Positions 1 through 52,524 of a stretch of DNA of 52,524 nucleotides are shown piece by piece. Source of the DNA: an uncultured Lachnospiraceae bacterium (GTDB lineage Bacteria > Bacillota > Clostridia > Lachnospirales > Lachnospiraceae); contig CADBCZ010000017.1 in NCBI GenBank assembly GCA_902793335.1, positions 1 through 52,524 of the forward strand, given 5' to 3'. Numbering within the stretch: the first letter of the stretch is position 1; each line of letters starts with the position of its first letter. A program made the position numbers and the translations under genes. The notes under the pieces were generated by a model. It was not told the origin of the DNA, did not search any database, and saw only the letters and a program-made list of their open reading frames with translations.

Positions 1-493
1 CAAACTGACTATGCGAAATCTACGTTTTCGAGAGTTTCGCTAGTCCTTACTTGGACAGGTCGGTTGTCATAAAGATATGTTGATTGATACGTTATGTAAT
101 TTCTGCTTACTCTTCCGACAGCCGCCAATGCCCTACGGCCAGAGCTGTTTTGTAAATTATTCCAACACACAGCACAATTATTAATTGAATATTTTATATA
201 AACTGAATTCGAAACTTTCAATAACTTTGAGTATTGTGAAGCGGCGAGCAGCTGACAGTTCATAGATTGCGGAGGGCTTTTGCGAATTGTCAGTATTTAA
301 TGAGTAGGCACACTGGTGTGACTACGAATTTAGTACTGCTACAATGAGCAACGAGAGCGCAAGCGGGTCCCGCAGCAATTATGACTGTCACTGGAGCCGT
401 ACACAATATCAATACGTATAATAAGTTTCGATCACAACTTGCAATCAATAATAATTGTGCGTCCGTCATACAAACAGCTCGATAAACCCAAAT
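1..493. other. Gene-free region downstream of leuS
   Basis: No convincing coding sequence is visible; the open frames here are short and lack ribosome sites. The stretch is rich in inverted repeats. A short hairpin lies at about 8-43 (GACTA.GCGAAA paired with TTTCGC.TAGTC), and a larger imperfect inverted repeat at 173-462 is listed separately. The leuS transcript would run into this region. No strong U-tract terminator directly after the leuS stop was recognised. Confidence 0.6.
173..462. repeat. Imperfect ~290-bp inverted repeat
   Basis: The left arm begins GCACAATTATTAATTGA (174-190). It is matched in inverted orientation by TCAATAATAATTGTGC (446-461). Further inside the arms, TCGAAACTT, TATTGTG and TGACAGT blocks also pair in register. 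The centre carries a small hairpin at 303-324 (GTAGGCACAC / GTGTGACTAC). No open frame spans the element. It could be a decayed miniature transposable element or a structured RNA; the arms have clearly diverged. Confidence 0.5.
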
Positions 494-2923
494 TTATTTT
501 GCAACTATATTCACAATCTTGCCGGGAACATAAATCTCTTTAATCACATTAAGTCCATCAAGCTTATCAGCAAGTGCCTCTTTACCCTTGGCAAGAACAG
601 CATCCTTAGCTTCATCAGCCGCAATATCAATCGTTGCTTTTGTCTTACCGTTAATCTGAACAGGAATTGTGATAACATTATCGTTAATCATTTCCTCATC
701 ATATGTCGGCCATCCTGCAGCAAATACAGATCCTTCGCCTCCTAAGCTCTCCCAAAGTTCCTCACCAACATGAGGTGCAAATGGTGCAATAAGTCTTACC
801 ATAGTCTTTAATGTCTCACGGTCAACACCTGTAGTCTTGGTAAGCTCTACAAACTTGTTGTTATACTCCATAAATCCGGAAATAACTGTATTAAGCGAGA
901 AGCTCTCAAGACGGGTTGTAATTACATGTGTAAGCTTATGACGAAGCTTAACTAACTCATCTGTCTCTTCTGCATTCTTCTCAATGTTGTTCATAACCAT
1001 TGTATAGAATCTTGCAAGGAAACGATATACACCATCTATTCCTCTATCATCCCAGATTGAATCAAGCTCAGGTGGTCCGATAAAGAGCTCATAGAGTCTT
1101 AATGCATCGCAACCATAATCTCTTACCATATCATCTGGTGATACGATATTACCAAGTGACTTACTCATCTTAGTAGCAGCACCTGTATCCTTATCACGAC
1201 CACAGATCATACCCTGATTGAACAGCTTCTTGAATGGCTCATCAAAATCAACAACACCTATATCATTTAAGAACTTGGTATAGAAACGTGAGTAGAGCAA
1301 ATGAAGTACTGCATGCTCAACGCCTCCAATATACATATCAACAGGGAGATACTTGTCTGCTTTCTCCTTGTCAACCAAAGCCTTGTCATTCTTGCTGTCA
1401 ACATATCGAAGGAAATACCATGATGATCCAGCCCACTGAGGCATAGTGTTTGTCTCACGTTTTGCAGGCTTACCACACTTAGGACATGTGGTATTAACCC
1501 ATGAATCTATTGCTGCAAGCGGTGACTCACCTGTTCCTGTTGGCTCGTACTTCTCAACATCAGGTAAAAGTACAGGAAGCTGATCTTCCGGAACTGCAAC
1601 TGCACCACAGTCAGGACAGTGAATGATTGGAATAGGCTCGCCCCAGTATCTCTGACGTGAGAATACCCAGTCACGAAGCTTGTAATTAACAGTCTTCTTA
1701 CCATATCCCATCTTCTCGATCATTTCAGGTGCTTCGCGTTTAAGGTCAGCTGACTCTCTTCCGTTCCACTCACCAGAATTGATCATTGTTCCCTTAGCTT
1801 CTGTATAAGCCTCTTCCATATTCTCAATTTCCTTACCGTCCTCAGCGATTACCTGAACGATAGGAAGGTCGAATTTCTTAGCAAATGCGAAGTCTCTGTC
1901 ATCATGAGCAGGTACGCACATGATAGCTCCTGTACCGTAATCTGCAAGTACGTAGTCTGATAACCATATAGGAGTCTTTGCACCATTTAACGGATTGATT
2001 GCATAAGAACCGGTAAATACACCTGTCTTTTCCTTATCCTGCATACGGTCTACGTTAGACTTCATCGATGCATCATAGATATATTTCTCAACTGCTTCTC
2101 TTGTCTCATCTGTTGCAAGCTTTGCTGCAAGTGCATGTTCAGGAGCGAGTACCATAAATGTTGCACCATAGAGTGTGTCTGGTCTTGTAGTATACACGGT
2201 AATGCTCTCATCCATTCCGTCAACCTTGAAATCAACCTCTGCACCGTAAGACTTACCGATCCAGTCTGTCTGCATTTTCTTAACCTTCTCAGGCCAGTCA
2301 AGCTTATCAAGATCATTTAACAATCTGTCAGCATAAGCTGTAATCTTGAGCATCCACTGACGAAGATTCTTCTTGGTAACCTCGCTGTGGCAACGCTCAC
2401 ATTTACCATCTACTACTTCTTCGTTAGCAAGACCTGTCTTACATGAAGGACACCAGTTGATAGGCATCTCCTTCTCATATGCAAGTCCCTTTTCAAACAT
2501 CTTAACAAATATCCACTGAGTCCACTTATAATAGTTAGGATCTGTAGTATTAACCTCTCTGTCCCAATCGTATATAGCAGCTATCTCATTGATCTGCTTC
2601 TTGATATTAGCAACATTCTCAGCTGTAGAGATAGATGGATGAATACCATGCTTGATAGCATAATTCTCAGCCGGAAGTCCGAATGCATCCCATCCCATCG
2701 GGTGAATTAAGTAATATCCCTGCATGAGTTTGTATCTACTCCATACATCCGAGATTACATATCCTCTCCAATGTCCAACATGAAGTCCGTTTCCTGATGG
2801 ATACGGAAACATATCAAGACAGTAGTATTTCGGTTTCTTACCGTCTTCAACATTGATAGGATCTTTCTCCCATCTCTCCTTCCATTTACCTTCAATCAGT
2901 CTGTGATTGTACGATGTTGCCAT
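494..2923 (-). CDS. leuS: Leucyl-tRNA synthetase
   Basis: Class I aminoacyl-tRNA synthetase that charges tRNA-Leu in the cytoplasm, at 809 aa the usual bacterial length. The ATP-site HIGH signature appears as HVGH at residues 48-51, and KMSKS lies near residue 585. A CPSC...CERC zinc-type knuckle is at about 158-179, and the editing domain occupies roughly 220-410. The start is ATG in MATSYNHR with an AGGAGGACC-like ribosome site just upstream. No T-box leader was recognised in the upstream region, so regulation is not evident. It appears to be monocistronic. Confidence 0.98.
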   Translation of the reverse strand: MATSYNHRLIEGKWKERWEKDPINVEDGKKPKYYCLDMFPYPSGNGLHVGHWRGYVISDVWSRYKLMQGYYLIHPMGWDAFGLPAENYAIKHGIHPSISTAENVANIKKQINEIAAIYDWDREVNTTDPNYYKWTQWIFVKMFEKGLAYEKEMPINWCPSCKTGLANEEVVDGKCERCHSEVTKKNLRQWMLKITAYADRLLNDLDKLDWPEKVKKMQTDWIGKSYGAEVDFKVDGMDESITVYTTRPDTLYGATFMVLAPEHALAAKLATDETREAVEKYIYDASMKSNVDRMQDKEKTGVFTGSYAINPLNGAKTPIWLSDYVLADYGTGAIMCVPAHDDRDFAFAKKFDLPIVQVIAEDGKEIENMEEAYTEAKGTMINSGEWNGRESADLKREAPEMIEKMGYGKKTVNYKLRDWVFSRQRYWGEPIPIIHCPDCGAVAVPEDQLPVLLPDVEKYEPTGTGESPLAAIDSWVNTTCPKCGKPAKRETNTMPQWAGSSWYFLRYVDSKNDKALVDKEKADKYLPVDMYIGGVEHAVLHLLYSRFYTKFLNDIGVVDFDEPFKKLFNQGMICGRDKDTGAATKMSKSLGNIVSPDDMVRDYGCDALRLYELFIGPPELDSIWDDRGIDGVYRFLARFYTMVMNNIEKNAEETDELVKLRHKLTHVITTRLESFSLNTVISGFMEYNNKFVELTKTTGVDRETLKTMVRLIAPFAPHVGEELWESLGGEGSVFAAGWPTYDEEMINDNVITIPVQINGKTKATIDIAADEAKDAVLAKGKEALADKLDGLNVIKEIYVPGKIVNIVAK

Positions 2924-2952
2924 TTTGTGGTCCTCCTTATATATTGCAAATT

Positions 2953-3168
2953 AATATTATGATATAAGTGTCAAAAGTCCAAACTGCTTTGTGCTTACAC
3001 AAAATACAGTTTGACTTTATGACACGACCAAACATGAGGAAGTAACGGTTTTCTTTGAAAACCAGTGGATTCCGAATGTTTGTAGAGTTGCAGGAATTAC
3101 GAAGTAATAGAGCAACTCGTATATCATTTGGTGGCAAAAGATACTTTTGACATCCATATCATATTATT
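2953..3168. repeat. 216-bp inverted-repeat element with three internal hairpins
   Basis: Terminal inverted repeats of 26 bp lie at 2953-2978 and 3143-3168 and match at 22 of 26 positions; both contain TGTCAAAAGT or its complement. Inside are three further stem-loops: 2975-3014 (AAACTG..CAGTTT with inner TTTGTG/CACAAA), 3029-3082 (CAAACAT..ATGTTTG with inner GGTTTTC/GAAAACC), and 3086-3118 (AGTTGC..GCAACT with inner ATTAC/GTAAT). The whole folds on paper as an outer stem with three branches. It lies in the upstream gap of leuS. It could be a MITE or a structured RNA; no similar copy was seen in the window. Confidence 0.6.
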
Positions 3169-3422
3169 CATAACTATCATTGATTCGTTATCTAAAATCA
3201 ATCTGAAATATTATATCACTTTTGTCTGTCAGAAACAAGGAATTTTCTTCTTCATCTTAAAACCATACTCTCATAACAGGAAGAATCTTAATCTTACTCA
3301 TTTTGAATCTGTTCTTAACAGTTTCAATCCTCAATGATTTCATTCAACATTTCCCCCTTCAAAAGAGTATTGGGTATGACAAAAGAAGTTTCGCAATTTC
3401 CCAAATATCTTTTCAAACAAAT
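3169..3422. other. Remainder of the leuS upstream gap, no gene recognised
   Basis: This AT-rich stretch lies between the inverted-repeat element and the terminator of the L,D-transpeptidase gene. It probably contains the leuS promoter, although that would place the inverted-repeat element in the leuS leader. I see no T-box signature, no ribosome-site-backed open frame and no strong hairpin. Confidence 0.4.
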
Positions 3423-3462
3423 AAAAACTGCATGACCCCGAATCATCTTCGAAATCATGCAG
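3423..3462 (-). terminator. Terminator of the L,D-transpeptidase gene
   Basis: On the minus strand an 8-bp stem (CTGCATGA / TCATGCAG, arms 3428-3435 and 3455-3462) is followed by a T5 tract. It begins a few bases after the stop codon of the gene at 3469, a standard intrinsic terminator layout. Confidence 0.85.
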
Positions 3463-3468
3463 TAAATA

Positions 3469-4683
3469 TTACTTAAATGCCGGATCAGTAGGATCCCATG
3501 TATGTCCTGAACTAAGCTTCTCAGCCGTAGGCTTGTCAAATGGTCCTGGATTCTTCTTGCTGTTGTATATAACAACCTTAGTTCCAACCTTACAGTTATC
3601 ATATAACCACTTGCAGTCTCCGGCGGTCATTCTGACACATCCGTGTGAAGCCATTGTTCCAAGCTTATTGTATGCGTTGACATTTAACGACTTGTTATCT
3701 CTTTCTCTGTCATAATATACAGAATGGAACAATATATCCGTTGTAAGATGCATACACCACTGTCCCCAGCAAGGTCCCATAAGCTCATGCCATCTAAGCT
3801 TATCCTTAATAGTAAATGAACCAGTCGGTGTATCCTTACCTGCTGAACATACGAAAGATACTACAGGAATCTTATATCCCTTCAAGCCGTCCTTTGCATA
3901 TACGGTAACACAACTTGCTGTACGGTTAACTCTGACCATGTAATTCTTCTTCTGTTTCTTCGTAAGAACTTTTCTTACATCCTGTACCAGCTGTGCTTTC
4001 TTATCAAAATAGAATTTATATTTTCCTACATAGTGCCAGCCAACATGACCTTCATAACTCTTCTTGTCAAAATAATAACGTTTTCCGTTATCATCTCGAT
4101 ACCAACCTTTAGAAAGTGCTGCACCCTTACCTACCAGAAAGAAAGTATCATCTACTTTGTTGACACCCTCCTCCTCGATTCTTGCACCATCTTTCTTTCT
4201 GAAGTAGTAGTGCTTGTCATCATCTTCGATAACTCCGCTCAAAACATAATGATCGTTATCAAAGTAGTAAGTTTTGCTTCCAATTGTCTGAAGACCTGTC
4301 TTTGTATACAACTTTCCCTTTTTGTTGAAATAATATCTTTTTCCCTTTATCTTATGCCAGCCTTTTACCTTCTCGCCATCTACTATATAGCTTGTCTTGC
4401 TGTCATTCCACTTTCCGTCTTCCTCCTCAAGAGCTTCTGTAGACTGCTCGGTGGTCGCCTCCGTAGTGGTTGCATTAATAGTAGTCGCAGCTTCCGTTGT
4501 CTTCTCTGTCTTTGCATCAGTAGTGCTTATATTATCAGTTGTAGCCGCCTGTGTTGTAGTAGTCTCAGTCGTAACGGGCTTTGCGTCTATAGTTATCTCT
4601 TTAGCAACCGAATGTGTTGATGATAAGATCATTCCTATAAGCAATCCACTCATTAACAATGCATTTCTCAGATTCTTTCTCAT
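3469..4683 (-). CDS. Secreted L,D-transpeptidase (YkuD) with wall-binding repeats
   Basis: The 404-aa exported protein probably cross-links or modifies peptidoglycan outside the membrane. A signal peptide spans about residues 1-28, followed by a Thr/Ala-rich linker (TTEATT type, about 35-85). Aromatic glucan/choline-binding-like repeats (GWHKIKGKRYYFNKKGKL type) run from about 95 to 245. A C-terminal YkuD domain carries the catalytic SHGCVRM motif, with Cys near 347. The start is supported by GGAGG upstream of ATG. A consensus promoter lies at 4739-4767 and a terminator follows, so it is probably a single-gene transcript. Its repeats resemble those of the gene at 6388-9141, which suggests attachment to the same wall polymer. 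Confidence 0.93.
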   Translation of the reverse strand: MRKNLRNALLMSGLLIGMILSSTHSVAKEITIDAKPVTTETTTTQAATTDNISTTDAKTEKTTEAATTINATTTEATTEQSTEALEEEDGKWNDSKTSYIVDGEKVKGWHKIKGKRYYFNKKGKLYTKTGLQTIGSKTYYFDNDHYVLSGVIEDDDKHYYFRKKDGARIEEEGVNKVDDTFFLVGKGAALSKGWYRDDNGKRYYFDKKSYEGHVGWHYVGKYKFYFDKKAQLVQDVRKVLTKKQKKNYMVRVNRTASCVTVYAKDGLKGYKIPVVSFVCSAGKDTPTGSFTIKDKLRWHELMGPCWGQWCMHLTTDILFHSVYYDRERDNKSLNVNAYNKLGTMASHGCVRMTAGDCKWLYDNCKVGTKVVIYNSKKNPGPFDKPTAEKLSSGHTWDPTDPAFK

Positions 4684-4738
4684 TGCAATAACGCCTCCAA
4701 ATATTCAAGTCTCTTCATTCCTATAACAAATCTTACTC

Positions 4739-4767
4739 ATTATAGTATCTGATTTTTTCATTTTCAA
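4739..4767 (-). promoter_or_regulatory. Sigma-A promoter of the L,D-transpeptidase gene
   Basis: On the minus strand the -35 box is TTGAAA (4762-4767) and the -10 box is TATAAT (4739-4744), with a 17-bp spacer. It lies about 55 bp before the start codon. Confidence 0.8.
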
Positions 4768-4806
4768 GGGGTTTGAGGCATTTTACATAAAATTGTAAGA
4801 TTTGCA

Positions 4807-6141
4807 CTATTTTTTAATCTTTATCTTCTTAACCGCACTATATTTACCAAACTTCTTGCCAGCGCCCGCATTTTTATACGCGCGAAGCTTTACATAATAT
4901 GTCTTTTTCTTCTTAAGTTTTGATAGTTTGACAGCAGTCGACGTCACCTGCTTTTTCTTGGATTTCTTAAATTTTGAATTTGTGGAATATACAATCTGAT
5001 ATCCATCTGCGCCTGACACGGCACTCCACTTCACTCTTATTTTTTTACCCTTAACATTCTTTAGCTTTAAACCTATAACCTTTCTAAGCGTATCAACATT
5101 CGTCACTCCCGCTCTTTTCTTATACTGCAAAAATACCCACTTTCCCGCCTTAGAAAGATCACCTTCACTCCATCCGCTCTTCTTCGAACTACCTGCTTTA
5201 AGAAGTGCTGAACTTTCATCTTTATTACTGAGACTCCATGCAAAATAACTTATACTATTCGCATCAAGAAGGTCAAGCCATTTTGCTCCTTCTGATGTAT
5301 CAATATTGCCATTACCACTTGCCTCCGAAAGACCGTACTCAGTAACCATCACAGGAAGCTCCTTATCAAGTGCCTTCTTAAGCTTATCCCTGTAATTATC
5401 CTTGTGTGTTGCAGCATAAAAATGTAAGGTATACATAATATTATCAAATGCCAGCGGACTTTCTGCTGCTATATCAACATCCTGCGACCAGGTAGGAGTG
5501 CCAACTATTATCACCGCATCTGAATCATTTTTTCTGATAACAGGAATTACTTCGTTTGCGTATTTTGATATATCCGACCAGCTTGTACCGCCATTGGGCT
5601 CATTACATATCTCATATAAAACATTGTCATACGATGCATACTTCTCTGATATCTCCTTAAAAAATGCTTTTGCTTCTTTCTTATATTTGTTAGGATTCTG
5701 ATCGTTAAGTACATGCCAGTCTATTATCACATACATATCAAGCTCAGTCGCAGCTTTGACACCGTTATCAATTCGCTCTTTCAATGTACTTCTTACACTC
5801 TCCTGTGACTCTCCGGCGCCGGCCTTATCGCAGTAGCCAAAATACTCTGTCGTATACATGGCAAGTCGTATTGCATTCACAGCATATTCATCCTTAAGAG
5901 TAGAAAATGCATCCTTAGAAATATATGGATATCCAACATCCCAATTGATACCGTGTGTACTGACACCTCTAAGTATCACCTTATCACCTGTCTTAGAACT
6001 TGTAAGATATCTTCCCGATACCTTAAGTGCCCCATAGTCACTAACTCCCGCTGCCTTACTTGTAAATCCAAATGCAAGTATAATCATTGATAATACCAAC
6101 ATCTGTTTTAATATATTGATTTTTACATTTCCAATTCTCAT
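4807..6141 (-). CDS. Secreted GH5 endo-glucanase with C-terminal Fn3-like domain
   Basis: A glycoside hydrolase family 5 enzyme, probably an endo-beta-1,4-glucanase acting on cellulose or related beta-glucans outside the cell. The signal peptide is at about residues 1-30. Visible features are RGVSTHGINW early in the barrel, YVIIDWHVL, the acid/base Glu in YEICNEPNGG (near 180), HFYAATHK, and the nucleophile Glu in VTEYGLSE (near 268). After about residue 350 comes a Lys-rich fibronectin-III-like module ending in repeated KIKIKK-type basic residues. I chose the ATG at 6141 because GGTGAGG precedes it; an upstream in-frame ATG at 6171 would include that ribosome site in the coding region. No dockerin is seen. 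Confidence 0.9.
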   Translation of the reverse strand: MRIGNVKINILKQMLVLSMIILAFGFTSKAAGVSDYGALKVSGRYLTSSKTGDKVILRGVSTHGINWDVGYPYISKDAFSTLKDEYAVNAIRLAMYTTEYFGYCDKAGAGESQESVRSTLKERIDNGVKAATELDMYVIIDWHVLNDQNPNKYKKEAKAFFKEISEKYASYDNVLYEICNEPNGGTSWSDISKYANEVIPVIRKNDSDAVIIVGTPTWSQDVDIAAESPLAFDNIMYTLHFYAATHKDNYRDKLKKALDKELPVMVTEYGLSEASGNGNIDTSEGAKWLDLLDANSISYFAWSLSNKDESSALLKAGSSKKSGWSEGDLSKAGKWVFLQYKKRAGVTNVDTLRKVIGLKLKNVKGKKIRVKWSAVSGADGYQIVYSTNSKFKKSKKKQVTSTAVKLSKLKKKKTYYVKLRAYKNAGAGKKFGKYSAVKKIKIKK

Positions 6142-6182
6142 ATATAAATCCTCACCTTTCGTACTTCTCATGTCACAAAGTA

Positions 6183-6379
6183 ATTTCTAAACTTTATGTA
6201 TCGTAAATTGCGCTGTGCATACTTTACAGAATCCCAAAACAGACCCTTTGCAACCGTCGGTACTTTGCACCGTACTTTGGTGCATTAGTACCGCTACGCT
6301 TGCAACGGAGTGAGAACGTGTCTTTTTGGGAACTGTAAAGTATGCACATAAGTAAAACCGAAAACTTAAGTTTAGAAAT
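6183..6379. repeat. 197-bp inverted repeat between secreted-protein genes
   Basis: The ends are perfect 12-bp inverted repeats (ATTTCTAAACTT at 6183-6194, AAGTTTAGAAAT at 6368-6379). Further in are a perfect 16-bp pair (TGTGCATACTTTACAG at 6214-6229 with its complement at 6333-6348), CCCAAAA / TTTTGGG (6233-6239 / 6324-6330), and paired TTGCAA, CGGTACT and GCACC blocks towards the centre. It has no coding content and fills the gap between two minus-strand genes. No U-tract follows, so it is not a standard terminator. A MITE or a large RNA hairpin are the leading options. Confidence 0.75.
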
Positions 6380-6387
6380 ACCAACCC

Positions 6388-9141
6388 TCAACTTATAAAG
6401 TGTCCATCCTTTGCAAAGTAATAAGAAACACCCTTTATCACCTGCAAACCTTTAACCATAACACCCTTCTTGGTAAAATAATACCTCTTGCCCGAAATAG
6501 TCTGCCAGCCGGTTAACATAACACCCTTCTTATTAAAGTAATATTTCTTTTTCTTTATCTTCTTCCAACCGGTCGACATAACTCCCTTCTTGTCAAAGTA
6601 GTACTTCTTTTTCTTTATCTTCTTCCAGCCGGTTGACATAACTCCCTTCTTGTCAAAATAATATTTCTTCTTTCCTATCTTTTGCCAGCCTGTAAGCATT
6701 ACTCCACCGGTATTAAAATAATATCTCTTTCCTTCTATAGTCTGCCAGCCTTTAACCGGAACACCCTGCATATTGAAATAGTACTTCTTGCCCTCTATAG
6801 TCTGCCAGCCTACGGTAAGTAACACTCCTTTTTCATCAAAATAATAAGTGTTGCCTTCTATATCCTGCCAGCCGGTTAACATCACTCCATTAGAATTAAA
6901 GTAATATGTGTGACCATCTATATCCTGCCAGCCGGTAAGCATTGCACCGATAGAATTAAAATAATGCATCCCGGAACCTTTAATATCCTGCCAACCTGTA
7001 AGCATCACACCATTATTATCAAACAAATATGCATTTACATTGATACCGATAAGTCCTGTAACCATTTTACCACTATTATCGAGGAAATATCTCTTACCAC
7101 CATAATCCAGGAAACATGCTTTCTGCATTACGCCCTTATTATTAAAGTAGTAATTACCGGAATCAATAGTCTGCCAACCGGTTAACATTACTCCATCATT
7201 ATCAAATAGATATGTATCATCAAATATAATCTGCAATCCCTTCAAAGGTATACCGTCAGCACCTAAATAATATTTCTTACCATTTTCACTATAAAATCTA
7301 TTAGTAAGCAACTTTCCATCATCATAATGTAATACCACGCCATCTTCTCTTACTATATCTCCGTCATATACAACACTGATGTTTTTTTCCGCTTTATTGC
7401 CGCTCATTGTTTCTACAGTTACTTTAACTTCTCCCGTAGATATCGCTTTAATACTGCCATTAATATCTATCAGAAGTACATTCTTATCGCTGCTCTTCCA
7501 TGATCTTATTCGCTGATCTGTAGCATTTTCAGGTAAAATGTGCGTTGCAAGCGATGCTTTATCATATACTTTTTGACCATTTTCCATTCTTATATACAAT
7601 TTATCAGGACCCTCTATCGAAATATCCTTTATTGGTATATCAAAAGGATCTTCCGGCAACTCATAAGTATATATCTGCTGTTTGGTAAGGCCCTCTTTCA
7701 TTTCATCGGTATTTCTAGTACCATATGACAATACATCATCATCTGTTGATAATCCGTAAATGTACTCATCACCATCCATCTTCGGTGTTAAAAGAACCTT
7801 CTTCTTATCATCAGCACAATTATACACATATACATTCTTCTTATCATGATAAACTATATAATTATTACCAAGCGCAATCTTTGCAGCATTGACATAGTTC
7901 CAGTCTTCATCTTCCGTCAGAGAAAAATCTTTAACCTTGACCTCTGCACCGTCATCAATACTATCTCTTATACACAGTTTACCATCTTCATTAATGTAAT
8001 AAAATTTTCCGTTTTTACAAAAAATACCACTGTTTATATCATTCCAGAACGCATTCTTATAAAGCTCACCGTTACACTCTTTGTCGGTTCGTTCTATAAC
8101 GCCGTGATTCTTGAAATCTTTCTCTCCTTTTAACAGATATCTGTGTTTAACATTGCCCAATGTGTCCCAACCCGGATCATCCCAGGTACAATCAACATAG
8201 TAGCTGTCATCTCCCATTGTAACCGTATTCCATATATGCGTTTCACTAGAAGCAAATCCAACATTTTCTACACCTGCTTCCTCCATAAGATATTTGTAAG
8301 CAAGTGTATATCCCTGGCATACTGCTTTTCCATTTATCAAAGCACCATAAATATCATAGTCAGATTCGTCATATTTATTAGTATTGTTTACTTTGTTCTC
8401 TAAATAAGCTTCATAATCATACTCCATATGAAGAGCCAGGTAATCATGCAACAATACCGCTTTTTCAACGTCACTCATATTCGATGTAATTGTCTTTTTT
8501 AAAATGCCGTCTTTTATATCATTTAATATATGCTGATCATTCTTTATCTTATCTTTATCAATAGAAGTATATCCAACCGTTACTTCTCTTTCAACTCCCG
8601 ACACCGTTCTCAGCTCCCGTATAGGGGACTGACACTCATAAAAGCCCATACACTCCTTCACAATCTGAGTGCCCGAATTTCCAGACAGATAAAATGACTT
8701 AACACCGTAAGCCTGTCCGATATAAAACAGTTCCGGATTGCTGTTAACAAGATTAGATATAACATCTTTAAACTCTTCCTTTGAAAGAGCATACTCCGTG
8801 ACAACAACACTTTCCTTAAAATTCGTCATCCCTTCATACAGAGCCTGTGCACACGCCTCTTTACGTTCTTTGAGAGTTTCATCATTATTCTTTCTTATTT
8901 TCTGAGCTGCTAACTGTTGTTCGTTATCGGAAGTATCCTCCTCACCGTCATAATAAGACCTTATATTTTCAATATCAAATGAATAATCCGTTGAAGGAAC
9001 CAATATATCCCCATTCTGAATTAACTGCATACTTTCCTCATCAATGACATCACCTTTGCCCAATGCTTTCGCATCTGCTTCTATGGCTACGCTTCCTGCC
9101 AGAGATAAACACATCATCAATCCAATCATCCTTCTCCTCAT
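6388..9141 (-). CDS. Secreted transglutaminase-like protein with Ig-like domain and 15 wall-binding repeats
   Basis: A 917-aa exported protein with a signal peptide at about 1-25. A transglutaminase-core/Cys-protease fold lies around 215-340 with a recognisable triad: Cys in GKAVCQGY (near 273), His in ETHIWNT (near 300) and Asp in YVDCTWDD (near 316). A bacterial Ig-like (BIG2-type) segment lies near 525-600. The last ~310 residues are 15 tandem units of about 20 residues of the GWQTIEGKKYYFN..GVM type, which in related proteins bind wall polysaccharide or teichoic acid choline/glucan. Units 12 and 13 are almost identical in DNA, indicating recent duplication, and unit 8 has one extra residue. 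The substrate is unknown; a peptidase or crosslinking role at the cell surface is inferred. Confidence 0.9.
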   Translation of the reverse strand: MRRRMIGLMMCLSLAGSVAIEADAKALGKGDVIDEESMQLIQNGDILVPSTDYSFDIENIRSYYDGEEDTSDNEQQLAAQKIRKNNDETLKERKEACAQALYEGMTNFKESVVVTEYALSKEEFKDVISNLVNSNPELFYIGQAYGVKSFYLSGNSGTQIVKECMGFYECQSPIRELRTVSGVEREVTVGYTSIDKDKIKNDQHILNDIKDGILKKTITSNMSDVEKAVLLHDYLALHMEYDYEAYLENKVNNTNKYDESDYDIYGALINGKAVCQGYTLAYKYLMEEAGVENVGFASSETHIWNTVTMGDDSYYVDCTWDDPGWDTLGNVKHRYLLKGEKDFKNHGVIERTDKECNGELYKNAFWNDINSGIFCKNGKFYYINEDGKLCIRDSIDDGAEVKVKDFSLTEDEDWNYVNAAKIALGNNYIVYHDKKNVYVYNCADDKKKVLLTPKMDGDEYIYGLSTDDDVLSYGTRNTDEMKEGLTKQQIYTYELPEDPFDIPIKDISIEGPDKLYIRMENGQKVYDKASLATHILPENATDQRIRSWKSSDKNVLLIDINGSIKAISTGEVKVTVETMSGNKAEKNISVVYDGDIVREDGVVLHYDDGKLLTNRFYSENGKKYYLGADGIPLKGLQIIFDDTYLFDNDGVMLTGWQTIDSGNYYFNNKGVMQKACFLDYGGKRYFLDNSGKMVTGLIGINVNAYLFDNNGVMLTGWQDIKGSGMHYFNSIGAMLTGWQDIDGHTYYFNSNGVMLTGWQDIEGNTYYFDEKGVLLTVGWQTIEGKKYYFNMQGVPVKGWQTIEGKRYYFNTGGVMLTGWQKIGKKKYYFDKKGVMSTGWKKIKKKKYYFDKKGVMSTGWKKIKKKKYYFNKKGVMLTGWQTISGKRYYFTKKGVMVKGLQVIKGVSYYFAKDGHFIS

Positions 9142-9249
9142 AACCTCTTACCTCCTGTTATTCGTTCAAGCATTACCACTACTTATAAACTAACACTTTT
9201 ACAGTCTCTTTTCAACAAGAACACGCAAATACCGGATAATAATAAAATC

Positions 9250-9294
9250 AAAAAAAGACAGTTACCAACTGTTTATAGCAGTATGGTATCTGTC
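9250..9294 (-). terminator. Terminator after the glmS-LCP transcription unit
   Basis: On the minus strand a long stem (GACAGATACCATACTG paired with CAGTTGGTAACTGTC, with mismatches) is followed by a T7 tract. It lies 50-100 bp past the stop of the LCP gene at 9348 and before the next gene downstream. Confidence 0.85.
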
Positions 9295-9347
9295 CTTTTA
9301 AAAATTCATATTTATTGTTTTAGATCTGAAAATATCCGGTAATCATA

Positions 9348-10466
9348 TCATTCATCTGAATTGGTCTGAGTTGGTGCTTCTGTAGACTTATCATCAGTAA
9401 ACATATCACCAACACCTGTTTCATTAGTAATAGCTGCACTTATTCTCTGAACTTCATTAGATGGAGTATACTCCGTATCCTCCGGATACAAGAAACTATG
9501 TAAGTGTTTAACATTGCTCAACAAATCTGCCGGTACTACTACACTACCCTTCTGCTTACCTAAGTTAGGAGTTGTATTTGACAGAGGGAAACCGATATTG
9601 TCACCAAGTTCATAACTGAATGTACTCTTTGCCAAAGATAATATCTCACTCTTTGTCATGTTGGTAGCCACGAGTGGTATAATCTCATTTAACATATCAT
9701 TGAGAGTAGAGAGATCAGACTGTTTAGCCTTCTTAATCATAGCTGCTACAACTTTACGCTGTCTCTGTGTACGTTCAAAATCACCATTACCCACCTTACG
9801 GATTCTTGCATAGGCTGTAGCCTGCGTACCATTTAACACCTGCTCACCCGAAGACCATACTCCTTCCGAAGCAATTCCTGTTACTCTAACCTGCTCGTCA
9901 AGGTTACGGTTGAGATTAGTAAGTTCTTTCTCTTTGACATTAATTGTTACACCGCCTAAAACATCAATAGCTTTTGCAAGTGCTTCAAAGTCAACAGATA
10001 CATAATCTGTTATATTAAGGTCAAGGTTCTTGTTAAGAGTCTCAACTGAACATGTCGGTCCACCTAAAATATAAGCATGAGTGACCTTCTGTGTTCCTTC
10101 ACCTTCCTTTGCAATCTCAAGGAAACAATCACGATAAACAGATGCAAGCTTAACTTCTTTAGTCTCATTATTAATACTTGCAATAATAATAGCATCACTG
10201 TGACCGGTTCCTGCTTTATTCATATCACCGCCCTCTCGGTTATCAAGACCGAAAAGTGCGATAGTCTTATATTTATCAGCCATAACATCTGTCACTGCAT
10301 CACTTACATCAATATCCTGATTTGCAGCTTCTTCATCTGTTACCATATCCAATTTACTGTTAATATAATACCAGCCAAATCCAACTGCCAGACCGATAAA
10401 AATCAACACCTCTACCAATAAGATTATTCCTAATTTCTTATTCTTCTTTCTACGTGCCTTACTCAT
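9348..10466 (-). CDS. LytR-CpsA-Psr (LCP) family glycopolymer transferase
   Basis: LCP enzymes transfer undecaprenyl-linked glycopolymers to peptidoglycan at the outer membrane face. The 372-aa protein has a basic N-terminus, one membrane segment at about 12-34, and an extracellular LCP domain. The domain shows LFGLDNREGG, GHSDAIIIAS, VKLASVYRDC and the arginine-rich YARIRKVGNGDFERTQRQR block typical of the polyprenyl-phosphate site. The C-terminus is acidic and Thr-rich. It starts 29 bp after the glmS stop with AGGAGGATAT ahead of its ATG, so the two are probably co-transcribed. The neighbouring teichoic-acid-type genes supply a plausible substrate. Confidence 0.93.
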   Translation of the reverse strand: MSKARRKKNKKLGIILLVEVLIFIGLAVGFGWYYINSKLDMVTDEEAANQDIDVSDAVTDVMADKYKTIALFGLDNREGGDMNKAGTGHSDAIIIASINNETKEVKLASVYRDCFLEIAKEGEGTQKVTHAYILGGPTCSVETLNKNLDLNITDYVSVDFEALAKAIDVLGGVTINVKEKELTNLNRNLDEQVRVTGIASEGVWSSGEQVLNGTQATAYARIRKVGNGDFERTQRQRKVVAAMIKKAKQSDLSTLNDMLNEIIPLVATNMTKSEILSLAKSTFSYELGDNIGFPLSNTTPNLGKQKGSVVVPADLLSNVKHLHSFLYPEDTEYTPSNEVQRISAAITNETGVGDMFTDDKSTEAPTQTNSDE

Positions 10467-10495
10467 TTTAATTATATCCTCCTAAATGCCTGTTG

Positions 10496-12322
10496 TTACT
10501 CTACTGTAACTGATTTTGCCAGATTCCTTGGCTTATCAACATCAAGTCCCTTAGCTACTGAAACATAATAGCCAAATAACTGAAGAGGAACAACTGCGAG
10601 TGACGGTGCAAAGCACGGATGGGTATTAGGAATATATACTGTGAAATCCGCAGTGTCTTCCATAACAAAATTGCCCTTGTTGGTCAAAGTAAATATATAT
10701 CCGCCTCTAGTTCTTACCTCAACAATATTGCTAATCATTTTCTCATATAAATCAGGCTGTGTTACAACTGAAACAACCAGCACTCCGTCTTCGATAAGTG
10801 AGATAGTACCATGTTTAAGCTCACCTGCCGCATATGCCTCAGAGTGAATATATGAAATCTCTTTTAGCTTTAACGAACCTTCCAAAGATGTAGCATAATC
10901 ACAACCTCTACCGAGGAAGAAAACATCCTTAGCATTTGCATACTTGCTGGCAAACCACTGAATTCTCTCCTTGTCTCCAAGAATCTCAAGAATCTTGTCA
11001 GGAAGCTTTCTAAGCTCATCCACCATTTCCTTCATTTCGTCAGATGAAATGGTACCTCTTACATCACCGAAAAGTAATGCAAGCAAGTAAAGTGAAACAA
11101 GCTGAGCACTGTATGCCTTAGTCGTAGCAACGGAAATCTCCGGTCCGGCATGAGTATACATTACATTGTCTGCCTCTCTGGCAATAGTCGAACCAACGAC
11201 GTTAACTATACCGAGAACTTTAGAGCCCAACTCCTGCGCCATTCTAAGGGCAGCAAGAGAATCAGCAGTCTCTCCTGACTGACTGATTATTATAGTCATT
11301 GAATCCGGCTCAATTATCGGATTTCTATATCTAAATTCTGACGCAAGATCAACCTCAACAGGAATCCTTGTCAGTTTCTCAATAACATACTTGCCGTTAA
11401 CACCTACATGATATGCGGATCCACAACCGACAATATATATTCTCTTAAGTTTTGTGATATCTTCATCGGTAAGACCCAGTTCTTCTATTACTACCTTATC
11501 ACCATCAAGTCTGGGACTTATCGTATCAAGCACTGCTTTGGGCTGTTCATATATCTCTTTGAGCATGAAGTGTTCATAACCGCCCTTCTCAGCCGCTTCG
11601 ATATCCCATTCTATAGTTTTGGTTTCTTTCTCTATCTTCTCTAAATCTTCATTATAGAAAGATACGCCCTCTCTGGTAAGCTCACAAAGTTCTCTGTTCT
11701 CTATGAAATATACTTCTCTTGTGTATTTGAGAATTGCAGGAACATCCGACGCGATGAAGTTACCGTTATCTGTGTGACCGACAACCAAAGGAGAATCTTT
11801 TCTCACTGCAAACATTTTATCCGGAAAATCCTTAAATATAATTCCAAGTGCATAAGAACCTTGTACTCTATGCATAACCTTTTCAATTGCCTGTAAAGGA
11901 TTACCATTGTAGTAATAATCAAGATAATGCGCTAAAACCTCTGTATCAGTATCTGATCTGAACACATACCCTTTCGAAATAAGCTTCTCTTTTAAAACCT
12001 GATAATTCTCAATTATTCCGTTATGAACAACTGCAATAGATTTATCTTTGTTGTAATGTGGGTGTGCATTATTAACCGAGGGCTCACCGTGTGTAGCCCA
12101 TCTTGTATGACCTATTCCTAAAGTTCCTTTAAGGGAATTACCGTCACCGGTTAAATCTCTTAAAGCCTGAAGTCTTCCTTTGGCTTTGACTACTTCAATA
12201 TCATCATCACCATAAACCGCAAGACCAGCAGAATCATAGCCCCTGTATTCAAGCTTAGCCAAACCATCAAGAAGAATAGGCGCCGCCTGTTCATTACCTA
12301 TGTATCCAACGATACCACACAT
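10496..12322 (-). CDS. glmS: Glutamine-fructose-6-phosphate aminotransferase (isomerising)
   Basis: Makes glucosamine-6-phosphate from fructose-6-phosphate and glutamine, the first committed step to UDP-GlcNAc. The protein is 608 aa. The start is fixed at 12322 because the next residue is the catalytic N-terminal Cys (MCGIVGYIGN) and a CCTCC-complement ribosome site lies 7 bases upstream; an in-frame ATG 33 bases earlier would block processing. The glutaminase domain (about 1-240) has HTRWATHG. Two SIS domains follow (SQSGETADS and FLGRGCDYATSLEGSLKLKE), and the C-terminus is KSVTVE. No glmS ribozyme core was recognised in the leader; a tandem 19-bp repeat is there instead. Confidence 0.97.
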   Translation of the reverse strand: MCGIVGYIGNEQAAPILLDGLAKLEYRGYDSAGLAVYGDDDIEVVKAKGRLQALRDLTGDGNSLKGTLGIGHTRWATHGEPSVNNAHPHYNKDKSIAVVHNGIIENYQVLKEKLISKGYVFRSDTDTEVLAHYLDYYYNGNPLQAIEKVMHRVQGSYALGIIFKDFPDKMFAVRKDSPLVVGHTDNGNFIASDVPAILKYTREVYFIENRELCELTREGVSFYNEDLEKIEKETKTIEWDIEAAEKGGYEHFMLKEIYEQPKAVLDTISPRLDGDKVVIEELGLTDEDITKLKRIYIVGCGSAYHVGVNGKYVIEKLTRIPVEVDLASEFRYRNPIIEPDSMTIIISQSGETADSLAALRMAQELGSKVLGIVNVVGSTIAREADNVMYTHAGPEISVATTKAYSAQLVSLYLLALLFGDVRGTISSDEMKEMVDELRKLPDKILEILGDKERIQWFASKYANAKDVFFLGRGCDYATSLEGSLKLKEISYIHSEAYAAGELKHGTISLIEDGVLVVSVVTQPDLYEKMISNIVEVRTRGGYIFTLTNKGNFVMEDTADFTVYIPNTHPCFAPSLAVVPLQLFGYYVSVAKGLDVDKPRNLAKSVTVE

Positions 12323-12332
12323 ATTATATCCT

Positions 12333-12379
12333 CCATATAAGTAGTTATTTACCATATAAGTAATTATTTACCATATAAC
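12333..12379. repeat. Tandem 19-bp repeat in the glmS leader
   Basis: Two direct copies of a 19-bp unit beginning CCATATAAGTA (12333-12351 and 12352-12370) differ by one base. A partial third copy follows (12371-12379). The copy nearest glmS overlaps its ribosome-binding site. Confidence 0.85.
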
Positions 12380-12432
12380 TCATCTTCGCTACCTGAGCTT
12401 AATTCGTTAACTATCATGGTAAAACAAATGAT

Positions 12433-12461
12433 ATTATATCACCACAATTAAGCTTTTACAA
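12433..12461 (-). promoter_or_regulatory. Sigma-A promoter of glmS
   Basis: On the minus strand the -35 box is TTGTAA (12456-12461) and the -10 box is TATAAT (12433-12438), with a 17-bp spacer. This gives a leader of about 100 nt that contains the tandem repeat. Confidence 0.7.
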
Positions 12462-12485
12462 TATTCGATATTGATGAAATTATTA

Positions 12486-13253
12486 CTATTTTCTTAAGAA
12501 TCTGTATTTTATGATTCCTTTTACTGCATAGAACATGAAATAATAAGCTGACCTTATTCTTCCAAATCCCATATATCTGTAGACACCATATGTCATTTTC
12601 GCAGATTCTATCTTATTGGCAGATTTCGACCCTTTAACTACACGATATTTAAGTAATGGCTCATTTATTCCATAAGCTTTATCATATTCCTTAAGAATCG
12701 AAAGCCACATTATATAGTCCTCATGTAAATGATCACAGGTCATCGGAAACTTTAAGGCAACGTCTCTTCTTACCATGGTTCCTGATGTATTTATAACGTT
12801 GCCTTTCAAAAGTTTATTATAGGTTATTATTTCGGGAATACCTATTATTACTTTCGAAAGATTTCCCTTGTCATCCATAAGTTCTCTTCCTGTAGAACTT
12901 ATGACCGCACTCTTTCTTTCCATCAATTCAAACTGCTTCTTAAGCTTATCATCAGTCCAATAGTCATCCGCATCCAGGAAAGCTATATATTTTCCTCCGG
13001 CAATTTTTACACCATAATTCCTGCTGTAAGCCACACCCTTATTGATCTCATTTAATACATATTTGAATCGATCATCCTGCAGATAAGGAGATATAACATC
13101 TGCTGTATTGTCACTAGAGTTATCATCAACAATAATACATTCCCAACTAACATCTTTCTGACTGATCACAGAGTCAATACAATCCTTAATAAATTTTTCA
13201 CCATTATATACCGGAACTATTACCGAAACATCTATATTCTGCATATACAACAC
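12486..13253 (-). CDS. Family 2 glycosyltransferase (TuaG-like)
   Basis: A cytoplasmic GT-A enzyme, likely adding one sugar to a lipid-linked wall polymer. The 255-aa protein opens with VSVIVPVYNGEKFI and IIVDDNSSDNT, followed by the metal-binding DADDYW motif (near 95). HEDYIMWLSI and LLKYRVV follow, and the C-terminus is basic and amphipathic. This pattern is closest to teichuronic-acid/EPS transferases. The start is uncertain: GTG at 13253 has no clear ribosome site, and the ATG at 13244 is equally possible. It is the last gene of the envelope gene run, 69 bp after the tarJ-like gene. Confidence 0.85.
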   Translation of the reverse strand: MLYMQNIDVSVIVPVYNGEKFIKDCIDSVISQKDVSWECIIVDDNSSDNTADVISPYLQDDRFKYVLNEINKGVAYSRNYGVKIAGGKYIAFLDADDYWTDDKLKKQFELMERKSAVISSTGRELMDDKGNLSKVIIGIPEIITYNKLLKGNVINTSGTMVRRDVALKFPMTCDHLHEDYIMWLSILKEYDKAYGINEPLLKYRVVKGSKSANKIESAKMTYGVYRYMGFGRIRSAYYFMFYAVKGIIKYRFLRK

Positions 13254-13321
13254 TATCGTAACCGATCTTTCAATTAACAGTTACACACTTTCTAATAATT
13301 ATTCGTTAACATCTACAGTTA

Positions 13322-14347
13322 CTATTTCTCCCAGATCATTACTGTCTTTCCGATAAGCTTATGACTGTCCTTCTCAAACGCACGCGCTATATCACGTATT
13401 TCTCTTATTACAATCTGTTCACCAACTATATTTTCAAGATAATCCATTACCTCAGGCTTTTCTCTGTACAGGTTTACCAGATTAACAAAATCAGTTCTAC
13501 CGCTCCTGCTGCTTCCGATTATTCTCAGTCCCTTTTCTAGTACCATTCTGGTATTGATTGGTGCAAGTTCCTCTGAAACTCCAAGAATACCTATTGTACC
13601 CTCAGGTTTAATATAGTCTATTATCTGATTGATGGCTTTATGCGCACCCCCGCCGCCGACACACTCAAATGCGTGATCCATCCAGAAGTCCTCAGGTATC
13701 TGACCAATCTGATAACATCCATCGGCAAATGTGAAATCCTGAAGCTTTGATTCATTTTTTCCAAACACATATACTTCAATCTCAGGATACAAAGTCTTTA
13801 ACAATAAGGCTGTAATATATCCCAAGTTTCCGTCGCCCCAGACACCGATCCGATCTCTTCTTTCATGAGCAGTCTTCATAAATCTTGAAATTGAATGCAT
13901 GCTCACACTTACAAGCTCCGAAAATGCTGCAACCGTATAATTGATATCTTTTGGAAGCAATACTAATCTGTCTGCTGTAGTCTGTACATACTCCTGTAAA
14001 AATCCATCTGTTCCACTTGCACGAAATCTTGAACTTCTAAGATAATTCTCAGCTATTACAGAATCACTTTCCGTAGGTAGATTAGGTATCATAACAACAT
14101 AATCACCAACCTTAAATTCACCTGTCGGATCATACACAACTCTTCCTATCGCTTCATGTATAAGCGCCATAGGAAGCTTCTTCTTAAGAATCTCCTGTGG
14201 TCTTGTACCCTGATAATATCTCTGATCAGCATTACATATGGATAAATGAGTAGGTCTAACTATGATATGTTCTTTGTCTATTGTAATATCTTTGTAGACT
14301 AACTCAAACTGTCTCGGTCGTTTCAACTGATATACTGCACTTAGCAT
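13322..14347 (-). CDS. tarJ: TarJ-like ribulose-5-phosphate reductase (zinc alcohol dehydrogenase family)
   Basis: Members of this branch reduce ribulose 5-phosphate to ribitol 5-phosphate with NADPH for CDP-ribitol synthesis. The 341-aa protein has candidate zinc ligands Cys in SICNADQRY (near 38) and His-Glu in ALIHEAIG, and a Rossmann motif GVWGDGNLGY. The structural zinc lobe is not evident. It sits directly downstream of a TarI-like cytidylyltransferase, which supports the polyol-phosphate role over a generic alcohol dehydrogenase. A clear AGGAGGA ribosome site precedes the ATG. The exact polyol is inferred from family and context. Confidence 0.87.
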   Translation of the reverse strand: MLSAVYQLKRPRQFELVYKDITIDKEHIIVRPTHLSICNADQRYYQGTRPQEILKKKLPMALIHEAIGRVVYDPTGEFKVGDYVVMIPNLPTESDSVIAENYLRSSRFRASGTDGFLQEYVQTTADRLVLLPKDINYTVAAFSELVSVSMHSISRFMKTAHERRDRIGVWGDGNLGYITALLLKTLYPEIEVYVFGKNESKLQDFTFADGCYQIGQIPEDFWMDHAFECVGGGGAHKAINQIIDYIKPEGTIGILGVSEELAPINTRMVLEKGLRIIGSSRSGRTDFVNLVNLYREKPEVMDYLENIVGEQIVIREIRDIARAFEKDSHKLIGKTVMIWEK

Positions 14348-14404
14348 AGGCTGTCCTCCTGCTTATCATCTCTAACACTTCATGTCATATCATTGATTTG
14401 ATTA

Positions 14405-15118
14405 TTACTCAGAGAGCAATGACTCCGCAACTCGCAGATCATATGGATAAGTTATCTTAATATTGGAGACTTCTCCCTCCACAAGGTGAACCTTTTCCCC
14501 TTTAATAACCATAATCTTGCAGGCATCTGTAAGTATCTCTTTCTCTTTCTCATCAAGTCCCTCATACAACTGACGTAACTGAAGCGCCTTAAATGACTGT
14601 GGTGTCTGTCCCTGATACATAGTTGAACGATCAGGTATTGATGATATAAGATTATGATCCACACTCTCAACAATAGTATCCGTTGCAGGTATTACCGTAT
14701 CACAGGCACCAAATTCTTTTGCAAATTTAATATTTTCCTCCAAAATTCTATGAGTGACAAATGGTCTTACCGAATCATGAGTAACAATTATAGTGTCCTC
14801 ATTTAATTTCCCCTGCTCTTCTATATATTTAATAGAATTCATAATTGTTTCATTTCTTGTTGAACCACCACTTATAACAACCACGTTGTCTATATCCGGT
14901 ATATATTTTTTAATAAGATCCTCAGTATGCTTGATCCACTGCTTCGGTGAAAGCACCAACACTTTTTCAAACTGCGGATTCATAACAAACTTCTCGATTG
15001 TATGAATAATTATCGGCTTTCCACCAATCTCCATAAACTGTTTTGGCTTTTCAACATTACCCATACGTGTTCCGATACCACCTGCCAAAACTACACCATA
15101 AACATTACTTTCTGCCAT
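14405..15118 (-). CDS. tarI: TarI-like D-ribitol-5-phosphate cytidylyltransferase
   Basis: Belongs to the IspD/TarI nucleotidyltransferase family and is predicted to make CDP-ribitol from CTP and ribitol 5-phosphate. The 237-aa protein carries the CTP-binding VVLAGGIGTRMG...KPKQF signature at about 9-29, VTHDSVRPFV near 120, and the C-terminal NIKITYPYDL block. IspD could share these motifs, but pairing with the TarJ-like gene and a CDP-polyol polymerase favours TarI. GGAGG lies upstream of the ATG. Confidence 0.88.
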   Translation of the reverse strand: MAESNVYGVVLAGGIGTRMGNVEKPKQFMEIGGKPIIIHTIEKFVMNPQFEKVLVLSPKQWIKHTEDLIKKYIPDIDNVVVISGGSTRNETIMNSIKYIEEQGKLNEDTIIVTHDSVRPFVTHRILEENIKFAKEFGACDTVIPATDTIVESVDHNLISSIPDRSTMYQGQTPQSFKALQLRQLYEGLDEKEKEILTDACKIMVIKGEKVHLVEGEVSNIKITYPYDLRVAESLLSE

Positions 15119-15145
15119 TTCATTTCCTCCATTTCAACTTAATGC

Positions 15146-17482
15146 TCAGTTACAATTTATACCTGTTTCTTTTAAAATTCTCTCTGTCGCATGTCCATCA
15201 CAACCGCTCATAAAACGTCTGCAAAATGCTTCAAGATATTCAAAATCAAAATTATCTATATATTTTAAACTGTCTATTAATGCATCCATATCATATGCAA
15301 CAGGACCTGGAACAAATTCCTTGTAAGGATAGTAAAATCCCCTTTCCATATCATAGGAATCAATATCATACGCATAGAACAATATAGGCTTTCTTAACAT
15401 TGAATATTCGAATACTACAGAAGAATAATCCGTAATACATATGTCTGCAGCAAGAATGAGCTCATCTACTGACATCTCATCAATTATTTCCAGACAATAT
15501 TTTCTCTGCTTTTTATTAATATCAATTCTGTCCTTAACAAACGGATGATTCTTAATAAGCAGAACCATCTCATCACTTAGCTTTCCAAAGCTGTCAATAT
15601 CAAAACCATCCGGTCCCTTCGCGCCTTCTATACTACCGCGAAATGTCGGTAGATAGACTACTACCTTTCTGTTTCCTATATCAATTGGAAGCTTATCAAG
15701 CTTATCAAACGCAGATTTTTTTATGTTCTCATCAAAGAGCATATCTGTTCTTGAAACTCCAAGTGACTTTACCACTTTCTTATTCTCTATTCCAAAAGCC
15801 TCTTCATATGCACCGATAACTTCATCACCGCTTACAGGAACAAGTGTATAGTTTCTGTGTCCAGAGTACTTCTTAAGTGACGCCATATCATCACCGAAGG
15901 TCTTATCAGCAACAGAAAAACCCCATTTCTTAAATGCACCGCATGCATGCCAAAGTTGTATCATCTGTGTGCTTTTCTTTAATTTAAATGAACCGAAAAG
16001 ACTGTTGGACTCATTAAGAAATATAAAACCTGCATTTCCAATATCCCATAATAACTTCAGCGATCTTTTGATTATTGAACTCCATGATGAAGTAGATACT
16101 AAAAGATAATGTATTGGGGTTTTATATTTTTCTTTTTTCAGTTGTCTGTAAATAAGCTCATAATTATCAGTCAAGTAGTTTTCATGATTTTCAACAAAAA
16201 CAGCTTTTTTCTTATCAGTCGGTCGCAGTGCCGAAATCCGGTATACCACAGGATACATGACCCTAAACACCAGCCACTTTATAAATGCTCTCAGAGCAGG
16301 TATATGTGAAGAACATACGGAGTCAACCACCTCTGCTAACAGTTTTGACGCCTTACCACTCTCATAACTGCCCAGTTCTTTTAGATGTGCATTAACACCA
16401 TCATTATATTGTCGCCATTTATCGCTGTCTGTCATAAGATCTCTTATTTCACCAGCCAGCTCTTCCATATTATATGTCTCTGGGAAAGGCCATCTGTCCA
16501 TACCGACATAAAATCCGGTATTTTCATTATACTCTGTTTTATCAGGAACATAAAGTACGCAAGGTCTTTTTAAAAATGAATAATCCCATACACAGGAAGA
16601 ATAATCTGTTATCAGTACATCTGCTGCACACAATAATTCCTGCATATCAGAATAGTCTCCTACATGGATGACTTTATCTCCCGTAACCGAAACATTAGTA
16701 TCTTTTGTCTGATAACGATGATATCTGCCAAGCAGACACCATTTTTCACCCGTTTTTTCAAGTTCATCTATTAGATAATCGCCATCAAATACAACCGGCG
16801 TCTCTAATTTTCTGTATGTTGGAGCATATAAAATAATCTTAGTATCTTCAGGAATTTTATAATGTTCCCTCACCCTTCCTGCCATCTCTTCCGTTCTACC
16901 ACAGACAATAGCATCATTTCTCGGGGTACCGAATCTTGCAACCTCACCGTTATAATGATAGGTTGTTCTTATCATCTGATCTTCCTGTTCCTTACAGCTT
17001 GCCAGGAAAAGGTCAATGTTATCCGCAGTTAATTTTGCTCTTCTTCTTGTGGCTGCATTGGCATCCGGTCTTTCATTCTCAACCTTTTTGTATGAACCAC
17101 CGCCATGCCATGTATTGATGACATACTGTGATTTTCTGAAACGAAACCATGGAGCATACGAACCATTTGTAACAATCACCTTAGAAGTTAATAACATAGG
17201 AAAAGAAGAAACAGTATAGTGCTTATAAAGCCTAACCCCTTCTTCTTTTAAAAACGAATACTTTAAAGGGTCGGAAACGACCCATACGTATTCATATTTT
17301 CCCGGATAATTATCCCGTAAGTATTCATATAAATACTTGGGATTACAGGAATAATCATACACATTTCCGCCTGTAAGTCCGGTAAATAATATTCTGTTTT
17401 TCTTAATTGGCATAAGCCGCAAAGGAAAGGTTATTACTCTGATCATATCAGAAAATACAACCTTCAAAAAAGCCTTATCCAT
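15146..17482 (-). CDS. Tandem two-domain CDP-polyol (glycerol/ribitol) phosphotransferase
   Basis: TagF/TarL-type enzymes polymerise glycerol- or ribitol-phosphate on a lipid-linked primer at the cytoplasmic membrane face. This 778-aa protein has two consecutive GT-B glycerophosphotransferase domains. Domain 1 (about 20-390) has INTWHGGGSYKK and ADVLITDYSSCVWDYS. Domain 2 (about 410-775) has IQLWHACGAFKKWGF and ADICITDYSSVVFEYS. Both keep the acceptor-side His and the TDYSS nucleotide-site motif, so both look active. The fusion is roughly twice a single TarL/TagF catalytic domain. It lies 8 bp after the polyprenyl transferase gene and before tarI. It may combine priming and elongation in one chain. 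Confidence 0.9.
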   Translation of the reverse strand: MDKAFLKVVFSDMIRVITFPLRLMPIKKNRILFTGLTGGNVYDYSCNPKYLYEYLRDNYPGKYEYVWVVSDPLKYSFLKEEGVRLYKHYTVSSFPMLLTSKVIVTNGSYAPWFRFRKSQYVINTWHGGGSYKKVENERPDANAATRRRAKLTADNIDLFLASCKEQEDQMIRTTYHYNGEVARFGTPRNDAIVCGRTEEMAGRVREHYKIPEDTKIILYAPTYRKLETPVVFDGDYLIDELEKTGEKWCLLGRYHRYQTKDTNVSVTGDKVIHVGDYSDMQELLCAADVLITDYSSCVWDYSFLKRPCVLYVPDKTEYNENTGFYVGMDRWPFPETYNMEELAGEIRDLMTDSDKWRQYNDGVNAHLKELGSYESGKASKLLAEVVDSVCSSHIPALRAFIKWLVFRVMYPVVYRISALRPTDKKKAVFVENHENYLTDNYELIYRQLKKEKYKTPIHYLLVSTSSWSSIIKRSLKLLWDIGNAGFIFLNESNSLFGSFKLKKSTQMIQLWHACGAFKKWGFSVADKTFGDDMASLKKYSGHRNYTLVPVSGDEVIGAYEEAFGIENKKVVKSLGVSRTDMLFDENIKKSAFDKLDKLPIDIGNRKVVVYLPTFRGSIEGAKGPDGFDIDSFGKLSDEMVLLIKNHPFVKDRIDINKKQRKYCLEIIDEMSVDELILAADICITDYSSVVFEYSMLRKPILFYAYDIDSYDMERGFYYPYKEFVPGPVAYDMDALIDSLKYIDNFDFEYLEAFCRRFMSGCDGHATERILKETGINCN

Positions 17483-17490
17483 ACCGGAAA

Positions 17491-18858
17491 TTACTCCTTC
17501 TTCTTTTTGAGCGCGGTTATCTGTGTAATATCAATTCCCTCTGTGTTATCCTTCTGGAACAATATCTTAAACGTCAGGAATATGAGTTTAATATCTAACC
17601 AAAAAGAATAGTTTTCGATATAAGTAAGATCGAGTTTAAGTTTATCATATGGTGTAGTATTATACTTTCCGTAAACCTGTGCATATCCTGTAAGTCCTGC
17701 CTTAACTTTAAGACGGAAATCAAACTCCGGAATTACCTTTTGATACTGTGCTGCAATCTCGGGTCTTTCAGGTCTTGGTCCTACAACAGACATATCACCC
17801 TTTATAATATTAATAAGCTGTGGAAACTCATCAAAATGAAGCATACGTAACACCCTTCCTATCGGTGTTACTCTGTCATCATTCTTTTTCGCAAGCTGTG
17901 CACCATATTTCTCGGAATCCATTTTCATGCTACGGAACTTATATATATTGAATATTTTTCCGTCAATCGTAAGTCTTGGCTGTTTGTATAACACCGGTCC
18001 TCCGTCATAAATCTTGATAAGTAACGCAATTAATATAAATAACGGCATTAAAATAATTGCAATCGGAATACTAATCACAATATCCAGCAATCTTTTAAAG
18101 ATAATCTGATCACCGGAAAGGCCTTTATTTCTTGATAAATACAACGGTGTATCAAAGATGTGAATGTTATCGGCACCTCTAAGCAGAATATCTGAAATCT
18201 TAGGTGTCACATAAGTTCTTACACACTCCGTAAAACAGCGTTTGAGAATAATATTTCTCTCATATGCAGGTATGTCATATATAAGAACTGCCTCATAATC
18301 CCTGACCATCTCGCATACATCTTCTAATCGCTCTTCACTGAGATCTGCAATATCACAAATCTCGTATTTATCATGTCTTGAATTCATTTTCAGGAGCATA
18401 TCATCAGGCTCCCTGTCATAACAGACAAGTAACATCTGTCTCGGTGGATAAAGTGCAGCATATATCAGCTTACAAATAAGCACCCATAGCAAAATAAATA
18501 TTATCTGGACAAATGTCATCTTAATAAGAGGTGTAGCACTTAAGTATTTCCTACTGATAAGTACAATCTGTACATATCCAACCACATTAGCACTTACAAG
18601 CGATAATATCTGTGAATAAAGCACATCCATCAAACGAAGATATCCGATTTTAAAACCACCATAAAGATTTGTTAACAGGAATAATATCAATCCATACATA
18701 CCGATAACCGCCCAGTCACCTCGACGGAAAAATGGTATCTTTAATTGTGCGACATAACATTCATACCACACATATGCAAACAGACTCACATGTGCAGCCA
18801 ATATAACAAATCCCTCAAAAAAACTGATTACTCTTTTAAATTGTTCACGCTTTTTCAT
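17491..18858 (-). CDS. Polyprenyl-phosphate sugar-1-phosphate transferase (WbaP/CpsE family)
   Basis: Starts a glycopolymer by moving sugar-1-phosphate from a nucleotide sugar to undecaprenyl phosphate. The 455-aa protein has four or so N-terminal membrane helices within the first ~130 residues, a soluble middle, and then a re-entrant hydrophobic helix (IVISIPIAIILMPLFILIALL). The catalytic bac_transf core carries KFRSMKMDSE, DEFPQLINIIKGDMSVVGPRPERPE and the C-terminal KAGLTGYAQVYGKY. The sugar cannot be read from sequence. TTAGGAGTT precedes the ATG. It lies between glmM and the CDP-polyol transferase in a tight gene run. Confidence 0.95.
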   Translation of the reverse strand: MKKREQFKRVISFFEGFVILAAHVSLFAYVWYECYVAQLKIPFFRRGDWAVIGMYGLILFLLTNLYGGFKIGYLRLMDVLYSQILSLVSANVVGYVQIVLISRKYLSATPLIKMTFVQIIFILLWVLICKLIYAALYPPRQMLLVCYDREPDDMLLKMNSRHDKYEICDIADLSEERLEDVCEMVRDYEAVLIYDIPAYERNIILKRCFTECVRTYVTPKISDILLRGADNIHIFDTPLYLSRNKGLSGDQIIFKRLLDIVISIPIAIILMPLFILIALLIKIYDGGPVLYKQPRLTIDGKIFNIYKFRSMKMDSEKYGAQLAKKNDDRVTPIGRVLRMLHFDEFPQLINIIKGDMSVVGPRPERPEIAAQYQKVIPEFDFRLKVKAGLTGYAQVYGKYNTTPYDKLKLDLTYIENYSFWLDIKLIFLTFKILFQKDNTEGIDITQITALKKKKE

Positions 18859-18884
18859 TACCGAACTCCTAAAGCCGTAATTAA

Positions 18885-20237
18885 TTACGCCTCATGTCCT
18901 TTATCTTTGATAACCCGGACAACCTCATCAACATATTTTCTACACAGTTCATCTGTACCGGCCTCAACCATTACACGAATGAGCGGTTCAGTTCCACTTT
19001 CACGAAGAAGAATTCTACCGTCTTCGCCAAGAGCTTCCTCAACTCTCTTAACAGCAGCTTTGACATCTTCATCCTCGCGAGCTTCCTGCTTACTCTTTAC
19101 TCTTACGTTTTCAAGAAGTTGTGGATATATCTTTAAATCCCTAAACAACTCTGATGCATCGACCTTCTTTTCAAGCAATACCTCCATGAATTTAATGGAT
19201 GTTAATACTCCGTCTCCTGTCGTAGCATACTTACTGAATATAATGTGTCCACTCTGCTCTCCTCCAAGTGAATGGCCATTCTCCATCATATTCTCAAATA
19301 CATATTTATCTCCGACAGCAGTCTTCTCATATGCAATATTCTTCCTGTCAAACGCCTTATACAATCCCAGGTTAGACATAACTGTTGTAACCACAGTATT
19401 ATTGTTAAGTTCTCCACGCTCTGACAAATAACAGCCACATGCATATAATATCTTATCACCGTCAATGATATCACCATTCTCATCAACCGCAAGACATCTG
19501 TCTGCATCTCCGTCATAAGCAAAACCTATATCAAGCTTCTTTTCCTTCACAAGTTCAACTAACTGCTCTATATGTGTCGAACCACAATTTTCATTAATGT
19601 TAATTCCATCAGGGTTATTGTTGATAACATAAGTCTTAGCTCCCAATGCCTCAAACACTGCCTTTGCAACAGTTGAAGATGCACCGTTAGCACAGTCAAG
19701 GCCTATTCTCTTATGCTTGTATGAACGTGTTGCAAGAGTCATCAGATAACCTATATATCTGTTTCTACCCATAGCATAATCAACCGTTCTACCTATATTC
19801 TCTCTGGTAGCAAACGGAATCTCCGGAATCTCTCCGTCAATATATGCCTCTATTTCATTCTCCACAGCTGCCTCAACCTTTGATCCCGAACCATTAATAA
19901 TCTTGATTCCATTGTCGTAATAAGGATTATGGCTGGCTGAAATCATAATTCCACAGTCAAATTCATCAACTCTTACAATATATGAAACACTTGGTGTCGG
20001 AGTGACATGCATGAGATACACATCTGCACCACTTGCTGTAAGACCCGCAACCAAAGAATACTCGAACATATATGAAGAACGTCTTGTATCCTTACCTATA
20101 ACAATACTTGCCTTACCATCCTCATGATTTTTTCCGTAGTAATATCCAAGATATCTTCCAACCTTGTATGCATGTTCAACCGTCAGATTGACATTTGCCT
20201 CTCCACGAAAACCATCGGTTCCAAAATATTTACCCAT
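18885..20237 (-). CDS. glmM: Phosphoglucosamine mutase
   Basis: Interconverts glucosamine-6-phosphate and glucosamine-1-phosphate for UDP-GlcNAc synthesis. At 450 aa it has standard length. The phosphoserine loop is ISASHNPYYDNG (Ser near 102), the metal site is DGDADRCLAVD, and the C-terminal phosphate-binding motif is RESGTEPLIRV. The N-terminus MGKYFGTDGFRG is characteristic. AGGAGGATAAT precedes the ATG. It links functionally to glmS about 6.5 kb away in the same orientation, though in a separate transcription unit. Confidence 0.97.
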   Translation of the reverse strand: MGKYFGTDGFRGEANVNLTVEHAYKVGRYLGYYYGKNHEDGKASIVIGKDTRRSSYMFEYSLVAGLTASGADVYLMHVTPTPSVSYIVRVDEFDCGIMISASHNPYYDNGIKIINGSGSKVEAAVENEIEAYIDGEIPEIPFATRENIGRTVDYAMGRNRYIGYLMTLATRSYKHKRIGLDCANGASSTVAKAVFEALGAKTYVINNNPDGININENCGSTHIEQLVELVKEKKLDIGFAYDGDADRCLAVDENGDIIDGDKILYACGCYLSERGELNNNTVVTTVMSNLGLYKAFDRKNIAYEKTAVGDKYVFENMMENGHSLGGEQSGHIIFSKYATTGDGVLTSIKFMEVLLEKKVDASELFRDLKIYPQLLENVRVKSKQEAREDEDVKAAVKRVEEALGEDGRILLRESGTEPLIRVMVEAGTDELCRKYVDEVVRVIKDKGHEA

Positions 20238-20268
20238 ATTATCCTCCTAAATAAATAACTAGCTAATG

Positions 20269-21153
20269 TTATTTTTTGATTATATTAACCGCATGCTGCA
20301 TATTATTAATCTCAGCATACGTTACACTACCACCAAATTCTCCGTCTAAAGTCCACATTACAGCTTCGGGACTATCAATCACAACATGTTTTGCTTTAAA
20401 CTGATACATATATTCAGGATTAAAGTCTCCCATAAAGTATGAAGTTACCGTAGCCTGAAAATCCAGCGGATTTGTCGGATATTTGACAAATAATGCTTCA
20501 AACAGTCCGTCATCAAACTCTGCGAGCTTCGCATTAGGACTTGGAAATCCTCCTACTGTAAGAGAATTAGTTACCATTCCGAGAATGAAATCATCCTCTA
20601 TCACATTACCATCATGTTCTATCTTCATATGATGAGGGGTAAGGTTCGAAACACTTCTTATACCCTCTAATACATAAGCCATATGTCCCAAATAATTCTT
20701 ATATTCCTGCGGAGTGGTATATGTCACCTCAGTAAATGCGCCAAACGCTGCCACATACACAAAGTTATCACCATTAAATGAGCCGATATCTATCGGTTTC
20801 GGGTCATACTTTATTATACGTTTTGCCGCGCGAATATGATCTTTTGGAATCCCGAGACTCCTTGCAAAATCATTGGTTGTTCCACAAGGAATATAACCAA
20901 TAGGCGTATCGCATCCACAATTCATACAGCCACCCACAACCTCATCTAAGGTTCCGTCACCTCCTGCACAAACTATCAGATCATTTATCCAGCCTTCTTC
21001 TGACACGATACGTCTTGCATCGCCTCTTGACTGTGTAGGATATACTTTGACATTATATCCTCCCTTAACAAATATATCTACTATATCAAAAAGCTTACTT
21101 TTGATATGTTTTCTTCCTGCCGAAGGATTAAGTACAAATAACATATTCTTCAT
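20269..21153 (-). CDS. Diacylglycerol/lipid kinase (DagK/YegS/BmrU family)
   Basis: Phosphorylates a lipid such as diacylglycerol at the membrane, which in Gram-positives recycles lipid released by teichoic acid synthesis. The 294-aa protein has the family signature FVLNPSAGRKH at the N-terminus, the nucleotide-binding CAGGDGTLDEVV and IPCGTTNDFARSLGIP motifs, and a C-terminal DGEFGG block. It is the first gene of the envelope run, with its own promoter at 21198-21226. The position suggests a role in lipid recycling, which is inference. Confidence 0.9.
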   Translation of the reverse strand: MKNMLFVLNPSAGRKHIKSKLFDIVDIFVKGGYNVKVYPTQSRGDARRIVSEEGWINDLIVCAGGDGTLDEVVGGCMNCGCDTPIGYIPCGTTNDFARSLGIPKDHIRAAKRIIKYDPKPIDIGSFNGDNFVYVAAFGAFTEVTYTTPQEYKNYLGHMAYVLEGIRSVSNLTPHHMKIEHDGNVIEDDFILGMVTNSLTVGGFPSPNAKLAEFDDGLFEALFVKYPTNPLDFQATVTSYFMGDFNPEYMYQFKAKHVVIDSPEAVMWTLDGEFGGSVTYAEINNMQHAVNIIKK

Positions 21154-21197
21154 ATTCCAGATTATCCTCCAAAAAGTATGAATATCGCAATCGGTTT

Positions 21198-21226
21198 ATT
21201 ATAACTATTTTCTTCATATAATGCAA
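21198..21226 (-). promoter_or_regulatory. Promoter of the dagK-glmM-teichoic-type gene run
   Basis: On the minus strand the -35 box is TTGCAT (21221-21226) and the -10 box is TATAAT (21198-21203), with a 17-bp spacer. It precedes the first gene of a run of seven closely spaced minus-strand genes ending near 12486. Confidence 0.75.
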
Positions 21227-21268
21227 TATCATACAGGATTATTTTCAGTTTATTTACATTATTTGTAA

Positions 21269-21304
21269 CTATCAGCTCTCATCATAGTTACTTTTTTTCT
21301 ACTT
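21269..21304. terminator. Hairpin at the 3' end of queC
   Basis: An 8-bp stem, GTAACTAT / ATAGTTAC, is followed by T7 on the plus strand only, partly overlapping the queC stop codon. On the minus strand, the direction of queC, no U-tract follows. It may end queC inefficiently or block antisense transcription; the direction is ambiguous. Confidence 0.45.
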
Positions 21305-21970
21305 GTAACGTTTCAAAAACTCCTCATATCCCTGTTTTCTTAGCTTACAGCTCGGGCAGGTTCCGCACCCCTCTCCTTTAATTCCGTTATAACAGGTTAG
21401 GGTTTTCTCTCTTACAAGTTCAAGTCCCCCAAGATCATCAGACAATTTCCAGGTGTCAGCCTTGTCTATCCACATAAGCGGCGTTTCAACACAGAAGGTG
21501 TAATCCATGGCGAGATTCAAGGTTGCATTAAGAGATTTGATAAATACATCTCTGCAATCAGGGTATCCAGAGAAATCACTCTGTGAAACACCTGTAATAA
21601 TGTCTGTTATTCCTCTCTGTTTAGCAAACACTGCCGCAAACGTAAGAAAGAGCATATTTCTTCCGTCTACAACACTGTTAGGCACTCCGTCATTCGGAGC
21701 CTCCTTATCTACTTCAATGTCAGTTCTTGTAAGCGAATTAGGAGCTAACTGATTAAGAAGACTCATATCAAGCACATGCCACTCGACACCAAGCTCCTCT
21801 GTTATATCCTTAGCACATTCAAGTTCTTTTTTGTGTCTCTGTCCATAATCAAATGACAAAGCTATTACCTCTTTATACCTTTTTAACGCCCAGAGCAAAC
21901 AGGTTGTACTGTCCTGTCCTCCCGAAAAAACAACAACTGCTTTTTCTTTATTTTTTGTATTCATGTTCAT
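21299..21970 (-). CDS. queC: 7-cyano-7-deazaguanine synthase
   Basis: Converts 7-carboxy-7-deazaguanine to preQ0 with ATP and ammonia, the last preQ0 step of queuosine synthesis. It has the PP-loop ATP motif [13 protein letters not shown] and a C-terminal zinc cluster ([16 protein letters not shown], four Cys). I place the start at ATG 21970 because GGGAGA lies about 8 bases upstream; the upstream in-frame GTG at 21991 would contain that ribosome site. It is the last gene of the queDE-folE-queC run. Confidence 0.96.
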
Positions 21971-22047
21971 AACTTTTATCTCCCGTTTCACTTTATATCT
22001 TCAATAATTTTCAATAATCTTCAAAACTGACCAAATGTTCCAAAATC

Positions 22048-22626
22048 TTACTTTAACATCTGTAGCAGTCGATTCTGCAGACTCTCGTCATTTTCAAATC
22101 TTCCTCTGAAGGTTGTTGTAACAGTTCTTGCCGATGACTTCTTGATACCTCTTGCTGTCATACAGCTGTGAGTACCTACGATATATACGGCAACGTCCTC
22201 CGAACCGGTAGCCTTGCTTATAACCTCAGCAATATCCGTACCAATCCTCTCCTGAAGCTGGAGTCTCTTAGCCACCATATCTGCAATTCTGGCTATTTTA
22301 CTAAGACCTATAACCTTGCCCTTAGGTATGTAGGCAACCGTCACCTGCATATCATACATTAGTGCCAAATGATGCTCGCAATAACTGAAAACATCGATAT
22401 CCCTGACAACCACCATATCATGTTTTCCATTATCCGGAACGTCAAAGCACTTCGAAAACATTTCTGCAATCTCATCATTAGTATAATTCATACCCTCAAA
22501 AACTTCGGCGCACATTCTTGCCACTCTCTCAGGAGTTTCAACTATCCCTTCTCTTTCAGGGTCATCACCCAGCGCTTCAATTATTCCTCTTACATGCTTC
22601 TTTATAGCTTCCTGATCTATAGCCAT
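22048..22626 (-). CDS. folE: GTP cyclohydrolase I
   Basis: Converts GTP to 7,8-dihydroneopterin triphosphate, the shared entry to folate and deazaguanine pathways. The 192-aa type IA enzyme has the zinc ligands Cys and His in [11 protein letters not shown] and Cys in [10 protein letters not shown], plus TPERVARM. The start is ATG at 22626 with AGGAGG directly before it; the upstream codon at 22644 would put that ribosome site inside the gene. Lying between queE and queC, it probably supplies the preQ0 pathway here rather than folate only. Confidence 0.96.
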
Positions 22627-22678
22627 TTCAAACCTCCTAATCACCTATTCCATATCTACACAATTACACCTTTTCTAC

Positions 22679-23371
22679 TCATACACCCCGCATATTCGGG
22701 TCCCATATATATTTGTGTAACTGCAACTGAACATTAATGTCATTTAATTTATGTTCTACCAGATAATCAACAATTTCACTCGGTTCAATTTTTCCGAAGC
22801 AAGGACTTATATATACCCTGCATCCTTTTTCAATTAAATGATATCTGTCAATTACATAACCGGCGGTATTGAGATCATCAATATCTCCAACCACAAATTT
22901 AACCGTATCATTACTCCTGACCACCTCGTAATTATGGAGACACATGTAATTCTCCATACCGCTGGCACCTGTCTTATAATCCAATGTAAATGATACATTA
23001 TCTTCAATGAATTCGTCCTGCTTTGAAAAAAACGGTTCTATATCAACACTGCCATTTGTCTCAATCTCAATATTTAAATCTCTTTTTGTACGAAGAACCT
23101 CTAAAAAATCTTTCATTCCCGGCTGTAAAAGCGGTTCGCCACCGGTCAGGGTAATATTTTTAATCCCCGCACCTGTTATCATTTCATACAACAACTCTTC
23201 CGTATAATTTTCATATTCTGCATCCGGTTCATTAGCCCACATTGTATCACAGTACTTGCATTTAAGATTACAGCCGGCAAATCTTATGAAATATGCCAGT
23301 TGCCCTGCCCGTTTCCCCTCACCGTTGATACTTACGAAATGTTCCACTACCCGGAAACCGCTATCATTCAT
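22679..23371 (-). CDS. queE: 7-carboxy-7-deazaguanine synthase (radical SAM)
   Basis: A radical SAM enzyme that contracts 6-carboxytetrahydropterin to 7-carboxy-7-deazaguanine. It has the cluster motif CNLKCKYCDTMW (CxxxCxxC) at about 31-42, SINGEGKRAG just before it, and the SAM-site LTGGEPLLQP. It is about 230 aa. The ATG at 23371 is favoured because GGGAGGCGACGAGG precedes it; this overlaps the queD stop by 8 bp, a sign of translational coupling. The longer upstream frame would run deep into queD. Confidence 0.95.
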   Translation of the reverse strand: MNDSGFRVVEHFVSINGEGKRAGQLAYFIRFAGCNLKCKYCDTMWANEPDAEYENYTEELLYEMITGAGIKNITLTGGEPLLQPGMKDFLEVLRTKRDLNIEIETNGSVDIEPFFSKQDEFIEDNVSFTLDYKTGASGMENYMCLHNYEVVRSNDTVKFVVGDIDDLNTAGYVIDRYHLIEKGCRVYISPCFGKIEPSEIVDYLVEHKLNDINVQLQLHKYIWDPNMRGV

Positions 23372-23798
23372 CCTCGTCGCCTCCCGAATATCCGGCACAA
23401 TTGTTAGGTGTTTCAAACACCTTTGCAAGGATTACACTATATCCTTTATCTTCCATCATCGTATAAAAATATTTTGCAAAATTCTCTGCTGTCGGCCTGA
23501 AATCTACATTAACTATCTTAAAGCCTTCATCATTTAATGCCTCAAGTGTTTTATCCTTAAGGCTGTTTTTCTCAATTATGAGACAGTGATCCATTTCATC
23601 ACAAATACTGCCCAAATCATCCTTCAAGGTTTTAAAATCAACAACCATTCCTCTGGTCTGTCCTTCCTGTTCAAGTTCTGAGGCTGCCACCGTTATCTCA
23701 ACTTTCCATCTGTGACCATGAATGTTACTGCATTTACCATTATAACCTTTTAAGAAATGTGCACTGTCAAAACTTGCACTACTCTGTAAAGTATACAT
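23364..23798 (-). CDS. queD: 6-carboxy-5,6,7,8-tetrahydropterin synthase
   Basis: Converts dihydroneopterin triphosphate to 6-carboxytetrahydropterin. The 144-aa protein belongs to the PTPS/QueD fold, with zinc ligands His in FDSAHFLKG and in NIHGHRWKVE, and a catalytic Asp-His pair in CDEMDHCLI. AAAAGGAGATG precedes the ATG. It is the first gene of the operon, immediately behind a preQ1-I-like riboswitch and a terminator hairpin, so the whole operon is probably repressed by preQ1. Confidence 0.95.
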   Translation of the reverse strand: MYTLQSSASFDSAHFLKGYNGKCSNIHGHRWKVEITVAASELEQEGQTRGMVVDFKTLKDDLGSICDEMDHCLIIEKNSLKDKTLEALNDEGFKIVNVDFRPTAENFAKYFYTMMEDKGYSVILAKVFETPNNCAGYSGGDEDE

Positions 23799-23838
23799 AA
23801 TTCATCTCCTTTTAGTACTCAAAAATCAACACTAAAAC

Positions 23839-23876
23839 AGACGCTCAGCACACACCAAAGGTATAGCTAAGCGTCT
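23839..23876 (-). terminator. Attenuator hairpin of the preQ1-regulated operon
   Basis: On the minus strand an 11-bp stem (AGACGCTTAGC / GCTGAGCGTCT, with one G-U) continues through G-U pairs to a 3-nt loop. It is followed by TGTTTTAG and a second T5 run. It lies between the aptamer and queD, as the expression platform of a transcription-terminating riboswitch would. Confidence 0.75.
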
Positions 23877-23883
23877 ATATAGC

Positions 23884-23925
23884 CCTGGTTTTATTTATAG
23901 ACAGGATGGTGCAAACGAACTGTCT
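23884..23925 (-). promoter_or_regulatory. preQ1-I-type riboswitch aptamer upstream of queD
   Basis: On the minus strand a 6-bp P1 stem, AGACAG (23925-23920) with CTGTCT (23904-23899), encloses the loop TTCGTTTGCACCATC. It is followed directly by the A-rich tail ATAAATAAAACCAGG. GUUU in the loop can pair with AAAC in the tail to form the P2 pseudoknot, and a CACC block supplies the expected ligand-site cytosine. The arrangement matches class I preQ1 aptamers, and the downstream genes make preQ0. The recognition is by eye. Confidence 0.8.
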
Positions 23926-23945
23926 TATTATATTGTTGTCACTTA

Positions 23946-25433
23946 TTATAATCCGAGAATATTTCTTACTGTAGCTTCCATCTCACTCTTATCACATACT
24001 GTATCGTGCAATACTGCTGCACTTCTTATATCTTCGATGGCCTGAGGAATCTTCACTCCGGATAATTTGTTAAGTTCATCCACGAGTTCAAAATCAGACT
24101 GTGATGCATATGACTTATCAATAGCTTCCATAACACTTCTGGTGAATTTGTACGGACTCGCTGTTGATGCGATAACTGTCGGTGTATCGTCATTAGAATC
24201 AGCTTTATACTTCTCATATACAGTAGCTGCAACAGCAGTGTGTGTGTCCATAATATATCCGTCAGACTCATAAACTCGCTTAATTGTTGCTGCTGTCTCG
24301 GCCTCTGTTGCGTAATTGCCGTAAAACTCAGAAAGCTTAGCCTTCATTTCAGGTGTTATCTCATATTTTCCTGTAGAGTTCAGACCATTCATAAGATCAT
24401 TATTCTTTGCGGCATCATCACCTGCAATACGGTATATCAAGCGCTCTAAATTGCTTGATATAAGTATATCCATTGAAGGTGAAGAAGTAAGGATAAACTC
24501 ACGATTCTTGTCATAGGAACCTGTCTCAAAGAAATCATACAACACCTTGTTCTCATTTGATGCACAAATGAATTTTGCAATAGGAAGTCCCATCTCTTTT
24601 GCATAATATGCTGCTAAAATATTACCGAAGTTACCGGTTGGAACTACAACATTTATCTTATCTCCAGCTTTAATCTGACCGTTTTTCACAAGTCTTGTAT
24701 ATGCATATACATAGTATACCATCTGAGGTACAAGTCGTCCGATATTGATTGAATTTGCAGAAGAGAACTGATATCCCTTATTATTCATATCGCCCAACAG
24801 ATTCTTGTCATTGAACATATTCTTAACACCTGTCTGAGCATCATCAAAGTTTCCGATTATTCCAACTACATAAGTATTGTCACCCTTCTGTGTCACCATC
24901 TGTTTTTCCTGAATCGGACTTACTCCGTTCTTAGGATAGAAAACAATTATCTTTGTTCCAGGAACATCAGCAAAGCCTGCAAGTGCAGCCTTACCTGTAT
25001 CTCCTGAGGTTGCGGTCAAAATAACAATCTCATTGGTAACTTTGTTCTTCTTTGCAGAAGTGACCAAAAGATATGGAAGAATAGACAAAGCCATATCTTT
25101 AAATGCGATTGTTGAGCCGTGGAAAAGCTCTAAGTAATTAGCACCTGCCTTATTAACCAATGGAGCAATAAGCGGTGTATCAAATTTATCATCATATGCG
25201 CTGTCAATACAGTGTTTAAGCTCATCTTCAGTAAAATCCGTAAGCATACGGCTCATCACTTCAAAAGCGACCTGTCGGTAGTCCATATCCGCAAGCTTGT
25301 TCAGGTCAACACCTAATGCAGGAATATTATCCGGAACATACAATCCACCATCATCTGAAAGGCCTTTTAAAATCGCCTCTGATGCGGTCATTACCTCGTT
25401 ACTGTTTCTTGTGCTCTTATACATTACTGACAT
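23946..25433 (-). CDS. thrC: Threonine synthase
   Basis: A PLP enzyme that makes threonine from O-phosphohomoserine. At 495 aa it matches the longer bacterial class. The PLP Lys lies in HGSTIAFKDMALS, the phosphate-binding part in LTATSGDTGKAAL and VVPTGNFGNILAAYYAK, and SSANSINIGRLVPQ is the usual substrate-site block. AGGATGAAAG precedes the ATG. It runs in the same direction as queD, and read-through from thrC into the riboswitch is possible. Confidence 0.97.
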   Translation of the reverse strand: MSVMYKSTRNSNEVMTASEAILKGLSDDGGLYVPDNIPALGVDLNKLADMDYRQVAFEVMSRMLTDFTEDELKHCIDSAYDDKFDTPLIAPLVNKAGANYLELFHGSTIAFKDMALSILPYLLVTSAKKNKVTNEIVILTATSGDTGKAALAGFADVPGTKIIVFYPKNGVSPIQEKQMVTQKGDNTYVVGIIGNFDDAQTGVKNMFNDKNLLGDMNNKGYQFSSANSINIGRLVPQMVYYVYAYTRLVKNGQIKAGDKINVVVPTGNFGNILAAYYAKEMGLPIAKFICASNENKVLYDFFETGSYDKNREFILTSSPSMDILISSNLERLIYRIAGDDAAKNNDLMNGLNSTGKYEITPEMKAKLSEFYGNYATEAETAATIKRVYESDGYIMDTHTAVAATVYEKYKADSNDDTPTVIASTASPYKFTRSVMEAIDKSYASQSDFELVDELNKLSGVKIPQAIEDIRSAAVLHDTVCDKSEMEATVRNILGL

Positions 25434-25466
25434 CTTTCATCCTCTTTTCTTATATATTTATTCCAA

Positions 25467-26381
25467 CTATTCAGCCAGAAAAACTTCCAATGTTTTCTTA
25501 CCCCAATTAAGGGCTTCTTTATGTGTCATAAAAAACAAATCAATTCGCTTACCCTTGATAGCACCACCTCTGTCTTCCGCCACATACACCTGACCGTTAA
25601 ACACAACTCTTGTTCCAAAAGGAATAACATTCGTGTCCACGGCAATTGTACGGTTAGAAGTAGGAATAGTACCACTTGAGGTTCTATTGTGTCCTGAATA
25701 AATACCACAACATATTTTACAGGTACAATAAGCTGTTATAACAAACTTTCCAAGACTTTTGCCATGACTGTCTGCATATACAGGTGCACCGACTCTTCCA
25801 CCGCTTGAAGCGGTATCACCACTTCCCGAATTTGTCGTAAGAATATAACCTGAATTTGCAAATAACCTCTGATTTTCCAGCTCTTTTTCTCTTGCAAGCT
25901 TGGCAGCTGCTGCAGCCTCGGCAGCCTTCTTGGCCTTCTCAATTTCAGCATCTCTCTGAGCCTTAAGTTCAGCATATGCTATACGGTCCGCAGTTTTTTC
26001 ACTCATTGCAGTAAGATCATTAACTGCTCTTATCTCTTCCATACGTTCTCTCTCATAAACGCTATCAAGATAATCCATTTCCTTAATCATCTGACCGTCC
26101 ATAAAACCGTATTTCATTGTCTCATAGCTTACCTTTGAAACCTCTTTAAAACTACACTCATTGTAATTAAGATTAGTGGCTGCAACAGAAATACTTGATA
26201 ATTTTCCCGGTTTCTCTCCTGCCGTCACTATAACTCTATAGCCAAAAAAGCTTATCGCAATCGCAACAAGTCCTAATACTACGATTCCGACAACTGTCTT
26301 GATATTGATTTTGCCTTTCGTAAAATCACCCTCTTTAAAAATCCCAAAACGATATGTATCATTTAACCCATAATCATACAC
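25467..26381 (-). CDS. Membrane-anchored 3D-domain wall protein
   Basis: Proteins with the C-terminal 3D (three-Asp) domain are lytic-transglycosylase-like enzymes that remodel peptidoglycan. The 304-aa protein has a membrane segment at about 29-50, an Ala/Lys-rich coiled coil around 135-175, and a 3D domain from about 210 with CTCKICCG, the Asp in TIAVDTNVIPFG, AEDRGGAIKGKRIDLFF, and a final LEVFLAE. The GTG at 26381 is the only early in-frame start I see, and it has no ribosome site. A consensus promoter places transcription start at about the same base, so translation may be leaderless. Confidence 0.88.
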   Translation of the reverse strand: MYDYGLNDTYRFGIFKEGDFTKGKINIKTVVGIVVLGLVAIAISFFGYRVIVTAGEKPGKLSSISVAATNLNYNECSFKEVSKVSYETMKYGFMDGQMIKEMDYLDSVYERERMEEIRAVNDLTAMSEKTADRIAYAELKAQRDAEIEKAKKAAEAAAAAKLAREKELENQRLFANSGYILTTNSGSGDTASSGGRVGAPVYADSHGKSLGKFVITAYCTCKICCGIYSGHNRTSSGTIPTSNRTIAVDTNVIPFGTRVVFNGQVYVAEDRGGAIKGKRIDLFFMTHKEALNWGKKTLEVFLAE

Positions 26382-26387
26382 ACATGG

Positions 26388-26416
26388 ATTATATTGTTTT
26401 TGGAAACAAAAATCAA
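26388..26416 (-). promoter_or_regulatory. Promoter of the 3D-domain gene
   Basis: On the minus strand the -35 box is TTGATT (26411-26416) and the -10 box is TATAAT (26388-26393), with a 17-bp spacer. The expected transcription start is about 26381, which coincides with the GTG start of the coding region. Confidence 0.8.
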
Positions 26417-26446
26417 GTTATTTTAATTATGTATCTTATAATCATC

Positions 26447-26490
26447 AAAAAAACCATTACAGACAGGCTAATCTTTCCATACTGTAATGG
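26447..26490 (-). terminator. Terminator of the gene at 26525-27244
   Basis: On the minus strand a 9-bp stem (CCATTACAG / CTGTAATGG) with a 19-nt loop is followed by T7. Stem and loop are nearly the same sequence as the rnpB-side terminator at 28605-28655 (31 of 37 bases). Confidence 0.9.
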
Positions 26491-26524
26491 CTTTATTCAC
26501 TATATTTTCATTGACTAAAAACTT

Positions 26525-27244
26525 TTATTCCGCCTGGTCAAGCAGCGCTTTTCCCTCCAGCCAGAACAGACAATAATCAATCAGACTTACAGAGATATCC
26601 GGATATTTTTTAAGAAGTTCCTCTCTAACGCTTGTCCCTGTGCTGACCTCAGCCATGATCGTACGTATCTCCCATATTACATCCTGTCTGGATTTTTCAT
26701 CCAGCATAGAAAAAATGTACCTGCTCTTATAAGGTAGCTGAGAATATATGTCTTTAACCATCTTATCTACAGAAACATTCTGATTTCTGTAATCGTCTAT
26801 AATCTCAAACACCTGATATTTCTCATCGTTAGGTATTCCTGCATGTCTGGCTATAAGAACAAGCATAAGCTCCTCAATGCTATCATTCTGATATCCGAAG
26901 CTCTCAATGTTATAGTCCGCAAACACATCCACAAGCATTTCAAAATGATGTCTTAACCTATGTTGTGGAAGTTCTGCACAATAATCTGTAAGCTCATCAT
27001 GGATTCCGGTTTCTTCATCCCAGTATATCAGAGCATATACCCAATACACCAGATAACAGATCATAATATCCTCTATACCATCTTTCTTATCTGTGAATGC
27101 GAAGGCTGACTTTAGCTTAGCACCTAAACTTTTGAAATCAGATTCACTAAGCGTCAAATCACTCAATAGACGAACATTCGGTATATTCTCTTCAAAATAT
27201 GCTTTCATCTGTGGTAAATCAAATTTCTGTCTCGAAGTACTCAT
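26525..27244 (-). CDS. Protein of unknown function, all-helical, 239 aa
   Basis: I do not recognise the family. The sequence has no signal peptide or clear membrane segment; one hydrophobic stretch (MICYLVYWVYALIYW, near 82-97) looks like a buried helix. It is acidic and predicted mainly helical by composition, with Tyr/Trp-rich helices and an Arg/His pair near 115 (HRLRHHFEMLVD). The start is well supported by AAAGGAGGGC upstream of the ATG, and a candidate promoter lies at 27280-27308. A strong terminator follows, so it is its own transcription unit. Confidence 0.75.
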   Translation of the reverse strand: MSTSRQKFDLPQMKAYFEENIPNVRLLSDLTLSESDFKSLGAKLKSAFAFTDKKDGIEDIMICYLVYWVYALIYWDEETGIHDELTDYCAELPQHRLRHHFEMLVDVFADYNIESFGYQNDSIEELMLVLIARHAGIPNDEKYQVFEIIDDYRNQNVSVDKMVKDIYSQLPYKSRYIFSMLDEKSRQDVIWEIRTIMAEVSTGTSVREELLKKYPDISVSLIDYCLFWLEGKALLDQAE

Positions 27245-27279
27245 ATACAGCCCTCCTTTAATTATAGTATAGTCTTTTT

Positions 27280-27308
27280 ATTTTAACATATTCTTCTATA
27301 TATGTCAC
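27280..27308 (-). promoter_or_regulatory. Candidate promoter of the 239-aa unknown gene
   Basis: On the minus strand the -35-like box is GTGACA (27303-27308) and the -10 box is TAAAAT (27280-27285), with a 17-bp spacer, about 36 bp before the start codon. Confidence 0.55.
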
Positions 27309-27339
27309 TATTTATATAAAAATAGTTTTCTGTTAACAA

Positions 27340-28134
27340 TTACGATTTGCTATACTTCATAATTCTGTCAGATACAACAACTTTATCATATATTTTCTTA
27401 TAGTCCTCAACCGAGATTGTCTGTATATAGTTTTTTGAATATTTTTTGCGTATACCCTTAGCAGCAAGTATATCAACAGCTTTATTATATGCAACCGCAG
27501 CAGTTATCTCATCGTCATACCTGCCCACAATATAATTACCTCTTACATGAATAACACATTCATATTTCTTATTTATCTCATCTGAAATATCTGTAACTCC
27601 GACGTATTCATTTATTATACGTATATTCTCATATCTGTAATCATCTTCATTATGATTGGAAAATACATAGTCCTTTCCTTTCCTGGCATAATTTTTAATC
27701 CCGTATCTTGAAAGAATATTATACTGACTGCCATAATCGCACACAAAGTAATATCCTCCCCTGACCTGTATCTTATGCTCAGCATAAAAAAACATATCTT
27801 CTCTGTCAAAAATCAATCTTTTCTCGGGAGATATATAATAGAAAAAATACCCCTTCTGCAAATATATCGGAGTTTTAAATAAAATCCCGGTATTCCTGTA
27901 ATTCATCAGAATAATAAATTTTTCAAAATCCAGAGAAAAACTCTCGTTATAATCATCGAGTTCATACTTTTTCTCTCTTATTATATCACACGCCTCCCTG
28001 TATGCCTTCGTCGCCTCATCCGGCGAATCAAAACTTGAAAGGCTGACATGTTTATTTTTTATCGTTATGGAACTTCTGTAGTAAGTCTCTCCATTTTTCC
28101 TTTTTGCTTTTGTAACTCCCGGATACTTATTCAT
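27340..28134 (-). CDS. AP2/HNH-like protein (degenerate homing-endonuclease architecture)
   Basis: The first ~45 residues (YPGVTKAKR...YYRSSITIKNKH...FDSPDEATKAYREA) match the fold pattern of an AP2/ERF-type DNA-binding domain. A second half-site of the same type lies near the C-terminus (VRGNYIVGRYDDEITAAVAYNKAVDIL). Between them, YVFSNHNEDDYRYENIRIIN resembles the end of an HNH nuclease motif, but only parts of the catalytic His/Asn pattern are present, so nuclease activity is doubtful. ATG 28134 is chosen because GGAGGAAG lies just upstream. It is divergent from rnpB. It could be a domesticated homing endonuclease or a DNA-binding regulator. Confidence 0.65.
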   Translation of the reverse strand: MNKYPGVTKAKRKNGETYYRSSITIKNKHVSLSSFDSPDEATKAYREACDIIREKKYELDDYNESFSLDFEKFIILMNYRNTGILFKTPIYLQKGYFFYYISPEKRLIFDREDMFFYAEHKIQVRGGYYFVCDYGSQYNILSRYGIKNYARKGKDYVFSNHNEDDYRYENIRIINEYVGVTDISDEINKKYECVIHVRGNYIVGRYDDEITAAVAYNKAVDILAAKGIRKKYSKNYIQTISVEDYKKIYDKVVVSDRIMKYSKS

Positions 28135-28199
28135 ATCTTCCTCCATGTTATGTTGCATTCATCATGAAATACAAGTTTCTCCATTACTTTTACACTTAT

Positions 28200-28228
28200 A
28201 TCATATTATATAAAAATAATGCTGGCAA
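28200..28228 (-). promoter_or_regulatory. Promoter of the AP2/HNH-like gene
   Basis: On the minus strand the -35 box is TTGCCA (28223-28228) and the -10 box is TATGAT (28200-28205), with a 17-bp spacer. Its -35 overlaps the -35 of the divergent rnpB promoter. Confidence 0.65.
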
Positions 28229-28250
28229 AACAAGAAATTTGTGTTACAAT
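28222..28250 (+). promoter_or_regulatory. Promoter of rnpB
   Basis: On the plus strand the -35 box is CTGGCA (28222-28227) and the -10 box is TACAAT (28245-28250), with a 17-bp spacer. It places the transcription start at about 28257, exactly at the predicted 5' end of the RNase P RNA. Confidence 0.8.
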
Positions 28251-28257
28251 GGTAACT

Positions 28258-28600
28258 GACTTGACCAAATGATCGCGGCTGCGAAAAGGAAACGTCGCAG
28301 GTGAGGAAAGTCCGGGCTTCATAGGGCAGGGTGCCGGATAACGTCCGGTAGAGGCGACTCTCAGGCTAGTGCAACAGAAATAAACCGCCAGTGTACACTG
28401 GTAAGGGTGGAAAGGCGAGGTAAGAGCTCACCGCTATTTTGGTAACAGAATAGGCTCTGTAAACCCCACTCGAAGCAAGACCGCATAGGGGACCATGTGG
28501 CTGCCCGTCACGTCTCCGGGTAGGTCGCTTGAACCTGTTGGTAACAGCAGGTCTAGATAGATGATCATTCAACGACATAACCCGGCTTATCGATCAAGTC
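28258..28600 (+). ncRNA. rnpB: RNase P RNA
   Basis: The catalytic RNA that matures tRNA 5' ends. The ends pair as P1 (GACTTGA at 28258-28264 with TCAAGTC at 28594-28600). Conserved core blocks are visible: GAGGAAAGTCCGGGCT near the 5' side, AGGGCAGG.TGCCGGATAACGTCCGG, GAAGCAAGACC, GGTAACAGCAGG and AGATAGATGA..ACCCGGCTTAT at the 3' side. The length of about 343 nt is usual. It is on the strand opposite to nearly all genes here and close to a tRNA cluster some 10 kb away. Confidence 0.95.
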
Positions 28601-28604
28601 CAAC

Positions 28605-28655
28605 AAAAAAACCATTACAGTCAGGATAATCTATCCGCGCTGTAATGGTTTTTTT
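28605..28655. terminator. Bidirectional terminator between rnpB and the nucleoside kinase
   Basis: A 9-bp stem (CCATTACAG / CTGTAATGG) has T7 on both sides (A7 at 28605-28611, T7 at 28649-28655). It also has an inner stem GGATA / TATCC. It serves plus-strand rnpB and the convergent minus-strand gene ending at 28666. Confidence 0.92.
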
Positions 28656-28665
28656 ATTTAATATT

Positions 28666-30327
28666 TTATACCGGGAAACAACTACCGCCAACAAATTCTC
28701 TAAGAATACTGTTATTAGGAATGTTTTCTGAACTCACTCCAAGGAAATAATCCAGGAATTTAAGTAATCTCTTTGCTTCCTGATATTCCTTACTGTCTCT
28801 TGGAATAGCAAAAAGCAACGGTTCAACATGTGGTTTGATCACAGACAATTCATATATAAGAGCTGAATTGAACATTGCATCTGCCTCTTCCTGATATGGG
28901 AAGATATTATTTTCTTCTCCTCGTCTTACTGAATCCCACATAGCAATAGTCTTTTCTGCACTGTGTCCTCTGGTTCTTGCATCTCTGACAATTCGTCTTA
29001 TAAGACGTCCGTCAGTTGTGGCAATGCGATTGTGTTCATCAACATTTAACTGAGTCAGGGCGCTTATGTATATCTTGAATTTACTATCATTTGGAAGTCT
29101 CTCTGACATCTTTGGATTCAAACCATGAATTCCTTCAATTACCAACACATCATTATCTTTAAGTGCCATCACATTTCCCCGATACTCCCTCTTACCGTCT
29201 ATAAAGTCAAAAGTTGGCATCGGTACAGTTTCACCGTTTAACAGTCTCACCATGTCCTCATTGAATTGTTCAACATCCACAGCTTCTAAGCACTCAAAAT
29301 CATAATTACCAAATTCATCTCTTGGAGTATATTTTCTATCTACAAAATAGTTATCCAACGCTATCGGATGAGGGTTGAGTCCCATGGCCTTTAACTGGAT
29401 ACTAAGTCTATGTGAAAATGAAGTCTTTCCTGAAGAGCTCGGTCCTGCGATAAGCACAAATTTCTTATCATTGCTTTTAATCTGCTCAGCTATTTTAGCA
29501 ATATTTTTTTCCTGCAAAGCCTCCTGAACCAACATCATATCTGCAATTTCTCCGGATGCTATCACATCATTTAATCCACCGACAGTGTCCATTCCAAGCA
29601 TAACACCCCAGTCATCAGATTGTTTTAATACCTCAAACAATTTATTCTGTGGTTTAAATTCAGGAACAATCTTTGGTTTACTTCTTACCGGAAGTTGAAG
29701 GACAAAGCCTGATTCATACTTGAACAGAGAAAAATACTTCAGATATCCGGTAGATGGAACCATGAATCCGTAATAATAGTCTTCAAACCCATCTAACGTA
29801 TAGGTATTGGTATTAGATGCCCTTCTGTATTTAAAAAGCGAAACCTTATCATATCTTCCCTGTTTTTCAAACCTTTTAATCAGATCATATGAAGGATAAG
29901 TTTTCTTAACAATCGGAATGTCTTCTTTAACCATCTCCTGCATACGCTCTTCAACTTCTTTAAGTAATTCTTCCGTAACTACTACTTTTTTATTCTTAAA
30001 CTCACAATAAAAACCTTTGCTGAGGGAGAAAAGAACCCGGATTCTTCCCGAGCTGCCTGTTCTCTTTGCCACATCTCTAAACGCCTTCATCATCATAAGT
30101 ATCACACTTCTCTTATATGTGGCACTTCCTATCTTACTGGTAGTAGTAACAAAGCTTATCTCTGAATCCTCTTCAACAGTCTTGAACAACTCACATAAAT
30201 GACCATTTCTGTAAGCAAGCACAATATCTCCATCATCTTTTGATGTTCCGTAATTATCAGCTAATTCTCTAAGCGTTGTCTTTTCTTCTACCTCGTATAC
30301 CTTGTTGTCTACCGTAACCTTGATCAT
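28666..30327 (-). CDS. Nucleoside (uridine) kinase with N-terminal TGS and tRNA-synthetase-like domains
   Basis: The 553-aa protein joins an N-terminal TGS ubiquitin-like domain (about 1-60) and a ThrRS-like second domain (about 65-230) to a C-terminal uridine-kinase-like P-loop module. The module has GPSSSGKTSFS (near 290), a substrate-side DNYFVDR, and VIEGIHGLNPK. This architecture is known in Firmicutes as a putative nucleoside kinase; the natural substrate is not settled from sequence. The ATG at 30327 is preferred because GAGAGGAG sits just upstream, while the in-frame TTG at 30345 would include it. Confidence 0.9.
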   Translation of the reverse strand: MIKVTVDNKVYEVEEKTTLRELADNYGTSKDDGDIVLAYRNGHLCELFKTVEEDSEISFVTTTSKIGSATYKRSVILMMMKAFRDVAKRTGSSGRIRVLFSLSKGFYCEFKNKKVVVTEELLKEVEERMQEMVKEDIPIVKKTYPSYDLIKRFEKQGRYDKVSLFKYRRASNTNTYTLDGFEDYYYGFMVPSTGYLKYFSLFKYESGFVLQLPVRSKPKIVPEFKPQNKLFEVLKQSDDWGVMLGMDTVGGLNDVIASGEIADMMLVQEALQEKNIAKIAEQIKSNDKKFVLIAGPSSSGKTSFSHRLSIQLKAMGLNPHPIALDNYFVDRKYTPRDEFGNYDFECLEAVDVEQFNEDMVRLLNGETVPMPTFDFIDGKREYRGNVMALKDNDVLVIEGIHGLNPKMSERLPNDSKFKIYISALTQLNVDEHNRIATTDGRLIRRIVRDARTRGHSAEKTIAMWDSVRRGEENNIFPYQEEADAMFNSALIYELSVIKPHVEPLLFAIPRDSKEYQEAKRLLKFLDYFLGVSSENIPNNSILREFVGGSCFPV

Positions 30328-30429
30328 ATGATCACTCCTCTCCAACTATTATTTAAAATAGGTGATTGCTAAACACTATGGTTTGTGAATTACGTTGTGC
30401 AAACTCCTATAATATTTAAAACTACGTAA

Positions 30430-31230
30430 CTACAAAATCTGAACCGGGCAACCTGTATCAATCTCAACAACCTCAATGCAGTTACAATTATCTCTTAAAT
30501 ATTTTGCAATAAATGAAACAAAGATATGTTCAAGTCCATAATGAGTTGCATCAATTATCGTCATACCCATATCCATTGCATCTATACCCGGATGATGTCC
30601 ATAGTCTCCTGTCAGATACAGCTCATACCCTTTCTTTCTTACGTCTTCCATCTCACTTTTACCTGAACCAGGAAGAACAGCTATTTTATCAAATTGTTTA
30701 TCTTTTAATCTTTCATCCTGATATAACATTACAAAAGAAAGACCAAATTTCTTTTTGACATAATCAGCTACTTCTTTTGCTGTCATCTTGGTTGGAAGAT
30801 ATCCACCTCTGCCCATTCCATATATATCATCCGATTCAAATATCAACGGCTCCAAATCAGACAGATCGAGATATTCCGGTCCCGCTGCCAACTCTCCCAT
30901 TCCGCCTATTGTGTCAAAATTAGTATGCATCGCATAACATGCAATTCCATTTTCTATAAGCGTCAAAATTTTCTCAGAGGTTATCTGATCCTCATTTATC
31001 TGCTTAAGCGACGAAAAAATCATAGGATGATGTGTAATCAGCATATCAGCTTTTGCTTTGACAGCCTCCTCAATAGTTGCAAATGAAGCATCCAGTGAAA
31101 CTGCAATCCTGCTTACTTCCTTTTCTCTTCTTCCGACCAGCAACCCCACATTATCCCAGGAGCTGGCATATTTCTTTGGCGAAAGTGATTCCAGAAGTTT
31201 TGTTATTTCCTCACATTTCAAACTTATCAC
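30430..31230 (-). CDS. Nif3-like dinuclear-metal protein (YqfO family)
   Basis: A conserved protein with a dinuclear metal centre; its biochemical role in the family is uncertain, and related members act as GTP cyclohydrolase I type 2. The 266-aa protein shows metal-binding LITHHPMIFS (near 63), MHTNFDTIGG (near 100) and ATHYGLEHIF near the C-terminus. It starts one base after the trmK stop, so it is the last gene of the macromolecular-synthesis operon. The trmK-nif3 pair is common in Firmicutes. Confidence 0.9.
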   Translation of the reverse strand: MISLKCEEITKLLESLSPKKYASSWDNVGLLVGRREKEVSRIAVSLDASFATIEEAVKAKADMLITHHPMIFSSLKQINEDQITSEKILTLIENGIACYAMHTNFDTIGGMGELAAGPEYLDLSDLEPLIFESDDIYGMGRGGYLPTKMTAKEVADYVKKKFGLSFVMLYQDERLKDKQFDKIAVLPGSGKSEMEDVRKKGYELYLTGDYGHHPGIDAMDMGMTIIDATHYGLEHIFVSFIAKYLRDNCNCIEVVEIDTGCPVQIL

Positions 31231-31231
31231 C

Positions 31232-31948
31232 TCACAGCAAAAAACGTTTTTGAGCGGCCAAATTAATGTTCAAGTATTCATTAATCTCCGATATTCTCTT
31301 TTTTGATGTGCTTCCTACATTAGTTTCCAATGAAGCAAGAATCGATCTGTAAACCTTCTCTTCATTTATAAGCTGATCAGATAGCACCTTGCTTTTATTG
31401 TCAATGTTATATTTTCCATATATCCAATCTTCATCATTGTCATAAGGTTTACCATTTCCGGGAACAGCTAATATCGCTGTATAGGTTTTGCCATTATCCA
31501 AAACCATTGTTTCCCTGACGATGTTGTAAGAATTATCGTACAGATATGTTCTCACCTCTTTTATATCAGACTGCGGCTGTAAAACAAGCGTCGGCGGAGT
31601 CTTCACTTTAAGAATATCGATACCTCTTTTAAGGATATCACACATGAGCAATCCGCCCATTCCGGCTATTATGATTACGTCAGCCTCCATAGGTAATAAC
31701 TTTTCAAGTCCATCAGAGAGTCTTGTTTCAATTTGCTTTTCCACTTCAAATTCTCTGATGTTTTTTTGGGCAATCTCCAGTGGTCCCTTTCGTAAGTCCA
31801 TCGCAATAACCTTATTGGCAAGCTTGTCATTTATAATCTTAATTGAAACATAAGCATGGTCACAGCCCACATCTGCCACGGTAGAGGATTGTGGCGGCAC
31901 AAGTCCTGCCACAGCCTCCATTCTCTTTGATAATATGAGTTTCTTCAT
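31232..31948 (-). CDS. trmK: tRNA (adenine(22)-N1)-methyltransferase
   Basis: A SAM-dependent enzyme that makes m1A22 in bacterial tRNAs. It has the Rossmann SAM motif VADVGCDHAYVSIKI at about 25-40, IIAGMGGLL in the catalytic region and LVLQPQSDI. ATG at 31948 is chosen because GGAGTAATATACAG precedes it and the gap to the rpoD stop is 7 bp; the longer frame would overlap rpoD. It lies between rpoD and the Nif3-like gene. Confidence 0.92.
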   Translation of the reverse strand: MKKLILSKRMEAVAGLVPPQSSTVADVGCDHAYVSIKIINDKLANKVIAMDLRKGPLEIAQKNIREFEVEKQIETRLSDGLEKLLPMEADVIIIAGMGGLLMCDILKRGIDILKVKTPPTLVLQPQSDIKEVRTYLYDNSYNIVRETMVLDNGKTYTAILAVPGNGKPYDNDEDWIYGKYNIDNKSKVLSDQLINEEKVYRSILASLETNVGSTSKKRISEINEYLNINLAAQKRFLL

Positions 31949-31955
31949 CTGTATA

Positions 31956-33179
31956 TTACTCCAAATAATCACGAAGTTTTCTACTTCTGCTTGGATGTCT
32001 TAATTTTCTTAACGCCTTTGCTTCAATCTGACGAATTCTCTCTCTTGTGACATTGAATTCTTTTCCAACCTCTTCAAGAGTTCTGTTTCTTCCGTCATCA
32101 AGGCCAAATCTCAGTCTCAAAACCTTCTGTTCTCTTTCGGTAAGTGTAGATAATACCTCAACCAACTGTTCTCTTAAAAGTGTGCTGGCTGCTGCCTCTG
32201 CAGGCACAGGTACATTTTCATCCTGTATGAAGTCGCCCAGGTGACTGTCTTCCTCCTCACCGATAGGTGTTTCAAGCGATACCGGCTCCTGAGAAATCTT
32301 GAGTATCTCTCGTACTCGTTCCACCGGAACATCCATCTCACTTGCAATTTCCTCCGGACTAGGCTCACGACCAAGTTCCTGAAGCAACTGTCTTGAAACT
32401 CTTATAAGTTTATTGATAGTTTCAACCATATGAACAGGGATTCTGATTGTTCTGGCCTGATCAGCTATGGCTCTGGTAATAGCCTGTCTTATCCACCATG
32501 TTGCATATGTTGAAAATTTATAACCTTTACGGTAATCAAATTTTTCAACAGCCTTTATAAGACCAAGATTTCCCTCCTGAATAAGGTCAAGGAACAGCAT
32601 ACCTCTTCCGACATATCTTTTAGCAATGCTGACAACCAGTCGAAGGTTTGCTTCAGCAAGTTTCTTCTTAGCTGCATCTCCCTTAATTATAATAGTCTTA
32701 AGTTCTTTTCTTGCAACATCGTCCAACTCATCGCCTGCTTCTTCAAGCTGTTGTTCGGCGGCATCCCCGGCTTCCATCAGCTTAGCAAGTTCAATCTCCT
32801 CATCTGCGTTAAGAAGTGGAACCTTACCAATCTCTTTGAGATACATTCTTACAGGATCCTCTATATTGGTTCCTTCAGGAACAGAAAGATCAATCTTCTC
32901 AACCTCGATGTCTTCCTCTCCTTCAACTTCAAGCAAAGCCTCATCACTTGGCTCTTCATCATTATCATTTATCGTCAATACTTCAACTTTTTTACTTTCA
33001 AGAAAATCAAAAATGTTTTCCATTACTTCTGTTGTAAGCTCAAGACCTTTACTCGATGCAAAACAGGCAATGATTTCATTATCCTCTAAAACATTCTTGT
33101 TCTTTTTGGCAATTTCAAGCAACTCCTGAAGCTTTGCCTTGTACTCCTCGTTGTTAATAATGTTGTTTTGTTCTTCCAT
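31956..33179 (-). CDS. rpoD: Primary sigma factor (sigma-A/RpoD)
   Basis: Directs RNA polymerase to housekeeping promoters. The 407-aa protein has an acidic region 1.1, region 1.2 ([16 protein letters not shown]), region 2 with [17 protein letters not shown] for -10 recognition, region 3, and a C-terminal helix-turn-helix ([21 protein letters not shown]) for the -35. The ATG at 33179 is favoured because AAGGAAGGATGG precedes it. It is downstream of dnaG and upstream of trmK. The consensus promoters found in this window match its expected specificity. Confidence 0.98.
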
Positions 33180-33219
33180 ATGTCCATCCTTCCTTATCTT
33201 ATAGCAGATTGTATTTATG

Positions 33220-34995
33220 TTAGAAAACATTAATCTTTATTTTTTCTATTGATTTCTTTTCAACCATCAACTGTTTTATTTTTTCCAGATCAGCCCCGGC
33301 ATTATCAATCCTGTTCTGTATACTTTTCCTTTTGATTCTTTTCACAAGATCTGTAATTGCACCGGATTTTTCATTGGCTGTTATCTCTACTCCAAAATCC
33401 TGTTGCATAATCGAAGAAACCTTCTCATGGTCTTCCCTGCTCTCAAAATGATTCATTATAACAGCCGGTTCCACCTTGTTACTGGCTGTATACTGCTGAT
33501 ATATCATCTCAACCACACTTCTGTACACCGGATCACTAAAGTCATACGGAGACAAAATCTTCTCTATAGCCGGAATCAGTTCGTTATCATTTATCAACCA
33601 TGTTATTAAAACCCTCTCTGTTTTGAGTTGTTGCTTTTCTTTTTCCTCCTCAGGCGAACCACGTCTCTCCTGTTGACGGAATACACTGGTGTCTATATTG
33701 GCAGCCCCAGATACTCCATACGCAGTGACAGCCTCCTTCAAAGCCTTAACGTCAATACTATACTTTTCAGAAACACTGTTAATATAATTATCTCTCTCAA
33801 GCGGTTCCATTATTCTTGAAAGACATTTTGCAACTTCTTTTTGGAATTCTGTCTTCTCCTGCGGATCATTTTGATTATAATTATGCTCCAGAATATCAAT
33901 TTCAAACATAATTCCACTGACTGCCGTTTCAATACGCCTTTCAAATTCTTCCATTCCCTCATTTTGAATAAGCTCATCCGGATCTTTGTATGGTTTTAAA
34001 GAAATAACCCTTGCAGGCATTTCAAATTCTCTCATTATCTGCAAAGCCCTGAGTGCAGCTTTCGTTCCGGCCTCATCACTGTCATAAGCAAGATATACTC
34101 TGTCAGTATACCGCTTTATCAAATTGACCTGGCCGACAGTTAGTGCTGTTCCCAGAGATGCAACCGCATTGTCAAATCCTGCCTGATGCATGGAAATCAC
34201 ATCCATATAACCCTCGCAAAATATAACACCTTTTCGTTTACTTTTCTTAGCAAGATTTAATCCATACAAATTACGGCTTTTATCAAACACCGGTGTATCC
34301 TGAGAGTTAATGTACTTTGGAACTCCATCTCCCAGCACTCTTCCTCCAAATCCTATCACCCTGTTATTGGGATCAATAATCGGATACATAACTCTATTCC
34401 AGAATCTGTCAGACGGTCCGTATTTCTCATCAACCTTAATAAGTCCCGCCTTTAACATCTCATCATCTTTATATCCTTTTGATTTGAGATATTTATAAAG
34501 ATCATCACTAAACTTGTCTGAATACCCAAGTCCGAACTGAGTTATCATCTCATCAGTAATTCCTCTATTCTTAAGATATGTCAGAGCGCCATTTCCATGC
34601 TCCGTCTTTAACAGATAGTGAAAATAACCTGCTGCAATCTTGTTCATCTCTTTTATACGTGTTCGTTCATCAGCTTTCTTTCTCTCTTCCTTCGTCATAT
34701 TCCGCTCCGGAAGAGAAACACCTGCACGCTCCGCTAACGCTTCAACTGCTTCCGGAAAAGAATAATTCTCATGTTCCATCAAAAAAGTGAATACATTACC
34801 GCCTACACCGCAGCCAAAGCAATGATACATCTGTCGTTCTCTGCTCACATGAAATGATGGTGTTTTCTCATGGTGAAATGGACAGCAGGCAGTGTAGGAA
34901 TTGCCTTTATGCTTTAAGTTAACATAACTTCCTATCACATCCACTATATCATTTCTCGAACGTACTTCTTCAATTAATTCATCAGAATAAAACAT
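33220..34995 (-). CDS. dnaG: DNA primase
   Basis: Makes RNA primers for replication. The 591-aa protein has an N-terminal zinc ribbon ([11 protein letters not shown]...CFGCGVGG), the primase core with [13 protein letters not shown] and the TOPRIM acidic motif [12 protein letters not shown], and a helicase-binding C-terminal domain that is Glu/Gln-rich around residue 445. ATG 34995 has GGGTGAC six bases upstream; a GTG nine bases earlier is possible. It lies 40 bp before the rpoD coding start. Confidence 0.97.
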
Positions 34996-35019
34996 CACTG
35001 TCACCCACTTGCTGATGCA

Positions 35020-36024
35020 CTACCATTTCCATCCTGTCGGCTCAAACGCCTCCTGGAATTTGAGTACTGCATAATTATCTGTCATTCCGGCTATATAGTC
35101 ACATACAACTATCTCTCTGTTTTCACCTTCATCTATCATCTGTACAAATTCTTCCGTCATAACCTCAGGTCTCGACATATAGTAATTAAATAATTCCTGT
35201 AGCATTCTCTTTGCCTTGCCTTCTTCGCCTTTTGCCACAGGATTGGTATAAACCGTGTCAAAGAGGAAACTTCTAAGTTCCGTCATTGCCTGACGTATTT
35301 CAGGCGAACAGATAATATCACCCTTCCCCTCACTATTCATTATCACATCATGAATTATCGTGTTTAGCCGGTCTCTTGTTCGACCTCCAAGGATATCGGT
35401 ACAATTACCTGGCAGATCCTCCTCTTTTAAAATTCCACCTCTTATAGCATCATCTATATCATGATTAATATATGCTATCTTATCCGAAAGCTGTACAATC
35501 TTTCCCTCAAGCGTAGAAGGACTGCCCGTAGTCTTATGATTAAGTATTCCGTCTCTCACCTCAACTGTAAGGTTAAGACCTCTTCCTCTTTTTTCTAAAT
35601 GTTCAACAACACGTATACTCTGTTCATTGTGCTTAAATCCTTTTGAACACACCTCATTGAGTGCCCTCTCACCTGCATGACCAAAAGGCGTATGTCCCAG
35701 ATCATGTCCAAGAGCTATCGCTTCCGTAAGCTCCTCATTAAGTCTAAGCGCTCTGGCTATAGTTCTTGCTGTCTGTGACACTTCCAGCGTATGAGTCATT
35801 CTCGTTCTATAATGATCACCTTCCGGAGAAAGGAATACCTGAGTCTTCTCTTTCAAACGACGAAATGACTTGCAATGAATTATCCTGTCACGATCTCTTT
35901 GATATATTGTTCTGACATCACACATAGGTTCATCAATATCCCTGCCCTTACTCTTGTCAGAAAATGCTGCATATTCACACAGATATTCGTGTTCCCACGT
36001 TTCAAGTTTCTCTCTAACATTCAT
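35020..36024 (-). CDS. dgt: dGTPase-like HD-domain triphosphohydrolase
   Basis: Hydrolyses dNTPs to nucleosides and triphosphate. The 334-aa protein shows the HD metal motifs RMTHTLEVSQTARTIA and ALGHDLGHTPFGHAGE, then the downstream Asp in DKIAYINHDIDD. It is the first gene of the macromolecular-synthesis group, followed by dnaG after only 24 bp, an arrangement seen in many Clostridia. The symbol dgt is used by family; the enzyme may act on several dNTPs. Confidence 0.92.
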   Translation of the reverse strand: MNVREKLETWEHEYLCEYAAFSDKSKGRDIDEPMCDVRTIYQRDRDRIIHCKSFRRLKEKTQVFLSPEGDHYRTRMTHTLEVSQTARTIARALRLNEELTEAIALGHDLGHTPFGHAGERALNEVCSKGFKHNEQSIRVVEHLEKRGRGLNLTVEVRDGILNHKTTGSPSTLEGKIVQLSDKIAYINHDIDDAIRGGILKEEDLPGNCTDILGGRTRDRLNTIIHDVIMNSEGKGDIICSPEIRQAMTELRSFLFDTVYTNPVAKGEEGKAKRMLQELFNYYMSRPEVMTEEFVQMIDEGENREIVVCDYIAGMTDNYAVLKFQEAFEPTGWKW

Positions 36025-36187
36025 TGACGCTTGTCCTTTCCATCGAAATAATAATTATCTTCTTTTTTCAGACAACTAATGGACGGAATTAACCCGTCCG
36101 TTATATAATATACGACATTATTTCTAAAATACCTTTTTTATTTTTCACCACGAATTTTTTGCTTTGCTTTTCATTTATATACAAATC

Positions 36188-36226
36188 AAGAAAACGTTTC
36201 TGCAATATAAACAGAAACGTTTTCTT
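36188..36226 (-). terminator. Terminator of the M56-M23 gene
   Basis: A 15-bp perfect stem (AAGAAAACGTTTCTG / CAGAAACGTTTTCTT, arms 36188-36202 and 36212-36226) with a 9-nt loop. It lies about 10 bp after the stop of the gene at 36237. The U-tract is poor (GATTTG), but the stem ends in T-rich sequence on both strands. Confidence 0.75.
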
Positions 36227-36236
36227 ATCATATCAC

Positions 36237-37730
36237 TTATTGCTCCGATATAACAGATAGCGGATCAACATATTCACCACTTGTATTAATAACTCCTAAA
36301 TGCAGATGCGGACCCGTGGAATTACCACTATTACCAACAGCACCAATTTTCTGGCCTTTTTTAACTTCATCACCCGCAGCTACCATTAATTCATCCAGCA
36401 TATGAGCATATAAATATTTAGTACCATCGTCACCTTTAATAATTACATAATTTCCTAAATCATCTTTAAAACCGGCTTCCTCTACACTACCGGCACATAC
36501 AGAGACGATTTCTGTACCATCAGATGCGCAAAAATCTGTTCCTTTATGTTTTTCACCAAACTGACACGTGATTATTGCTTTTTCATCTGATATCGGGAAA
36601 CAAAATACTTCTCCAGTCTGTATATCTGCATCAACCTCCTGATCGACTTGTTCCTGACTATCTGATTTCTTATCAACCTGTTCCGAAACAACCGGCTCAT
36701 TGTCTATTTGTTCCGAAGTAGACGGTTCCTTATCATTTTTGATATTCTGTGCTGCATCAACCTTGCCAGAATGCGGGTATGTCAGAAATCCGACTGTCAA
36801 AGCTCCCAGCACTAAAAATGCCATAGCTACAATTATTTTCTTATTCTTTTCCATATTAATTATATTTTTCACCCTTTCCTTAGTTCCAATCTCTCCAAAC
36901 GCAACAGGGCAAGCCGAAATCATCCGTCTCGGAATGCTCATATCGAGCAGCGTCTGGGAATAAATTTTCTTCTTGTCATATCCTATTTTTCTAATTACTT
37001 TTTCGTCACATGCCAATTCTATATCCTTACAGAAAACGCTATACGCAATCCATACCGCAGGATTAAACCAGTGCATAGCAACTATAAAAAAACCTATAGG
37101 TTTTGCAAGATGATCACCTCTTTTGTAATGTGCAATTTCATGATTTAAAATCATAAACATTTCAGTCTTGTCAAGTCCTGATGGAATATATATTCTCGGA
37201 TTAATAATTCCTATTACAAATGCTGTATCAATTCTTTCCGACTCATATACATTTTTCCATGGAACCATTTGATTAACTACACTGTTCTTAACAGGAATTG
37301 CATCGCTTATACATTTCTTTAAATTTAAATATAATGATAATGCATAAACTATTGTTAACACAAATCCTATGATCCAGATAAGTGAAAAAATGTCCATCTC
37401 ATCCAATCCCTTATCAAAGGTTTTTTTATCTAAATTCGTTATCTCCGAATCAGTACTATTAAGGATGAACAGTGAATTATCACTTATCTCTTGTGAATTA
37501 ATATTTTCACCATAGCTATCCATATCCACAACATACTCTCTTGCAGGAAGCAGACTAAACGGGCTTTCAATTGTAAACGGTACAAGCAGCCTCACCCCTA
37601 CAAGTATCCATATAAGACATCTGATATACTTTGGCATTTGCTTAAACAAAAATCTCACCAATATACAAGCAGCTATCAGAAATGAAGCCGAAATACTCAT
37701 ATTAATTATTTCAGTAAATACCTCTCTCAT
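36237..37730 (-). CDS. BlaR1-type M56 membrane metalloprotease fused to an M23 (LytM) peptidase
   Basis: The N-terminal ~300 residues are a BlaR1/MecR1-like antirepressor: membrane helices at the start, the zinc motif LNHEIAHYKRGDH (near 197), and ELACDEKVI. A further helix (IVAMAFLVLGALTVGFL) leads to a Glu/Gln-rich spacer with four EQVD-like repeats. In place of a beta-lactam-binding sensor, the last ~110 residues are an M23 endopeptidase with KHKGTDFCAS (near 395), YAHMLDEL and GPHLHLGV (near 475). Both catalytic sites look intact. It lies 26 bp after a BlaI-type repressor gene. Sensing of wall fragments or damage is inferred. Confidence 0.9.
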   Translation of the reverse strand: MREVFTEIINMSISASFLIAACILVRFLFKQMPKYIRCLIWILVGVRLLVPFTIESPFSLLPAREYVVDMDSYGENINSQEISDNSLFILNSTDSEITNLDKKTFDKGLDEMDIFSLIWIIGFVLTIVYALSLYLNLKKCISDAIPVKNSVVNQMVPWKNVYESERIDTAFVIGIINPRIYIPSGLDKTEMFMILNHEIAHYKRGDHLAKPIGFFIVAMHWFNPAVWIAYSVFCKDIELACDEKVIRKIGYDKKKIYSQTLLDMSIPRRMISACPVAFGEIGTKERVKNIINMEKNKKIIVAMAFLVLGALTVGFLTYPHSGKVDAAQNIKNDKEPSTSEQIDNEPVVSEQVDKKSDSQEQVDQEVDADIQTGEVFCFPISDEKAIITCQFGEKHKGTDFCASDGTEIVSVCAGSVEEAGFKDDLGNYVIIKGDDGTKYLYAHMLDELMVAAGDEVKKGQKIGAVGNSGNSTGPHLHLGVINTSGEYVDPLSVISEQ

Positions 37731-37756
37731 TACACAACTCTCCTTTGGTCTGGTAA

Positions 37757-38119
37757 CTAATTATCTTTGCACTCATCAATCATCTTCTGGATTTCATCAA
37801 TCTCATTTTTCGAGAGTTTCCTGTTCCTTGTAAATGCAGCAATAAATTGAGGTATACTGCCATTAAATGTTCTTTCTACCACCTCATCAATTTGTGACTC
37901 CTGAACCTGCTCCTTTGTTACAAGAGACGTTATAACCGCATTTTCGCTTTTTATCACACCTCTCTCGCTAAGTCTCTTAATTACGGTGTATGTTGTAGCC
38001 TTCTTCCATCCAAGCTCTGCTTCACAAAGCTTCGACAATTCCGTACTCTTGATAGGTTCATGATCCCATAATATCTGACAAAACCTATATTCACTTTCAA
38101 AAACCTTAGGTGTTTCCAT
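37757..38119 (-). CDS. BlaI/MecI-family transcriptional repressor
   Basis: A 120-aa winged-helix repressor that in the family is released by cleavage when its BlaR1-type partner is activated. The DNA-binding region contains WDHEPIKSTELSKLCEAELG and WKKATTYTVIKRLSERGVI; the C-terminal dimer region contains ISQF-like hydrophobics and ends near KDN. GAGGTAG precedes the ATG. The promoter at 38178-38206 is overlapped by palindromes, which suggests that it controls itself and the M56-M23 gene. Confidence 0.93.
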   Translation of the reverse strand: METPKVFESEYRFCQILWDHEPIKSTELSKLCEAELGWKKATTYTVIKRLSERGVIKSENAVITSLVTKEQVQESQIDEVVERTFNGSIPQFIAAFTRNRKLSKNEIDEIQKMIDECKDN

Positions 38120-38153
38120 AAAATCTACCTCTTTAAATATATGCGCATAATAT

Positions 38154-38196
38154 TGGTCGAATGTATTCGACTATTTTAGTCTAACGCATTCGACCA
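38154..38196. promoter_or_regulatory. Palindromic operator of the BlaI-type repressor
   Basis: A perfect 10-bp inverted repeat, TGGTCGAATG (38154-38163) and CATTCGACCA (38187-38196), spans the promoter -10. Each end is also a near-palindrome of its own (GTCGAATGTATTCGAC at 38156-38171; GTCTAACGCATTCGAC at 38179-38194). This is a double-operator layout expected for a dimeric repressor. Confidence 0.8.
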
Positions 38197-38206
38197 CTTT
38201 TGTCAA
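38178..38206 (-). promoter_or_regulatory. Promoter of the BlaI / M56-M23 operon
   Basis: On the minus strand a perfect -35 TTGACA (38201-38206) and a -10 TAGACT (38178-38183) have a 17-bp spacer. The operator covers the -10 and the start region. Confidence 0.75.
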
Positions 38207-38328
38207 CCATTAAAATTTCGTTTTTTTCACCTGTGCCGACCAAGCGGCATCCCTCACGCCGCGAGACAAAACCTCTGGTTCGAGGCACGCGTTCAGATAA
38301 CGTGGATGACAGGGTGAGACGGAAATAG

Positions 38329-38351
38329 AAAAAGGTCCGGCGGACCTTTTT
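38329..38351. terminator. Perfect palindrome, terminator-like
   Basis: AAAAAGGTCCG and CGGACCTTTTT flank a single base, so each strand has a GC-rich stem followed by T5. It lies inside the repeat block and could end transcription in either direction. Confidence 0.65.
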
Positions 38352-38559
38352 CCCGTCGAACCGACCGACGTGGTGTTCACACACCACGGAGAACGAACCT
38401 CAGGTTCGATTCTCCGCCGCATCAAACTTCATGCCTCACCATTTGCGGATGACAGGGCGCAATGCGTCCGGTGGACGCATGCTCTGCGCCGACCGAGCGG
38501 CATCCCTCATGCCGCGAGACAGAACCACAGGTTCGAGGCACGCATCTGCGTGCCATGAA

Positions 38560-38598
38560 AGAAAAAAAGCAGATGCTCTCACATCTGCTTTTTCTTTC
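38560..38598. terminator. Bidirectional terminator after tRNA-Leu
   Basis: An 8-bp stem (AGCAGATG at 38568-38575, CATCTGCT at 38582-38589) extends through A/T-rich flanks, with T7 on the minus side and T5 on the plus side. It lies just past the 3' end of the last tRNA of the minus-strand cluster. Confidence 0.9.
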
Positions 38599-38604
38599 AT
38601 CTCA

Positions 38605-38684
38605 TGCGGATGACAGGAATCGAACCTGCACACCGAAGTACTAGATCCTAAGTCTAGCGCGTCTGCCAGTTCCGCCACATCCGC
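38605..38684 (-). tRNA. tRNA-Leu (anticodon UAG)
   Basis: The acceptor stem GCGGATG / CATCCGC closes. The anticodon loop CTTAGGA within CTAGA/TCTAG gives UAG. A variable arm (ACTTCGGT) and the T-arm CAGGTTCGATTCCTG are present. CCA is not encoded. A frame reading MAELADALDLGSS across it is an artefact of tRNA sequence. Confidence 0.95.
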
Positions 38685-38723
38685 TTATAAAATCAAAAAG
38701 AAGCCTTTAAAGCTTCTCTCTAG

Positions 38724-38796
38724 TGAAGCACGGGGGATTCGAACCCCCGACAACCTGATTAAAAGTCAGGTGCTCTACCGACTGAGCTAGTGCTCC
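38724..38796 (-). tRNA. tRNA-Lys (anticodon UUU)
   Basis: The acceptor stem is GGAGCAC / GTGCTTC. The anticodon loop CTTTTAA between CCTGA and TCAGG gives UUU. The T-arm is GGGGGTTCGAATCCCCC. No CCA is encoded. Confidence 0.96.
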
Positions 38797-38860
38797 ATAT
38801 TATATAAAAGGTTACAGAAATAAAAACTGATACCTTATTAACAAATTAGTTGAAATCAAG

Positions 38861-38932
38861 CTGGGGTAGCCAGATTCGAACTGGCGAATGCAGGAGTCAA
38901 AGTCCTGTGCCTTACCGCTTGGCGATACCCCA
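38861..38932 (-). tRNA. tRNA-Gln (anticodon UUG)
   Basis: The acceptor stem is TGGGGTA / TACCCCA. The anticodon loop CTTTGAC between CAGGA and TCCTG gives UUG. The T-arm is GCCAGTTCGAATCTGGC. No CCA is encoded. Confidence 0.96.
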
Positions 38933-38980
38933 GTACTCACTGCATTCATGATTGGTTATATTACCCATCATTATTGCAAA

Positions 38981-39055
38981 GGTGGGTAAAGGGATTCGAA
39001 CCCTTGGCCTCCAGAGCCACAATCTGGCGCGCTAACCAACTGCGCCATACCCACC
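38981..39055 (-). tRNA. tRNA-His (anticodon GUG)
   Basis: The acceptor stem is GTGGGTA / TACCCAC with the extra 5' G(-1) pairing with C73 that is typical of tRNA-His. The loop TTGTGGC between CCAGA and TCTGG gives GUG. No CCA is encoded. Confidence 0.96.
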
Positions 39056-39061
39056 ATGTAG

Positions 39062-39135
<74 letters not shown>

Positions 39136-39160
39136 ACGTTACGCTTTAGTGCGTAACAAA

Positions 39161-39231
39161 AGCGGGTGATGGGAATCGAACCCACGTATCTAGCTTGGAA
39201 GGCTAGTGTTCTACCATTGAACTACACCCGC
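39161..39231 (-). tRNA. tRNA-Gly (anticodon UCC)
   Basis: The acceptor stem is GCGGGTG / CACCCGC with a short D-loop. The loop CTTCCAA between CTAGC and GCTAG gives UCC. No CCA is encoded. Confidence 0.96.
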
Positions 39232-39269
39232 ACATATTGCTTGTGAAATTGCTGTGTGATGATGATAGA

Positions 39270-39344
39270 TCGGGGTGACAGGATTCGAACCTGCGACCTC
39301 TTGATCCCAAATCAAGCGCTCTAGCCAAGCTGAGCCACACCCCG
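39270..39344 (-). tRNA. tRNA-Pro (anticodon UGG)
   Basis: The acceptor stem is CGGGGTG / CACCCCG. The loop TTTGGGA between CTTGA and TCAAG gives UGG. The T-arm is GCAGGTTCGAATCCTGT. It is the first tRNA of the minus-strand cluster. No CCA is encoded. Confidence 0.96.
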
Positions 39345-39434
39345 CTTTTCACGGTGTCATCGCTGACGCAAGACATACTATATCAAAATGTTATCGACTT
39401 GTCAACCATAAATTTAAAATTTTTTTAATTTTTT

Positions 39435-40367
39435 TTATTTTTCTTTTTTATCCCTTATAATTTCGTCAACAATATACCTCGGACGATGCTTTATTTCCTC
39501 GTATATTCTGGCCAGATAAAAGCCGATTATTCCAAGGCTTACCATAATCAGACTGCCTATTATAAGAATGAGAAGTATGACCGTAGTAAAACCTTCTAAA
39601 GCATTTCCCGAAAACCATCTTATCAATGACTGAATTCCAAGTACTAAAGAAAATACAAAGAAAAATACTCCTGAAAGAGTTATCAACTGCATCGGAGCCG
39701 TACTAAAAGATGAAATACTACCCACTGCATAATTAATAAGTGCATTCAATGACCATTTAGAAGAGCCTCTTGCCCTGTTTTTCACGTCAAACTCTACAGT
39801 TATGCTCTTATATCCCATCCATGAAGATAACGCTCTAAAAAATATATTTCTCTCAGGAAGTTTAACATATTCATCGACTACTTTTCTGTCGAGCATCTTA
39901 TAATCTGATGCTCTTGCCATATCAACACCTGCCGCATGACTTATAAGCTTGTAAAACAAATTAGCAAATCCTCTGTATAACGGATTTTCTTTTCCTCTTG
40001 AATGTTTTACACCCTCTATAACCTCAAACCCCTGTTCCCATAACCGATACATTTCCACTAATGTTGAAGCCGGATGCTGCAAGTCACAATCCATTACAGC
40101 ACACACTTCACCCGTCGCGTTAGAAAGACCTGCCAGGATAGCAGCCTCCTTTCCAAAATTTCTTGAAAAAGAAACTCCGAGAATCTTGGCATCCTTCACC
40201 TTTTCTGATAAATCACGTATTATTTCGCAACTCTTATCCTTTGAACCATCGTCTACATAAACCAGTTCAAACTCTATACCCTCAGGTACAAGCACATCTC
40301 GTATAGCCTCATATGCACATTCTATATTATCTTCTTCATTATATGTCGGCAAAACAATTGACAGCAT
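39435..40367 (-). CDS. Membrane-anchored family 2 glycosyltransferase (GtrB/DPM-like)
   Basis: Probably transfers a sugar from a nucleotide donor to undecaprenyl phosphate at the inner face of the membrane. It has LSIVLPTYNEEDNI at the N-terminus, VYVDDGSKDKS, the metal motif AVMDCDLQHP, and ASDYKMLDR in the middle. Two C-terminal membrane helices span roughly residues 225-295, and the tail ends in Lys. ATG 40367 is chosen because GGGAG lies about 8 bases upstream; the TTG at 40382 would include it. It is a single gene beside the tRNA cluster. Confidence 0.92.
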   Translation of the reverse strand: MLSIVLPTYNEEDNIECAYEAIRDVLVPEGIEFELVYVDDGSKDKSCEIIRDLSEKVKDAKILGVSFSRNFGKEAAILAGLSNATGEVCAVMDCDLQHPASTLVEMYRLWEQGFEVIEGVKHSRGKENPLYRGFANLFYKLISHAAGVDMARASDYKMLDRKVVDEYVKLPERNIFFRALSSWMGYKSITVEFDVKNRARGSSKWSLNALINYAVGSISSFSTAPMQLITLSGVFFFVFSLVLGIQSLIRWFSGNALEGFTTVILLILIIGSLIMVSLGIIGFYLARIYEEIKHRPRYIVDEIIRDKKEK

Positions 40368-40415
40368 AAATGCATCTCCCAACTATCAGTAATTAATTCT
40401 TATAACAATAAAAGT

Positions 40416-40453
40416 GGGACCAGTCAGAAATCTACAGACTCCCAAGTGGTCCC
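40416..40453 (-). terminator. Terminator of the small Asp-rich membrane gene
   Basis: On the minus strand GGGACCA and TGGTCCC (arms 40447-40453 and 40416-40422) enclose a 24-nt loop and are followed by ACTTTTATT. It lies about 30 bp past the stop of the gene at 40482. Confidence 0.75.
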
Positions 40454-40481
40454 TAATCTGTTTACTTTTGTAATTTTGATA

Positions 40482-40763
40482 TTATGCCTCTGAAGCTTTT
40501 GCAGGCTTTGCTGCCGGCTTAACATCTTCATCATCATCAAAAAAATCATCATCAAAATCGTCATCAAAATCATCATCAAAATCATCAAGATAATCAGGTG
40601 TAAGATAACGATATACTGCATAAGCAATACCTGCTATAGCTGTTATAGCACCAATAATAGCAAGTACCCATACAATGCTTCTTGTTGCCTTCTCTTTAGG
40701 ATCCTCACGCTTGATAAGTTCCTGAATCTTTGCTGCATTAATTAAATCATCAAAATTTTTCAT
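40482..40763 (-). CDS. Small single-pass membrane protein with Asp-rich repeats
   Basis: A 93-aa protein of no assigned function, similar in layout to small DUF4366-like Lachnospiraceae proteins. A charged helix (about 1-27) is followed by one membrane segment (about 29-50), then a strongly acidic stretch built from DDFD repeats (about 57-78) and an Ala/Lys/Pro tail. GGGAGGTATTTATA upstream of the ATG supports translation. It forms its own unit between pcrA and the GT2 gene. The acidic tail may bind cations, which is inference. Confidence 0.8.
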   Translation of the reverse strand: MKNFDDLINAAKIQELIKREDPKEKATRSIVWVLAIIGAITAIAGIAYAVYRYLTPDYLDDFDDDFDDDFDDDFFDDDEDVKPAAKPAKASEA

Positions 40764-40875
40764 TATAAATACCTCCCTTTCTTAACAATGAATTTAAAAT
40801 CCAATTCATAGCAATTAGTATAACACATTTTTATAGCATTTACTATAAAAATTATGTAAAATTTGTAATTTTATT

Positions 40876-43080
40876 TCAATTAATTTTCTTAAGTTTTGCA
40901 AATGAGGCAAACATACATTTAACACCATATTCTTTCCTGTCAAAAAGGACTTTGACCTCGTAATCCTTCGAACCTTTACTGATATCCAGAACTGTACCCT
41001 CGCCAAATTTAATGTGTGAAACCCTGTCCCCAGCACTGTAGTCAATTTCTCCTCCGGCCACTTTAAATTCCCTGCCAAACATAGGCGTTTTTGCAAATGT
41101 TTTGTTATAATTAGGCTTTTCAATCTTCTCCGACTGTTTCTTAATAGCGTAAGTCCCATTTCCATTCATGCTGATAACATCACCCGGTATCTCTTTAACA
41201 AATCTCGATATTGGATTGTAATTAGTGCTACCGTTTAACATCCTTTGTCTTGATGCCGTAAGATATAGTTTCTCTCTCGCTCTGGTTATCCCCACATAAC
41301 ACAAACGTCTCTCCTCAGACACTGCATCCTCATCATCAGAATTAAGAGCCATGCCGCTTGGGAAAAGTCTATCCTCCATTCCACCAAGAAATACACAAGG
41401 AAATTCCAGTCCTTTTGCACTGTGCAAAGTCATCAAAAGAACTACATCCTCATTTTCCGACAGGCTGTCAACCTCTGCCACCAGTGCTATCTCTTCCAGA
41501 AGTCCTGACAAGCTTGGTTCCTCCGTCTCAGATTCATAGGTTATAATCTTGTTTTTAAGCTCGTTTAAGTTTTCAATTCTCACAGAAGCCTCATCCGTAT
41601 TTTCTGCAACAAGTTCTGACATATACCCTGTTTGCTCAAGAATATACTCATATAAATCGCCCAGACTCGCCCCGTCACCCAGATAGTCCCTAAATTCAGT
41701 AATAAGAGAAGTAAATGAATCTATTTTCGCCGCAACCCTTGAAAGTCCCGGAATATCAGACACGCTAAATAAAGCATCAATAAGGCTCATGTCATAGGTA
41801 TCCGCATATGCCATAACCTTTGATACACTTGTGTCTCCTATGCCTCTTTTAGGCACATTTATTATCCTTCTTACAGCAATCTCATCCTGTCCGTTATCTA
41901 TCACCTTCAAATAGCTGATAATGTCCTTAATTTCTTTTCTTCCATAAAAATTCTGACCGCCGATAATCTTGTAAGGAATATTCCTAAGCATGAGCTTTTC
42001 CTCAAAAATTCTCGACTGCGCGTTAGTGCGGTAAAGTATTGCAAAATGGTGATAAGGTCTCCCCTCCGAATGCAGTTTCATTATTTCCGAAACAACTCCG
42101 TCAGCCTCCTGATATTCTGTATCAAACAGGTTAAATGTAACCTTTTCCCCATCATCTTTCTCTGTCCAGAGAGCCTTATCCTTTCTTCCCTCATTATTGG
42201 ATATAACACCGTTTGCAGCCTTTAAAATATTACCTGTAGAACGATAATTCTGCTCAAGTTTTATCACTTTAGCCTCAGGATATTCTTTCTCAAAATTGAG
42301 TATATTATAAATGTTCGCTCCCCTGAATTTATAAATAGACTGATCATCATCACCCACAACACAAAGATTTCTGTACTTTGATGCCAGTAATTTTACAAAC
42401 AGAAACTGTATATGGTTGGTATCCTGGTACTCATCTATCATTATATATTTGAATCTTTCCTGATAGCTGTCTAAAATATCAGGATGAAATTGAAAAAGCT
42501 CTACAGTTTTATACAGAAGATCATCAAAATCCAGTGCATTACACTGTTTTAACCTTTTCTGATACTCTGTATATATCCTGGCAATCTGCATTTTCCGGTA
42601 ATTGCCGCTTGCCTCCCTGTCATATTCATAAGGGGCAACAAACTGTTCTTTTGCCTTAGAAATCTCGCGAATAACCATCTTTTCCGGATATTGCTTAGAA
42701 TCTATGTTAAGTTTCTTAATACACGCTTTTACTGCTGCTTTCTGGTCATCACTGTCATATATTGTAAAGCTGCTATCAAAACCCAATCTGTCAATATATC
42801 TTCTTAATATACGTACACAGAGCGCATGGAAGGTAGAAACCCAAACCCATCCCGCACCGCGTCCGGCAATTGAATCCACTCTTTCACGCATCTCTCCGGC
42901 TGCTTTGTTAGTGAAGGTTATAGCCAATATATTATAGGGATCTACGCATTTTTCTCCAATAAGATAAGCTATTCTATGCGTCAGAACACGAGTCTTTCCA
43001 CTACCCGCACCTGCCAGTAATAAAACCGGTCCATCAGTCTGCATTACTGCTTCTGACTGTCTATCATTTAATCCATTCAT
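40876..43080 (-). CDS. pcrA: ATP-dependent DNA helicase PcrA/UvrD
   Basis: A superfamily 1A 3'-5' helicase in nucleotide-excision repair and replication restart. The ~734-aa protein has LNDRQSEAV (Q-motif), Walker A AGAGSGKTRVLTHR, DEYQDTN (motif II), GDDDQSIYKFRGA, LEQNYRST, and TLHSAKGLEFPCVFL to VGITRAREKL at the end of the motor. A C-terminal Tudor-like domain (GDRVSHIKFGEGTVLDI) is PcrA-typical. ATG 43080 follows AAGGAGAG. A promoter lies at 43126-43154. Confidence 0.97.
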   Translation of the reverse strand: MNGLNDRQSEAVMQTDGPVLLLAGAGSGKTRVLTHRIAYLIGEKCVDPYNILAITFTNKAAGEMRERVDSIAGRGAGWVWVSTFHALCVRILRRYIDRLGFDSSFTIYDSDDQKAAVKACIKKLNIDSKQYPEKMVIREISKAKEQFVAPYEYDREASGNYRKMQIARIYTEYQKRLKQCNALDFDDLLYKTVELFQFHPDILDSYQERFKYIMIDEYQDTNHIQFLFVKLLASKYRNLCVVGDDDQSIYKFRGANIYNILNFEKEYPEAKVIKLEQNYRSTGNILKAANGVISNNEGRKDKALWTEKDDGEKVTFNLFDTEYQEADGVVSEIMKLHSEGRPYHHFAILYRTNAQSRIFEEKLMLRNIPYKIIGGQNFYGRKEIKDIISYLKVIDNGQDEIAVRRIINVPKRGIGDTSVSKVMAYADTYDMSLIDALFSVSDIPGLSRVAAKIDSFTSLITEFRDYLGDGASLGDLYEYILEQTGYMSELVAENTDEASVRIENLNELKNKIITYESETEEPSLSGLLEEIALVAEVDSLSENEDVVLLMTLHSAKGLEFPCVFLGGMEDRLFPSGMALNSDDEDAVSEERRLCYVGITRAREKLYLTASRQRMLNGSTNYNPISRFVKEIPGDVISMNGNGTYAIKKQSEKIEKPNYNKTFAKTPMFGREFKVAGGEIDYSAGDRVSHIKFGEGTVLDISKGSKDYEVKVLFDRKEYGVKCMFASFAKLKKIN

Positions 43081-43125
43081 ATGCTCTCTCCTTAAATCGT
43101 ACATTTGTTCTAATCACTGTCTCAC

Positions 43126-43154
43126 AGTATAAATGATTTGGACTATAATAGCAA
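43126..43154 (-). promoter_or_regulatory. Promoter of pcrA
   Basis: On the minus strand the -35 box is TTGCTA (43149-43154) and the -10 box is TATACT (43126-43131), with a 17-bp spacer. It is divergent from the DUF1836 promoter, with only 12 bp between the two -35 boxes. Confidence 0.75.
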
Positions 43155-43166
43155 GTCAAATATCGC

Positions 43167-43195
43167 TTGCAATATGGTTTTAATAACTATATAAT
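43167..43195 (+). promoter_or_regulatory. Promoter of the DUF1836 gene
   Basis: On the plus strand the -35 box is TTGCAA (43167-43172) and the -10 box is TATAAT (43190-43195), with a 17-bp spacer, 57 bp before the TTG start. Confidence 0.75.
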
Positions 43196-43252
43196 GTAAC
43201 GTGCATACCGATTTTACACATCTATAATATTCTGCAAAAGGAAGTGAAACTA

Positions 43253-43933
43253 TTGGATTTTGACAAATTCACCTTTAAAGAAATACTAGAAAATATAAAT
43301 CAATGGATAGAAACAGATGTCATTAACCCTGAAGATATTCCGTCTATAGAATTATATATGGATCAGGTCACAACATTTATGGATAAAGAATTGGCAAGAA
43401 CGAAGAGGCATCCCGATGATAAGATTCTTACCAAAACAATGATTAATAACTATTCAAAAAATGACCTGCTTCCACCATCAAACAAAAAGAAATATTCCAA
43501 AGATCACATTATTTTACTTATATATATTTATTACATGAAGAATTTCTTATCAATCAGTGATATCAAAACTCTTCTAAGCCCTATGACAAACCGCTATTTT
43601 AACGATTTTAGAGATGACAGCACAGACAAATCTTCACTTTCCATGTCTGATATATATGCAGAAATATATACTCTCGAAAAAAAATATACAGCCAAACTTA
43701 AAGAAAACATAGACGAAATTTGCGATATTGCAGATAGCGAATTTAAGGAAGCTTCCGAATATCTCAAAGCTTTTGCTCTTGTCTCGATGTTAAGCTATGA
43801 TATATATGCGAAAAAACAGCTAATAGAACATCTGTTAGATTCCGTAACCACCGAAAGCTCAGATAACAGTGCTTCCAAAGAGACAAAAACAAAGAAAAAA
43901 AAGCCCGATAAACAGGCAAAACCAAACGAATAA
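43253..43933 (+). CDS. DUF1836 domain protein
   Basis: The only plus-strand protein gene in the window. The ~226-aa protein has the DUF1836 pattern: LARTKRHPDDKILTKTMINNYSKNDLLPPS followed by KYSKDHIILLIYIYYMK, which resembles a MerR-like winged-helix DNA-binding region. A Lys-rich tail follows (TKTKKKKPDK). The role is unknown in the family; DNA binding is inferred. I chose the TTG at 43253 because AAAGGAAG lies about 9 bases upstream; an in-frame GTG at 43244 falls within that site. Divergent from pcrA. Confidence 0.85.
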   Translation: MDFDKFTFKEILENINQWIETDVINPEDIPSIELYMDQVTTFMDKELARTKRHPDDKILTKTMINNYSKNDLLPPSNKKKYSKDHIILLIYIYYMKNFLSISDIKTLLSPMTNRYFNDFRDDSTDKSSLSMSDIYAEIYTLEKKYTAKLKENIDEICDIADSEFKEASEYLKAFALVSMLSYDIYAKKQLIEHLLDSVTTESSDNSASKETKTKKKKPDKQAKPNE

Positions 43934-43935
43934 CA

Positions 43936-43965
43936 AAAGGACAGGGATAAAACCTGTCCTTTCTT
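43936..43965. terminator. Terminator between convergent DUF1836 and yerC-like genes
   Basis: AAAGGACAGG / CCTGTCCTTT (43936-43945 and 43953-43962) with a 7-nt loop is followed by a T-rich sequence on the plus strand and TTTTG on the minus strand, so it can serve both genes. Confidence 0.88.
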
Positions 43966-43982
43966 ATTGCGTTCTTTCAAAT

Positions 43983-44276
43983 TCAGGATTTCTTCATGCG
44001 ATCAAAAACAATCTGATATCCTTCTCCACCTCCGTAGTTAAGCGATCTGTTTACTCGTGAAATAGTTGCCGTTGAGGCTCCTGTCTCCTCCGCAACCTCA
44101 AGATATGTATGTCCTTCTGTAAGCATTTTAGCAACCTCAAACCGCTGTGCAAGCGTCAGCAACTCGTTAACTGTACATACATCCTCAAAAAATGCAAAAC
44201 ACTCTTCTTCATTTTCCAATGTCAATATTGCCTCAAACATTCCTTTTACCGCTTTGGTTCTTATATCTTTTCCCAT
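43983..44276 (-). CDS. YerC/YecD family TrpR-like DNA-binding protein
   Basis: A 97-aa helix-turn-helix protein of the TrpR superfamily. LTLAQRFEVAKMLTEGHTYLEVAEETGASTATISRVNRSL covers the DNA-binding helices; the N-terminal helices support dimerisation. Ligand and targets are unknown. In Bacillus its homolog sits near pcrA, and pcrA is also close here, though the DUF1836 gene lies between them. Confidence 0.9.
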   Translation of the reverse strand: MGKDIRTKAVKGMFEAILTLENEEECFAFFEDVCTVNELLTLAQRFEVAKMLTEGHTYLEVAEETGASTATISRVNRSLNYGGGEGYQIVFDRMKKS

Positions 44277-44343
44277 AATAAGTCATTCTCCATATAATCA
44301 TATAATACTATGACATGGGTAGCAGAATCAAATTCTACACCCA

Positions 44344-45801
44344 TTATAACTTTACATCTTCACAAATCCAGATAGATACCGTCTCCCTGTTCACATAGAA
44401 GTCACCGCAGCCGTCATCACCTATTTTGATGTTGTACTTTGCATTTCCCAGTGCATCCTTGAAGAATTTTCCTGCGAACTTATGTCCTACATACATATGC
44501 TTGCTTCCACCGGTACTATCAGACATGATAACTGCAAGACCTGAATCTTTATGTTCATCATCTCCCTCTCGTGTCCATCCGATAACGTTGTAATCATCAA
44601 AATAATCATGCTGATTACCATAAGCAAGGCGCTTTCTAATCTTCATCATCTTATTGAGCATTGTCTTCTTGGCACTTATCTTATCATGCGAAATTCCGTA
44701 GTAATCACCATAGAATACACAAGGATAACCATCCTGTCTTAACAATATAAGGGCATACGCATGTGCCTTAAACCAATCCTCAACAAAGGATTCAAGTGCC
44801 TGACCGGGTTGAGTATCGTGGTTATCTACAAATGTAACCGCATGCATAGGATGTCTTGATACCAAAGTATCATTCAATATAGTTGCCATATTATAATCAC
44901 CATGAGCCTTAGATGCATCATGAAAATGAAGATGTAACGGTACATCAAAAAGTGACATCTCATAATTGACATTTTCAAGGTATCTGTCTAAATGATTAAC
45001 ATCCCAATGCCAGTACTCACCTACCGCAAACAGGTCTTTTCCAACAGTTTCACGCATCACAGGCAACCAGTCTCTGTAAAAATAAAATCCTATATGCTTG
45101 ACCGCATCAAGTCTTAATCCATTAACGCCTGTCATCTGGAGATACCATTTTCCCCAGCGATATAACTCGTCTCTCACCTCAGGATTCTCGAAATCAATAT
45201 CTGCACCCATCAGATAATCATAGTTACCTTTCTCATCATCAACACAGTCTTCCCATGTCTTTCCCATAAAGCGATATATTGCATTCTTTGTCTTGTCCTG
45301 ATCCCAATCTATCCCATCAAAATGAGACCAATTCCATGTAAAATCAGAATATTTCCCCTTTCTTCCGGGGAATGTAAACTTAGTCCAGCCAAGTATCGTC
45401 TTCTCATCACCAACCATCTGATTTCGACTATTTTCATTAAATTCCTCAGCCTGAATAAGCTCTGTCTCATCAGCGCCCATTTTGTGATTTAAAACTACAT
45501 CTGCGTATATGTTCAATCCCTTTTTCTGTACAGAACGTATCATATCTATGTATTCCTTCTTTGTTCCGTACTTTGTAGGGATACTTCCTTTCTGTTTGAA
45601 CTCACCCAGATCGTAAAGATCGTAAACGCCATATCCAACATCCTTATCTCCGCCGGCTCCCTTATAGGCAGGAGGCATCCAGAGAGCAGTTACTCCAAGT
45701 GTTTTAAGCTTCGAAGCTTCTTCCATAGTCTGTTTCCAGAGACTGTGATCCTCCGGCAAATACCACTCGAAATATTGCATCATCAATCCGTTATTACCCA
45801 T
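44344..45801 (-). CDS. Cytoplasmic alpha-amylase (GH13)
   Basis: Degrades alpha-1,4-glucans such as glycogen or imported maltodextrin. The 485-aa protein has no signal peptide, opening MGNNGLMMQYFEWYLPEDHSLW as in cytosolic amylases. GH13 motifs are ADVVLNHK, GLRLDAVKH (nucleophile Asp), VGEYWHWD (acid/base Glu) and TFVDNHDT. The start follows GGGGAGGAATAGCG. It is a single gene with no linked transport genes, pointing to internal glycogen use, which is inference. Confidence 0.95.
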   Translation of the reverse strand: MGNNGLMMQYFEWYLPEDHSLWKQTMEEASKLKTLGVTALWMPPAYKGAGGDKDVGYGVYDLYDLGEFKQKGSIPTKYGTKKEYIDMIRSVQKKGLNIYADVVLNHKMGADETELIQAEEFNENSRNQMVGDEKTILGWTKFTFPGRKGKYSDFTWNWSHFDGIDWDQDKTKNAIYRFMGKTWEDCVDDEKGNYDYLMGADIDFENPEVRDELYRWGKWYLQMTGVNGLRLDAVKHIGFYFYRDWLPVMRETVGKDLFAVGEYWHWDVNHLDRYLENVNYEMSLFDVPLHLHFHDASKAHGDYNMATILNDTLVSRHPMHAVTFVDNHDTQPGQALESFVEDWFKAHAYALILLRQDGYPCVFYGDYYGISHDKISAKKTMLNKMMKIRKRLAYGNQHDYFDDYNVIGWTREGDDEHKDSGLAVIMSDSTGGSKHMYVGHKFAGKFFKDALGNAKYNIKIGDDGCGDFYVNRETVSIWICEDVKL

Positions 45802-46024
45802 ATACGCTATTCCTCCCCAATCGTCTTTATAATTAATAATTTATATAAATTCGTCCACAACAACTTTTCACAATGTGATGTGTTAAAGTATATCAAAATA
45901 TGTAAAAAACTTCAAGTGCCTACATAGATTCCAGACATAAGTAACAGCCATCCCGACTCTATAAATATATCAGGATGGCTATACCTTATATTTTATAAAA
46001 AAAATTTACCAAAACATATCAGTT

Positions 46025-46055
46025 GATTCAAGAACGACTGAAAGATTCTTGAATC
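46025..46055 (-). terminator. Terminator at the end of cotJC
   Basis: On the minus strand GATTCAAGAA / TTCTTGAATC form a 10-bp stem that overlaps the cotJC stop; a T8 run follows about 20 nt later. The spacing is not ideal. Confidence 0.5.
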
Positions 46056-46668
46056 ACAAGCAGGTTTCACCCTTATCAAAAGCAGGATTAAATGCATAAA
46101 AATTCTTCGAATCAAGATTATCCTGCATCATTCTGAGACTCTCGCCAAATCTCTGATAATGGACCATTTCTCTTGCTCTTAAAAACTTGATAGCCTCATA
46201 CACATCAGGATCATCCTTGCACATACGCAATATATTATCATAGGTTAAACGAGCTTTTTGTTCTGCTGCCAGATCTTCATGTAAATCCGCAATCGGATCA
46301 CCTGTCGACTGTATTGTTGCAGCATTAAAAGGCACTCCCGCTGCCGCCTGAGGATAAATTCCCGTAGTATGGTCTACATAGTACTGATAAAAACCTGATT
46401 TTTCAATTTCATCCATAGATAAATTTTTGGTGAGTTGAGTAATTATTGTAGACACCATCTCTTCATGTCCCAGTTCCTCTGTACCTATATCAGTCAAAAC
46501 CCCTGCTATCCTCTTATCCGGCATGGCATATCTCTGCGAAAGATACCTGGTTGCAGCACCTTTTTCACCATTAGGACCACCAAGCTGACTCATGATTGCA
46601 GTAGCCAAAGTCGCGTTAGTTGTCTTGATATTAACCGGAAATTCCAACATTTTAATATAAGTCCACAT
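46054..46668 (-). CDS. cotJC: Spore coat protein CotJC (manganese catalase family)
   Basis: A 204-aa protein of the ferritin-like manganese catalase family found in the spore coat of many Bacilli and Clostridia. Candidate metal ligands are Glu and His in GTEELGHEEMVS, in LAAEQKARLTYDN, and in RAREMVHYQRFGE. Its ATG overlaps the cotJB stop by one base. It is the last gene of cotJABC. Peroxide protection of the spore is a family-based inference. Confidence 0.95.
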   Translation of the reverse strand: MWTYIKMLEFPVNIKTTNATLATAIMSQLGGPNGEKGAATRYLSQRYAMPDKRIAGVLTDIGTEELGHEEMVSTIITQLTKNLSMDEIEKSGFYQYYVDHTTGIYPQAAAGVPFNAATIQSTGDPIADLHEDLAAEQKARLTYDNILRMCKDDPDVYEAIKFLRAREMVHYQRFGESLRMMQDNLDSKNFYAFNPAFDKGETCL

Positions 46669-46931
46669 TAACAGTCACATCCTTTCTGCCATGGCCATGG
46701 TGACTGCACATAGTCCCAGCTTCCATTGTTTTCAACATTATATATAGTTAACGGTTCAAATTTTCTTTCATATATAGCAACTGCCTGCTGTAACATACTG
46801 CTATAATCCTCATAAGCCGACAGCCCACAAGGACATTCCGGATGTGTATCAAGATACATAGCAAGCTCTATGACAATAAAATTTGTGCTCTGTATCAGTT
46901 TCATCAGATCTTCCCTGCACATGTTTTCCAT
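46668..46931 (-). CDS. cotJB: Spore coat protein CotJB
   Basis: An 87-aa coat protein, Cys-containing, with the family blocks LMKLIQSTNFIVIELAMYLDTHP and YERKFEPLTIY, ending WPWQKGCDC. ATG 46931 is one base after the cotJA stop and has GAGGTG ahead of it; the longer frame at 46949 would overlap cotJA. Middle gene of the operon. Confidence 0.93.
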   Translation of the reverse strand: MENMCREDLMKLIQSTNFIVIELAMYLDTHPECPCGLSAYEDYSSMLQQAVAIYERKFEPLTIYNVENNGSWDYVQSPWPWQKGCDC

Positions 46932-46932
46932 A

Positions 46933-47556
46933 TCAGCACCTCGTTCCACAGAATATATAATTTAAGTCTTTAAATATCGTTCCCTGCTTAAGTCCACATT
47001 CAGGTTCATACAGGTCTCCCCACTGTTGCCATGGCACAAATGCCATAACAGGTGGAAATGCATCTCCAAGTCTATCCATGGGATCATTCATGTGACATCC
47101 TGACATAGTCTGACCCTCACAGCCTATTATCATACTTCTCCCCTGCGCATCCTGTATCATACGGTTTTTGCAATTCCACTCGGAATGAAGTTCGCTATCA
47201 CTTCCCAAACTGTTTGATCTCATACCGTCAGACGGTCTCCACCCTTCCGGAAGTCTCCCATCGGGTCTCATACCGGGTCTTCCTCCACATGGTCTTGCAC
47301 CGCAAGGGCCTACAGGCTTTTTATTAGGTCTGAATCCAGGTCTCATATTCGGTCTCATATTCGGTCTCATTCCGGGATTCATTCCCGGTCTGTAATTGGG
47401 TCCAAAACCACAAGGTCTGTTATCGCACAAACCGCCCGGTCTCATACAGTCATTACACTGTTGCTCACATTTCATGCAACTGTCTGCTGTAAGCTTTTCA
47501 TTTGCTTCAGCCCGGACTTCTTCATCAAAAGGATTAACATCGCTATTTGTTTCCAC
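46933..47556 (-). CDS. cotJA: CotJA-type coat protein with long low-complexity N-terminus
   Basis: The C-terminal ~60 residues (GDAFPPVMAFVPWQQWGDLYEP...GTIFKDLNYIF) are the CotJA domain. Ahead of it is an unusually long Met/Arg/Pro/Gly/Cys-rich part with tandem MRPNMRP- and MRPDG-like units (about 70-120) and a CMKCEQQCNDCM Cys cluster. Typical CotJA proteins are about 80-100 aa, so this one is roughly twice as long. GTG at 47556 follows AGGAG. A Cys-rich, disordered segment could form coat crosslinks, which is inference. First gene of cotJABC; sigma-E control is expected but no clear site was seen. Confidence 0.9.
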   Translation of the reverse strand: METNSDVNPFDEEVRAEANEKLTADSCMKCEQQCNDCMRPGGLCDNRPCGFGPNYRPGMNPGMRPNMRPNMRPGFRPNKKPVGPCGARPCGGRPGMRPDGRLPEGWRPSDGMRSNSLGSDSELHSEWNCKNRMIQDAQGRSMIIGCEGQTMSGCHMNDPMDRLGDAFPPVMAFVPWQQWGDLYEPECGLKQGTIFKDLNYIFCGTRC

Positions 47557-47593
47557 AAGTATTCTCCTAACTTTTATTTGTATAATACAAAAT

Positions 47594-47629
47594 ATGCCGA
47601 AGCTGTCATAATTGTTACAGCTTCGGCAT
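47594..47629 (-). terminator. Terminator of the DegV gene
   Basis: A perfect 13-bp stem (ATGCCGAAGCTGT / ACAGCTTCGGCAT) with a 10-nt loop is followed by ATTTTGTATT on the minus strand. It lies in the gap between the DegV and cotJA genes. Confidence 0.9.
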
Positions 47630-47667
47630 ATAATGAATAATTATTTTCAATTAGAAAAAGTTTGCAA

Positions 47668-48528
47668 TCAATCCTTAACATAAAGTACTGCAAGCATACC
47701 CGGACCCGTATGTGTTCCAATCACCGGACCTATCTTTGTTATACGAATATTCTCTGCATTTGTCTGAGCCTCTATCTTTTCCTTAAGAGCTAACGCTCTG
47801 TCCTCGCAGTCACCATGTGCTATAAAAACAGTGTGATCTTTTTCCGAAAGTTCCTCATTTATCTTATTAATCATATATTCTTCGCTCTTCTTATTACCGC
47901 GAACTTTAGCAGCAGCATATAATTTGCCCTGTTCATCAACACTTAATATAGGTTTGATCTTCAAAGCGCTTCCAACCATCGCCTCAGCAATTGAAAGACG
48001 TCCTCCCCTTTGCAGGTAAAACAGGTCATCAACAGTAAACCAATGCACTATCTTCCGCTGAATTGCTACAGCCCAGTCATATAGCTCATCAATTGTATAT
48101 CCCTCCTGCATCTTCTGTCCAACAAGATTCATGCAATAACCAAGTCCCGCTGACGCACAAAATGATTCAACTATCATAATCTTTCTGTCTGGATAATCAT
48201 CTAAAAGCATATTTTTTGCTATATTTGCCGACTGAAATGTACCTGAAAGACCTGATGTAAGACCAATATAAATAATATCTTCACCCTTCTCAAGTATAGG
48301 GGTAAAATGATCAATATAAAGGCTTGGATTAATCTGTGATGTGCTTGACTGCTTTCCTTCTCTTAATGCCTTATAAAAATCGGCGATAGTAAGATTGTTT
48401 TCCGTCGGTTCATAATCATACTCTTTGCCATCCAATACTATGGTCATTGGAATTATATACATATTATACTTATCTATAAGATCAACCGGTAAATCCAGAG
48501 TTGCATCACTTACTAAACGATAACTCAT
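47668..48528 (-). CDS. DegV family fatty-acid-binding protein
   Basis: DegV proteins bind fatty acids and feed them to the FakA kinase in Gram-positives. The 286-aa protein starts RLVSDATLDLPVDLIDKY and has the ligand-pocket TSQINPSLY, IYIGLTSGLSGTFQSA and FFTVDDLFYLQRGGRLS. AAGGAGAG precedes the ATG. It follows the hybrid kinase gene by 87 bp in the same direction and ends at a strong terminator. Confidence 0.93.
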   Translation of the reverse strand: MSYRLVSDATLDLPVDLIDKYNMYIIPMTIVLDGKEYDYEPTENNLTIADFYKALREGKQSSTSQINPSLYIDHFTPILEKGEDIIYIGLTSGLSGTFQSANIAKNMLLDDYPDRKIMIVESFCASAGLGYCMNLVGQKMQEGYTIDELYDWAVAIQRKIVHWFTVDDLFYLQRGGRLSIAEAMVGSALKIKPILSVDEQGKLYAAAKVRGNKKSEEYMINKINEELSEKDHTVFIAHGDCEDRALALKEKIEAQTNAENIRITKIGPVIGTHTGPGMLAVLYVKD

Positions 48529-48615
48529 ATTATCTCTCCTTAATAATTATTCCGAAGTATTTTACAACAAAATCCCGTCATTTGTCCAGTACAACTTATC
48601 AACTGCAATACAACG

Positions 48616-51030
48616 TCATTTATCGGTTGAAATAAGCTTATTTAATACTTTGTACAGTTTCTCGACGTCAACAGGCTTATTGAGATGAGCCTGCATTCCC
48701 GCCTTGAGTGATTCTTCAATATCCTTATCAGTGGTATCTTCCATAAGTCCGATTATTGGTATTACCTCACCATCCTCCTTACCTGAAATACGGATACATT
48801 TTGCAGCCTCACGTCCATCCATATAAGGCATGTGAACATCCATTAAAACAGCGTCATAATTAAATGCCGGCTTAGAAACAAACTGGATTACGGCCTTTCT
48901 GCCATTTTCCACAGTATCAACCTCAAAACCAACAACCTCCAAAACTGCTTTTATTGCATCTCTGGACATTTCGCTATCCTCAGCAAGCAGCAACTTACTT
49001 CCCGTAAAGTCACCTGCAGCAGGAGATTTATTTTTCTTCTTGTTTATAGGCTTGTCATCTTCTTCCTGCATTTCAAATGGAATATTAAATGATAAATGTG
49101 TACCCAAAGAATCTACACTAACACCTATCTGTCCACCCATAAGCTGGATGATCCTTGCGGCAAGTGAAAGATCAAAATGCTCGGCATCAACAGACTGACA
49201 ATCGTTACTATCGTTAATTCCAAAAATACTCTCCTTGATCATATCCGATAAACTGTTACCGGTATCATCAAGCATAAATCTTATGTATACCTTTTTTTTG
49301 TCAACGGCAACCTGTTTTGCTGTCAGCTTAATTTCTCCCGAAATCGGAGTATATATAATTGCATTATTGATCAGTGTAACTATCGCCTGCTGAAGTCTTA
49401 TAGGATCGCCCAGCAATTGATCATACTGACAGGTACACTTGACCTTGAAATTAACACTTTTTTTCTCTATGCGCTCGCGAACCGCAATATCAATTTTATT
49501 AAGGAAATTCTTTAGTCTAAATGGTGCTCTTGAAATTACAATTGCATCATTGTCAACCTTTACTGTCTCCAATAACGATTCCATTACCTGCATCATATGT
49601 TCGGCATATTTATCTATATTCGACAGACACTCTAACAACCTGTCTTCATTTTGATAAACCTGTCTTGCGACACTTGACATACTCATAATTCCGCTTATAG
49701 GATTACGTATTTCGTGAGAAATATTGGCAAGCACCTGACCCTTGAGCTCCGCAGAAGATTTGGCCGCCATCAACGACTCCCACATCTGCCTGCTCTCTTC
49801 TATCTGCTTGCTTCTTACCTGCTCTACATCCTGGAACAGAATGAACACCGTAACATCTTTATTGCTACTGTTGTCAAACAATATCTGTCCATTCATTATA
49901 TGATATGTGCCTTCATGTGTGCGGTAACGGAAATCTACTTCTTTTTTCACTTCACCACTGGCATACGCGTTTTGTAAAAAACTGATATCAAAATATTCCA
50001 AAAACTTCTGCTTATCATCTAAATGAACTTTAGACAACCATTTGAGCACAAAATCCATACTGTATGAATATTTATTATCAATCTCTCTGGAAAAAAGATT
50101 ATAGAAAATATCCTTTCTTATCTCAACTGCAATGATATCTTTGTACAAACTATGCATTGCAAAAACAAATTTTTTTCCGGTTGCAGTTCTTTTGTTGACA
50201 GACTGCATATTTTCCTGAATCTGAAATGTCATCATGTAGCCATTATGATTATCCATCATCTTGACTCTACAAGCACTTACCAAAAAAGACTGTTCCATAT
50301 ATGGCATATATAAATGCTCAACGTATTTTCCGTCCTGAGGAATCTTATTTAGAACGCAGTCCTCACACGGCGAATTATTCCCTTTAAATGCCTTATAACA
50401 ATACTCACCATTCCTGATTTTGGGATACTGTTCTTTTCCATAACTGTTGATAAACTGTAATCTGTATTCATCGTCCACCAGATACACTATGGTTTGTGTA
50501 AGATCATTTGCCGCCTTAAATAAATGATAATCACTCTGTCCGACTATCTCTTTATTGAGATGACGCAAAAAAACATCATTAATCAGTTTGAGAATGACAT
50601 GCAATTCTTTGAGTTCATCATCGGACAGGCTGGTAGCCTTATTCCATCCCATAACTATATAGCCTATAATATTACCATGATTGGTCATCTGATATTCAAC
50701 TACCGTTTTATATCCAAATTTTTTATAGATTACTTTTTCAGCCTGATGAAGTATCATTGTCTTCTTCGCAAAATACATGTCATCATCCTCGAAATGATAC
50801 TCTTCATCCATCATATTAATATATTTTTCAAAGTCTATTGTACGCTTGATTTCACCATTATCCCAATCAAAAATAACCTCCGGCTGCTGCAGATCACCCT
50901 CAAAGCGAACAATATACATACTGTCCAGATTAAGTTCATTGATAAGTCTCTCCATCGTTCGTTCAATTCCTTTAGAAATGCTTGAACTGTGCAACAGGTC
51001 CTCAATCACTTCCGCATCTAACAACCCCAT
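48616..51030 (-). CDS. Hybrid histidine kinase-response regulator with degraded ATP lid
   Basis: An 804-aa soluble signalling protein. The first ~150 residues look GAF-like. A PAS-like region at about 165-280 contains SPCEDC, and another sensory segment lies at about 290-420. A HisKA domain has NISHEIRNP (His near 437), a HATPase region has GDPIRLQQAIVTLINNA as the N-box, and a C-terminal receiver has Asp in VLMDVHMPYMDG (near 729). In the ATPase the usual DTGxGI and GxGLGL boxes are replaced by DTGNSL and HFDLSLA, so ATP binding may be weak or lost. No membrane segment is seen. Start: GAGGGAAG then ATG, 2 bp after the phosphatase stop. No output regulator is adjacent. Confidence 0.9.
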   Translation of the reverse strand: MGLLDAEVIEDLLHSSSISKGIERTMERLINELNLDSMYIVRFEGDLQQPEVIFDWDNGEIKRTIDFEKYINMMDEEYHFEDDDMYFAKKTMILHQAEKVIYKKFGYKTVVEYQMTNHGNIIGYIVMGWNKATSLSDDELKELHVILKLINDVFLRHLNKEIVGQSDYHLFKAANDLTQTIVYLVDDEYRLQFINSYGKEQYPKIRNGEYCYKAFKGNNSPCEDCVLNKIPQDGKYVEHLYMPYMEQSFLVSACRVKMMDNHNGYMMTFQIQENMQSVNKRTATGKKFVFAMHSLYKDIIAVEIRKDIFYNLFSREIDNKYSYSMDFVLKWLSKVHLDDKQKFLEYFDISFLQNAYASGEVKKEVDFRYRTHEGTYHIMNGQILFDNSSNKDVTVFILFQDVEQVRSKQIEESRQMWESLMAAKSSAELKGQVLANISHEIRNPISGIMSMSSVARQVYQNEDRLLECLSNIDKYAEHMMQVMESLLETVKVDNDAIVISRAPFRLKNFLNKIDIAVRERIEKKSVNFKVKCTCQYDQLLGDPIRLQQAIVTLINNAIIYTPISGEIKLTAKQVAVDKKKVYIRFMLDDTGNSLSDMIKESIFGINDSNDCQSVDAEHFDLSLAARIIQLMGGQIGVSVDSLGTHLSFNIPFEMQEEDDKPINKKKNKSPAAGDFTGSKLLLAEDSEMSRDAIKAVLEVVGFEVDTVENGRKAVIQFVSKPAFNYDAVLMDVHMPYMDGREAAKCIRISGKEDGEVIPIIGLMEDTTDKDIEESLKAGMQAHLNKPVDVEKLYKVLNKLISTDK

Positions 51031-51032
51031 TA

Positions 51033-51680
51033 TTACTTCCCTCTTTCTTTATAAAACAACCGAGTTTCATCTATTACAGTATAGTCTTTTTTATCAAGAT
51101 TTACAACGATAACATTGCAGTTCTTCTGCAGTCCTCCGGACCAGAATTGATCGATTCCATGCTGTTTAACATAGCACATTATAGCCTTATTCATGGCACC
51201 ATGTGCAACTATCATCACACGTTCCGGGGCAGGTTTTCCGCCAATACTGTCAGCAGTAGCCAATGGCTCAATAACCTCCTGCATAAAGTTCTTTGCCCTC
51301 TCGCATAAATGTTTGAATGTCTCTCCCTCTTCCGGCGCAACATATTTCTCCGGCGACTCAAAAAAATAATGAAAGGGGTCATTTTCATCTTCCAATAACT
51401 TAGAAAAATCGCGTCCCTCATATATTCCAAAACATAATTCCATTAATCTGTCATCCCGGATGATAGGTATGTTTCTATGTCCCCTGATAAGACATGCCGT
51501 CTCATAAGCTCTTATAAGCGGAGAGCTGTAAATAATATCAAAATGCGTATCCTCCAGGTTTCTACCAGTCTCCCCTGCCAATTCTCTGCCTTTTTCATTT
51601 AGTTCAATATCTGTTCTTCCCTGAAGACGTTTGCATGCATTCCAGACAGTTTGTCCATGTCTTACTATATATATCTCCAC
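51033..51680 (-). CDS. Histidine phosphatase family protein (phosphoglycerate-mutase-like)
   Basis: A 215-aa acid-phosphatase-type enzyme with the catalytic VRHGQTVWN near residue 6, RTDIELNEKG, a second Arg in SSPLIRAYETA, and VAHGAMNKA for the second His. It is related to GpmB/CobC enzymes, but the substrate cannot be read from sequence. The start is GTG with GAGGAAAG upstream. It ends two bases before the hybrid kinase, so the genes are translationally coupled. Confidence 0.9.
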   Translation of the reverse strand: MEIYIVRHGQTVWNACKRLQGRTDIELNEKGRELAGETGRNLEDTHFDIIYSSPLIRAYETACLIRGHRNIPIIRDDRLMELCFGIYEGRDFSKLLEDENDPFHYFFESPEKYVAPEEGETFKHLCERAKNFMQEVIEPLATADSIGGKPAPERVMIVAHGAMNKAIMCYVKQHGIDQFWSGGLQKNCNVIVVNLDKKDYTVIDETRLFYKERGK

Positions 51681-51716
51681 ATTTCTTTCCTCGTTTCATC
51701 TATACTACTTTTTATT

Positions 51717-52394
51717 TTATACATTCTCAATCTGCCAGTCTATAGGCTCTAACCCATGCTCCTGCAAAAATTCATTCGCCATGCTGAAATGTTTACATCC
51801 AAAAAATCCCCTGTACGCAGATAAAGGACTTGGATGTGGTGCTTTTAAGATTAAGTGATTCGAATTATTAAGCTTCGCAGCTTTTTGCTGTGCAGGCTTT
51901 CCCCACAACAAAAATACTATAGGTCTGTCCTGCTCATTTAAAATATTGATTACAGCATCGGTAAACTGTTCCCAGCCAAGCCCCTGATGTGAAAATGCCT
52001 GATGAGCCCTTACCGTCAACACACTGTTGAGAAGCAGTACTCCCTGTTTTGCCCATTTTACCAGATAACCGTTGTTAGGAACATAACATCCCAAATCGTC
52101 ATTAAGCTCCTTATAAATGTTGACTAGTGATGGCGGAATATCCACCTGAGGTCTTACAGAAAAGCACAGTCCATGTGCCTGACCTTCGCCATGGTACGGG
52201 TCCTGACCGATTATAACACACTTAACCTCAGAAAGGGGAGTCAAATGAAATGCATTAAAAATTTCATCAGCAGGTGGGTAGATTGTTCTTCCATTTGCAT
52301 ATTCTTCATTTATCTTATTATATAAATCCCTATAATATGGTTTTTTATATTCAGGCTTTAGGGCATCGGCCCAGTCATTGGTAATTGGTGGCAT
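51717..52394 (-). CDS. ung: Uracil-DNA glycosylase
   Basis: Removes uracil from DNA in base-excision repair. The 225-aa family-1 enzyme has the water-activating GQDPYHGEGQAHGL (near 65), LLNSVLTVRAHQ, the uracil-pocket Asn-containing stretch, and HPSPLSAYRGFFGCKHF at the C-terminal active-site loop. GAAGGAGAAAATATT precedes the ATG. It is the first gene of a run with the phosphatase, kinase and DegV genes, although the link may be only positional. Confidence 0.97.
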   Translation of the reverse strand: MPPITNDWADALKPEYKKPYYRDLYNKINEEYANGRTIYPPADEIFNAFHLTPLSEVKCVIIGQDPYHGEGQAHGLCFSVRPQVDIPPSLVNIYKELNDDLGCYVPNNGYLVKWAKQGVLLLNSVLTVRAHQAFSHQGLGWEQFTDAVINILNEQDRPIVFLLWGKPAQQKAAKLNNSNHLILKAPHPSPLSAYRGFFGCKHFSMANEFLQEHGLEPIDWQIENV

Positions 52395-52524
52395 AATATT
52401 TTCTCCTTCATTATTTTATAAATTGGGGTTTGTAGGGATGTTTTATTTTCTTTTACGAACGCCGTATTACGATATATTATGGTATATTTTTATGTCTTGA
52501 TTGTCCATGGATAAGAGTTTCTAA

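Follow-up and report, generated by a model that had tools for sequence, protein, structure and literature searches.

The hairpin-rich block at positions 38215-38604 of the window (the whole stretch of 52,524 nucleotides [nt] from an uncultured Lachnospiraceae bacterium) consists, read on the minus strand, of two complete hairpin units and one remnant located 3′ of tRNA-Leu(tag). Most units of this kind end in a copy of nt 61-73 of the local tRNA, on the tRNA strand. Similar units stand behind different tRNA genes, each with its local tail, and at one locus only, a unit with a single tail copy lies between the tRNA end and the DNA that adjoins the tRNA in unit-free relatives. The explanation that we moderately favor is that the units are chromosomal, mostly gene-less mini-elements that enter at tRNA 3′ ends, bring a terminator, leave a repeat of nt 61-73, and stack up.

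The block belongs to the minus strand, which is the direction of the tRNA, and follows tRNA-Leu(tag) (38605-38684, minus strand, found by ARAGORN and Rfam, with nt 61-73 at 38605-38617), the final gene of a seven-tRNA cluster, Pro-Gly-Arg-His-Gln-Lys-Leu. The units are ordered as (terminator), H0 with a T-loop-like foot, GTCTC, hairpin H1, CGGTC, hairpin H2, and the copy of tRNA nt 61-73; the succession H0 (its 3′ foot resembling a T-loop), TCTC, H1, CGGTC, H2, and tail is common to two hairpin types, A and B. Unit 1 (type B, 38444-38604, minus strand, spanning everything from the tRNA end through tail 1) begins with an intrinsic terminator hairpin adjoining the tRNA (38564-38593, minus strand, with perfect 12-bp arms at 38564-38575 and 38582-38593 and a T-run in the minus direction; the terminator scan lists this stem on the plus strand only). 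It continues on the same strand with the H0 foot containing a T-loop-like GGTTC, TCTC, and H1 (38494-38543); with H2, which follows CGGTC and reads GGCGC...GTCCACCGGAC...GCGCC (38456-38490); and with tail 1 (38444-38456), an exact copy of tRNA nt 61-73 that contains GCGGATGACAGG. Unit 2 (type A, 38301-38443, minus strand) includes an A-tract/T-tract hairpin at 38328-38352 and H0 around 38387-38416, and its tail (38301-38313, minus strand, containing GTGGATGACAGG) copies tRNA nt 61-73 at 11 of 13 positions as counted by eye; the exact ends of the tRNA 3′-end copies were likewise read by eye. Unit 3 (38231-38300, minus strand) is a truncated type-B remnant in which the CGGTC motif appears as TGGTC and most of H2 and the tail are absent. 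The GC-rich hairpins extend from the terminator down to about 38231.

The sequence-only reading had described two 61-bp modules 253 bp apart with 53/61 identical positions. The start-to-start spacing of 253 stands, while size and identity are amended to two 60-bp copies (38231-38290 and 38484-38543) that are 90% identical. This repeat exists because units 1 and 3 share hairpin type B; the meaningful unit is the stretch from one tRNA 3′-end copy to the next, rather than the 61 bp, and 38301-38443, in the middle, belongs to a second hairpin type. The modules do alternate with tRNA 3′-end copies, which lie inside the two tails, the third being the end of tRNA-Leu(tag) itself, and the block has no gene, only short overlapping ORFs. 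The description of the block as richer in GC and stem-loops than the rest of the window was also confirmed. Its GC content is 55.1%, compared with 38.1% for the window as a whole, and among 10,427 segments of 390 bp tested, none outside 38100-38620 was as GC-rich (the richest away from the block, 53.6% at 38981, is the tRNA cluster). Six perfect hairpins (arm of ≥7, loop of 3 to 8) occur in the block and at most four in any 390-bp segment elsewhere. On either strand, the block is predicted to fold much more strongly than 100 shuffled sequences (z of −7.63 for minus and −9.07 for plus), as expected because the sequences are palindromes. In this region, only the tRNAs reached the gathering score with Rfam 15, and 38150-38640 gave six matches (up to an E value of 1), all below their cut-offs.

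The block had been open to the objection that it might occur only at this place; many copies were found in relatives. A second array lies 3′ of tRNA-Arg(acg) in the own genome. By blastn, the block matched 12 of 40 genomes, the own genome included (11 of the 23 further species from the genus, and none of the 16 genomes from other families of the order), and 33 genomes, again including the own, of a family-wide draw of 150; the matches in both sets include some dispersed H2 relatives that are not tRNA units. With one genome taken per species, the exact type-A pattern was found at 92 sites, which lie in 86 loci, every one labeled Lachnospiraceae or related Eubacteriales/Clostridia, with hosts that include Butyrivibrio, Pseudobutyrivibrio, Lachnospira, and Eubacterium oxidoreducens. 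Arrays were present at 75 of 200 tRNA loci (65 Leu, 7 Arg, of which one, L116, is doubtful, and 3 Gly, with no other amino acid seen), numbers that are biased as frequencies because the loci were mostly selected by motif; 20 of the 75 array loci carry tandem arrays. Among 102 units, 87 are ≤200 bp and 13 are 201 to 450 bp long, and the remaining two measure 1,603 and 3,967 bp. The 3,967-bp unit is probably an island, since it spans a second T-loop copy and genes (Fic and DUF4417). The 1,603-bp unit (L100, Pseudobutyrivibrio, about 1777-3379, minus strand) is the clearest gene-bearing unit, with a PD-(D/E)XK ORF (PF12784) flanked by two identical core-and-tail copies.

A same-strand tRNA, mostly Leu, lies ≤400 nt upstream of 65 of the 92 type-A sites, and none of the 92 has solely an opposite-strand or downstream tRNA nearby. 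Fourteen of the other sites are at the edge of the sequenced locus examined, three have a tRNA farther up, and ten have no tRNA in the locus. At four of these ten (L091, L107, L111, and L158), a broken-off tRNA 3′ end is found just upstream, as behind an island, and L111 also has a phage-type integrase gene upstream. At L091, the island end in the tRNA T-loop adjoins a 447-amino-acid protein, encoded by an ORF that starts and ends about 875-2215 nt above the type-A site on its upstream side, which resembles a rolling-circle Rep. At four further sites (L117, L118, L146, and L159), the type-A core begins abruptly at GTTCAAGGTCTCC or a similar sequence, and foreign DNA upstream replaces tRNA, terminator, and H0; the T-loop-like foot may itself be a breakpoint. 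For the 27 sites without an upstream tRNA, one of which (L110) is probably a false match, 21 showed no copied 3′ flank above controls, and a flank copied at 10 to 12 of 12 positions was seen at L023, L062, L076, L089, L097, and one copy at L074, the first five being tRNA-like tails. At another locus (L106), tRNA-Leu(aag) plus its unit is duplicated in tandem (405 bp).

The tails follow the local tRNA. At 60 type-A sites (of 65 near a tRNA; the five without an anchor were left out), tail and tRNA agree at a mean of 10.82 of 12 positions (nt 62-73), compared with a mean of 8.89 and a maximum of 9.38 when tails were permuted among loci in 2,000 trials. The 37 Leu(aag) sites alone gave an agreement of 11.22 against a permutation maximum of 10.89. 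Compared with 16 other distinct tRNA ends, the own end was the best match for 50 tails, tied for 2, and was beaten for 8. Among these eight, L088, L102, and L125 are register slips, and L142 contains a stretch that is tRNA-Arg-like but was left uncalled by ARAGORN; true differences between tail and tRNA number 4 of 60 (L086, L122, L141, and L153), mainly at nt 64. Over all tails, mismatches are most frequent at nt 72-73 and 64. A tRNA lies within 700 nt of 24 type-B sites, and at 16 of these the tail agrees with it in 9 or 10 of 10 letters; at the other eight, mostly the next core follows, the locus end cuts the tail, or the wrong tRNA was assigned. The proposal of a tRNA-3′-targeting repeat family is thereby well supported, by the many copies in relatives, their position behind tRNA genes and on the tRNA strand, and 3′ copies that follow the local tRNA.

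Units are also shared between tRNA genes of one genome. In genome G005, the Leu(aag) and Leu(cag) units are 82% identical, each with its local tail (the two tails have 9 of 13 letters in common), and they are 63 to 66% identical to the Leu(tag) and Leu(caa) units of that genome; the Leu(aag) unit is 78% identical to the Leu(tag) unit of the window and 63% identical to the Leu(tag) unit of G005. The tRNA cluster of the window occurs, whole or in part, in 17 of 26 genus genomes, the own included. The Leu(tag) end is visible in 16 genus genomes; units, judged by eye within 420 nt, are present in six, partial in one (G010, with terminator and H0 only), and absent in nine. In one filled genome, G018, where 143 bp separate the tRNA end from the tail end, the sequence behind the tail can be aligned, starting at its very first bases, with the stretch immediately following the tRNA in the unit-free G019 (18/21 positions, score of 27; shuffles gave a mean of 18.3, and 0 of 300 scored as high); for two further genomes, G009 and G020, the scores are 24 and 22. 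In G018 itself, the DNA next to the tRNA does not match the unit-free relatives (P = 0.26). At the other five filled Leu(tag) sites, the match of post-tail DNA to unit-free DNA is nonsignificant (P from 0.08 to 0.96); a significant match of the kind expected if removal of the unit restored the original downstream DNA was obtained at one of six filled sites. For the DNA directly after the tRNA, one of the six reaches a P value of 0.04 (G005). The shuffles preserve base composition only, and the sequence is T-rich.

At Leu(cag), a unit is present in G005 and mostly missing in G002, with flanks that are 84% and 91% identical. G002 more likely represents a deletion than a clean empty site, because it retains the terminator together with 16 nt of the tRNA end in inverted orientation; this comparison covered 3 of 26 genomes, under a strict E-value limit. 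At another pair of loci (L130 and L134), the DNA upstream of the tRNA is 90% alike and the DNA downstream is without a match. An intrinsic terminator follows the tRNA at 46 of 58 sites, the last tail at 7 of 43, and control positions farther downstream at 6 of 140. The prediction that the last tail is a displaced tRNA end thus receives weak support, with terminators after the last tail at only 7 of 43 sites, and we did not adopt a displaced terminator as a general rule. The mobility suggested in the sequence-only reading is supported indirectly, by the comparison of filled and unit-free sites, by the G005/G002 locus, and by the likeness of units across tRNA genes; neither an enzyme nor movement was seen.

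In an alignment of 48 type-A units (12 of 60 were omitted, mainly nested or disrupted ones), the RNAalifold consensus contains H2 but neither H0 nor H1. Both sides vary in 3 of the 21 pairs predicted for H2, in 14 sequences for one pair and in 19 for another. Measured per sequence, the H1 stem averages 5.04 compared with 3.12 in shuffles, with 32 different arms, and the H0 stem averages 7.38 compared with 4.13, with 33 different arms. The TCTC and CGGTCGGTTCG joints are nearly fixed, CGGTCGGTTCG because it was used as the search pattern. Folding thus seems to be kept while the sequence changes, which would fit RNA or single-stranded DNA equally. An origin as decayed tRNA-terminator copies, also suggested earlier, agrees with the terminators and tRNA 3′ pieces found in the units but not with stems that are kept despite sequence change. 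In several units, part of the tRNA end is found inverted within the 5′ arm of H0. A form shortened to GTCTNCGCTNCGCTNCGGTC and H2 occurs at places without a tRNA and also nested within units; this dispersed form is REP-like, and no target duplication was seen by eye at such relatives (L071 compared with L064 and L065; L132 compared with L151). L064, L065, and L071 are dispersed core relatives within the same flanking repeat in three genomes, and L071 has an additional core copy, inserted without target duplication.

Units of this kind resemble tRNA islands and REPs, yet they fail a defining test of each. In integron gene-cassette arrays, units that each carry a folded 3′ site line up in tandem and in one orientation behind a single anchor. 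The tandem same-orientation layout behind one anchor and a rare gene-bearing unit (1,603 bp) recall them; in contrast to cassettes, nearly all units are gene-less and the repeat is the host tRNA end. Tycheposons and similar elements are kilobase elements with genes and recombinases. They and other tRNA-anchored integrative elements would share with the units the anchoring of integration at a tRNA. The report on tyrosine-integrase tRNA islands (PMC4383910) describes a same-orientation tRNA 3′ fragment that marks the far end, a copy boundary near the T-loop/T-stem, and tandem arrays. Correspondingly, the tail of a unit is nt 61-73 of an intact upstream tRNA on the same strand, and true islands were found at the same tRNAs as units (L111, with an integrase). 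The units differ in their typical size of 70 to 200 bp, in having neither genes nor an integrase, in their conserved hairpin right end, and in not being seen on phages, plasmids, or viral contigs. Islander drops candidates of <2 kb (PMC4383910); the units in the window are gene-free, with no integrase gene inside, and 100 of 102 units are ≤450 bp. REP/RAYT palindromes, as described in PMC3733652 and PMC2817692, are likewise short and GC-rich, and they have relatives that are dispersed and nested, stems that persist when the sequence changes, and, compared by eye, the same absence of target duplication. Unlike them, the units form tRNA-bound, one-orientation arrays with a copied tRNA end, and where the REP tag beside the palindrome is GTAG or CGTC (PMC3733652, PMC2817692), the units have GTCT/CGGTC, the aligned units showing TCTC and CGGTC joints by eye.

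The own genome has five Y1_Tnp matches, one of them a 231-amino-acid open frame (L168; 212 amino acids scored). No CGGTCSG motif was found around these five loci; the Y1 gene thus lacks surrounding palindromes of this kind, no inverted copies flank it, and a RAYT as driver was rejected for the own genome. Units had no match in viral contigs, plasmids, or phages, and carriage by phage, plasmid, or virus was set aside for those sequence sets. The word formed by tRNA nt 54-72 occurs once in 14, twice in 4, and not at all in 2 of 20 type-A genomes; being mostly single (14/20), it led us to reject the idea that a unit is the near end of a resident island, a weak test because far ends that have degenerated, as at L133, escape a search for the exact word.

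On the mini-element reading, elements of typically 70 to 200 bp would target above all tRNA-Leu. Insertion would leave a 13-bp direct repeat, termination of the tRNA transcript would be preserved by the terminator that the unit brings along, and the stack would grow by repeated insertion or tandem duplication. The enzyme, supplied in trans, could be a site-specific recombinase or a single-strand transposase, and it would recognize H0, H1, and H2 in their folded form. The left boundary of the tail copy, at the T-loop/T-stem border, fits as a candidate crossover region of the tRNA-island type, this border being among those given for tRNA islands in PMC4383910. Against insertion count the nonsignificant post-tail matches at five of six filled Leu(tag) sites, the few terminators after the last tail, the deletion-like G002 locus, the lack of matches in viral contigs, plasmids, or phages, the four tails that truly differ from their tRNA, the left ends of the units, which vary, in contrast to those of an ordinary element, and the inverted tRNA piece in H0, which is better explained by local copying. 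In that scheme, which we regard as unlikely overall, replication fold-back at the terminator hairpin would duplicate the tRNA 3′ end, first in inverted and then in direct orientation, and a REP-like element (GTCT...CGGTC-hairpin) would land in the T-loop of the direct copy, making a tRNA-specific enzyme unnecessary. Besides the inverted piece, of which 16 nt are left in G002, it accounts for the position of the core between a copy of the T-loop sequence and the copy of nt 61-73, for the dispersed and nested core relatives at tRNA-less places, and for near-terminator sequence of G005 that recurs behind the tail. It does not account for units at different tRNA genes being alike beyond their tRNA-derived parts, including the terminator layout, or for G018, where the near terminator is unlike the unit-free relatives and the far DNA is alike.

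The tandem layout and the gene-bearing unit from Pseudobutyrivibrio would suit an integron-like accretion at Lachnospiraceae tRNA genes, in which a recombinase acting on folded H0-H1-CGGTC-H2 would insert units, occasionally gene cassettes (the 1.6-kb PD-(D/E)XK unit), by exchange at nt 61-73, each unit acquiring the host tRNA 3′ end; we think this rather improbable. A similarly low probability is given to a putative structured RNA made by read-through from the tRNA, whose tail and T-loop foot would imitate the 3′ half of the tRNA, with tRNA processing, an RNase, or another RNA as the target. Its single fixed orientation, the tails that remain near the tRNA sequence, the paired changes in H2, and the long H0 and H1 stems with diverse arms would all be expected of such an RNA, but a strong terminator stands between tRNA and hairpins at 46 of 58 sites, the consensus holds H2 alone, Rfam gives no match, and units are absent from related genomes. 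The order of a motif, hairpins, and then 12 to 13 nt matching the target, together with dispersed relatives lacking target duplication by eye, also recalls the guide RNA of a TnpB-type (IS605) nuclease or its relic, with the T-loop as TAM, the hairpins as scaffold, and the tail as guide. This is very improbable: the stems are too variable for the scaffold of one enzyme, and the own genome has no PF07282 (TnpB zinc-ribbon) match above the cut-off, for which reason the idea was rejected. That the block is the leftover of a single duplicated tRNA gene would explain the repeated tRNA 3′ ends, but the conserved sequence between the tails is non-tRNA and many genomes have the same arrangement behind tRNAs for Leu, Arg, and Gly; already contradicted, this has next to no likelihood.

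A search of the literature, with most subscription papers and bioRxiv outside it, found no published account of such units, which fall under the 2-kb filter of Islander (87 of 102 being ≤200 bp) and match no Rfam family. If mobile, they would represent a class of tRNA-targeting mini-element with a putative recombinase, and a record of insertion history at tRNA loci; if RNA, a structured RNA coupled to the tRNA. Either reading can be tested in cultured Butyrivibrio, Pseudobutyrivibrio, and Lachnospira.

Elsewhere in the window, Rfam identified a Clostridiales-1 sRNA (2960-3126, plus strand) and RNase P RNA (28257-28605, plus strand). Adjoining the block on the minus strand (36237-37730 and 37757-38119) are a 497-amino-acid ORF and a regulator of the penicillinase-repressor type (PF03965); the ORF is presumably an M56/BlaR1-type membrane peptidase, judging by eye. 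An imperfect 25-bp inverted repeat (38149-38201) could be the corresponding operator.
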